A stretch of 39,307 nt of DNA from Candidatus Bathyarchaeota archaeon (GTDB taxonomy: Archaea; Thermoproteota; Bathyarchaeia; Bathyarchaeales; DTEX01). Location of the stretch: positions 1 to 39,307 of the forward strand of contig JAGTQA010000017.1 in NCBI GenBank assembly GCA_018396975.1, given 5' to 3'. Under the pieces are notes generated by a model. That model saw only the letters and a list, made by a program, of their open reading frames with translations, had not been told where the DNA came from and made no database searches. The translations under genes were made by a program, and so were the position numbers. Below, piece by piece: positions 1-39,307 of this stretch (positions are counted from its first letter, which is position 1; every line of letters begins with the position of its first letter).

Positions 1-544
1 TAAATATCCTCGCGAACCTCTCCCTTCCAATCTTTGACCTAACTACCATCTGGAGTGTTGCGCCATCACGCATATATTTCGGCGCCTCGGCTATTATGGC
101 TTCTACAGTTGCCAGCCCAGCGCTTATGGGCGGATTAGAGAGTATGCAGTCGAAGAGCATGCCCCTAACTGGCTCATATAGGTTTCCACATTTAACCTCA
201 GCATTACCTATATTATTAAGCTTGATGTTTCGTTTTGCTAGCTTAACAGCCCTCCTATTTACATCAACCATAACAACATGGAGTTTCGGGTTTGTGGCAG
301 CTGCAACAATTCCAATAGCACCATATCCACATCCAATATCCAGGACATAACCTTCATCTGGCAGAACCATATGCTCTATTAAGATTCTTGTTCCGGGATC
401 AATGCGCCTCTTAGAAAAGACCCCGGAGGAGGCTAAAAACTGAAAATCTCTTCCACGTAGATGCGCTTGTATTAGCCGAATCTCCGGCTTAGACTTCGGC
501 TTCGGAGTAAAGTAATGCTCCACCCCACCAACGCCACCAGACAT
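1..544 (-). CDS. Class I SAM-dependent methyltransferase, RsmC/RlmG-like (C-terminus runs off the left edge)
   Basis: Manual minus-strand translation from the ATG at 544: MSGGVGGVEHYFTPKPKSKPEIRL...VLDIGCGYGAIGIVAAATNPKLHVVMVDVNRRAVKLAKRN...LSNPPISAG. Contains SAM-binding motif I and an NPP motif. Confidence 0.85.
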   Translation of the reverse strand, partial: MSGGVGGVEHYFTPKPKSKPEIRLIQAHLRGRDFQFLASSGVFSKRRIDPGTRILIEHMVLPDEGYVLDIGCGYGAIGIVAAATNPKLHVVMVDVNRRAVKLAKRNIKLNNIGNAEVKCGNLYEPVRGMLFDCILSNPPISAGLATVEAIIAEAPKYMRDGATLQMVVRSKIGRERFARIF

Positions 545-605
545 TAGCTGGTCTACCCCGGCTCTCAGGCATAGAGATTGGGAGATCTTGTGAAGTTGAA
601 TGGAC

Positions 606-1541
<936 letters not shown>

Positions 1542-1641
1542 TTAGCTGCACCCTAAGAAGCAATAATAATCCGGCATCTTTTAAAAAGTTTGTTCTAGAA
1601 GACTTTTGATGGTCTATGCGGGGATAGATTTATATGTTTGA

Positions 1642-1657
1642 ATATCAAATTTGATAT
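1642..1657. promoter_or_regulatory. Perfect 16-bp palindrome ATATCAAATTTGATAT, candidate PadR operator
   Basis: The sequence equals its own reverse complement. It lies just 5' of the PadR-family ORF (ATG at 1672), downstream of a TATA-like tttatatg. Confidence 0.6.
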
Positions 1658-1671
1658 CAATGGTGATATAA

Positions 1672-2241
1672 ATGTGTGATGCTCCGCATATTGAATGCCA
1701 CGGTCCACCGCCACACTTAGTCTGGAAGAACATGAAGAGGCACATGGCATGCGTCCCTAAAGGCTTCCTAAGATATCATGTTCTCAGACTATTGAAGGAT
1801 AAGCCCATGTCCGGTTCAGAGATAATGGAAGCTATCGAGAGGGAGACGCATGGGTTCTGGAAGCCAAGCCCAGGCTCAATATATCCGCTACTGGCGTGGC
1901 TTCAGGATAATGGTTACATTAAGGAGGTTCCAAGTGAGGAGGGTGGTGTGAGACGCTACACTATAACTGAGCAGGGATTAAAGCTCCTTGAGGAGCAGGC
2001 TAAGATGCGTGAGAAGATTCGTAAGATGGCTCTCTTTGCCCCAAGATTTATGTGGCTTACTCCCCCACCTGAGGGGGCCCTAGATCTCCAAGAGTCCTTT
2101 GATCGTCTCGTTAGGGCCTTCGTAGATTTTAGGGAGGCCCTAGAGGAACGGGTTAGCAGGGAGGTTCTTAAGGAGGTATCTGAAATTCTAAAGGATACTG
2201 CTGAAAGGATTGAGGCCCTAACTAAGAAACTTAGGGAGTAG
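1672..2241 (+). CDS. PadR family transcriptional regulator
   Basis: PadR-type wHTH: LRLLKDKPMSGSEIMEAIERETHGFWKPSPGSIYPLLAWLQDNGYI; helical C-terminal domain. Confidence 0.9.
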   Translation: MCDAPHIECHGPPPHLVWKNMKRHMACVPKGFLRYHVLRLLKDKPMSGSEIMEAIERETHGFWKPSPGSIYPLLAWLQDNGYIKEVPSEEGGVRRYTITEQGLKLLEEQAKMREKIRKMALFAPRFMWLTPPPEGALDLQESFDRLVRAFVDFREALEERVSREVLKEVSEILKDTAERIEALTKKLRE

Positions 2242-2322
2242 AGCTGGGAATAGATGGAGTGGTTTTCAGCAATCTCAATCTTTATAAGGCGTTAATATCC
2301 TTTCCTATTAGGGCGCGGGATC

Positions 2323-2991
2323 ATGAAGAGGCTTCTTATGATAACCCACTCAGCTGGCTTTAAACATGATTATCTGCCAATCGCTGAAATTGTTGTTAAG
2401 GGTTTGGGCATGGAGTCTGGTATGTTTGATGTCACCGCCACCGATGACTGCGGTCTCCTAAACCGTAGGGATTTAGAGGATTTTGACGCAATACTCTTTG
2501 CAACCAGCGGCGAGCTCCCCATGGATGATTCCCAGAAGGATGATCTTATAGGTGCCATTAGAGGTGGGAAGGGGTTTATAGGCGTGCATAATGCCGCTGA
2601 CACACTCTATAATTTTCCTGAGTATGGTAGGATGCTAGGCGGATACTTCCAAAGCCACCCATGGACTCAGGAGGTCACCGTCATTGTTGAAGACAGAAAT
2701 CATCCGGCAACTAGACATCTGCCGGAAAGATTTAGGGTTAGAGAGGAGGTTTATACGTTTAGGGACTGGTATAGGGAGAGAACCCATGTCCTAATAAGCC
2801 TAGATGTCAGCTCGGTTGATTTGAGTAAGGGGACTAGGGCCGATAACGATTATGCGCTCTCATGGTGCCACAATTACGGTGAGGGTAGAGTATTTTATAC
2901 GGCGTTCGGACATTTCAGGGAGATTTGGACTGAGAGATGGTTCCAAATGCACCTCCTAAATGGCATATTATGGGCGATGAAAATAATTTAG
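2323..2991 (+). CDS. ThuA-like domain protein (glutamine amidotransferase-like fold)
   Basis: MITHSAGFKHDYLPIAE, GGKGFIGVHNAADTLY and GRVFYTAFGH are typical ThuA motifs. Confidence 0.88.
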   Translation: MKRLLMITHSAGFKHDYLPIAEIVVKGLGMESGMFDVTATDDCGLLNRRDLEDFDAILFATSGELPMDDSQKDDLIGAIRGGKGFIGVHNAADTLYNFPEYGRMLGGYFQSHPWTQEVTVIVEDRNHPATRHLPERFRVREEVYTFRDWYRERTHVLISLDVSSVDLSKGTRADNDYALSWCHNYGEGRVFYTAFGHFREIWTERWFQMHLLNGILWAMKII

Positions 2992-3011
2992 CATGGTTTT
3001 ATAAGCCGCTG

Positions 3012-3392
3012 CTATCTCACCCATTCTACTTTTAGATGCTCGGATAATTTCATCTTCAATATTTCTACGAGCTCCGGGTCGTTTCTTGGGTAAATATCTG
3101 GGATGTGGAGGACTATTATCTTGTCTTCCGCATCGGGCTTTAGTGCTAAAATGGCCATTTTATGATGCTCCTCCATTGCAAATATTACGTCAGCCCAGTC
3201 GATTAGATCCTCAGAGAGCCTCTGCCTAGCATTAAACCATACGCCAGCCGACTTAACCTCAAATCCCCCAACCTTCTTAAGTAAGTCCTCGGCTGTTGGG
3301 CTACGATCAATATTCGCTGTGCAGACAAATAGCACCCTTTTAGGCCTCTCAGCCCGCTCTGGACTGCCAACCATATTTAGTCGCCCCCGCAT
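3012..3392 (-). CDS. Low-molecular-weight protein tyrosine phosphatase-like protein
   Basis: P-loop VLFVCTANIDRSPTAEDLL (CX5R) near the N-terminus and a late DIYPRNDP acid-loop-like segment. Overlaps the upstream RHH ORF. Confidence 0.8.
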   Translation of the reverse strand: MRGRLNMVGSPERAERPKRVLFVCTANIDRSPTAEDLLKKVGGFEVKSAGVWFNARQRLSEDLIDWADVIFAMEEHHKMAILALKPDAEDKIIVLHIPDIYPRNDPELVEILKMKLSEHLKVEWVR

Positions 3393-3574
3393 TTCTCCAT
3401 CCTACGCTTCAGCGCCTCCCAAATTAGGCTCTCAACGAACTCTGAGAAGGAGATCTTCTCATTCCTACCTATCCTATTCTTCATCTCCTCATACCACAAG
3501 ATATTAAGTTTCCTTATTAGATTTTCTGAGAGGGAGAGGGATTTTGACCTCTTCCTCTGAACCGGCAAGGCCAT
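3377..3574 (-). CDS. Small ribbon-helix-helix-like DNA-binding protein
   Basis: Strand-helix-helix pattern SKSLSLSENLIRKLNILWYEE...ISFSEFVESLIWEALKRRM; lies in the minus-strand capsid operon. Confidence 0.55.
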   Translation of the reverse strand: MALPVQRKRSKSLSLSENLIRKLNILWYEEMKNRIGRNEKISFSEFVESLIWEALKRRMEKCGGD

Positions 3575-3583
3575 TACCCCATC

Positions 3584-3880
3584 CTATCGCAATTCAACCT
3601 CGACTGGTCGGCGCGTACTGTAATATGGGGGCTGATGGTTTCGGCAGACATATAGGGTTTCAGAGGTCGCCCCACATTTCTCAGCCAAACCTAATGGATC
3701 CCACTCAAAGCTATCTTCATTTCCATAGGCTCTTGGAGGTAGGGTTGGAGTGTAGGGCTTCATTTGCCCCCCGCAGAGTGGACATAACCTATAGCAGTCG
3801 CATACGATAGTAATTGGAACCGGGCTATTGCGCCGAACACTCCTACCGCATGCACCGCAAACTCCATAAACGAAGGTCAA
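3584..3880 (-). CDS. Small zinc-finger protein of the capsid cassette
   Basis: CGACG...CDC...CPLCG...C cysteine pattern; same strand and tightly linked to the capsid genes. Confidence 0.6.
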   Translation of the reverse strand: MTFVYGVCGACGRSVRRNSPVPITIVCDCYRLCPLCGGQMKPYTPTLPPRAYGNEDSFEWDPLGLAEKCGATSETLYVCRNHQPPYYSTRRPVEVELR

Positions 3881-3965
3881 CCCTTACCCCTCCAGCCTCA
3901 TCCACCATTAATTGGAGGAAAAGGGTGGGGGAGGTTCAGACATAGCATTGTCTTTGGCGCCCTCA

Positions 3966-4955
3966 CTAGCAGTTTACGATCCTTGCCACGGCATCCTTCC
4001 TTAGGGTGCCGAGACCGTAGCGTATTGTGCATATTACTCCTTGGCTCAGCCTCTCCTCATAGGGTTGTGTAAGTATGTCTCTTCTCAGGAGTAGGACGGC
4101 TGCCTTCCTAGTATCGATCAGATGGACCTTTGTCGGAGTGCATATATCGGTCTCAACAATCTTAAAGCCTAAGTATGTCTCACCGAGCAGACCGCGGCTC
4201 ACATCAACCCTATCGCCAAAGTAGAAGCTATTAATGAACTTCTCATCGTTCCATAAGTCTGCTATCTGATCTGGGTGGATCATGGCCACATTAGCCGTGT
4301 AACCAGCTTTCTTAACGGCGTTCCAAGCCCTAACTAGGTCGATCCATGATAGTGTTCCGGGCTTCTCAGCCTCTATCTCCGAGCCTCCAGCCAGCTCGTT
4401 TGGCGGTATGCTCTCATACAGGGCCACAACATCCTCTGTCAGCTTCTCCTCTAGGAGCTGGGCTGCCTCCTCAATGGCCCTCTCAATAACATTAAATGGA
4501 ACATCCTCCAGATATGCTTGGCTGAATAGTGCGTCATAGCCATATTCGCGGTCAACGTCTATATCCACTATATCGAAGTGCTCAGGTGTCTGGAGTGAGG
4601 GCCCCTCACTTATTCGCCAGACCGAGCCGCGCCTACTTAGGTAGAAGCGGACCCTAGGGCTTGTAACCCTCAGAACCCATATCAGCTCCCTGCCAACGGC
4701 CCTCCGCCTTGCAGCCTCAATAGCTATGTCATGAACCTTGCCCAGTGCCTGAGCGACATCGCTTAAGACATATTCCCTCATAACCCTCTGGTAGAGTGTG
4801 TTTCCGCTAGCCTTTCCGAGGAAGTTCTCTCTCCATGCATGCTCGCCTAGATCCGGATCCCTTAGGACTGCCTCCCTTAATGTGTTTGAGTATTCCGGCT
4901 GCGCCATACCCAATCTGACACCCCCTACGCGCCCATTCCATGAGTGTCTGGGCAT
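3966..4955 (-). CDS. HK97-fold-type major capsid protein (likely true start at 4907, MAQPEYSNTLREAV)
   Basis: Length and pattern of an HK97-like MCP: FDIVDIDVDREYGYDALFSQAYLEDVPFNVIERAIEEAAQLLEEKLTEDVVALYESI...VAMIHPDQIADLWNDEKFINS...GETYLGFKIVETD. Context of protease, decoration protein and portal. Confidence 0.8.
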   Translation of the reverse strand: MPRHSWNGRVGGVRLGMAQPEYSNTLREAVLRDPDLGEHAWRENFLGKASGNTLYQRVMREYVLSDVAQALGKVHDIAIEAARRRAVGRELIWVLRVTSPRVRFYLSRRGSVWRISEGPSLQTPEHFDIVDIDVDREYGYDALFSQAYLEDVPFNVIERAIEEAAQLLEEKLTEDVVALYESIPPNELAGGSEIEAEKPGTLSWIDLVRAWNAVKKAGYTANVAMIHPDQIADLWNDEKFINSFYFGDRVDVSRGLLGETYLGFKIVETDICTPTKVHLIDTRKAAVLLLRRDILTQPYEERLSQGVICTIRYGLGTLRKDAVARIVNC

Positions 4956-5368
4956 ACCAGTATGAGTATTTGGTCGCCAGCTCCGCCAGCATCCATCAAA
5001 GATTTTCCGCCTGAGAGCCCCTCATCGGATCCTAGGGCCTTAACCGCCCTACCCTCATCATCAGATTTGACTGCGTCGCCGGCTGTCAGCGCCCCGCCAG
5101 CATAGACCTTAACGACCCCGAGTATGCAGACTGGAATATACTCGCCCCTAACGCCATCCTTTAATGCTACGCCTAAGATTCTGTCGCCTGAGTTAGCCTC
5201 TCTAATGAGCGGTGGCCAACCCTCGCTGCTAGATAATGCTACAAAGCGCCCCTTCCGGATGCTGTCCCCATCGCATTTACATGTTAGGATTAGGCTTGTC
5301 GCCGATAGAACCTCCCCCAAAGCCGCTTCTGGAACCATATCCCTAGCAGACATGGACACCACCTCCAA
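4925..5368 (-). CDS. DUF2190-like capsid decoration protein
   Basis: Small beta-rich protein with ILGVALKDGVRGEYIPVCILGVVKVYAGGALTAGDAVKSDDEGRAV, typical of DUF2190 decoration proteins next to MCP genes. Confidence 0.75.
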   Translation of the reverse strand: MEVVSMSARDMVPEAALGEVLSATSLILTCKCDGDSIRKGRFVALSSSEGWPPLIREANSGDRILGVALKDGVRGEYIPVCILGVVKVYAGGALTAGDAVKSDDEGRAVKALGSDEGLSGGKSLMDAGGAGDQILILVCPDTHGMGA

Positions 5369-5377
5369 ACTATTTGA

Positions 5378-6169
5378 TCATGATGTTTTTGCGACCGCCA
5401 AGCCATTCTCTAGGAATCTAACTAATTCCCTAAGCCTCCGATTTTGCGGGCAGGATAGACACCTCCATCCGCCCGGGGCCTTCCCATAACATATCCCCTT
5501 CAATCTGCTAATCAGCTCGTTTAGGATAATTGAGTCTGGAACTGCCTCCCTCAGCGGTATCACAACCGCCCTTCCGGGGATTTTATTCCTCAGTTGTCTG
5601 AGTATACCCTCCCACACCTGCACTTTTGTTTTCGGATCGCCCGGTGGGAAATCCTTTAGGAGAGATAGCCCGGTGAATCTTATGCCCCTAGGCGCTAGAC
5701 CATTAACTCTCTCTAGGCTCCTCCAATCATACTCCACGCTGCAGTGTCTAATCACGCCGCTCCTAATCATGTTTAGGACCTCCTCATCATTTAGCTCGGC
5801 TATATACTTGATTCCTCCATCTTCATACCAAGCGTCCAAAACCCTCCCATTTAGGGGGCGAGTGTGATCTAGGAGGAGTGGGGCTCCCCTTAATGTTCTG
5901 GCGGCCCTCTGGAGCTCATCCTCCAAGTAGACTCGGACACTAGGCCACTCGCTCGGATGATACGTCTTTACTGGATGTATGGCCTCCCCGTAAATTATAT
6001 TTGTGTTTGGGCCGCGCGCGCCCACGGTGCCGTCGAAACTAAAATATTCCTCAGTCTCCCTCCGCTCTATGCGGTTTGTTGGAGCCCCACCAACCCTCCC
6101 ATCAGATTCCTCGCCTTTCCCTTGGGATGGCGTGTCCCGAACTAGGCTCTCAAAGGACATAGGCATCAA
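5378..6169 (-). CDS. Prohead/capsid maturation protease-like protein
   Basis: GAPLLLDHTRPLNGRVLDAWYEDGGIKYIAELND...IRSGVIRHCSVEYDW resembles the catalytic His/Ser region of HK97-type prohead proteases; directly upstream of the decoration protein and MCP. Confidence 0.75.
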   Translation of the reverse strand: MMPMSFESLVRDTPSQGKGEESDGRVGGAPTNRIERRETEEYFSFDGTVGARGPNTNIIYGEAIHPVKTYHPSEWPSVRVYLEDELQRAARTLRGAPLLLDHTRPLNGRVLDAWYEDGGIKYIAELNDEEVLNMIRSGVIRHCSVEYDWRSLERVNGLAPRGIRFTGLSLLKDFPPGDPKTKVQVWEGILRQLRNKIPGRAVVIPLREAVPDSIILNELISRLKGICYGKAPGGWRCLSCPQNRRLRELVRFLENGLAVAKTS

Positions 6170-6188
6170 GTCTGAAAGGGGGAAGAAA

Positions 6189-6200
6189 GTATAAAAGCCG
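6189..6200 (-). promoter_or_regulatory. Archaeal TATA-box-like promoter for the minus-strand capsid operon
   Basis: Minus strand reads CGGCTTTTATAC about 20-30 nt upstream of the protease ATG (6169). Confidence 0.45.
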
Positions 6201-6237
6201 TATCATAGAAATAAAAGAAATCAAATTCCTTTTATAA

Positions 6238-6260
6238 AAGGGGCCGAAATCCTGCCCCTT
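6238..6260 (-). terminator. Stem-loop between the dehydrogenase and protease genes, possible terminator
   Basis: AAGGGGC-(9 nt)-GCCCCTT 7-bp perfect stem; on the minus strand it is followed by TTTTAT, downstream of the dehydrogenase stop. Confidence 0.4.
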
Positions 6261-6275
6261 AAATTTACTTGGCCA

Positions 6276-7298
6276 TTAAGCCATCTGGTGATCTACGAAT
6301 TTTAGGATTACACCCATTGCCTTAGCCCTATCCTCTAGGAGCATCCTATAGGCTTTTTCGGCATCGCGCCAATAATATCTATGCGTTATTAAGTGGTCTA
6401 TTCTTAGGTAGCCCTCAGATAATAGTTTGAGGAAGAACTCGGTGTTCCTCTTCCTAGTCCATGGGTTGTATGGCGTCTCATATTCCGGTTGGCTGGTGAA
6501 GTGGGTTCCAATTATCACCCTACTAGGCCGGTTAACCTCATCGTGGAAGTCCATTACAGTCTTCCCCCTAGGCGAACTCAGAACTATGAAGTATCCTAGA
6601 CTTCTGGTTAGGGTTATGGCTTCCGGTATAATATCTGGGTCTCCGGTAACCTCAAATACCTTATCAGCCATCCTGCCACCCGTTATCCTCCCAACGGACT
6701 CCCTAATGCCATCCCAGCTCTCAAAGCGTAGGGTGTGGGTTGCCCCGGAAAACCTTGCGATCTTAAGCCTCTCTTCCGCGATGTCTATAGCTATAACCGG
6801 GTATGCGCCAGCCATCCTAGAGAATATCACCGCCATTTGCCCGAGAATCCCAAGCCCAACGACAACCACCGAATCGCCCAAAGAGACCCTAGCGAGCCTA
6901 ACAGAATTCATTACGCCAGACGCTATTGTATGGAAGCATGCATCCTCAACCCTAACACCCCTTGGAATTCTAACAAGGTTATCCTCACCCACTATTGAGT
7001 GGGTTGCGTGTGGTGAGGTTGCGGCAACAAGCTCGCCGACCGAGAAACCCCTAACATTAGATCCGCACCTAACCACCCTACCTACACTCGAATATCCGGG
7101 TATGAAGGGATACTTAACGTATGCGGACCAGGCGGAATTGGCTGGGAATCTGCCCGTTAGCGCCGTTAGTTCCGTTCCAGTGCTTATCAGCGTGGCCTCC
7201 GTCTCTATTAAAACTTCATTCTCCCTAGGCTCCCCAACCTCAAAACTTTCAATCTCAATTTTATTTGGTTCTGGAAAGATTATTCTGAAGCCCTCCAA
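6276..7298 (-). CDS. Zinc-type alcohol dehydrogenase superfamily (MDR) oxidoreductase
   Basis: EATLISTGTELTALTG, GDSVVVVGLGILGQMAVIFSRMAGA Rossmann motif, MDR C-terminus. Confidence 0.88.
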   Translation of the reverse strand: MEGFRIIFPEPNKIEIESFEVGEPRENEVLIETEATLISTGTELTALTGRFPANSAWSAYVKYPFIPGYSSVGRVVRCGSNVRGFSVGELVAATSPHATHSIVGEDNLVRIPRGVRVEDACFHTIASGVMNSVRLARVSLGDSVVVVGLGILGQMAVIFSRMAGAYPVIAIDIAEERLKIARFSGATHTLRFESWDGIRESVGRITGGRMADKVFEVTGDPDIIPEAITLTRSLGYFIVLSSPRGKTVMDFHDEVNRPSRVIIGTHFTSQPEYETPYNPWTRKRNTEFFLKLLSEGYLRIDHLITHRYYWRDAEKAYRMLLEDRAKAMGVILKFVDHQMA

Positions 7299-7395
7299 GC
7301 GAGCGCACCACCCATAAAGCTTAGGATCCTTAAGAATAATGTTTTTGGTAAGCTATATATGCGATGATCCTCATAAGATTTGGCTGGTGTGCTGG

Positions 7396-7674
7396 ATGAG
7401 TGTAAGTGCCGCACTACGTGAGATAGAGGCAATAGAGGATCTCATCGGACCATACGAGTTCTTCTCATATGATGCCAAGAAAGTCCTCATGCTCCTGAGA
7501 GATTTGAGAGATGCCCTGAACAGGATGGATAAGGATAAGATAAGACAGATGATTACGGATATATCGAATATTGAGGCTATGGCAGCCCCATATAGGGGAT
7601 ATGGATTTGTCGAGGAGTCCATAGAGCATGCAAAGAAGCTACTTAATGAGCTAAAGAAGATTGTTGGGGAGTAG
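7396..7674 (+). CDS. Hypothetical small helical protein (ORF opens at 7339; ATG at 7396 is more likely)
   Basis: MSVSAALREIEAIEDLIGPYEFFSYDAKKVLMLLRDLRDALNRMDKDKIRQMITDIS..., consistent coding pattern; no family recognised. Confidence 0.6.
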   Translation: MSVSAALREIEAIEDLIGPYEFFSYDAKKVLMLLRDLRDALNRMDKDKIRQMITDISNIEAMAAPYRGYGFVEESIEHAKKLLNELKKIVGE

Positions 7675-7747
7675 CCGCCTCAATCACCCAATATTTTTCC
7701 ACAAAAATTTGATAAATTTTAAATACTCAATGTTTTAAAAATATTTT

Positions 7748-7775
7748 GTATATCAAGTATACGAGGTATAGTATA
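7748..7775. repeat. GTATA iterons upstream of an RHH gene
   Basis: GTATA begins at 7748, 7757, 7766 and 7771 (spacings 9, 9, 5), directly abutting the RHH ATG at 7775. Confidence 0.5.
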
Positions 7776-7951
7776 TGAAAGCTTACCTCGCCGTAACAGT
7801 TGACAGCAAACTCTATAGGAAGATTGAGGCCCTCAGGGGTAGGGAGAAGAGGTCGACCTTTGTTGAGTATCTCCTATGGCTTGGTATTGAGGAGCATATT
7901 AAGAGGCCTAGGGAGCCAAAGGGCTCTCAGATGAAGAGGAGTGGAATATGA
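7775..7951 (+). CDS. Ribbon-helix-helix protein, 58 aa (not in the ORF track)
   Basis: Manual translation: MKAYLAVTVDSKLYRKIEALRGREKRSTFVEYLLWLGIEEHIKRPREPKGSQMKRSGI*. Confidence 0.7.
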   Translation: MKAYLAVTVDSKLYRKIEALRGREKRSTFVEYLLWLGIEEHIKRPREPKGSQMKRSGI

Positions 7952-7996
7952 AGTGTTTAGACGAGGCCATTATTTAGGCTTTCGAGAGGGGTTTAA

Positions 7997-9157
7997 ATGT
8001 TTGGTGGGGTCATTAGGCGTCTTCGGGAGATGGTTCTTAAGCCCAGCGGCAGCCTCCTACCAGCTCACCTATCAATCTTCGGCGAGCAGCCGCCCATAAG
8101 ATTCGAGGATTATATTGAGGCCTACCTAAAGGACCCCTCATGCAAGGCGTTTGTGGACTTCCTCGCTGATCAGGTGGTTGGCGTGGGCTTCTATACTACG
8201 GTTGACTATAGCTATCCTAAGGCTAGGGAGGCTAAGGAGATAGTTGACGACTTCTGTGAGTCCGTTAACCTCGATGGGTTACTCCACATCAGCGCTAGGG
8301 AGATAATTGCCGCCGGAAACAGCTTTTGGGAGAAGATAGAGCCTAATAATTTGGAGGACTTAAGAATTCTGCCGCTAACAAGTATAAGCCAGATAAAGCG
8401 GGATATTTACGGTAATATCAAGGAATATGTACAGTCTCCAGAGTACGGTGGTAAAACAATCCCACCCGACAGGATAATACATTTCAAGTGGAATCCAGTT
8501 AATGGAGAGCCTTTTGGAACTGGCATACTGCGCCCGCTCCTTGAGAGGATGAGGGTTGGAGGAGAGGTTAGAATGAGCTTCTTGGAGATGAAGGCGCGTA
8601 TAGAGAGGATGCTCCCGGAAATATTTGAGAGGTATGCTGGGCCGGATGAGCTCTGGATATTTGAGGGCGTAAGCGATGAGCAGCTCGCCGAGTACCAGAG
8701 GCTTATAAAGTCAAAGCCTAAGACTGGGGCGCGCTTTGTCTATAATCGGCCGGCCGATGTGAAGACGGTCCAGATAGACCCGCGAATCCAATTTAAGGCA
8801 TACCTAGAGCATATAATAAACCAAGTCTATTTGGGCGGGCAGACCCCTCTGCCGAAACTATTCACAACGCCGGGCTTCACCGAGGCCTCTGCTAGGGCTG
8901 CCCTAGAGATAGCGGAGCGGAAGATCATAGCATTACAGCGCTTTATTAAGCGGATAATTGAGAGGGAGGTTTTCAATCCATTAATAGAGCAGGCCGGCCT
9001 AGATGCTAGAAGGGCTAGTTGCAGACTGAACTGGGGTGTGCCGGAGAGGCCGAAAATAAATGTTCCAGACTTGATTAGGGCGGCTGAGCTAAAGCTGATA
9101 ACTGCTGAGGAGTTTAGGGATATGATGAGGGAGATGGGCTGGCAGCTTAGGGAGTAG
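7997..9157 (+). CDS. Phage-type portal protein
   Basis: CKAFVDFLADQVVGVGFYTTVD...REIIAAGNSFWEKIEPNN...LPLTSISQIKRDIYGNIKEYVQ...IPPDRIIHFKWNPVNGEPFGTGILRPLLE has strong portal-protein character. Confidence 0.88.
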   Translation: MFGGVIRRLREMVLKPSGSLLPAHLSIFGEQPPIRFEDYIEAYLKDPSCKAFVDFLADQVVGVGFYTTVDYSYPKAREAKEIVDDFCESVNLDGLLHISAREIIAAGNSFWEKIEPNNLEDLRILPLTSISQIKRDIYGNIKEYVQSPEYGGKTIPPDRIIHFKWNPVNGEPFGTGILRPLLERMRVGGEVRMSFLEMKARIERMLPEIFERYAGPDELWIFEGVSDEQLAEYQRLIKSKPKTGARFVYNRPADVKTVQIDPRIQFKAYLEHIINQVYLGGQTPLPKLFTTPGFTEASARAALEIAERKIIALQRFIKRIIEREVFNPLIEQAGLDARRASCRLNWGVPERPKINVPDLIRAAELKLITAEEFRDMMREMGWQLRE

Positions 9158-9169
9158 GGCTATTGCAGG

Positions 9170-9745
9170 TCACTCTAGACCCTTAATCCTCTTTATTAGC
9201 CAAACCATCTTCCTAGCGAAGTTTCTAATGGTCCTTAGGCCCTCCTCATCCCTTAGAACTTCACCCCTTTCTCTCCCGAAGGCTACATTCCAGTATGTTG
9301 ATCCCGGAACGATCATGCCCTGTATTAGGAAGAAGAATAGGAGCTGGGCGAGCGTGAAGTTTTGCCCGGCTCTCCTAGCAACAACTATTGGCCCCCCAAC
9401 CTTATTCTCAAATATGCGCCCCCTAGCCCCTGAGATGAAGCCAGCCCTATCAATTAGGGCCATTATTTGAGGTGTTGCTGATCCAAAGTAGACTGGAGAT
9501 GCCAATATTATCCCATCCGCCCTAGCCATCTTCTCAAATATCTCTTGGAAATCGTCTTTTATGTGGCACTCCTTAGTCTTCCAGCATGAGAGGCAGGCGT
9601 CGCATGGCCTAATCTCCTTATCAGCCAACCTTATGAGTTCGGTTTGGGCTCCCTCCTCCGCAGCGGTCTTTAGAGCCTCGGAGACGAGTATCTCTGTGTT
9701 GCCTCCAACCCTTGGGCTGCCAACAACCCCAACCACATATATCAT
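9170..9745 (-). CDS. NADPH-dependent FMN reductase / iron-sulfur flavoprotein family
   Basis: VVGSPRVGGNTEILVSEAL, CDACLSCWKTKECHIKDDFQEI, SPVYFGSATPQIMALIDR. Confidence 0.9.
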   Translation of the reverse strand: MIYVVGVVGSPRVGGNTEILVSEALKTAAEEGAQTELIRLADKEIRPCDACLSCWKTKECHIKDDFQEIFEKMARADGIILASPVYFGSATPQIMALIDRAGFISGARGRIFENKVGGPIVVARRAGQNFTLAQLLFFFLIQGMIVPGSTYWNVAFGRERGEVLRDEEGLRTIRNFARKMVWLIKRIKGLE

Positions 9746-9788
9746 AACCCGACACCTAACTAGAGATTTAAGCCCTCAGCTTATAAGC

Positions 9789-10349
9789 CTATACACTAGG
9801 GTGTTTACGCCCAAGCTTAACAATACAATCTCCGCAGGGCTGGCGCATCTTCCTATCTGTCATACCTATGTGGAGTGAGAAGTACATGACGCAGAGCGGA
9901 TTTTTACAGTGTCTCAGTCCAAGCGCGTGACCTATCTCGTGAACCGCCTCCTTAATTGCCCTATCTATGAAGAGGTTATGGTTTGGTCTCTCACCATAAA
10001 ATTCCGGCCTGAGCCTAAATAATGATATGATCGCCGCCTTACCCGGGCACTGCGCCTCACCAAATATGAAGTTCATTCCGGGAACATAGATGTCGGCGTC
10101 CATAACGCCTAGTGCAATGCATGGTCCCCCTCTTTCACTCTCAAGCTTTAAGGCGTATCTTAGCACCTCACCTAGTATTGGTTCTGAAAGGTACTGACGC
10201 CTCAACCTATTATATGCTTCACGGGGCAGATCTATTATGTCATTTGGGATCTCACATACCAGTCCCGGAAGCGAGCTCTCCACGCCACTCTTAATCGATT
10301 CTAGGATATCCCTTCCAACATAGCCTATTGAGACAATATATACTCTCAT
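9789..10349 (-). CDS. amzA: Archaemetzincin (zinc metalloprotease)
   Basis: VHEIGHALGLRHCKNPLCVMYFS: HEXXHXXGXXH followed by CX4CXM, diagnostic of archaemetzincins. Confidence 0.95.
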   Translation of the reverse strand: MRVYIVSIGYVGRDILESIKSGVESSLPGLVCEIPNDIIDLPREAYNRLRRQYLSEPILGEVLRYALKLESERGGPCIALGVMDADIYVPGMNFIFGEAQCPGKAAIISLFRLRPEFYGERPNHNLFIDRAIKEAVHEIGHALGLRHCKNPLCVMYFSLHIGMTDRKMRQPCGDCIVKLGRKHPSV

Positions 10350-10358
10350 CTTCCCAGC

Positions 10359-11633
10359 CTAAATGGTGAAAGTCTCACCTGGGTTTGGGGCCTTAGCCTC
10401 TAGACCAACCTCATCCTTAATCCACTTCGCAAACTTTTGGCAGTTCCCTTCAGCGCCATGGATGGTGAATACAATCGGTTTCCCCCTCAAACCCCTAATT
10501 GTCTCCTTAAGCTCGCTTGCTCCGCAGTGGGATGAGAAGTCGAAGAAGCCGATCCTAGCCTTAATCTTACGAACCTTCCCATCTATAACGCAGCGTCCCT
10601 TCTCCATGAGCTCGCGGCCCGGTGTGCCCGGAATCTGATATCCCACTAGGAATATTGCGTTCCTAGACTTCTTACCAACGATCTGGATATAATATGTTGC
10701 CGGCCCACCCTTAAGCATTCCAGCAGGCGCTATGATAACCCCAGGTCTCTTCGCAACCCTCTTCCTCTCCCTCCAATCCTCAACCCACCCAACCATGTGG
10801 ATCGCATCCATAAAGAGCCTAGGATCCCTAAGGAATTCTAAATGCCCCATTAATATTCTACTGGCCTCACGTGCCATGCCATCTATAACAACTGGATATT
10901 CAAAGTGGTGGGCCGCTAAGATGCACGCGATCTCCTGGGCGCGGCCGACGCTGAAGGCTGGGATGAGAACCGTACCCCCGGACTCCACAACATCTATAAC
11001 CTCATTAATAAATTTCTCCTCGAGTACTCTCCGTTCCGTATGGTCTTCATCTGCGTATGTACTCTCAATTATGACCGCGTCCAGCTCACCGTAGTTCTGA
11101 TCTGCTTTTGGGAGAAGCCTAGTCTCGATCGTGTTGAAGTCGCTCGTATATAGGATACGCTTACCCTCAGCCTCTAGGAGGACTGAGGCCCCACCTGGGA
11201 GGTGGCCGGAGTTTAGGAGCATAAACCTTATGTCCCCTACCCTAACCTCCTCCCTATAATTAACGTTCTTATGGCTTCTAATCATCGCATTAAGCTCAAT
11301 ATACTCGTATGGCAGATAGTAGCTTGACAAATGTATGAAGTCCTTTATTAGAAGGCTGGTCAGCTCCAGATTTAGGTTCGTCCCATAGACGGGCTTAGGC
11401 TCACTTATATGGAATATTGGGATGGCGCCGGAGTGGTCTAGGTGGCTGTGCGTTGCAACTATTGCGTCAACCTCTCTAGGCGGGACATGCATTGGGAAGC
11501 CGGGCGTATGATTCAGCATAACTCCATAATCAAGTAGGATCTGAGTCTTTCCAGTTTTAACTGCTATGGCAGCCCTACCAACCTCTCTGGCCCCGCCTAA
11601 GAACTTAATCTCCAACGAAGCTTTCTCCACCAT
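10359..11633 (-). CDS. Metallo-beta-lactamase/beta-CASP ribonuclease (aCPSF2/aRNase J-like)
   Basis: ATHSHLDHSGAIPIF, FSVGRAQEIACIL, and HCGASELKETI in the beta-CASP C-terminus. Confidence 0.88.
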   Translation of the reverse strand: MVEKASLEIKFLGGAREVGRAAIAVKTGKTQILLDYGVMLNHTPGFPMHVPPREVDAIVATHSHLDHSGAIPIFHISEPKPVYGTNLNLELTSLLIKDFIHLSSYYLPYEYIELNAMIRSHKNVNYREEVRVGDIRFMLLNSGHLPGGASVLLEAEGKRILYTSDFNTIETRLLPKADQNYGELDAVIIESTYADEDHTERRVLEEKFINEVIDVVESGGTVLIPAFSVGRAQEIACILAAHHFEYPVVIDGMAREASRILMGHLEFLRDPRLFMDAIHMVGWVEDWRERKRVAKRPGVIIAPAGMLKGGPATYYIQIVGKKSRNAIFLVGYQIPGTPGRELMEKGRCVIDGKVRKIKARIGFFDFSSHCGASELKETIRGLRGKPIVFTIHGAEGNCQKFAKWIKDEVGLEAKAPNPGETFTI

Positions 11634-11710
11634 TCACACTTTATATTCCACATTTCATTACGCGTTTAATTCTAAATTAATTGTTTCAAGTTTAATATTA
11701 ACCTTTTCAG

Positions 11711-13285
11711 CTATATACGTAGGGTTAGGAGCTGCTTAGATGCCGCCAAGCCCTCCGATAGTCTCTTGGTAAGCTCCTCCGCCACTACCTCGCTCCAGGA
11801 CCCCTCCCTAACAAGCAAGACTACCGTTGTATAGGATGGCTTTTTGGAGATATATTCTAGAATTATCTGGATCATATGATTTATGATCTCGCAGTCCAGT
11901 GGATAAGCATATTCATATTGGTATAATGGATATGTTTCCGCCAGCTCCAATGGTATTATGCCGAATGGCGGCGAGTAGAAGCAAACGTGAACGGCACCAT
12001 GATCTAAGCCGAGCTTTCCACACACCCTCAAAACGATCTTTTTGAGGCGCTTACCCCTCCGCTCCTCCTTGCCCTCGGAGTCCGGTATCAGGAGCAGTAT
12101 CCTAGCCCGCTCTGGCGGAGCGTATCTCTCCATTAATCGCCTCTTGTGTCGGATAACCTCCGGCCTAGCCAGATCTATTGGGCTGAAGAAGAATAATCCC
12201 CTCCTCTTCACGTATGGACTATACCTCTCAATCTTCTCCCCATACCTTTGCAGTCTCTTAAGAGCTTGTAGGAGTGATGGGTGGCTGTGAGCCCTCATCT
12301 CGGTGTATTCCCATAGGCGGCCCTCAACTATGGCCTCCTTAATCCTCCTAATCTCCGCGAAGCATACGTAGAGGTTATGTTTACTCAGCTCCCTCTCACG
12401 CTCACCATCCGGCATCTCCCTAAGCTCCCTAGGCCCACGCCTAGCGCAGACCGGGCATGAGCATGGAAGGTACTCCAACTCCTCAATCCTCATAGTTCCA
12501 TAGTCCGTCATGTAACGCCCCTCCCTGGCGAAGATAGAGTAGGCCGCCGAATCAAACATGTCACAGCCTAATGCGACCGCCAGCGAGAACATGAAGGGGT
12601 GCCCGGCGCCAAATAGATGGAATGGGCGGTTTATTGGAGCATTCATCTTAGCCGCGAGGATCATGTCAACGAGTGTGCTGAAGAGGTATTGCTCCATAAC
12701 TGGTGTTGGACTGCCCAGCGCATGTATGTCAAAGTCGAGTTTACCCATCTCAGAAGCCGAGAAACTAACTAGGTCAATGTATCGTCCGCCCTGTATTGGG
12801 CCAACCCATGCCACATCAGCCCTACTCTTTAATCCCTTAAGCTCCATGGCCCTCCTAATAGTCTCCTCAACTGTGTGTTTGGCATATTCCGGCGTGGCGT
12901 CCCAGCCAGTTGGCAAATCTAGGATTGTCGCTATATCTGTGCCTATATCCTCCTGATACCTTACTATCTCCTCATTTGTTGTCTCCACACCCCCATATGC
13001 TAGGATCTGGTAGGCCCCGGAGTCCGTCATGACAACTCCTGGAAAATTTAGTATTCGATGGATTCCCTCCTCCCTAGCCCTATCGCCAAAGTGCCTCTTC
13101 ACTATGTAGGCGTTTGTTATCAGAATTCTGCATCCGAAGTCCTCCCATAAAGTCCTCGGTTCCACAACCTCCTTAACCGGGTTTATTACCGGTAGGAAGG
13201 CTGGGGTCTCAACTACCCCACTCTTAGTCCTAAGCCTCCCAATCCTCGCCATCAAATCCCTATCCCTAACCTCGAATTCCATCAT
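11711..13285 (-). CDS. tgtA: Archaeosine tRNA-guanine transglycosylase
   Basis: TDSGAYQILAYGGVETTNEEIVRYQEDIGTDIATILDLPTG, PIQGGRYIDL, CSCPVCARRG zinc site; extended C-terminal region. Confidence 0.93.
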   Translation of the reverse strand: MMEFEVRDRDLMARIGRLRTKSGVVETPAFLPVINPVKEVVEPRTLWEDFGCRILITNAYIVKRHFGDRAREEGIHRILNFPGVVMTDSGAYQILAYGGVETTNEEIVRYQEDIGTDIATILDLPTGWDATPEYAKHTVEETIRRAMELKGLKSRADVAWVGPIQGGRYIDLVSFSASEMGKLDFDIHALGSPTPVMEQYLFSTLVDMILAAKMNAPINRPFHLFGAGHPFMFSLAVALGCDMFDSAAYSIFAREGRYMTDYGTMRIEELEYLPCSCPVCARRGPRELREMPDGERERELSKHNLYVCFAEIRRIKEAIVEGRLWEYTEMRAHSHPSLLQALKRLQRYGEKIERYSPYVKRRGLFFFSPIDLARPEVIRHKRRLMERYAPPERARILLLIPDSEGKEERRGKRLKKIVLRVCGKLGLDHGAVHVCFYSPPFGIIPLELAETYPLYQYEYAYPLDCEIINHMIQIILEYISKKPSYTTVVLLVREGSWSEVVAEELTKRLSEGLAASKQLLTLRI

Positions 13286-13298
13286 TATCCGCTACTCC

Positions 13299-14120
13299 AT
13301 GACCATGATGCTTAATTATGCCCGACACATTAATTATGATGCTGACTGCCAAGAGGATGCTGAGATATTGGTATGCGATGTAAAAATGTATGAGAAGCCG
13401 AATTTAAACAATCCTATACTTATTGAGGGGCTTCCGGGTATAGGGCTCGTCGCAAACATAGCCGTCGCATATCTAATTAAGAAATTAAATGCGAGGCTCT
13501 TCTGTGAGATTAGGTCATCCCACTTCCATAATGCCGCCCTAACGGATGAGGCGGGATCGCTCAAATATCCAGTAAACCAACTATACTATTATAGGGCCGA
13601 ATCCTCCAAGGAGGGGAGCGACCTAATATTCCTCTATGGAAATACTCAAGCGCTCACTCAGAGGGGTCAATACGAGCTCTGCGGCTGCATACTTGACATT
13701 GCCGAGAGTCTAGGATGCAAATTTGTTATAACGCTTGGGGGCTATAGGCCCGGAAGAACCGTTACAAGACCTAAACTTTACTTCGCAGCCTCAGACCACG
13801 AGACCGCCAGGATCGCTAAAAACTTAGGCGCAGAGGCCCTAAAAATCAATATATTCGGCGTAGCCGGCCTCCTTATCGGAATGTGTAGGCTGCGTGGAAT
13901 TAAAGGATTATGCTTGCTCTCAGAGACGCCCGGGGACCGCCCGGATAAGGATGCGGCCATCGAGATACTAAAAGCCCTCTCCCAGATAATTGGAGTTAGG
14001 GTTGATTTGGGCGATCTAGGCGACCCGATGAGTTTGATAAGTGTTCTCTCACCCTTCGACTTTGGGGCCCTATTGAGGGTGAGGAGGGAGGAGAGGGCTA
14101 GGCCGGAATGGCTCGTTTAA
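13299..14120 (+). CDS. PAC2 family protein (proteasome assembly chaperone-like)
   Basis: LIEGLPGIGLVANIAVAYLIKKL ... ITLGGYRPGR ... GVAGLLIGMCRLRGIKGLCLLSETPG. Start uncertain (ATG at 13388 possible). Confidence 0.88.
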   Translation: MTMMLNYARHINYDADCQEDAEILVCDVKMYEKPNLNNPILIEGLPGIGLVANIAVAYLIKKLNARLFCEIRSSHFHNAALTDEAGSLKYPVNQLYYYRAESSKEGSDLIFLYGNTQALTQRGQYELCGCILDIAESLGCKFVITLGGYRPGRTVTRPKLYFAASDHETARIAKNLGAEALKINIFGVAGLLIGMCRLRGIKGLCLLSETPGDRPDKDAAIEILKALSQIIGVRVDLGDLGDPMSLISVLSPFDFGALLRVRREERARPEWLV

Positions 14121-14191
14121 CCTAAAAGTAGGAAATAGGAAAGATGCTTTACACTAACATAATCGCGCCTATAATATCTCCCTTTCATTTC

Positions 14192-14668
14192 CTATCCGCC
14201 CTTCATCTCTTGCACGAACTGCTGATAGACTTTCTGAACCCTCTCAGCGGCTGGACCGGTCCCCTCAACCACGCCGTTCTGTGTTACCTTGATCCTATCC
14301 ATGACCCATATGAAGCCCTCTTTTTCATAGAGTTTAACCATTTTTGGAAAAACCCTCTCCAATCTCTCTGCCAAGCCTTTCAGATCAAAGGGCTTTTCAA
14401 TTGATAGGATCTCGGCAACCCTGCTACCGCTAAGAACTATCTTAGGTATTACTTGCCCCTTCTGGTCTCTGGCGTCCAATAGGCAGAGGCTTAGGCTTTC
14501 CGGGTCTATCCCAACCAATATTCCAGTGTATGTTTTTCCATCGACCGTTAGGACGCTAACAGTCTTATCGATCAAGGCGGATATCTCGGTTACGAATCTC
14601 CTCTCAGCCGTTGACATAGCCCCATCAACCGCTAATATCTTAGTTGAGGAATAATATTCTACAAACAC
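14192..14668 (-). CDS. Sm-like (LSm) archaeal protein with C-terminal extension
   Basis: LIDKTVSVLTVDGKTYTGILVGIDPESLSLCLLDARDQKGQVIPKIVLSGSRVAEIL Sm fold, followed by a helical C-terminal domain; start may be MSTAERRF. Confidence 0.85.
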   Translation of the reverse strand: MFVEYYSSTKILAVDGAMSTAERRFVTEISALIDKTVSVLTVDGKTYTGILVGIDPESLSLCLLDARDQKGQVIPKIVLSGSRVAEILSIEKPFDLKGLAERLERVFPKMVKLYEKEGFIWVMDRIKVTQNGVVEGTGPAAERVQKVYQQFVQEMKGG

Positions 14669-14680
14669 AGATTTATTATT

Positions 14681-15967
14681 TTATTGCGTCCTCCGGGAAC
14701 CGCGCCTAATCTGCTGCTCTAATATGAGAATTGTGTCGGGCGGAACATCCTCATAAACAACTATGTTTGGGCCTATCCAGCTATTTGGGCCGACCCTCAC
14801 ACCGGGCATGAATAGCGCGCCAACACCGGTCATCACTTTATCACCCATTATAACCCCAAGCTTCTTCCTACCTGTGTCAATGATTTCGCCCTTAATTTCC
14901 ATCTTAATAGTTCTCTTATCAAACCTGAGGTTTGCTGATATGAAACCGGCCCCTAAATTGCATCCCTCACCAATTATGCTATCGCCCACATAGGATAGGT
15001 GGCCCACATGAACATTATCCATCAATATACTATTTTTTATCTCGCATGAGTTTCCAACCCTAACATTTCTGCCGATACTTGTGTATGGGCGTATATAGCA
15101 GTTTGGGCCAATGTCGCTCCCATCACCTATGTATGCCGGCCCCTCAATATATGAGCCGGACCTCACCAGTACATCTTCACCTATGAAGACAGAGCCCTTA
15201 ATGTGGGCTCCATCCTCAACATTCCCCAAAATATCCGGCTTAATAGACTCTAGAACTCTCATGTTAGCATCGAGGAGATCCCATGGCCTACCAATATCAA
15301 GCCACCCATCTCTCGGAATCTCAGCTATCGCAATACTCTCCCCACCCTTAATGGCTAGCTGAATCGATCTTGTTATCTCAAGCTCACCCCTCACAGATGG
15401 CTCAGTTCGATCTATAAAATCGAAGATTTTAGATGAGAAGACGTATATGCCAGCGTTCACTAGGCTCTTCGGCGGTAGATTCTCGGGCTTGGGCTTCTCT
15501 AGAATATCGGTCACCCGCCCGCCATCGACTATTAGGATACCGTAACGTTCGGGGTTCTCTGTGTAAACTGCTGCTAATGTGGCGGTTGGCTTAACCTCCT
15601 CATGCACCCTAACAACCATTTTTATGGTATCAGCCGATAGGAGTAGGTCGCCATTAACTGCCAAGAAGTCTTCGTCGCCAACATGCCCTCTAGCCGCCCC
15701 TATGGCATCAGCTGTTCCCAAAATTCCCTTCTGATTCACATAATCAATTTTAACGCCGAACCTAGAGCCGTCGCCGAAGTATTCTCTGATCACCTCCGCC
15801 CTATAATTCACCACCATTAAGATATCCCCTAAGCCAGCTGCTTTAAGAGCGTTTATGAGGTGCTCTAGAATCGGCCTTCCACCAACCGGTATCATATGCT
15901 TGGGTCGGGTGAAAGTTAGGGGCCTAAGCCTCTGTCCCTCGCCAGCAGCTAGCACAACGGCCCTCAT
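14681..15967 (-). CDS. GlmU-like bifunctional sugar-1-phosphate nucleotidylyltransferase/acetyltransferase
   Basis: VVLAAGEGQRLRPLTFTRPKHMIPVGGRPILEHL plus left-handed beta-helix hexapeptide repeats. Confidence 0.93.
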   Translation of the reverse strand: MRAVVLAAGEGQRLRPLTFTRPKHMIPVGGRPILEHLINALKAAGLGDILMVVNYRAEVIREYFGDGSRFGVKIDYVNQKGILGTADAIGAARGHVGDEDFLAVNGDLLLSADTIKMVVRVHEEVKPTATLAAVYTENPERYGILIVDGGRVTDILEKPKPENLPPKSLVNAGIYVFSSKIFDFIDRTEPSVRGELEITRSIQLAIKGGESIAIAEIPRDGWLDIGRPWDLLDANMRVLESIKPDILGNVEDGAHIKGSVFIGEDVLVRSGSYIEGPAYIGDGSDIGPNCYIRPYTSIGRNVRVGNSCEIKNSILMDNVHVGHLSYVGDSIIGEGCNLGAGFISANLRFDKRTIKMEIKGEIIDTGRKKLGVIMGDKVMTGVGALFMPGVRVGPNSWIGPNIVVYEDVPPDTILILEQQIRRGSRRTQ

Positions 15968-16038
15968 TAAACTATCATTCTCCGCCTAATAGAATTTGAG
16001 GATTAGGATAAAGATAAAAGATTTGTGAATTAATTTTG

Positions 16039-16548
16039 CTATGGTGCTCTAATCCTAGATATTTTGGAGGTTAGGTCGGCCACCATCTGCCCGAATTCCC
16101 TACATAGCTCCTTATCCTCATCGCTCTCCGGAGCCCCAACAATCGCCAGCCCATAATGCTTGTCATTCGGGTTCCCCTTAACTATCATTCCATGAATCAG
16201 CATAGCTTTAACCATCGACAATATAGTTGTTTCAGCCCCGGTTGCTGTTCCACCGGATGTTGTAAATGCAGCCCCAACCTTACCCTCAAGCTTACCATGT
16301 ATCTCCACACTCCTATCTATCAGATCCTTTATTTTTGCGCTCATCCCACCATAGTATGTTGGCGACCCAATAATTATCCCATCAGCATTCAATAGGTCAT
16401 TTAATGTTGCCTCCTCAACCCTCTTAACTATACAGTTTACGCCACTAACTCTCCTAGCACCCTCAGCAATTAGAAATGCAGCCTTCTCGGTGTTCCCCGT
16501 CCTCGAATCATAGACTATGAGTAGATTCACCATGAGAGGGCACCCCAA
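16039..16548 (-). CDS. Flavodoxin/WrbA-like NAD(P)H oxidoreductase
   Basis: LLIVYDSRTGNTEKAAFLIAEG, IIIGSPTYYGGMSAKIKDLIDR, KVGAAFTTSGG. Confidence 0.9.
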   Translation of the reverse strand: MGCPLMVNLLIVYDSRTGNTEKAAFLIAEGARRVSGVNCIVKRVEEATLNDLLNADGIIIGSPTYYGGMSAKIKDLIDRSVEIHGKLEGKVGAAFTTSGGTATGAETTILSMVKAMLIHGMIVKGNPNDKHYGLAIVGAPESDEDKELCREFGQMVADLTSKISRIRAP

Positions 16549-16580
16549 AATTAATTATCCGGGCAGAGTAATAAATCTTT

Positions 16581-17519
16581 GTGAGTGGAGTGTTGGGCAT
16601 GAAGAAGATTATTCTCGACACAGATATCGGAACAGATGTTGACGATGCTCTGGCACTGGCACTCGCCATAAAGTCTAGGAAAGATATAGAGTTGAGGGCT
16701 GTAACCACCGTTCATGGGGATGTTAATTTAAGGGCGAAAATAGCTAGGAAGATGCTTAAAATTTCCGGGTTGGAACATATTCCCGTAGCTGCTGGGATAT
16801 CCCAGCCATTAATGAGAGATAGACCGGTTCTAGGGTGGGCTGGGTATGAGGGCAGGGGCTTCTTAACCCCGGAAGATGAAGGGTTAAAGCCATGCGAAAC
16901 CCACGCGGTTGACCTGATAATTTCGGAGATAATGTCTATGAAGGGTGAGATCACACTAGTCTCTGTAGGGCCTCTGACAAACCTCGCCGCCGCTATAATA
17001 AGGGAGCCGAGAATAGCTGAGAATATTAAAGAGATTATAGTTATGGGTGGTGTAACTAGGCTCTTCAACGGTTTAAATCTTCCCTACAGGGAACATAATA
17101 TTCTCTGTGATCCCGAAGCCGCAAAGATAGTTTTTAGCTCAGGAGCGCCAATAATAATGGTTCCACTCGATGTGACGCTAAAAGTCTACATTGAGAGAAA
17201 AGACTTAGATAAGATCTCGATGGTTGGATCTCCTTTAACGGATGCTATAGTCTTAATGGTTAAGGAATACTTGAGTATTGTGAATAGGGATTATACTTGG
17301 CTCCACGACCCATTAGCATTAGCCGTCTCAATAGATCCAAGCCTAGTGAAGATGATAGATATGAGGATACTTGTAGAGACTAGAGGAGAATATACGACTG
17401 GGCAAACAGTGGCTCTGCCAGCTAAACCGGGAGAGACTGGTGTGAGAGTATGTGTAGACGTGGACATCAATAGATTTAAGGACTTTTTCATGAGCAGGAT
17501 TTGCGAAAAACAATCATAG
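16581..17519 (+). CDS. Inosine/uridine-preferring nucleoside hydrolase
   Basis: IILDTDIGTDVDDALALALAI, VSVGPLTNLA, EHNILCDPEAAKIVF, HDPLALAVSIDP. Confidence 0.95.
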   Translation: MSGVLGMKKIILDTDIGTDVDDALALALAIKSRKDIELRAVTTVHGDVNLRAKIARKMLKISGLEHIPVAAGISQPLMRDRPVLGWAGYEGRGFLTPEDEGLKPCETHAVDLIISEIMSMKGEITLVSVGPLTNLAAAIIREPRIAENIKEIIVMGGVTRLFNGLNLPYREHNILCDPEAAKIVFSSGAPIIMVPLDVTLKVYIERKDLDKISMVGSPLTDAIVLMVKEYLSIVNRDYTWLHDPLALAVSIDPSLVKMIDMRILVETRGEYTTGQTVALPAKPGETGVRVCVDVDINRFKDFFMSRICEKQS

Positions 17520-17651
17520 GTGCAATCTTGGCAGTTAAGAAGTGTTGTTGGAGGCCAAAAAAGGTTTCATAAACTATAGTGATTAGGTGCATACCCACAA
17601 CCCTTAAATTCTCAGTAAGTTATTCTTTCTTTTTAAGCGGAGGATACAGAA

Positions 17652-18554
17652 TTGAGGATAATCCGCTTCTCATCCCCCTATGGGAACCGCATCGGTGTTT
17701 GGGTGAATGATGAAGTAATTGATGTAACTGAGATCTGCGGGAGCCCCATTCAATCCTTTCTGGATTTAGCATCTAAGGCAAGTGAGGCTGGTAAGTCCAT
17801 TGATGGCTTCCTTAAAGATCTTATTGAGCGGAGAGGCAAGGAGCTCCCCACCTACTCATATGGGAAGATTGAAAGGTGCGAAGACAATCTTCGACTTTTG
17901 ATCCCAATAGTCCCCCCGGAAGTTTGGGGCTGCGGGGTAACATATAGGCGGAGCAGAGAGGCTAGGGAACGAGAAACCGGCGTGAAAGGATTATATGACC
18001 TAGTTTATGACGCGATTAGACCGGAAATCTTCTTTAAGGCCACAGCCCACCGCTGCGTGGGGCCTGGGGAGGAAATAGGTATAAGGGGTGATTCAAAGCG
18101 AAGTATACCTGAGGCGGAGCTCGCGTTTATCTTAGGGTTCAATCAGGAGATCCTCGGCTTTACAGCCGGAAACGATGTCTCCTCAAGTGATATAGAGGGT
18201 GAGAACCCACTTTATCTTCCACAAGCAAAGATATTTGATAGGTGCTGCGCCCTAGGCCCATCAATTCTAACCGTTGATGAGGCTGGAAAAGAACCTAAGC
18301 TGCGTATAGAATGCAGGGTTTTCAGGTCTGGGAATACCGTCTTTGAAGGCTCAACAAGCACTTCAGAGATGAGGAGGAGCATTGAGGAGCTTAGATCATA
18401 TCTCTGCAGATATAACCCCGTTCCCCCAGGTTCTGTATGTTTAACCGGGACAGGAATAATTCCTCCGGAGGACTTCTCTTTGAGGGATGGGGACATAGTT
18501 GAGATCACTATTGAAAAGATTGGGACTCTGAGAAATCCCGTTAGGCGCCTCTAA
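17652..18554 (+). CDS. Fumarylacetoacetate hydrolase-family protein (KdaD-like 2-keto-3-deoxysugar acid dehydratase possible); TTG start
   Basis: PPEVWGCGVTYRRSREARERETG, PEIFFKATAHRCVGPGEEIGIRGDS, ILGFTAGNDVSSSDIEGENPLYLPQAKIFDRCCALGP. Confidence 0.85.
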   Translation: MRIIRFSSPYGNRIGVWVNDEVIDVTEICGSPIQSFLDLASKASEAGKSIDGFLKDLIERRGKELPTYSYGKIERCEDNLRLLIPIVPPEVWGCGVTYRRSREARERETGVKGLYDLVYDAIRPEIFFKATAHRCVGPGEEIGIRGDSKRSIPEAELAFILGFNQEILGFTAGNDVSSSDIEGENPLYLPQAKIFDRCCALGPSILTVDEAGKEPKLRIECRVFRSGNTVFEGSTSTSEMRRSIEELRSYLCRYNPVPPGSVCLTGTGIIPPEDFSLRDGDIVEITIEKIGTLRNPVRRL

Positions 18555-18673
18555 CTCACTAGTCCTCTCTATGCCTAGGGGGTGGTGAGGAATCGAAGAG
18601 AATCGAGGATTTCAAAAAGAGAGAATACTATATGTAGGTGTTCTCTTAAGCTAGGTTCAGGCAATTTCGCTCT

Positions 18674-19615
18674 CTAGGCTGGTGACAAGCGCCTCACATA
18701 TTTATATGCCCCATTGGCCGCGATTATTGCTTGTCCAATAGCTGTCCCAATCTGCTTCACAGGACATGCTGTTACATCCCCGGCGGCGAAGACCCCTGCA
18801 ATGTTAGTTTCTTGATTAGAGCCTACAATTATGTAGCCTTGCTCATCAACATTTATTCCCGACGCCTTTGCAATTTCACTATTTGGGCTCTCGCCGACGC
18901 ATATAAAGACTCCATCAACAGCCAATTCAGTCTCACCGCCAGTCTCATTATTGAAGAGGGTCACACTCTTAACTTTAGTATCTCCACTAATCTTTTTAAC
19001 TTCAGTGTTCCATAAGATTTCAATCCCGCTCTCAATGAGCCTATTGAGATAGATCTTCTCAGCCCTCAGCTCCCTCCTTCTATGAGCCAAGTAGACTTTC
19101 GATGCGATTTTAGACATATATATGGCTGATGTAGCAGCGGTGTTCCCACCGCCGACCACGAGAACCCTCAAGCCCCTAAAGAATGCACCATCACATAGGG
19201 CGCAATAGCTCACTCCTCTACCCTCAAACTCCTCCTCTCCCGGAGCGCCAAGCCTTTTATGTCTTGAGCCAGATGCAATAATGACTGCGCTGGCTAGGTA
19301 CTCCGCCCTCTCAGTTACAACGATCTTGCCTTCATCCCTAAACTCCAGCTCACTAACACCTTCAAACTCATGGATCTCAACGCCAAACTTCAGGCACTGT
19401 TCAGTCATCCTCTTGGCCAGATCCCAGCCACTTATCCCCTCTGGGAAACCGGGGTAATTCTCTATCCAAGGTATTGTGAGGAGTTTTCCTCCGGCCTGCC
19501 CAGCATCTAGCACCAGCGTCTTGAGGCCGCTTCTGGCACCGTATATTCCGGCCGTTAACCCAGCGGCTCCAGCTCCAATAATTACTAGGTCCCATCTCTC
19601 CATTGCTCCCACCAC
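18674..19615 (-). CDS. trxB: Thioredoxin reductase
   Basis: IIGAGAAGLTAGIYGARSGL, SYCALCDGAFF redox CxxC, GVFAAGDVTACPVKQIGTAIGQ. Confidence 0.95.
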   Translation of the reverse strand: MVGAMERWDLVIIGAGAAGLTAGIYGARSGLKTLVLDAGQAGGKLLTIPWIENYPGFPEGISGWDLAKRMTEQCLKFGVEIHEFEGVSELEFRDEGKIVVTERAEYLASAVIIASGSRHKRLGAPGEEEFEGRGVSYCALCDGAFFRGLRVLVVGGGNTAATSAIYMSKIASKVYLAHRRRELRAEKIYLNRLIESGIEILWNTEVKKISGDTKVKSVTLFNNETGGETELAVDGVFICVGESPNSEIAKASGINVDEQGYIIVGSNQETNIAGVFAAGDVTACPVKQIGTAIGQAIIAANGAYKYVRRLSPA

Positions 19616-19701
19616 AACTTAACCAGATTATTCTTTCGTCTTTTTATTTCATAAAGGCTATTAGGGTCGAAATAAGCTATCTAGAATTTAGAGCTTGACT
19701 G

Positions 19702-20151
19702 GTGGTTAGCGTGGCTGGCGGAGAGAAGAGGTTCGAGTTTCTGGAGCATATGGCAGATGTTTACATAGCTGCTTATGGGGGGGATTTGGCCGAGGCTTTT
19801 GAGAATGCTGCCCTAGCAATGTTTGAGGCTATGACCAATACATCCGATGTTGAGCTGAAGATTGAGGAAGACGTTGAGGTTGAGGGACATGATGAACAAT
19901 CCCTGCTTTATAATTGGCTTGAGGATCTCCTCGTAAGGTTTGAGGTTGAAAACATGCTATACTCAAGGTTTAAGGTGCTATCTATAGAGGAGGTTGATGG
20001 AAAATTTAGGCTTAAAGCGAAGATTTATGGGGAGCCCTTTGATCCGGAGAAGCATAAGCAAAAGGTTGGGATAAAGGCAGTGACATATCATCGCATGGAG
20101 ATCAAGAGAGAACCAAGCAATACAGTGGTGAAGTTCATACTCGACATATAA
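19702..20151 (+). CDS. Archease
   Basis: FEFLEHMADVYIAAYGGDLAEAFENAALAMFEAM ... LLYNWLEDLLVRFEVE ... KAVTYHRMEI. Confidence 0.92.
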   Translation: MVSVAGGEKRFEFLEHMADVYIAAYGGDLAEAFENAALAMFEAMTNTSDVELKIEEDVEVEGHDEQSLLYNWLEDLLVRFEVENMLYSRFKVLSIEEVDGKFRLKAKIYGEPFDPEKHKQKVGIKAVTYHRMEIKREPSNTVVKFILDI

Positions 20152-20197
20152 AGACTAGTTCCACATATAGTCTAACATATTAAAAAGGATTAAATTT

Positions 20198-20575
20198 TTG
20201 TGCGGAATGCCACTAATATTGGTGCTCCAGATGGATGCTGAAGAAGCTAGAGCCCTATCTAAAGACATAAAGGTCGCTAAGCAGACATTTAATATCGCCG
20301 CGAACGCCATGAGAGAAATCGGCGAATCCATTAAGCCCGTGAGGCGTTTGGTGGGCGCAAAGGACGGTGGAGTTGGATCAAAATTGATTGCAGCCGGCGC
20401 AGCATGCATAGCTTTTCCGGAACCCCTCTTCTCAGATGTAATAGGCCTAGCGCTCCTCACCGCTGGCCTAATTATTAATGGGGGTAGAAATCTAACGGTT
20501 ATGGATGTCCTTAGAGAATATAGGAAGGTTGAGACTGAGTTGAGAAGATCTATCTCTTCACTGATACTAATCTAG
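20198..20575 (+). CDS. Hypothetical archaeal protein with central hydrophobic segment
   Basis: KAAGAACIAFPEPLFSDVIGLALLTAGLIING-type hydrophobic core between helical ends; likely start MDAEEAR. Confidence 0.6.
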   Translation: MCGMPLILVLQMDAEEARALSKDIKVAKQTFNIAANAMREIGESIKPVRRLVGAKDGGVGSKLIAAGAACIAFPEPLFSDVIGLALLTAGLIINGGRNLTVMDVLREYRKVETELRRSISSLILI

Positions 20576-20634
20576 CTAGTTTGATGAGGGTTTCTCTAGG
20601 AGAAGTCTTAATCCTTTAGAAATTTATTCCGGTT

Positions 20635-23600
20635 CTAAATTGGGAGGGAATGATATATCTTTTCCTTCTCTGTGTATTCTAGGGCTAGGCGCCTAACGAA
20701 GGAGGCTGTCTGCCATACATTCTCCCTCGCCCAATATACGGATAATGGAGTTCTTGAGGATAGCTTAATTGTGTAGCCGGAGCGTCTATCTCCGGTGGCG
20801 AAGAGAATATTCTCTGTGTTCACGTAATTAGATCCATGCTTATAGGAGAATTTTAGGCGTAGGCTCTCCGGCTCATTTATGTCGCCCTCAAGTCTCACCC
20901 CCTCAACCTTCTCCTCAAATTGTGATGGTCCACTATAATCTCTCATCCTCTTCTCCATGAAGATGAAGAAGCCCCTCAAATCCCAAGGACTGGTAATCTT
21001 CAGCGGCACATCAACAATCCACTTATCGTCCCCGGTCATCCCCTTGCTGGGCAGCGCAAATCTCCTTAGAAGCGATGGAGTCATTTTAATGGATGCCTTT
21101 AGGGCCGGTATGAGAGAGCCAACCATTGAGGAGGCTATTGATAGGAGGAGGGCTAGCATGCACCAAGAGGCTTCAGCCTTATACTTAACTACTGGCGCTA
21201 GATTAAGAGAGAAGAAAATATGGTAATTTGTAAGCCCGAATAGATAGCCTAGGCTCCCAGCTATAAAAGCCATTATTAGAGCCTCACATAGGAATATGGC
21301 CGCTATCTGTGTTGGATTCAAACCTATAGTTGACAAGGACATTATCTCACGCCTCCTCTCATAAACGGAATTTAGTAGTGTGATCCCAACGTTTAGTGAT
21401 GTTAGAACAAGCAATATTGAGCTCTCAGCAAACCCGTAAGCTATCAGCTTATGGCCTATATATAGGCGTTTGAGAACCCCTCCAAGCGATACAAAGGCTT
21501 CAACTCTGGAGAAAGTAAGCGTTAACACCCTTGCGAGTGGAAATGCCTGATCATCACTCAGTGTTCGGGCAACAACCCTAACCACGTCAATATTTATTGG
21601 GAGGCTAAGAGCCGCGCTATCGAGAACTATCACCACGTCCTCGGGCGAAACATACTCAGAGGTGTAGGAGAGGCCCTCGCCGGAGAATACAATTCTAACA
21701 TTCTGCGGCAGAATCGACTTACCATTCAAATCATTAATACCCTTAAGTTTCTCGGCGTCAAATATGCCAACAACCCTGAAGGTTCTTTCACAGAATATCA
21801 CTGTACTGTTGATGTTAACCCCTAGATTGATGCTCGCCCTATCACTTATTAGTATTCCGTCAATGTCGTTATCGCCTAGAAAGCTGCCGGCGCTAATGAT
21901 CTTATCTAAGCCGGTGACGGCTGCTTCTGAGCTCGGCTTTACCCCTAAAACACCAAAAATATTATAGTGTCTCTCCTCGCCTTCCACAGTAATCGATAGC
22001 TGACCTATAGGTGTGGGTGAGAGGGAGACTTGTGGAAGAGTCTTTAGTAGAGGTGCCACCAAACATACATTCTCATGCCTATTAAGCCACTCCAAAATTT
22101 TGGGATCTAGGGGACCGTAGGGGTTTATCTCGTTAGATGGTCGCTGGCAGACAAATATGCCATCTGATGGGGCAATACCCCTAGCCTTCTCCACGACAAA
22201 ACCCTCCTCAAATGAGAGCGATGTTAAGTTTATGAAGGCTAGGATGGACACCGCTATCGTGATTGTAACAAGGAAAGTCCTAATTCTCCTCCTCTTAAGA
22301 TTCTCAGCCGCTAGGGAGAAGGACGAAACTATGGCGCTTCTTAGAGACAAGGTTCTCCTATCGCTCTTCTCACCGTGTGTGTAGGGCGCATTAATCACTA
22401 TAAACCCTAGGAGGAATGATGCCGCTATAAGGGCTAGGATGGATAGGGGCTTGAGCGGTGTTCCAGCAAGCGGATTATACTCTGGCTCCTGAGCCACCTT
22501 ATAACCTGGATAAGCATAATACAATATGAGAACCAAGATTGTGTAGACTAGTATGCTGGCGAGGATCCTTCTCTGCCTATCTCTGAATAGGAGGGCTCCG
22601 AGTGATGAGGAGGAGATGCCGATGAATGGTGTAAGAAAACATATTGATGCCACAGAGTTCTGGAAAGTGCTTAGGAGGGAGTTCTCAACATCCTTCAGAA
22701 TCAAATATGCCTCATAAAGATCTGCTTGGCAAACGTCATAATCTCCCTTAGAGAGGAGATGGCGCGCCCCATCTAGTAGGGTCTCAGCCTCCTGAATCCT
22801 CGACCTCTCATATATTGATAATACTCCAATTTTATCCGCCAGAGAACTAACGTATTTTATGATTCCAGGTATGTTATTATAGGCTTCGACAAGCAATCTA
22901 TGCTCCTTTAGGCTTAATATTTCATACCCACCCTGCTCAAAACGTAGGCTGCTCCCATTCTGCGGAATCACAAAATTGAAAAGCTCATCATAGATACCGT
23001 ATCTCCCCGAGTACTGGAGTATACTAACCCTAATCTTTACCTCTAAGTTTGCGGGTACAAACATTATTCTGCTCTCGCTCATCAAACCCCTTCCAGCGAT
23101 AAAACTGGTCACTATGCTGGCATTAACCGTGGAGATCCCTTCGCCTATTATCTCACATGAGAAAAATGTCTCGTCCGGTCTGAAGAATGGATCCCCTATT
23201 AAGCGGATTGATGCTCCGGGCAATAGCGAGAACTCAAGATAATACTCTCTTGAGCCATCATTACGCAAGAGCCTATAGGATGGGACATAATCCATTCCCA
23301 ATGTCGCGTTATCATCGTAGTATGCGAAGAGCACCATTTCACTACTTAATGGATTATATAGGAGCAGCGTTCTCTCAGCATAGATCTCGAAGAGACCTGA
23401 GGAGTTAGTCTCGGCAATCACCTCCAAGTTTTCTCCATAATTCTCCTGCCAGATAATAGGCATATTCCTCCTAATCCAGAGACCACGATGGATCACGCAA
23501 ATCTTGGCGCCGGCTATGGGCCTACCAGTCTCGGAATCGATAACATAACCATAAACCCTAACCTTTTGATCACCATCCTCAGCACATATTAAGGTTAACT

Positions 23601-23721
23601 GAGAAGATAGGATCATGAATGATGCTAGAAGGAGTGCTAAAATGGCGGCGGGTTTCAGCATGCCAAGTCTATCAGATTCCATGACACAATCTTTCCACCT
23701 TGAGGATTTAAGGTTTTTCAA
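20635..23721 (-). CDS. FtsX/MacB-type permease with N-terminal carboxypeptidase-regulatory-like beta domain
   Basis: N-terminal signal/TM, VYGYVIDSETGRPIAGAKICVIHRG (CarbopepD_reg-like), RTFLVTITIAVSILAFINLTSLSFEEG and C-terminal FtsX helices. Confidence 0.8.
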   Translation of the reverse strand: MKNLKSSRWKDCVMESDRLGMLKPAAILALLLASFMILSSQLTLICAEDGDQKVRVYGYVIDSETGRPIAGAKICVIHRGLWIRRNMPIIWQENYGENLEVIAETNSSGLFEIYAERTLLLYNPLSSEMVLFAYYDDNATLGMDYVPSYRLLRNDGSREYYLEFSLLPGASIRLIGDPFFRPDETFFSCEIIGEGISTVNASIVTSFIAGRGLMSESRIMFVPANLEVKIRVSILQYSGRYGIYDELFNFVIPQNGSSLRFEQGGYEILSLKEHRLLVEAYNNIPGIIKYVSSLADKIGVLSIYERSRIQEAETLLDGARHLLSKGDYDVCQADLYEAYLILKDVENSLLSTFQNSVASICFLTPFIGISSSSLGALLFRDRQRRILASILVYTILVLILYYAYPGYKVAQEPEYNPLAGTPLKPLSILALIAASFLLGFIVINAPYTHGEKSDRRTLSLRSAIVSSFSLAAENLKRRRIRTFLVTITIAVSILAFINLTSLSFEEGFVVEKARGIAPSDGIFVCQRPSNEINPYGPLDPKILEWLNRHENVCLVAPLLKTLPQVSLSPTPIGQLSITVEGEERHYNIFGVLGVKPSSEAAVTGLDKIISAGSFLGDNDIDGILISDRASINLGVNINSTVIFCERTFRVVGIFDAEKLKGINDLNGKSILPQNVRIVFSGEGLSYTSEYVSPEDVVIVLDSAALSLPINIDVVRVVARTLSDDQAFPLARVLTLTFSRVEAFVSLGGVLKRLYIGHKLIAYGFAESSILLVLTSLNVGITLLNSVYERRREIMSLSTIGLNPTQIAAIFLCEALIMAFIAGSLGYLFGLTNYHIFFSLNLAPVVKYKAEASWCMLALLLSIASSMVGSLIPALKASIKMTPSLLRRFALPSKGMTGDDKWIVDVPLKITSPWDLRGFFIFMEKRMRDYSGPSQFEEKVEGVRLEGDINEPESLRLKFSYKHGSNYVNTENILFATGDRRSGYTIKLSSRTPLSVYWARENVWQTASFVRRLALEYTEKEKIYHSLPI

Positions 23722-23755
23722 AAATAATGGGGTGCCGATTTAATATGGCTTAAAC

Positions 23756-24466
23756 TCAGCCCCAAGACTTAAGCCCACTTAAAATATACTGGATTGCTAT
23801 CGCGGCTATTAGCAGAGCCATGACCCTAGCAATAATTACAGCGCCATTCTTCCCCAATATTTTATAGATTGGCTCAATATAGCGGAGCGTTAACCACACT
23901 ATTGTGAAGACTATCACCACCGAGAATATTGTCACGACCTCTCCAAACTCCTGAAGATTCAGTATGGTTGTTGTTATCGCTCCGGGCCCTACCAGAAGCG
24001 GAACCGCTATTGGGACCACGCCAATGCTCTCCGGTGTTACGCTCTCCTCCCAGCCGCCAGCAATCAATATCCTGATCGCAATTATCAGCAGCAGTATCCC
24101 GCCAGCAATCATGAAGCTCTCCAGCGAGATTCTGAAGATATTAAGTATCTCCCTACCAGCCACAGCAAAAAGCAGTAGGAGAATTAAGCCGGAGATCGTG
24201 GCCATATGGAATATCCTCCTCCTCTCCTCAGAACTCATCCTCTCAGTCAAACCTATAAAGATCGGTATATTCCCAAATGGGTCAACAATTATAAACAGCG
24301 ATATTGTACTCTTAATTAGGGCCGGAAGCATGATTAGCAGAGTCTCAAACATATGAAATTTTATGTAAGAGACAGTATTTAACCTTAGACTTTCCGCCGC
24401 CAAATAGGGTACTATAGGAGGGGGAGAGGCTATTCCGGAAGATAGGGAGGTATCATCTATTATCAC
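23756..24466 (-). CDS. MarC family integral membrane protein
   Basis: LFIIVDPFGNIPIFIGLTERMSSEERRRI ... PIAVPLLVGPGAITTTILN. Confidence 0.92.
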   Translation of the reverse strand: MIIDDTSLSSGIASPPPIVPYLAAESLRLNTVSYIKFHMFETLLIMLPALIKSTISLFIIVDPFGNIPIFIGLTERMSSEERRRIFHMATISGLILLLLFAVAGREILNIFRISLESFMIAGGILLLIIAIRILIAGGWEESVTPESIGVVPIAVPLLVGPGAITTTILNLQEFGEVVTIFSVVIVFTIVWLTLRYIEPIYKILGKNGAVIIARVMALLIAAIAIQYILSGLKSWG

Positions 24467-24468
24467 GG

Positions 24469-24765
24469 CTACTCCCTTAGAGGTGGCGGTATGGTGATTA
24501 GGGTCTGCGTTCTAAGAACCCCCTTTATACCTTGAACCCTCTCAATAATTTTTCCGAGATCCTCCATTCTCTCAAACTCAACTTGGATTATATCATCAAA
24601 TTGCCCAGTTACGGCATATGCCTCCCTAACACCTTCAATCTTAAGCGCAGCCTCAGCAACCTTCCAAATCATGCCAGGCTCGGAATTAACTAGGATATAG
24701 GCTTTCATAGGCACCAGAGAATATAGCACGCTTAAAATATAAAAGGTTTGGTGGTAAAAGGCCAA
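24469..24765 (-). CDS. Lrp/AsnC ligand-binding (RAM) domain protein
   Basis: AYILVNSEPGMIWKVAEAALKIEGVREAYAVTGQFDDIIQVEFERMEDLGKIIE. Confidence 0.88.
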   Translation of the reverse strand: MAFYHQTFYILSVLYSLVPMKAYILVNSEPGMIWKVAEAALKIEGVREAYAVTGQFDDIIQVEFERMEDLGKIIERVQGIKGVLRTQTLITIPPPLRE

Positions 24766-24767
24766 GT

Positions 24768-25016
24768 TTATGAGGGCAATTTAACCCTCAGCGCAGCCCT
24801 TTCAGCATTAAATGCTGAAGCAACCAGCGTCAACTCCTCAGCCCTCACATCCCTAACCTTAATGCTCAAGCTCCTCTCCTCATTGGGCATTAAATCAAAG
24901 TAGTTATCGTCCGCAACCACCACATAGTCTTCCCTAAATTGTCCAACACTAACACCAAAATCAAAATACTGCAGCTTCCACACACCATCTAGGCTGATAA
25001 CTTGCTTCAATGCCAC
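24768..25016 (-). pseudogene. Putative internally deleted remnant of a GH2 beta-mannosidase-like protein (N-terminal and C-terminal pieces joined in frame)
   Basis: N-terminus ISLDGVWKLQYFDFGV resembles a GH2 sugar-binding-domain start; DDNYFDLMPNEERSLSIKVRD resembles the beta-mannosidase C-terminal Ig-like domain; only 82 aa. Confidence 0.5.
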
Positions 25017-25149
25017 CAGCCCCTAACACAGAATTAGGCATGGAGATATATTTAATGGTCGCTCATAACTACAGTATCTTCACAAATTGGATTATTAAGG
25101 GCATAATTTTATCTGCACGAGTTCATTTTCAAGAGGTTGTGGATTCTAA

Positions 25150-26313
25150 ATGGGCGGCGCGGACCTTAGGGCTACAGTAACCTTTCTATTGGTATCCTCA
25201 TTTCTGATGCAGGCTCTTATCGGCATAGTTGGCATAGCAGTGCCACTCTACGCTGATGATATGGGCGCGTCCCCACTGATGCTAGGCATTATAGGGGCCG
25301 TTGGTGGGCTAATATATTCGTTTATGCCAATGGTTTCTGGAATACTCTTAGAGAGGTTTAGGAGAAAGACTTTCATACTCGCCTCAACCGCCCTATATGG
25401 TTTATCATGCATCCTCTATAGGCTGGCCGAAAACCCATATATACTCATCCCCATAAAGGCCCTAGAATGGATTTCCATAGCGCTCTTTTGGCCTTCAATG
25501 GAGGTGCTGCTGACGGAGACTGGTGGAGAGAATATTGAGAAGACGCTTAGGAAGTTCAATCTTTCATGGGGCTCGGCGATGATTGTAGGACCCATGATCG
25601 GAGGATCCCTTATCAGCGCTTTCGGCATCAGAACCGGGGCACCATTCCTACTCTCATCAGCCATCTCCCTCTTAATGTCTCTTCTTACGATTCTAGTGGT
25701 TAGGGAGGGGGCGAGGAGAATTCTCAGCAAACATGGTTTGCCTAGGCTGGATGCCAACTCTTTAGGGGGAATATTCTCCGCCGTCTCATCAACCCTCCTA
25801 TTCTCCCTCCTAGGTGGGATAATACTTAATCTCTTCCCAGCCTACGCGGCTAGCTTGGGTATTCCAGCCTATGAGATAGGACTAATAATGTTGGTTAATG
25901 GACTTTTTAGGCTGGTGGCATTCCTAGAGGCTTATAGGATTAAGGCCAGAATCGGAGAATACGGAGTGTTCCTTATGGGGTCCCTTACGCTCGCCCTAGC
26001 ATCAGCGCTAACAGCCATCAGCTCCACAACTCCAGCCTTCTCCATATCACTCTCCATTATGGGCTTCGGTGCCGGAATATTATACGCAGTCTCGATAGCA
26101 ATGCTCCTCAAAAGGTTGGATTCGGCCAGAGGTTACGCTGCTGGGCTCTTCGAGAGCCTCCTAGGGACCGGATATTTCCTAGGCTCCCTATCCGGCGGAT
26201 TCGTGGCCAATTATGCGCCAAATGCCCCATATATCCTAGGTCTCTCAATAAGCCTACTGGTAACCCTCCTCAACAGCATCAAATACATGAGGAGCCAGCC
26301 AACCATCAAATAG
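25150..26313 (+). CDS. MFS transporter
   Basis: 12-TM-like hydrophobic pattern, IVGIAVPLYADDMGASPLMLGIIGAVGGLIY ... GILLERFRRKTFILAST. Confidence 0.9.
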   Translation: MGGADLRATVTFLLVSSFLMQALIGIVGIAVPLYADDMGASPLMLGIIGAVGGLIYSFMPMVSGILLERFRRKTFILASTALYGLSCILYRLAENPYILIPIKALEWISIALFWPSMEVLLTETGGENIEKTLRKFNLSWGSAMIVGPMIGGSLISAFGIRTGAPFLLSSAISLLMSLLTILVVREGARRILSKHGLPRLDANSLGGIFSAVSSTLLFSLLGGIILNLFPAYAASLGIPAYEIGLIMLVNGLFRLVAFLEAYRIKARIGEYGVFLMGSLTLALASALTAISSTTPAFSISLSIMGFGAGILYAVSIAMLLKRLDSARGYAAGLFESLLGTGYFLGSLSGGFVANYAPNAPYILGLSISLLVTLLNSIKYMRSQPTIK

Positions 26314-27193
26314 CATTATTTATCTCAGGCGCCTTTGGATAGGAGCCAAGAATTTTAAGGAAGAGCGTGTTGCGTCTCAGCCCTTCTAAGGCCTCAGCGC
26401 ACCTAGCCTCAGTCCTATGACCCTCAAAATCTAAGTAGAAGTTATATTCCCAAGGCCTCTGCCTAGTCGGCCTAGACTCGATCTTAGTTAGATTTATTCC
26501 TCTTAGGGCGAACTCCCCTAGGGCCCTATATAGAGCCCCCGGAACATGTCTCGTTGAGAAGATTATCGATGTCTTGTCATTTCCCGTTGGGGGAGCATCA
26601 TTCTTTGAGAGGACGAAGAAGCGCGTGTAATTGTTTGGGTTGTCGGCTATATCTCTAGCCAGAATATTCATGCCATAAATCTCAGCCGCCCTCTCACTCG
26701 CTATTGCAGCCGCATCAAGCATACCACGCTCCTTAATCATCTTGACGCTCCCAGCAGTATCGTATGTCGATATAAGCTCGCAATTCAACCTCTCAAGAAA
26801 ATTCCTGCATTGGCCCAGCGCTTGGGGATGTGAGAAGATAACCTTAATCGAGCCAAGCTCGATGCCCGGATTCGCAATTAAACAGTGAGCAATTCTAAGA
26901 ACAACCTCACCACAGACTTTAAGATCATACTCTAGAAAAAGATCGTAGACCTGCGTGACGCTCCCCTCAATAGAGTTTTCGATGGGAACAACACCAAACT
27001 CGGTTTCACCGCTCTCAACGCTCCTAAAAACGTCCGAGAACCGCTTGCATGGGATTGGCTGGACATTTTGACCGAAGAACTCATATATTGCACTCTCACT
27101 ATACGCCCCTATTTCGCCCTGAAACGCAACTCTAATAGGATTCTTAGAGCCCCCAATCTCCCCGATACTCATATACCGTTCTTCTCTCTTCAA
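26306..27193 (-). CDS. pheA: Prephenate dehydratase with ACT domain
   Basis: VAFQGEIGAYSESAIYEFFG, VPIENSIEGSVTQVYDLF, NYTRFFVLSK, KIESRPTRQRPWEYNFYLDFEGH. Confidence 0.95.
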   Translation of the reverse strand: MKREERYMSIGEIGGSKNPIRVAFQGEIGAYSESAIYEFFGQNVQPIPCKRFSDVFRSVESGETEFGVVPIENSIEGSVTQVYDLFLEYDLKVCGEVVLRIAHCLIANPGIELGSIKVIFSHPQALGQCRNFLERLNCELISTYDTAGSVKMIKERGMLDAAAIASERAAEIYGMNILARDIADNPNNYTRFFVLSKNDAPPTGNDKTSIIFSTRHVPGALYRALGEFALRGINLTKIESRPTRQRPWEYNFYLDFEGHRTEARCAEALEGLRRNTLFLKILGSYPKAPEINNAI

Positions 27194-27331
27194 GCTAAAC
27201 TATTACTCTCCCAGCGAACCTATTAATGATTCCCCAGCGAAAATATAAATTTTCACTTTCTGATGCTCTTTAAGGAACAAAGAAAAAGGTTAAATTTCAG
27301 CCCAGCTATTAGCATAGCCGTAAAATGCGAG

Positions 27332-27841
27332 GTGCAGCACTTGGCCTATAAGTATATAGCTGAGGCATGGAGGAAGCCGAGCGAGTCGTATGTAGAGGAG
27401 ATAATGCGCGAGAGAATTATAGAGTGGCGTAGGCAGCCAGCGATATATAGGATTGATAAGCCAACGAGGATTGATAGGGCTAGGAGACTTGGATATAAGG
27501 ATAAGCCCGGCTATGTCGTCGTGCGGGTCAGAGTGAGGAGGGGTGGGCTCAATAAGCCTAGACCTAGATCCGGAAGAAGGCAGAAGCGCATGGGCGTCAC
27601 CAAATATAAGCCAGCTAAGAGCCTAAGACTTATAGCTGAGGAAAGGGCCGCAAGAAGATTCCCAAACCTCGAGGTTCTCAACTCCTATTGGGTTTGGGAG
27701 GATGGACGTTACAAGTGGTTTGAGGTTATAATGGTTGATAGGGCTCTCCTACCAGAGCTAAAGCTTGGGAAGGGTAGGGGTAGGGTTTTTAGGGGACTAA
27801 CAAGTGCCGGGAGAAAGGTTCGGGGCTTACTAGCCAAGTAA
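27332..27841 (+). CDS. rpl15e: Ribosomal protein eL15 (GTG start at 27332 preferred; ORF track opens at 27263)
   Basis: [69 protein letters not shown]. Confidence 0.93.
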
Positions 27842-27868
27842 AATATTGCCCTCAATCTTTTGAGCGCT

Positions 27869-28426
27869 TTATGGTAAGAAAACCGCTGCGGCTATAACAG
27901 TCGTCCACAAGCCGTTCTTGTCCCCTTCAGCCGACTGGCAAATATGCATAGTCTTAAAGATTTTCCCACTTGCCTTATACACCCTCTTCCTTTCATCCCA
28001 AGCCGTCTCCGGATCAAACTCGATGCCAAGAGTCATGGCGAGCATCGTTGCCGCAATATCCTCAGCATACTCACCAGCCTTCTTAGCGGTCTCACCAAAA
28101 GAGTGATGCTCAGCTAAGTAGCCATATCCATCATTATTCTTTGGTAGGGCCAGACCTATCGCCGCCGAGATTAGGCGGTTAGGCTCATTAGTCTCATTCC
28201 TAGCCATAACAACATATGTTATCTGGCCGGGCTTTAGAAGCTTAAGCCCCTCCTCCCTAGGAATTATTTTGCAGCCTGGGGGGAAAATGCTTGAGACACA
28301 GACCAGGTTACACTTCTCTATGCCAGCCTTCCTCAGGGCGAGCTCAAAAGAGGCAAGCCTATCTTTATGGACACCTACGCCCTTAGTGAAGAACATCTTA
28401 GTTGGAATCATGCTCATAAAATTCAT
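27869..28426 (-). CDS. pdaD: Pyruvoyl-dependent arginine decarboxylase
   Basis: [37 protein letters not shown] (Ser-Ser self-cleavage region), [25 protein letters not shown]. Confidence 0.93.
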
Positions 28427-28555
28427 ATGAATGAAGCAGCCTTTAAAAAATCTTTCTATTAAAAATGCCTAATAGATGCTTCGGATAAACCGAAAAAGTA
28501 ATAAATATCCCTTTTTTGTTAAAGGGTTAAAAATCAAACCCAATTTAAATAATGC

Positions 28556-28563
28556 TTTAAATA
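28556..28563 (+). promoter_or_regulatory. TATA-box-like element upstream of eL13
   Basis: TTTAAATA in AT-rich DNA ~50 nt upstream of the eL13 ATG. Confidence 0.35.
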
Positions 28564-28610
28564 TTTGAGTTGGATTTTAATGGATTTTTAGGGTGAGGTG
28601 AGAAAACTGC

Positions 28611-28859
28611 ATGTCCATTAAGGCTGTGGTTTATAGGGGGAGGCGGAAGAGGTTCGGTAAGGGGTTTAGCGTGGGCGAGCTTAAGGCTGCTGGCTTAAGC
28701 GTTAGGGAAGCCCTAGCCCTAAAGATTCCGGTTGACGTGAGGCGGCGAACTAGTCACGAGGAGAACATTAGGGTTTTAAGGGAGTATATTGCGATAGTCT
28801 CTAGGAAAGAAGGCTTAAAAGAGCCCGCGCCATCTATTGGTAGTGGCGGCAGTGATTAG
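28611..28859 (+). CDS. rpl13e: Ribosomal protein eL13
   Basis: GKGFSVGELKAAGLSVREALALKIPVDVRRRTSHEENIRVLREYI. Confidence 0.9.
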   Translation: MSIKAVVYRGRRKRFGKGFSVGELKAAGLSVREALALKIPVDVRRRTSHEENIRVLREYIAIVSRKEGLKEPAPSIGSGGSD

Positions 28860-28861
28860 TG

Positions 28862-29305
28862 ATGGGTGGGGGCAAGATATCTTATATTGACTTGAGGTTC
28901 TTCGCCCATGCAACCGAGGATCAGAATAAAGTTCTCTCAGCCGCAAAGAATATTTTCCCACCAAAGTATGTTGAGAGAATATCCTTCAATAGGAGTACCC
29001 TAAAGGGTGAGTATGGTAATCCAATAGTGGTCTTTAGGGCTCAAATAAGGGATTCAGAGGTGGCTGAGGCTCTGCTCCATAATATTTCATCAAACCTTCC
29101 AGTAATCGATAAGGAGGATCTTCTCCAGCACCTAAACTTACATTTAAGCGATGGAAGCCTCTATATTAGGCTCGATAAGCAGGAGGCTTTTTTGGGGAGA
29201 TTTAAGTTCTGCAGGGCTGATCCAATACACATCCATGTAAGATTCAAGACTTCTAGGATCGAAGAGATTAGGGAGATATGTAGGATAATGGGGCTAATAC
29301 CATGA
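28862..29305 (+). CDS. RNA-binding protein, COG1325-type (exosome-associated-like)
   Basis: YIDLRFFAHATEDQNKVLSAAKNIFPP...FKTSRIEEIREICRIMGLI. ORF track opens at GTG 28859; either start possible. Confidence 0.8.
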   Translation: MGGGKISYIDLRFFAHATEDQNKVLSAAKNIFPPKYVERISFNRSTLKGEYGNPIVVFRAQIRDSEVAEALLHNISSNLPVIDKEDLLQHLNLHLSDGSLYIRLDKQEAFLGRFKFCRADPIHIHVRFKTSRIEEIREICRIMGLIP

Positions 29306-30033
29306 GAAGAACCTATATAGATCTACACCTCTGTCCATCAATCGATCAGACCGAGAGGGTTAAGGCTTTACTGGAGAAGTCCGCTGAGATGGGGTATAGT
29401 GCTGTAGGCATAGCCTTTCCAGCAGAGGTGGAGGAGAAGCATATAGATGAGACAAAAAAGATATGCTGTGGATTAGGCCTAGACCTAGTGACAAGGGCAG
29501 ATTTAGCGCCGAAGAGCGCTAGGGATCTCTTAGCAACATTAAAAAAGGTTCGGAGGAAATTTGAGGTTATCGCAGTCTATTGTAACAGTAGGGAGGTTGC
29601 CATACAGGCAGCTAAAGATCGGAGAGTTGATCTTCTCCTCTTCCTAAACGATCCTAGAAGGCACTTTTTTAGCGCTTCGGAGGCGAAGTTAGCCTCAGAG
29701 AAGAGTGCATGTTTAGAAATAAACCTCTCCCAGCTGATCCTTTCAGAGGGGCTCTCTAGGATTCGTTTAATGGGCATGCTTAGAAGAGACGTTATGGTGG
29801 CTAGGAAGTTTGGGGTTCCAATAGTCTTGTCGAGTGGGGCTAGTGAACCCTACATGCTTAGGAGACCCCTAGACTATGCCTCGCTAGCCTACCTTATAGG
29901 CTTAGATCTAGAGGCTGCCAATAAAGCCTTATCTGAAGCTCCGAGGAGTATTGTTGAACGGAATAGGAGGAAGCTCAGCCCAGACTATATTTGCCCGGGA
30001 GTTTATGTGATTAAGAGGGGAGGGGATTGCTAG
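29302..30033 (+). CDS. rnp3: Ribonuclease P protein component 3 (Rpp30)
   Basis: YIDLHLCPSID ... MGYSAVGIAFP ... PIVLSSGASEPYMLRRPLDYASLAYLIGL. Confidence 0.9.
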   Translation: MRRTYIDLHLCPSIDQTERVKALLEKSAEMGYSAVGIAFPAEVEEKHIDETKKICCGLGLDLVTRADLAPKSARDLLATLKKVRRKFEVIAVYCNSREVAIQAAKDRRVDLLLFLNDPRRHFFSASEAKLASEKSACLEINLSQLILSEGLSRIRLMGMLRRDVMVARKFGVPIVLSSGASEPYMLRRPLDYASLAYLIGLDLEAANKALSEAPRSIVERNRRKLSPDYICPGVYVIKRGGDC

Positions 30034-30365
30034 GTAGGGCTAGGAGACGATATATCCTAGCTAAGATCGATTCTGAGATGATGCCTAGCGAGAGAGACTT
30101 TCAAAAACTTTTATGGTCGAGTATAATCCGCCTCTTCGGCGAGTATGGGGCTAGCCATGCCGATATATCCCTAATCGAGTATAATCGTGAGGCTAGATAT
30201 GCCATAATACGCTGCCAGCATAATGCATTACCTATGGTTCGGGCCGCTCTAGCCGCAATATTAAAGGCAGATGGAGACAGAATATCTGTGCATGTCCTAC
30301 TTGTTTCCGGGACTCTAAAGGCCCTAAGAAGAAAGATGCAGAATATCTTTATATGTGGAGAGTAG
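30027..30365 (+). CDS. rnp2: Ribonuclease P protein component 2 (Pop5); TTG start
   Basis: GRARRRYILAKID...LLWSSIIRLFGEYGASHADISLIEYNREARYAIIRCQHNALPMVRAAL; overlaps rnp3 end. Confidence 0.9.
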   Translation: MLGRARRRYILAKIDSEMMPSERDFQKLLWSSIIRLFGEYGASHADISLIEYNREARYAIIRCQHNALPMVRAALAAILKADGDRISVHVLLVSGTLKALRRKMQNIFICGE

Positions 30366-30417
30366 AAGATAGCGGTATATGCATGGGCCTCTGAAACCAA
30401 ACTAAATTGGTTGGTGG

Positions 30418-31110
30418 TTGATCTTGCCGAAGCTTGATAGGGAGAACTCAAAGGTCTTCTTCATACTTTATAGGTTGGCTGAGATGGGCGCATATAATAG
30501 GACGATAAGGGTATCAACAACAGATCTAGCGAAGGATATCGGATTATCCCAACAGAGCACCTCAAGAATCCTTATGAAGATGGAGCGCATGGGCCTAATA
30601 GAGCGGACATCGACTAGGGAGGGGAGCTTTATTAAGATCTCTAGAGGAGGCGAGGATCTCCTCCGCAAAGTCCACCTCGGTCTAACTGCCATATTTGAGG
30701 GTAAGCCCCGCTCCATAATAGTTGAGGGCAGGGTATTCAGCGGGCTTGGTGAAGGCGCATACTACGTTTCTAGGGAGCCTTATAGGAGGCAGTTTATTGA
30801 GAAGCTAGGCTTCGACCCCTACCCCGGAACATTAAACCTGAAGATAACCAGCGAGCAGAATGCTAGGTTGAGGATGGATCTAGATGCCTATCCCGGAATA
30901 GAAATTCAAGGCTTTAGGAACAGGGATAGAACTTACGGCCCAGTTAAATGCTTCCACGCAATAATAAATGATAGGGAGAAGGGGGCCGTTGTATTCGCCC
31001 TTAGAAGCCACTATGGTAAGGACGTTATAGAGATCATAGCGCCAAAATATCTGCGCGGTCAACTAGGGCTTAAGGATGGAGATAAAGTTAAAGTCGAAAT
31101 ATTTCTATAA
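30418..31110 (+). CDS. ribK: CTP-dependent riboflavin kinase with N-terminal winged helix
   Basis: wHTH (TTDLAKDIGLSQQSTSRILMKMERMGLI) plus GLGEGAYYVSREPYRRQFIEKLGFDPYPGTLNLKI. Confidence 0.95.
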   Translation: MILPKLDRENSKVFFILYRLAEMGAYNRTIRVSTTDLAKDIGLSQQSTSRILMKMERMGLIERTSTREGSFIKISRGGEDLLRKVHLGLTAIFEGKPRSIIVEGRVFSGLGEGAYYVSREPYRRQFIEKLGFDPYPGTLNLKITSEQNARLRMDLDAYPGIEIQGFRNRDRTYGPVKCFHAIINDREKGAVVFALRSHYGKDVIEIIAPKYLRGQLGLKDGDKVKVEIFL

Positions 31111-31120
31111 AATTCTTAGT

Positions 31121-31318
31121 TTAGCATTTTGGTGCCATCTTATTGCTAGTTTTTCTTCTCGGTTTTTGAGAGTAATATTTTCCAACACCCTCTATTATGA
31201 CTATCATGCAAGATAGTGCAAGTATCCAAGGCCAAAAATCAAAATAAAAGAGTATGGCGAGACTTATTAAGAAGACTCCACCAGCCACGAAATGCCAAAT
31301 AGTCTTCTTTAAGCTCAT
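31121..31318 (-). CDS. Small two-TM membrane protein, hypothetical
   Basis: Two hydrophobic helices; convergent with ribK. Confidence 0.5.
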   Translation of the reverse strand: MSLKKTIWHFVAGGVFLISLAILFYFDFWPWILALSCMIVIIEGVGKYYSQKPRRKTSNKMAPKC

Positions 31319-31377
31319 GCCCTTAGATTTTTCTTTTTTAAAAATTATTTCTTCACATTGCCTAATAAAAATTTTGG

Positions 31378-31620
31378 CTATTTCTTGGAGAGCTGCACAA
31401 GCCTTCTACCCTTAGTAAACGAGGAGACATAAATTAGGCCGGATATCTCCATCCTCATTAGGATCTTATTTAGCTCATTAAAGCTTAGATCCTTAAATTG
31501 GGAGATCGCTCTCAGAGACTCAAGTAAATCGACATCTGTAAGTGAACCCTTCTTTTCTAGAATCTCAACTATAGCCATTTGAAGTGGCTGAGACTTCCAT
31601 GTCTTTACAGCCACGGCCAT
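31378..31620 (-). CDS. Small winged-helix-like protein downstream of Cdc48
   Basis: MAIVEILEKKGSLTDVDLLESLRAI...LNKILMRMEISGLIYVSSFTKGRRLVQL. Confidence 0.65.
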   Translation of the reverse strand: MAVAVKTWKSQPLQMAIVEILEKKGSLTDVDLLESLRAISQFKDLSFNELNKILMRMEISGLIYVSSFTKGRRLVQLSKK

Positions 31621-31629
31621 TCACCATGC

Positions 31630-33807
31630 TCATGTAATCAGTGGCGGTGCAACCCTCTGTATCCTCTTAAACTGCTGGCCCCAGCTCTTATACCAGTTCT
31701 CCATGTCAGGCGTTATGCTCGGCCCAACCTTCTTCATAGCCTCGTGGAAGTCTGCCATAGTTACCTCCTTGGCATTCATGTCCCGGCGTAGGGCTATTAG
31801 CGCAGCCTCACGGCATAGGGCCTCAAGATCAGCCCCCGAATAGCCCTTAGTCATACTTGCCAGCGTCTTAAGATCCACATCCTTAGCTAGGGGCATATTC
31901 TTAGTGTGTATTTTTAGGATCGCAAGTCTACCATCCTCATTAGGCTCCGGAACATATATTATGCGGTCGAATCTTCCGGGCCTTAATATGGCCGGATCTA
32001 TTAGATCGGGCCTATTCGTGGCGGCTAAGACAACAACGTCCTCTAGGCTCGTTATACCATCTAGCTCAGTTAGGAGCTGGCTTATAACCCGCTCGGTCAC
32101 ACCGCTATCCCCATATCCAAGACCTCTTCTTGGAACTAGTGCATCAATCTCGTCGAAGAATATTATTGCTGGAGATGACATCCTAGCCTTCCTAAAGACC
32201 TCTCGAACAGCCTTCTCCGACTCTCCAACCCACTTAGATAGAACCTCAGGGCCCTTTATCGATATAAAGTTTGCCTCACTCTCGGTTGCAACAGCCTTAG
32301 CCAGCAGAGTCTTACCACAGCCAGGAGGACCATAAAGTAGGATGCCCTTTGGCGGCTTAATTCCCATCCTCTTAAATATCTCTGGGTTCTTAATCGGCCA
32401 CTCAACAGCCTCCCTAAGCTCCTGCTTAACCTCCTCCAAGTCGCCTATATCATCCCAGCGGACCGTTGGAACCTCTATGGCAACCTCCCTAAGCGCGGTT
32501 GGCGTAATCTCCTTGAAAGCATTCAGGAAATCTTCCATCCTAACCTCCATCTTCTCAAGAATCTCAGGTGGAATCCTCTCCTGCTCCAAGTCTATCTCCG
32601 GCAGATACCTGCGGAGGGCCTTCATGGCTGTTTCGCGGCATAGAGCCGCTAGGTCGGCTCCCGTGAAGCCATGGGTCATCTCAGCCAGCCTCTTTAGGTC
32701 AACATCCTCGGCAAGCGGCATCCCACGCGTATGTATTAAGAGTATTTCGTATCTTCCCTGCTTGTCCGGTATGCCTATCTCAATCTCCCGATCAAACCTC
32801 CCAGGTCTTCTAAGCGCTGGATCTAGGGCATTCGGCCTATTAGTTGCACCGATAACTATTACGTTGCCTCTCTCTGTTAGGCCGTCCATGAGGGCGAGTA
32901 ACTGTGCGACAACCCTCCGCTCAACTTCGCCAGTAACCTCCTCCCTCTTAGGGGCTATCGCATCCAGCTCATCTATAAATATGATGCTTGGAGCATTCTG
33001 CTGCGCCTGCTGGAATATCTCGCGGAGCCTAGCCTCAGACTCACCGTAAAACTTGTTCATTATCTCAGGACCATTTATTGATATAAAGTATGCATCCGAT
33101 TCGTTTGCAACAGCCTTAGCCAGCAGAGTCTTACCACAGCCAGGAGGACCATAAAGCAATACGCCTTTAGGCGGCTCTATACCCAACCTCTGGAATATCT
33201 CCGGGTGCCGGAGCGGTAGCTCAACCATCTCCCTTAACCGCTGTATTTCCTCCTTTAAACCACCTATATCCTCATAGGTTATTCTTGGCAGGCCCTTAAC
33301 CTCTGGAGCTGGCTCAGACAATATTTGGAGGTTTGTGTCATATGTTAGTCGGACAATGCCATGGGGCCTAGTCTTCGTGACGACAAACTGGACTGGGTGC
33401 CCAAGCATCATCACAAGCGTCGTGTCACCCTCAACTAGGGCCCTCTCAAGAAGCCTGTTCTTCACGAAGTTCGTGAAGTCCTCATCGACATTTAGGCGCA
33501 TATCTACTGGCGCAAGCACAACGCTTGTTGCATCAACAACTTCGGCTTTCCTAACCACAACATACTCGTTTATTGAGACGCCGGCGTTCTTACGCGTTAT
33601 CCCATCTATCCTTATAATGCCCTTACCCTGATCTTCGGCGTATGCTGGCCAAGCTATGGCTGCAGTCCTTCTCTTGCCTACTATTTCAATTACGTCTCCG
33701 GCTGAAACCCCTATCTTCTCCATGGTTTTTTGGTCGATTCTAGCGATACCCCTATAGACGTCTCTCTGCTTTGCATCACCCACTCTGAGCTGAACCTCAT
33801 TCACCAT
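31630..33807 (-). CDS. Cdc48/VAT-type AAA+ ATPase (N domain, D1, D2)
   Basis: Two Walker A ([15 protein letters not shown]) and two Walker B motifs, second-region-of-homology signatures, N-terminal double-psi barrel domain. Confidence 0.97.
32286..32337. repeat. Copy 1 of a perfect 52-nt direct repeat (D2 Walker A region of Cdc48)
   Basis: ttgcaacagccttagccagcagagtcttaccacagccaggaggaccataaag, identical to 33105-33156. Confidence 0.9.
33105..33156. repeat. Copy 2 of the perfect 52-nt direct repeat (D1 Walker A region of Cdc48)
   Basis: Identical 52 nt to 32286-32337, compared base by base. Confidence 0.9.
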
Positions 33808-33887
33808 TAGGTGCCCTTTCCCCCAGTAACCTTCACTTAATATGAGAAAGAAGAGTTCTCAGATATAAATGTGGTGTAAGGGTATAG

Positions 33888-34160
33888 TTAGACTCTTCGC
33901 ACCATAATCGTTTGTATGTCGCTCACATCCCCTATATTCCTTATGATCCTCTCAATCTCATCTAGTCCGCCAGCCTGGTTCTCGGGTAGGACTATGTGAA
34001 CTATGAGCGCCACTAGGCCGAATGCTATAGGCTCCTCCTCAAACTCATAGATTGAAGCATATCCTGGCAGAGAACCCCTAATTTTCTCCTTCAGCGTCTC
34101 TAAGTTAACGTCCACATCGGCTGGGAATATTTTTAGGGAGACCACAACCCTAGCCAACAA
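33888..34160 (-). CDS. ef1b: Translation elongation factor aEF1B (EF-1 beta)
   Basis: ARVVVSLKIFPADVDVNLETLKEKIRG...EEEPIAFGLVALIVHIVLPENQAGGLDEIERII. Confidence 0.92.
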   Translation of the reverse strand: MLARVVVSLKIFPADVDVNLETLKEKIRGSLPGYASIYEFEEEPIAFGLVALIVHIVLPENQAGGLDEIERIIRNIGDVSDIQTIMVRRV

Positions 34161-34278
34161 TTTCCCTCCAGAGATAATGGAGAGTAGATGGGTACACTAG
34201 TATTTTAGAATTATGCTTTTAAGCGCATAATCTCCTAATATTTCTCTGCGATTCCTAAGAACTGCGAGAGAATATGGG

Positions 34279-35499
34279 ATGAGCATCGAAGATGTGGATG
34301 TGGCGATTATTGGAGCGGGGCCTTCAGGACTAATAGCGGCACGCGAGGCATCGGTGAGAGGAGTAAAAGTAGTTGTATTAGAGGAGCATGGAGAGATAGG
34401 CCTACCATGCCATTGTGCTGGTCTCTTAAGTATACGGGGGTTAGATCAGATTGGTGCACCCTCAAGCGGAGCCAGTTATATACAGAATAGGTTTAGGGGC
34501 GCGCACTTCTTCTCACCCTCAAACCTCTCATTCACAGTTGAGCGGAGGAATTATGTGGCGTGCGTAGTAGATCGCCACCTACTCGACAATTTCTTAGCCA
34601 GCCAAGCCCTAGAGTCCGGTTCAGAAATAAGATTGAACTCAAGGGTTCAAAGTGTAAGATGCGATGGAAAAGGATGGATCTTAAACATTGGTGGATATGA
34701 TAGATTAAGGGCCAAGATCATAATAGACGCTGAAGGTGCATCACCAAGAATTCTAGGGATGACAGGACTGAGGCCCCTAAAAACAACGAGGCTCTTGAGG
34801 GGTTTAAGCGCCGACATAAAGGGTGTTAGCCTAGATCCAGACTATGTTGAAGTCCATTTTAGCACAAGGATCGCTCCAGGCTTATTCGCCTGGGTAATAC
34901 CGTTAGAAGATGGTGAGGCCGCTAGGGTTGGGCTGGCATGTAGAGGCTCCAATCCCTATAGGCGGCTAATTAAGTTTGTAAAGAAACGTTTTGAGAGGGA
35001 TATTGGTGGGGGTGGTTTAAGACCTCTAACATATCGATCCGGCCTAGTTATTACATGCGGTCCTATTAAGAAAACCTACGGCGACGGGCTGCTGGTTGTT
35101 GGAGACTCAGCCGGGCAGGTCAAGCCTATAACTGGTGGGGGAGTCGTCTTCGGCGGCATATGCGCCTCAATAGCTGGTAAAGTGGCATCTGAAGCTGCCA
35201 AGAACAATAGGACTGGAGGGTCTTTCCTCAAGACCTACGAAGATATGTGGAGGGCTAGGCTTGGCAAGGAGATTAGGATAGCTCTGCTAGCAAGGAAGAT
35301 TATAAATAGACTCTCAGACAGAGACCTCGACAAAGTGTTCTCAACAATTATTAGAAGCGAGATCTACAAGGATCTATCGGCAGATGGAGACATGGATCAT
35401 CAAGGAACAACAATCCTAAAAATTGTTAGGAGGAGGGGAATATTTAGGTTCCTGCCCTTCATCCTTAAGGCCCTACTATCCGCAGGAATCGGCGGCTAG
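34279..35499 (+). CDS. Geranylgeranyl reductase family FAD-dependent oxidoreductase
   Basis: DVAIIGAGPSGLIAAREASVRGVKVVVLEEH, HCAGLLS, GLLVVGDSAGQVKPITGGGVVFGGICA. Confidence 0.93.
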   Translation: MSIEDVDVAIIGAGPSGLIAAREASVRGVKVVVLEEHGEIGLPCHCAGLLSIRGLDQIGAPSSGASYIQNRFRGAHFFSPSNLSFTVERRNYVACVVDRHLLDNFLASQALESGSEIRLNSRVQSVRCDGKGWILNIGGYDRLRAKIIIDAEGASPRILGMTGLRPLKTTRLLRGLSADIKGVSLDPDYVEVHFSTRIAPGLFAWVIPLEDGEAARVGLACRGSNPYRRLIKFVKKRFERDIGGGGLRPLTYRSGLVITCGPIKKTYGDGLLVVGDSAGQVKPITGGGVVFGGICASIAGKVASEAAKNNRTGGSFLKTYEDMWRARLGKEIRIALLARKIINRLSDRDLDKVFSTIIRSEIYKDLSADGDMDHQGTTILKIVRRRGIFRFLPFILKALLSAGIGG

Positions 35500-35578
35500 G
35501 ATAGAATATATAAGGAAGCGAATAGAATATTATGCAGTTCACACCGGGGTGCGCGCAGCTTTGAGCGGGAAACTAGTA

Positions 35579-35740
35579 ATGCCAACATGCGCATCATGCA
35601 ACAGAATCATTCCACCAGGAACTAGCGCAACATCATTCCCCTGCCCAAACTGTGGGGAGATAATAATCTGGCGCTGCTCAAAATGTCGGCAATTCAGACG
35701 CCAATATAAATGCCCAAAATGCGGCTTCCAGGGACCCTAA
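35579..35740 (+). CDS. Small zinc-ribbon protein (DUF1610-like), 53 aa; ORF track start at 35423 probably too early
   Basis: MPTCASCNRIIPPGTSATSFPCPNCGEIIIWRCSKCRQFRRQYKCPKCGFQGP: four CxxC pairs. Confidence 0.85.
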   Translation: MPTCASCNRIIPPGTSATSFPCPNCGEIIIWRCSKCRQFRRQYKCPKCGFQGP

Positions 35741-35828
35741 AATCTCTTCGACCTAGAATTTATTTTTGAGAGTTAGGCCTTATAACGTGCCTAAACCTAT
35801 TCATTTAGGGATTGGAGGTTGAAGTTGG

Positions 35829-36383
35829 ATGGGGGAGGGTTTGATTTCTAGAGAGGGTACCGTTTTGGTTATTATCGACGTTCAAGAGAATCTTTTTCCC
35901 CTAATTTCAGATAGGGATAGGATTCTCGAGAACATGCGGAGACTAATACAGTTTGCTAAAATAATCGGTATGCCAATAGTTTTAACTGAGCAGTATCCTA
36001 AAGGTTTAGGCCCAACAATATCGGAGATTAGGGATCTAATTCCAAATATTCAGCCAGTTGAGAAGGTTGAGTTCAGCTGCTTCGGCTCAGAAGAATTTAG
36101 GAAGACCATTAAGAGACTTAATGCTAAATCGCTCATAATTATTGGGATAGAAACCCATATATGCGTCATGCAAACGGCTATCGAGGGCGCTGGGGAAGGT
36201 TTCAGGGTCTGCGTGGTTAGTGATGCGACATCCTCAAGGAGACCGGAGGACAAGCTAGTTGCTCTTGAAAGGTTGAGAGATAATGGTGTTGTAGTGGCTT
36301 CAACGGAGATGCTAATCTATGAACTCTTAAAAAGGGCCGGGACTCAGGAGTTCAGGGAGGCGCTGAAATTAATAAAGTCTTAA
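35829..36383 (+). CDS. Isochorismatase-family cysteine hydrolase
   Basis: TVLVIIDVQENLF, PIVLTEQYPKGLGPT, IIIGIETHICVMQTAIEGAGEGFRVCVVSDATSSR. Confidence 0.95.
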   Translation: MGEGLISREGTVLVIIDVQENLFPLISDRDRILENMRRLIQFAKIIGMPIVLTEQYPKGLGPTISEIRDLIPNIQPVEKVEFSCFGSEEFRKTIKRLNAKSLIIIGIETHICVMQTAIEGAGEGFRVCVVSDATSSRRPEDKLVALERLRDNGVVVASTEMLIYELLKRAGTQEFREALKLIKS

Positions 36384-36466
36384 TCTCAATTTGGGATTGA
36401 CAAAAACAAATAATTATAAGCATGCTTCATTTTTTCTTTTGATGACATTTGGAGATTCGAGCGTGA

Positions 36467-36814
36467 ATGGTTAGAGGCTTGTTAAGGGCTTTGGTATATG
36501 GCGTGTCTGCACTCCTGATATTTTTAGGCGCGGTTTTCATGATGTCATTTAATCTTGGATTAGCCTATCTTCTAGTTGGGGTTATACTTACGTCCGTGGC
36601 CATAATATTGCTCGCGCTAACTAGGGAGAGGAAACCCATAGAAATCAGGCAGACGATATCGGTCAGTGGGCCGATAAGGGTTAAGGAGGTGCGCTGCCCA
36701 GTCTGCGGTGCAAATATAGATGTTACTAAAGTTAGGGTTGCCGCTGGAAGACCGATAGTTACGTGCGGTTATTGTGGAAACAATTTTGAGCTGACAGAGG
36801 AGCCACTATGGTAA
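36467..36814 (+). CDS. Small membrane protein with two TM helices and C-terminal zinc ribbon
   Basis: Two hydrophobic stretches then RCPVCGANIDVTKVRVAAGRPIVTCGYCGNNFEL; stop codon overlaps the ATG of the next gene. Confidence 0.75.
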   Translation: MVRGLLRALVYGVSALLIFLGAVFMMSFNLGLAYLLVGVILTSVAIILLALTRERKPIEIRQTISVSGPIRVKEVRCPVCGANIDVTKVRVAAGRPIVTCGYCGNNFELTEEPLW

Positions 36815-38400
36815 TAGCCAGTAGGCGAATTATCCTTTCACTTACAATACTCGTTTTAGTTTTAGCTATAGGCGTTTATCCGGCCTATGCCCAAGTCAAA
36901 TATAGGGTTGATAGGGAGTGGGTTCAGATATGGATAAACAAGGAGGGCTCAATAGACATCTTCTACAACATAACCATAACATATATTTCGGGGGCTCCTA
37001 AGGGCATAATCACCCTAGGGATGCCAAAAGGGGGCTTCCAAATACATTATGTCCACGATATTGATGGCAGAAATCTCACCTACACAATAATCTCTTCTGG
37101 AGACTTTTACGGCTTAGATATAGAGCTTAGGGGCCCAATTCTATTGAACAAACCCTATATAGTGATTGTTTACGCGTCAGTCCCAGAGATGGTGTATGAG
37201 GATGAGATGAATCCGGGTAATGTTGGGCTGAAATTTTATCCATCAACATTCGATAATGCCGAGGGAAAAATAGGCAACATTAGAGTTGCAATAGTCCTAC
37301 CAGAGGGGGTTAAAGAGGATGAGGTGAAATATGCTGAAAGAAGGTTTAGTAATGTTTACAGGAATGAAGAGAATCTACTCGTAGTCTACTGGGAGGAGGA
37401 TGATTGGCCGCCGGCCAAAGAGTTTTGGGTTGGAGTTTCCTTTCCCAAAAAGTATGTTAGCATAGGCCCAGACATCTGGTTCTATATTCTGGTTGGCGGG
37501 TCGATCGCAGCCTTCATAGCCATGATAGGTGTAGTCATAGTTTTAGCCTTCAGGGAATCAAGGAAGGCTAAGTATGAGAAGCCCAGAATAGCTATTGAGG
37601 CACTAGGTCCAGCTCGGGGTCTTACGGCCGTTGAGGCAGCAGTCCTCTTAGACCTAAAGCCCATCAAGGTCTTAACAATGATTCTATTCAGCCTACTCCT
37701 TAAGCGTGCAGTTGAAATAATTTCCACCGAGCCTGTGATTAGGCTTAGGAGACTGCACTATGATAGCGCCGTTGAACCCAACCTAAGATACTATGAAATT
37801 GACTTTCTATGGGCGATAAGGTCTGATGGAAGCCTAGATGAGAGGGCGCTTGCAAAATTATACCTTGACCTAAGAGACACCGTAAACCTCAAGATTAAGG
37901 GTTTCTCAAGGATCGATACAATAAATTATTATAGGGATATTGTGGATAGGGCTTGGCAGCAGGTTACGCAGGCCGGCACACCGGAGCTTAAATGCGATGC
38001 CCTTGAAGAGAACATAGAGTGGCTTTTGGCTGACGAGAGGCTTGAGGAGAGGCTGCGAATAGCATTCCCACCCGACATAATAATTTATCCCAGACCCGAC
38101 TGGTGGTGGTATTGGGGTTGGCCGCGCGGTCAGCCTCCAATCCAGACTGGTGAGGTTAAGCCGATTCCCATACCCGGCCAGGAGTTCGCAAATAATATAG
38201 TCTTGGCGATCCAGAAGGCTGCAAACAATATAGTTTTAAATGTTCAGGAGTTCGCAAACCGTCTGGTTCCAGCGCAGAGGGCGCAAATTGCTCAGAGGCC
38301 ACTGAGATACCCTAGCTGTGTATGTGCCTGTGCCAGTTGCGCCTGCGCATGTGCATGTGTGAGTTGTGCATGTGCTTGCGCCCATGGAGGTGCCCGCTAA
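36808..38400 (+). CDS. DUF2207-like signal-anchored membrane protein with C-terminal ten-Cys CxC tail; candidate precursor of a radical-SAM-modified product
   Basis: Signal peptide, beta-rich ectodomain, TM (WFYILVGGSIAAFIAMIGVVIVLAF), cytosolic domain, then YPSCVCACASCACACACVSCACACAHGGAR* (codons checked by hand). Confidence 0.85.
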   Translation: MVIASRRIILSLTILVLVLAIGVYPAYAQVKYRVDREWVQIWINKEGSIDIFYNITITYISGAPKGIITLGMPKGGFQIHYVHDIDGRNLTYTIISSGDFYGLDIELRGPILLNKPYIVIVYASVPEMVYEDEMNPGNVGLKFYPSTFDNAEGKIGNIRVAIVLPEGVKEDEVKYAERRFSNVYRNEENLLVVYWEEDDWPPAKEFWVGVSFPKKYVSIGPDIWFYILVGGSIAAFIAMIGVVIVLAFRESRKAKYEKPRIAIEALGPARGLTAVEAAVLLDLKPIKVLTMILFSLLLKRAVEIISTEPVIRLRRLHYDSAVEPNLRYYEIDFLWAIRSDGSLDERALAKLYLDLRDTVNLKIKGFSRIDTINYYRDIVDRAWQQVTQAGTPELKCDALEENIEWLLADERLEERLRIAFPPDIIIYPRPDWWWYWGWPRGQPPIQTGEVKPIPIPGQEFANNIVLAIQKAANNIVLNVQEFANRLVPAQRAQIAQRPLRYPSCVCACASCACACACVSCACACAHGGAR

Positions 38401-38402
38401 TA

Positions 38403-39307
38403 ATGGTTAAGATAGGTCTTAGGAGGCTTTTTTCTGGGAGGATTAGGCTTCCACTGTATCATTTGAGGGTTTATGATAGCGTCCATAAGGGTTTAAGGCT
38501 TCATTTAAGGCTTGAGAGGGATGGGAGCGGTGTATTAATTGTTAATGCCTCAAGGGTTTTATTCCTCAATAAGACTGCAGCTGAGTATGTTGCCTCATTC
38601 ATTAGGGGAGACAGCGAAGATGAAACTGTGAGAAAAATGGTTAAGCGCTACGATATTGATGCTGAAACCGCACGCAAAGACTACCGTGAAATCCTCTACA
38701 TAATAAACACCTTTGTGAATACACCTGATGTCTGCCCAATCTCATATCTGGGCGTTGAGAAGATGGAGCCATTCCAGAAGGAGCTGAGCGCACCATATCG
38801 CATGGACCTGGCGATAACATATAGATGCAACAATAGATGCGTCCACTGCTATGCTGGTGGACCTAGGGAGACGAAGGAGCTTACGAAAAAAGAGTGGTTT
38901 AAGGTTATGGATAAAATCTTTAGTCTTGGAATTCCACATGTTGTCTTCACTGGTGGTGAACCAACATTAAGGGACGACCTGCCAGAATTGATAGCGTATG
39001 CCGAGAAAGTTGGGCTTATATGCGGGCTGGTTACTAATGGGCGTAGGCTTAAAGATAAAGCATACTTCCAATCCTTAGTTGACGCTGGCCTAGACCATAT
39101 TCAAATAACACTTGAATCCCATAATCCAGAAATCCATGATAGAATAACTGGTGTTGCTGGGAGCTGGCATGAGACCCTCGAAGGCTTAAAGAACGCCATT
39201 GAGTCACCAATATACACCATAACTAATACGACGCTTAACAAATACAATGTTAACGACATACTTGAGACTATAAAGTTTATACATGACTTGGGAATAAGGC
39301 AGTTCGC
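38403..39307 (+). CDS. Radical SAM peptide-modifying-type enzyme with PqqD/RRE-like N-terminal domain (truncated by the right edge; not in the ORF track)
   Basis: Manual translation from ATG 38403: MVKIGLRRLFSGRIRLPLYHLRVYDSVHKGLRLHLRLERDGSGVLIVNASRVLFLNKTAAEYVASFIRGDSEDETVRKMVKRYDIDAETARKDYREILYIINTF...APYRMDLAITYRCNNRCVHCYAGGPRETKELTKKEW...VVFTGGEPTLRDDLPELIAYAEKVGLICGLVTNGRRLKD... CxxxCxxC and GGEPT motifs. Confidence 0.93.
   Translation, partial: MVKIGLRRLFSGRIRLPLYHLRVYDSVHKGLRLHLRLERDGSGVLIVNASRVLFLNKTAAEYVASFIRGDSEDETVRKMVKRYDIDAETARKDYREILYIINTFVNTPDVCPISYLGVEKMEPFQKELSAPYRMDLAITYRCNNRCVHCYAGGPRETKELTKKEWFKVMDKIFSLGIPHVVFTGGEPTLRDDLPELIAYAEKVGLICGLVTNGRRLKDKAYFQSLVDAGLDHIQITLESHNPEIHDRITGVAGSWHETLEGLKNAIESPIYTITNTTLNKYNVNDILETIKFIHDLGIRQF

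Follow-up and report, generated by a model that had tools for sequence, protein, structure and literature searches.

The window analysed here, a stretch of 39,307 nucleotides from a Candidatus Bathyarchaeota archaeon (contig JAGTQA010000017.1), ends in a conserved gene module that we read, with a probability of roughly 0.7, as a membrane protein whose C-terminal tail is a built-in RiPP-type core, together with an enzyme dedicated to that tail. The tail is always encoded beside a radical SAM enzyme of the peptide-cross-linking type, so the enzyme probably rebuilds the tail. The tail itself is likely the substrate. The features are listed in Table 1.

Table 1. Features of the archaeal module in the window and of the phage loci compared with it
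Feature	Position (nt)	Strand	Remarks
Two-TM protein of 115 aa with C-terminal CPxC...CxYC zinc ribbon	36467..36814	+	First gene of the conserved three-gene module
Tail protein gene	36808..38400	+	530-aa membrane protein with ten-Cys C-terminal tail, proposed substrate
Beta-sandwich ectodomain, residues 29-217	36892..37458	+	Model pLDDT mostly 70-90
TM helix, residues 223-250	37474..37557	+	Model helix; basic residues (RESRKAKYEKPR) next
Amphipathic helix, residues 456-487	38173..38268	+	Conserved (0.75); model helix 457-486
Ten-Cys tail, residues C504-A525	38317..38382	+	CxCxC-xx-CxCxCxC-xx-CxCxC, proposed core
PqqD-like + radical SAM + SPASM enzyme	38403..39307	+	5' two thirds; the contig end (39307) cuts the gene
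PqqD-like (RRE-type) domain, residues 50-98	38550..38696	+	PF05402, 23.8 bits, cut-off 23.4
Radical SAM core	38814..39281	+	CNNRCVHC (CX3CX2C) cluster motif
Phage loci	L158:6165-8154, L163:5099-7085, L165-L244	- (L158, L163)	phrog_1802 radical SAM/SPASM family, often beside C-terminal (Cys-Asn/Ala)n proteins

As a preliminary description of this DNA had pointed out, the translation of the tail gene ends in a ten-Cys tail (RYPSCVCACASCACACACVSCACACAHGGAR); the ten Cys lie within 21 residues. The other 503 residues of the protein contain a single Cys. The tail (PSCVCACASCACACACVSCACACAHGGAR) has the layout C-V-CAC-AS-CACACAC-VS-CACACA, in which Cys are grouped in runs of 3-4-3 across its whole length, and it contains no acidic residue (Asp or Glu). 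The same description had set the start of the region at 36467; the tail gene itself begins at 36808 as it had stated, and the earlier position belongs to the separate 115-aa gene.

The tail is the most conserved segment of the protein among 58 full-length homologues from three classes, which are 31-100% identical with a median identity of 52%. The commonest residue occupies 0.95 of the rows in columns 504-526, compared with 0.75 in helix 456-487, 0.57 in the ectodomain and 0.51 in the linker (488-503). The tail has a pN/pS of 0.05-0.09 versus 0.58 in the linker directly before it, and the remaining segments range from 0.28 to 0.47 (ectodomain 0.47, cytosolic domain 0.35). At the 65 loci whose tails match the Cys pattern, 65 distinct DNA sequences encode 15 tail peptides. 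Judged from these substitution patterns, the tail is under extreme constraint at the protein level.

The Cys columns are invariant save C504, which is replaced in a rearranged class described below, and a two-residue deletion at locus L087. Ala507, 512, 516, 521, 523 and 525 as well as Val518 are nearly invariant, as are the Cys, and positions 509, 510 and 514 tolerate Val, His, Ser, Asn or Thr. Rare variants occur at L087 (G237), L109 (G276) and L085 (G288); they comprise the deletion at L087, which leaves nine Cys, and His replacing Ala between Cys (CACACHSCACHCAC, CVCACHACAC). A DNA pattern for the ten Cys, run over 400 genomes of the phylum, matched only the tail gene family and low-complexity runs (G433, G442, G484), and its reversed control gave zero matches in the same genomes.

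The enzyme gene starts with an ATG 2 nt past the stop of the tail gene. A search of the same assembly did not recover its missing 3' part; the complete enzyme is ~452 aa long in relatives. Two of these, the Candidatus Bathyarchaeota MAGs JZ_bin_36.3 and JZ_bin_36.2 (L009 and L010), carry the same three genes with a complete enzyme. The radical SAM ORF with CNNRCVHC and TGGEPT that had been recognized at 38403 is confirmed by a Radical_SAM match (PF04055, E 7e-31), and the domain is present in 9/9 aligned members. SPASM (PF13186) also occurs in 9/9 relatives, the window's own SPASM part lying past the contig end. The Cys clusters that the preliminary description had proposed to look for in the remainder of the enzyme are thus found in the relatives' full sequences: C369-x12-G-x4-C387 and C424-x2-C-x5-C-x3-C437 are invariant and a final Cys is present in most, which matches the SPASM motif CX9-15GX4C ... 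CX2CX5CX3C ... C.

The PqqD match is marginal, being found in four of the nine members and just above the cut-off in the window ORF. The modelled PqqD-like domain consists of three strands and three helices in an RRE-like topology, and the enzyme model as a whole (pLDDT 70, pTM 0.76) comprises an RRE-like N-domain, a barrel and a C-terminal cluster domain. By profile, the closest solved structure is SkfB (2.6e-26), followed by PqqE and SuiB. SkfB is also the closest by fold (4e-14), here followed by SuiB and PqqE, with the SkfB and SuiB matches spanning 427-458 columns. The top NCBIfam scores, which include PqqE, NirJ2 and GeoRSP, are about level with those of peptide maturases; none reaches its cut-off and all lie far below, so homology does not fix the enzyme's reaction. 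Neither SCIFF nor PapB models are among the 25 best NCBIfam matches. A clear assignment to a small-molecule family had been named as evidence against a peptide maturase, and among the NCBIfam models for small-molecule radical SAM enzymes, none reaches its cut-off.

The enzyme gene adjoins the tail gene at 64 of 65 loci. A script identified 63 of these; at L116 the enzyme ORF overlaps the tail gene and had been passed over by the script's distance filter. The sole remaining locus, L091, is on a contig that stops 76 nt past the tail gene. Matches to the tail-protein profile were found in 68 of the 165 genomes of the order, in 4/81 genomes of the class of G470 and, in a third class (n = 40), in G169 only. 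Many of the surveyed genomes are MAGs. This distribution applies within the phylum, and prokaryotes beyond it were covered by a close-relative pattern scan only.

With the enzyme called present at E of at most 1e-120, 59 of the 165 genomes of the order have both proteins, none has the enzyme alone, 97 have neither and nine have a tail-protein match without a full enzyme. Among these nine, four tail proteins are cut by contig ends (G312, G154, G166, G261), the enzyme of G221 is likewise cut, G325 retains an enzyme fragment adjoining the tail gene, and the weak matches in G238 and G285 (L155, L156) are tail-less DUF2207-like proteins. Stops and frameshifts break both the tail gene and the radical SAM gene in G001 (L031:6918-8918, minus strand), which suggests that the genes of the module can be lost together.

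The co-occurrence of tail protein and enzyme in the order has a Fisher p of 1e-35, a value inflated by shared ancestry, and is owed partly to common descent of a linked module. Pairwise distances of the two proteins correlate with r = 0.96 across 52 loci; this is expected for co-inherited genes and is therefore not independent evidence. Better evidence of linkage comes from the rearranged class (L250, L251), in which the genes are inverted or reordered, with the zinc-ribbon gene in between, and are still neighbours. Its tail has nine Cys in a 2-4-3 grouping (CACVSCACACACVSCACACA). A search for homologous tails lacking a linked radical SAM gene, as the preliminary description had advised, returned none except at contig ends. 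The candidate explanation that such tails are common without the enzyme gene is ruled out by the linkage at the 65 loci, the order-wide counts and the 400-genome pattern scan.

The 115-aa zinc-ribbon gene overlaps the tail gene by 7 nt, and its homologue adjoins the tail gene at 56 of 58 loci, L250 and L251 included. By gene order, the two-TM protein belongs to the module. Among the conserved neighbours there is no small precursor ORF, no linked protease, exporter or immunity gene, and no pathway gene beside the enzyme. An isochorismatase-family hydrolase is encoded upstream (window 35829-36383, plus strand). It was dropped as a candidate member, being near the operon in the close relatives L009, L023 and L024 and not elsewhere.

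The model of the tail protein (pLDDT 71) comprises an N-terminal helix, a beta-rich ectodomain, a TM helix, a helical cytosolic domain, helix 457-486 and a disordered tail. The ectodomain fold resembles OST1/ribophorin I and the N-domains of M1 aminopeptidases (Foldseek PDB E 1e-10). The label 'DUF2207-like' given earlier holds as a weak remote match (PF09972) in four of 11 members, the best of which (E 7e-4, 23.4 bits) falls below the Pfam gathering cut-off of 24.4. No NCBIfam model, TIGR04222 included, matches the protein. The C-terminal half and the tail are predicted to face the cytosol, because an N-terminal signal/anchor helix is followed by one TM helix and then by basic residues. The cell-envelope tail that had been proposed is accordingly unlikely, since sequence and model topology put the tail on the cytosolic side, together with the enzyme. 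The peptide-maturase reading with which that proposal was coupled gains from the domain make-up and from SkfB as nearest solved relative.

Helix 456-487 is a candidate leader-like recognition segment. The succession of helix, variable linker and invariant Cys core resembles, by analogy, the logic of leader, linker and core inside a membrane protein. In the arrangement that we envisage, the beta-sandwich of the inserted protein lies outside and the C-terminal half is cytosolic. The PqqD/RRE-like domain of the enzyme may then bind the amphipathic helix, and the variable linker (488-503) would give the tail access to the active site, where it would be modified in place by the SAM radical together with the SPASM clusters. 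The most likely product would be thioethers from Cys sulfur to backbone carbons (alpha, beta or gamma), with the invariant Ala as candidate acceptors, although we give this linkage slightly less than even odds. It is favoured because the nearest solved relative makes thioethers and because Ala can serve as an acceptor, as in a RumC variant in which a sactionine joins Cys24 and Ala31 (PMC6779426). The outcome could be a rigid polycyclic cytosolic tail that is probably kept on the membrane protein and not released. The two-TM zinc-ribbon protein may serve as an assembly or functional partner.

Phage genomes offer a parallel. A pattern scan of viral contigs identified a 165-aa protein (L158) that ends in CNCACVDCDCACACVDCACACACVDCACACDCACACDCACACDCGG and whose gene precedes a radical SAM/SPASM gene by 25 nt, and L163 is similar. 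Across 80 phage enzyme loci, a CxCxCxC ORF is present on the same strand in 44 and on the opposite strand in none. Like the archaeal tail, the phage CxC-repeat C-termini (e.g., CACACVDCACACACVDCACAC) adjoin a radical SAM/SPASM gene; unlike it, they are borne by an unrelated scaffold, vary in length and often read CNCNCNC. The phage and archaeal enzymes have no specific similarity beyond the superfamily. That archaea and phages have converged on CxC tails encoded next to radical SAM genes favours the view that these enzymes act on the tail, and the parallels point to C-terminal (Cys-x)n tails being targeted repeatedly. We speculate, with the balance tilting against it, that radical SAM/SPASM enzymes perform a general maturation of protein tails, in which C-terminal (Cys-x)n runs of large proteins become polycyclic and are retained on the protein, and that this may have arisen separately in Bathyarchaeia-type membrane proteins and phage tail-type proteins.

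Achromobacter phage JWF encodes a tail-fibre-like protein, gp028 (L249:1793-3244, plus strand), in which CNCDCNCNCSC runs straight into a Hint domain. The gene lies two genes upstream of the phage radical SAM gene, and self-cleavage at the Hint domain (self-splicing type) could expose a C-terminal CxC tail. The viral-contig matches L159-L162 and L164 were rejected as Cys tails, being antisense to Gln/Ala-rich frames.

The chief rival to enzymatic rebuilding of the tail is that the tail, whether modified or not, binds metal. It would then resemble a metallothionein as a site for a metal or cluster (Zn, Cu(I), Fe-S), unmodified or partly modified, and the enzyme would alter a few residues or another substrate, finishing a cytosolic metal centre. 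In favour of this reading, thiolate metal sites typically show CxC spacing, some homologues have His between the Cys (CACHACAC, CACACHSCACHCAC), and the module includes the zinc-ribbon protein. We nevertheless regard it as unlikely: the six invariant Ala and Val518 beside the Cys, and the constancy of the Val-Ser spacer, go beyond what metal binding alone requires, and linkage to a dedicated RRE-like radical SAM enzyme is constant. Could the tail instead be a released product, a modified Cys peptide cut near the linker to act as a separate antimicrobial or metallophore? The variable linker right before the invariant core does resemble leader-core boundaries. Against this, the conserved module has no linked protease or exporter, the core is near-identical across classes, unlike diversifying bacteriocins, and 500 residues of conserved membrane protein would make an odd leader, all of which renders release rather improbable.

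An enzyme of the small-molecule or cofactor type (PqqE, NirJ or AhbD-like), with the membrane protein as anchor and the Cys tail as sulfur or electron carrier, has in our view very little chance of being correct. The PqqE, NirJ2, AhbC and AhbD models do figure among the top NCBIfam scores and the SPASM domain is common to such enzymes, but every one of these scores lies far below the curated cut-off, and conserved pathway genes do not adjoin the enzyme. To our knowledge, heme enzymes of the NirJ/AhbD type have not been reported with a PqqD-like domain, which also speaks against a cofactor role. The Cys-Ala sequence is repetitive and might for that reason be suspected of being functionless low complexity or a frame artefact. 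We attach practically no weight to this suspicion: the tail is invariant in ~60 genomes of three classes, and a chance or low-complexity product is ruled out by the encoding of 15 peptides by 65 DNA sequences and by the pN/pS of 0.05-0.09.

Modification of the tail in place would mean that radical chemistry of the RiPP type serves to make a lasting part of a membrane protein in an archaeon, and not a released peptide. With up to ten Cys in 21 residues, the tail would rank with the densest substrates of this kind that we know of. A search of open-access journal papers found nothing on the tail motif or on a radical SAM enzyme acting on the tail of a membrane protein, and we found no Pfam or NCBIfam model covering the system. 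Whether the tail is modified can be tested directly by co-expression, since the two genes are strictly paired, full-length enzyme sequences are available and the core is short and defined.

The archaeal system shares with SkfB and other sactisynthases an RRE-type N-domain, a radical SAM domain and an auxiliary-cluster domain, as well as a Cys-rich substrate encoded beside the enzyme gene. It has a full SPASM motif, whereas SkfB carries a Twitch domain (PMC6231123). Instead of a small secreted peptide, its candidate substrate is the C-terminus of a membrane protein of 530 aa, and exporter and immunity genes are absent; the short leader-core precursor beside the maturase that typifies RiPP systems is likewise not encountered. 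The tail also differs from most sactipeptides, RumC-type exceptions aside, in lacking the hairpin layout with N-terminal donors and C-terminal acceptors. It differs from SCIFF and PapB ranthipeptides in that no such maturase model is among the 25 best NCBIfam matches of the enzyme and no Asp or Glu is available in the tail; those ranthipeptides have a CX3D/E-type or six-Cys core.

QhpD is a radical SAM/SPASM enzyme that places thioethers into a protein, the gamma subunit of QHNDH (PMC8326336). Its target, like the one proposed here, is a protein and not a released peptide. The QHNDH links join Cys to Asp or Glu, unlike anything available in the archaeal tail with its lack of acidic residues, and no QHNDH genes are present here. 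Metallothioneins are short Cys-rich thiolate metal binders, whereas the archaeal Cys tail is part of a 530-aa protein. The ectodomain is like DUF2207 proteins in its weak PF09972 match, but the DUF2207-like proteins of G238, G285 and G245 (L155-L157) have no Cys tail.

The precedent that comes closest, by analogy, to a membrane protein whose Cys tail is modified is the TIGR04222/MNIO system, in which TIGR04222 membrane proteins have an unstructured Cys-containing C-terminal tail that is the proposed substrate of a linked MNIO enzyme (PMC12452194). That system pairs a non-haem iron enzyme with Gly/Ser-rich tails that are predicted to be periplasmic, and the association is loose. The archaeal module, in contrast, has no TIGR04222 match and strictly associates a radical SAM enzyme with a Cys/Ala tail that is predicted to be cytosolic.

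Follow-up and report, generated by a model that had tools for sequence, protein, structure and literature searches.

Gene module at the contig end

The window analysed here comprises 39,307 nucleotides and corresponds to a whole contig (JAGTQA010000017.1) of a Candidatus Bathyarchaeota archaeon. Three adjacent genes on its forward strand form a module that runs up to the contig end. The first (36467–36814, +) encodes a small protein with transmembrane (TM) helices and a zinc ribbon, the latter matching the LysW type below the cut-off. Relatives of this conserved module gene lie upstream in 44 of 80 loci; they precede the tail gene in archaea as well as in bacteria and mostly overlap it by a few bases in Bathyarchaeota. 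At our locus, the last 7 nt of the TM/zinc-ribbon gene are also the first 7 of the tail gene. The tail gene itself (36808–38400, +), immediately upstream of the enzyme gene, encodes the candidate substrate, a single-pass membrane protein of 530 amino acids that has no Pfam or NCBIfam match of its own worth the name. The protein ends in a Cys/Ala tail, SCVCACASCACACACVSCACACAHGGAR (residues 503–530; 38314–38397, +), which is near-invariant in homologues and represents the proposed modification site. Apart from the tail, the CACACA coding pattern is not found anywhere in the source genome.

The third gene (38403–39307, +) encodes the first 301 residues of a radical SAM/SPASM maturase, as indicated by a Pfam Radical_SAM match (7.3e-31) and by full-length homologues. 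Its ATG at 38403 lies 2 nt past the stop codon of the tail gene (38398–38400), and the reading frame remains open into the contig end, leaving out the 3' part with the SPASM domain. We read the missing half of the enzyme from homologues at 92–97% identity; full-length homologues comprise ~440–475 amino acids and contain SPASM (PF13186). The CxxxCxxC motif of the radical SAM cluster, present as CNNRCVHC (38826–38849, +), provides C142, C146 and C149, which are invariant. The window copy ends before the SPASM domain, which in the homologues is complete, with seven cysteines (Pfam SPASM, 9.9e-11); these residues (C369, C387, C424, C427, C433, C437 and C448) are nearly invariant.

The AlphaFold model of the candidate substrate predicts a beta-sandwich ectodomain (residues 31–213), a TM helix (223–250; 37474–37557, +), a cytosolic domain (274–436) and a leader-like helical segment (457–486), followed by a disordered tail. 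The TM helix is supported by the model and by the distribution of lysine and arginine, which are commoner on its C-terminal side in 39 of 39 homologues (mean 4.4 vs 1.1). The tail is therefore predicted to be cytosolic and to share a compartment with the enzyme. In Foldseek comparisons, the ectodomain (36895–37450) resembles ribophorin I/OST1 and M1 aminopeptidase N-terminal domains, with E values of about 1e-10 to 1e-6.

Far from the module, the contig carries a virus-like region of three genes (3966–4955, −; 5378–6169, −; 7997–9157, +). PHROG matches point to a major head protein (E 1e-6) and a portal protein (E 2.5e-10), and the gene that separates them (5378–6169) is unidentified; this region suggests a provirus remnant in an archaeal contig.

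The PqqD/RRE-like domain of the enzyme

The N-terminal part of the enzyme contains a PqqD/RRE-like domain of four strands followed by three helices (residues 18–106; 38454–38720, +). By sequence, Pfam PqqD (PF05402) matches residues 50–98 (38550–38696) of the window protein with 23.8 bits for the 301-residue fragment, 24.9 bits for residues 1–109 and 25.2 bits when the whole genome was searched; the cut-off is 23.4 bits. A close full-length homologue, L052, remains below this cut-off at 21.3 bits. Given the small margin and the homologue under the cut-off, independent tests were needed. PqqD was matched at E <= 0.01 by 20 of 26 homologous N-termini on their own. When all PDB sequences were searched with a profile of the N-terminal region, the lasso-peptide RREs TfuB1 (6jx3, E 1.1e-4) and TbiB1 (5v1u, E 0.026) ranked first and third. 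On another contig (L144, contig 48, 23925–24104), the same genome encodes a stand-alone protein that matches the PqqD family more strongly (49.5 bits) and is conserved across most of the genus.

For structure prediction we used L052, which shares 95% identity with the window protein along the latter's length. The AlphaFold model has a mean pLDDT of 86.9 and a pTM of 0.87, with pLDDT values of ~83–95 over residues 31–100. DSSP assigned strands to residues 18–22, 32–37, 43–47 and 51–55, and helices to residues 57–68, 72–83 and 87–106, so that the first 106 residues of the model display the beta-sheet and three helices of the PqqD/RRE topology. A Foldseek search of the PDB with this model gave SkfB, SuiB with its precursor peptide, SuiB and CteB as top matches. 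Because the alignments extend over 395–472 columns for a 452-residue query, they span the N-terminal domain. All three clades retain the domain, with the domain order seen in SuiB, SkfB and CteB. Alignment of the N-terminal profile to a set of archaeal stand-alone PqqD proteins, itself divergent, was weak (hhalign probability 26); in RRE-Finder practice, a PqqD profile–profile match is expected to reach HHpred >=80%.

A sequence-only reading of the locus had placed a PqqD/RRE domain ahead of the radical SAM core (38403–38700), and Pfam, the PDB profile search, the AlphaFold topology and Foldseek agree on this assignment for the ~100 residues encoded by 38403–38730. The comparison to known structures that it had proposed as a check, carried out here with L052 and Foldseek, leads to RRE-bearing maturases and reveals the RRE fold. 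Nevertheless, an RRE-like domain alone does not prove a RiPP substrate, since the false positives named for RRE-Finder include radical SAM enzymes in non-RiPP contexts and also HTH proteins (PMC7470986).

The catalytic core points to the same group of enzymes. In the PDB profile search, its nearest solved structures are SkfB (1e-31), then PqqE and SuiB, and by sequence and fold together the closest solved structures are the peptide maturases SkfB, PqqE, SuiB and CteB. None of the NCBIfam equivalogs reached its cut-off with L052 as the query, the best being PqqE with 134.1 bits vs 381.35.

Pairing of the enzyme with a fixed Cys–Ala tail

Among 84,980 species genomes scanned, we found 390 enzyme relatives, and the best 80 of these 390 were examined. 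Their loci span Bathyarchaeota, Heimdallarchaeota, Thermoproteota, one Thermoplasmata archaeon, Chloroflexota, Coatesbacteria and several candidate phyla. A tail gene is found nearby, within the examined flank, in 70 of the best 80 loci and elsewhere in the genome for 7 more. The genome-wide search for the tail coding pattern covered the remaining 10 genomes and that of L063, a locus with a frame break inside the tail. The pattern was present in 8 of these 11 genomes, where the matched sequences form the C-terminal ends of members of the same protein family, and a reversed-pattern control gave zero. No tail match was found genome-wide for L110, L077 and L121. The first of these is a contig-edge locus; the other two look complete, and their tail may perhaps have been lost in binning or assembly.

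Co-occurrence was also evaluated in 300 genomes sampled separately from the phylum, in which the enzyme is present in 18 genomes and the tail pattern in at least 10, with zero matches for the control pattern. The value of 10 is a lower bound, because the pattern misses the CAHGG variant found in the window's own genus. Nine of the 10 tail-pattern genomes carry the enzyme, and in the tenth, G027, the enzyme gene is broken; in another genome, G057, an N gap that interrupts the gene is the sole reason for the missing enzyme match. With G027 counted as negative, Fisher's test gave p = 9.8e-12 (n = 300), an optimistic value since the sampled genomes are related. In G027 (L141, contig 55), the tail gene and the enzyme gene are each interrupted by frame changes, which may reflect joint decay or assembly error; we did not count this as evidence. 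Thus, the enzyme and the Cys-tailed protein co-occur almost without exception.

The RRE domain, the placement in the SPASM family, the pairing with the tail, the selection acting on the tail and the topology prediction were all computed here. Beyond them, we infer, and consider it probable, that an RRE-guided radical SAM/SPASM maturase modifies the cytosolic Cys–Ala tail of the neighbouring membrane protein; binding, chemistry and biological role remain inferences. In the proposed mechanism, the RRE (the first ~105 residues) would dock onto the amphipathic segment formed by residues 456–487 of the substrate, a contact for which binding is inferred, and docking would present the C-terminal tail, on the cytosolic side, to the radical SAM active site, where the CACACA repeat would be modified by 5'-deoxyadenosyl radical chemistry with the aid of two SPASM auxiliary clusters. 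The likeliest products of this inferred reaction would be thioethers of the sactionine or ranthionine type that link each Cys to a neighbouring residue, with Ala or Gly as acceptors. Among the neighbours of the enzyme loci, no recurring peptidase, exporter or transporter family was found. This makes release of a peptide unlikely, and the modified tail probably remains attached to the membrane protein, where it may form a rigid thioether- or thiolate-rich cap whose final role can only be inferred.

SPASM enzymes catalyse many reactions, and it is quite possible that the enzyme modifies the tail by epimerisation, C–C bond formation, Cys oxidation or desulfuration rather than by forming thioethers, perhaps with later methylation in bacteria and Heimdallarchaeota. 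In most Heimdall loci and in several of the bacterial ones, a class I methyltransferase gene indeed follows the enzyme gene by 15–118 nt (directly after the enzyme at L123:7287-8039, L112:7311-8087 and L115:7349-8098, for example), hinting at a second modification there. This gene is absent from most archaeal loci, however, and both the alternation of Cys with small acceptor residues and the kinship with SkfB and CteB favour thioethers.

The tail sequences bear on whether the tail is modified at all. The 44 archaeal tails are encoded by 43 distinct DNA sequences using all synonymous codons, yet ten Cys and six Ala residues are the same in 44 of 44. The 14 bacterial tails differ in DNA (14 sequences) and encode a single protein sequence, CACACACAGCACACAGGGR; in Heimdallarchaeota the tail reads CACACACACACAGGGR. 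Tail type tracks the enzyme tree, requiring 5 changes vs 29.9 expected by shuffle. Strong purifying selection thus acts on the tail. CxC repeats resemble metallothionein clusters, and together with the zinc-ribbon TM protein in the module they allow for an unmodified, metallothionein-like thiolate cluster that binds Cu, Zn or Fe-S, with the enzyme acting elsewhere in the pathway. We consider this unlikely. Metallothioneins have variable residues between their cysteines, whereas here six Ala are fixed in all archaeal tails and every position is fixed in the bacterial ones. The invariant Ala between the Cys argues that the whole repeat is read by an enzyme rather than serving as a metallothionein-like store of thiols, and the near-constant co-occurrence of enzyme and tail also speaks against a separate function. 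The proposal, made earlier from the sequence, that the substrate is ribosomal and leader-guided gains support from this co-occurrence and from the purifying selection on the tail.

How the tail would be recruited is less certain. Upstream of it, an amphipathic, leader-like segment, PGQEFANNIVLAIQKAANNIVLNVQEFANRLV (residues 456–487; 38173–38268, +), stands out as a conservation island, by its amphipathic moment and as a helix in the model. It is built from an 11-residue repeat (FANNIVLAIQK / AANNIVLNVQE / FANRLV) that covers residues 458–487 (38179–38268), and its amphipathicity exceeds chance, being matched in 9 of 5000 shuffles. Identity within archaea is 0.46 for residues 456–487, with flanks at 0.22 and 0.25, and between archaea and bacteria it is 0.32 vs 0.12 and 0.08 for the flanks. 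P456, A461, V476 and F482 are the most conserved positions. In Heimdallarchaeota, enzyme and tail are kept and the leader motif is absent (identity 0.12). That residues 456–487 are the leader bound by the RRE is plausible, but it is an inference only, without binding data. The suggestion of the sequence-only reading that the repeat before the Cys tail acts as the leader consequently stands in part: the segment is conserved in archaea and bacteria and is amphipathic, but it is missing in Heimdallarchaeota and is predicted to be helical inside the substrate's own model.

The lack of the leader motif in Heimdall substrates, along with the weak hhalign score and the radical SAM and HTH false positives of RRE-Finder (PMC7470986), leave room for the N-terminal domain to be a merely structural winged-helix/PqqD-like fold that binds no leader, the tail being recognised directly by the enzyme. 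We regard such a role as unlikely, given that the domain is present in all three clades in the order found in SuiB, SkfB and CteB, and that archaeal and bacterial substrates share a conserved segment at the position of a leader. Finally, it is hardly credible that the enzyme belongs to the haem pathway, as radical SAM/SPASM kin of AhbC, AhbD and NirJ, and stands beside the tail gene by chance: NirJ2, AhbC and AhbD are among the top partial NCBIfam matches, but the NirJ/Ahb scores lie hundreds of bits below the cut-offs, on which this identity was rejected, Foldseek ranks peptide maturases first, and the enzyme is linked to the tail in archaea and bacteria alike.

Relation to known systems

Like SkfB, CteB, SuiB and AlbA, the enzyme combines an N-terminal RRE with a radical SAM core and a SPASM domain, but it shares only 17–20% identity with these maturases and meets no equivalog cut-off. 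The criterion for a radical SAM/SPASM maturase of an adjacent, conserved, Cys-rich precursor is met. In contrast, the combination of a short precursor, a leader peptidase and an exporter that characterizes sactipeptide and ranthipeptide systems is not met at the enzyme loci, where the substrate is the tail of a ~530-residue membrane protein and no peptidase or exporter recurs. A further likeness is that to PqqE with PqqD, as PqqE is the second-best PDB profile match of the core and PqqD is the prototype RRE; in the PqqE system, PqqD forms a separate or a C-terminal part, and the PQQ cofactor is made. QhpD, a radical SAM enzyme that crosslinks a protein subunit, provides an example of radical SAM/SPASM thioether chemistry whose target is a protein and not a peptide natural product; its substrate is a periplasmic dehydrogenase subunit.

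The domain plan of the substrate, with signal, ectodomain, TM helix and cytosolic domain, resembles that of DUF2207 predicted membrane proteins (PF09972/PF20990). The DUF2207 domains were each matched weakly by 3 of 39 tail proteins, with a marginal best E of 8e-4; the window protein is unmatched, and the Cys tail is an addition to this plan. A closer parallel in arrangement is offered by the TIGR04222 (near_uncomplex) membrane proteins, whose Cys-containing tails have been placed in the periplasm and proposed as MNIO substrates (PMC12452194). Both systems feature a membrane protein with a low-complexity, Cys-containing C-terminal tail and an adjoining modifying enzyme. They differ in that the enzyme described here is a radical SAM protein and not an MNIO, that the tail is predicted to be cytosolic, and that Cys alternates with Ala instead of being embedded in a Ser/Gly-rich sequence. 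TIGR04222 was matched weakly by 3 of 39 tail proteins; L111 scored 33.9 bits against a cut-off of 43, and the tail protein of the window does not match it.

No curated family model in Pfam or NCBIfam covers the substrate or names the enzyme. We found no description of the enzyme–tail system in the literature, a search restricted to open-licence papers and therefore weak evidence of novelty. Modification of such a protein tail is thus apparently undescribed. On balance, we favour a cross-domain system in which an RRE-guided radical SAM/SPASM enzyme introduces several links, thioether or other, into the fixed cytosolic Cys–Ala tail of a permanently membrane-anchored protein, a stable modification that does not give rise to a released RiPP.

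The best-known products of RRE-containing radical SAM maturases are small secreted peptides. Finding the same RRE–radical SAM logic tied to one membrane-protein tail across archaea and bacteria suggests that it serves a cellular function, either old or widely exchanged, and does not make an antibiotic. Because the tail is so constant, the chemistry is directly testable. Alongside the modification of Cys-rich membrane-protein tails that has been proposed for MNIOs, the system would provide a route that uses radical SAM enzymes.
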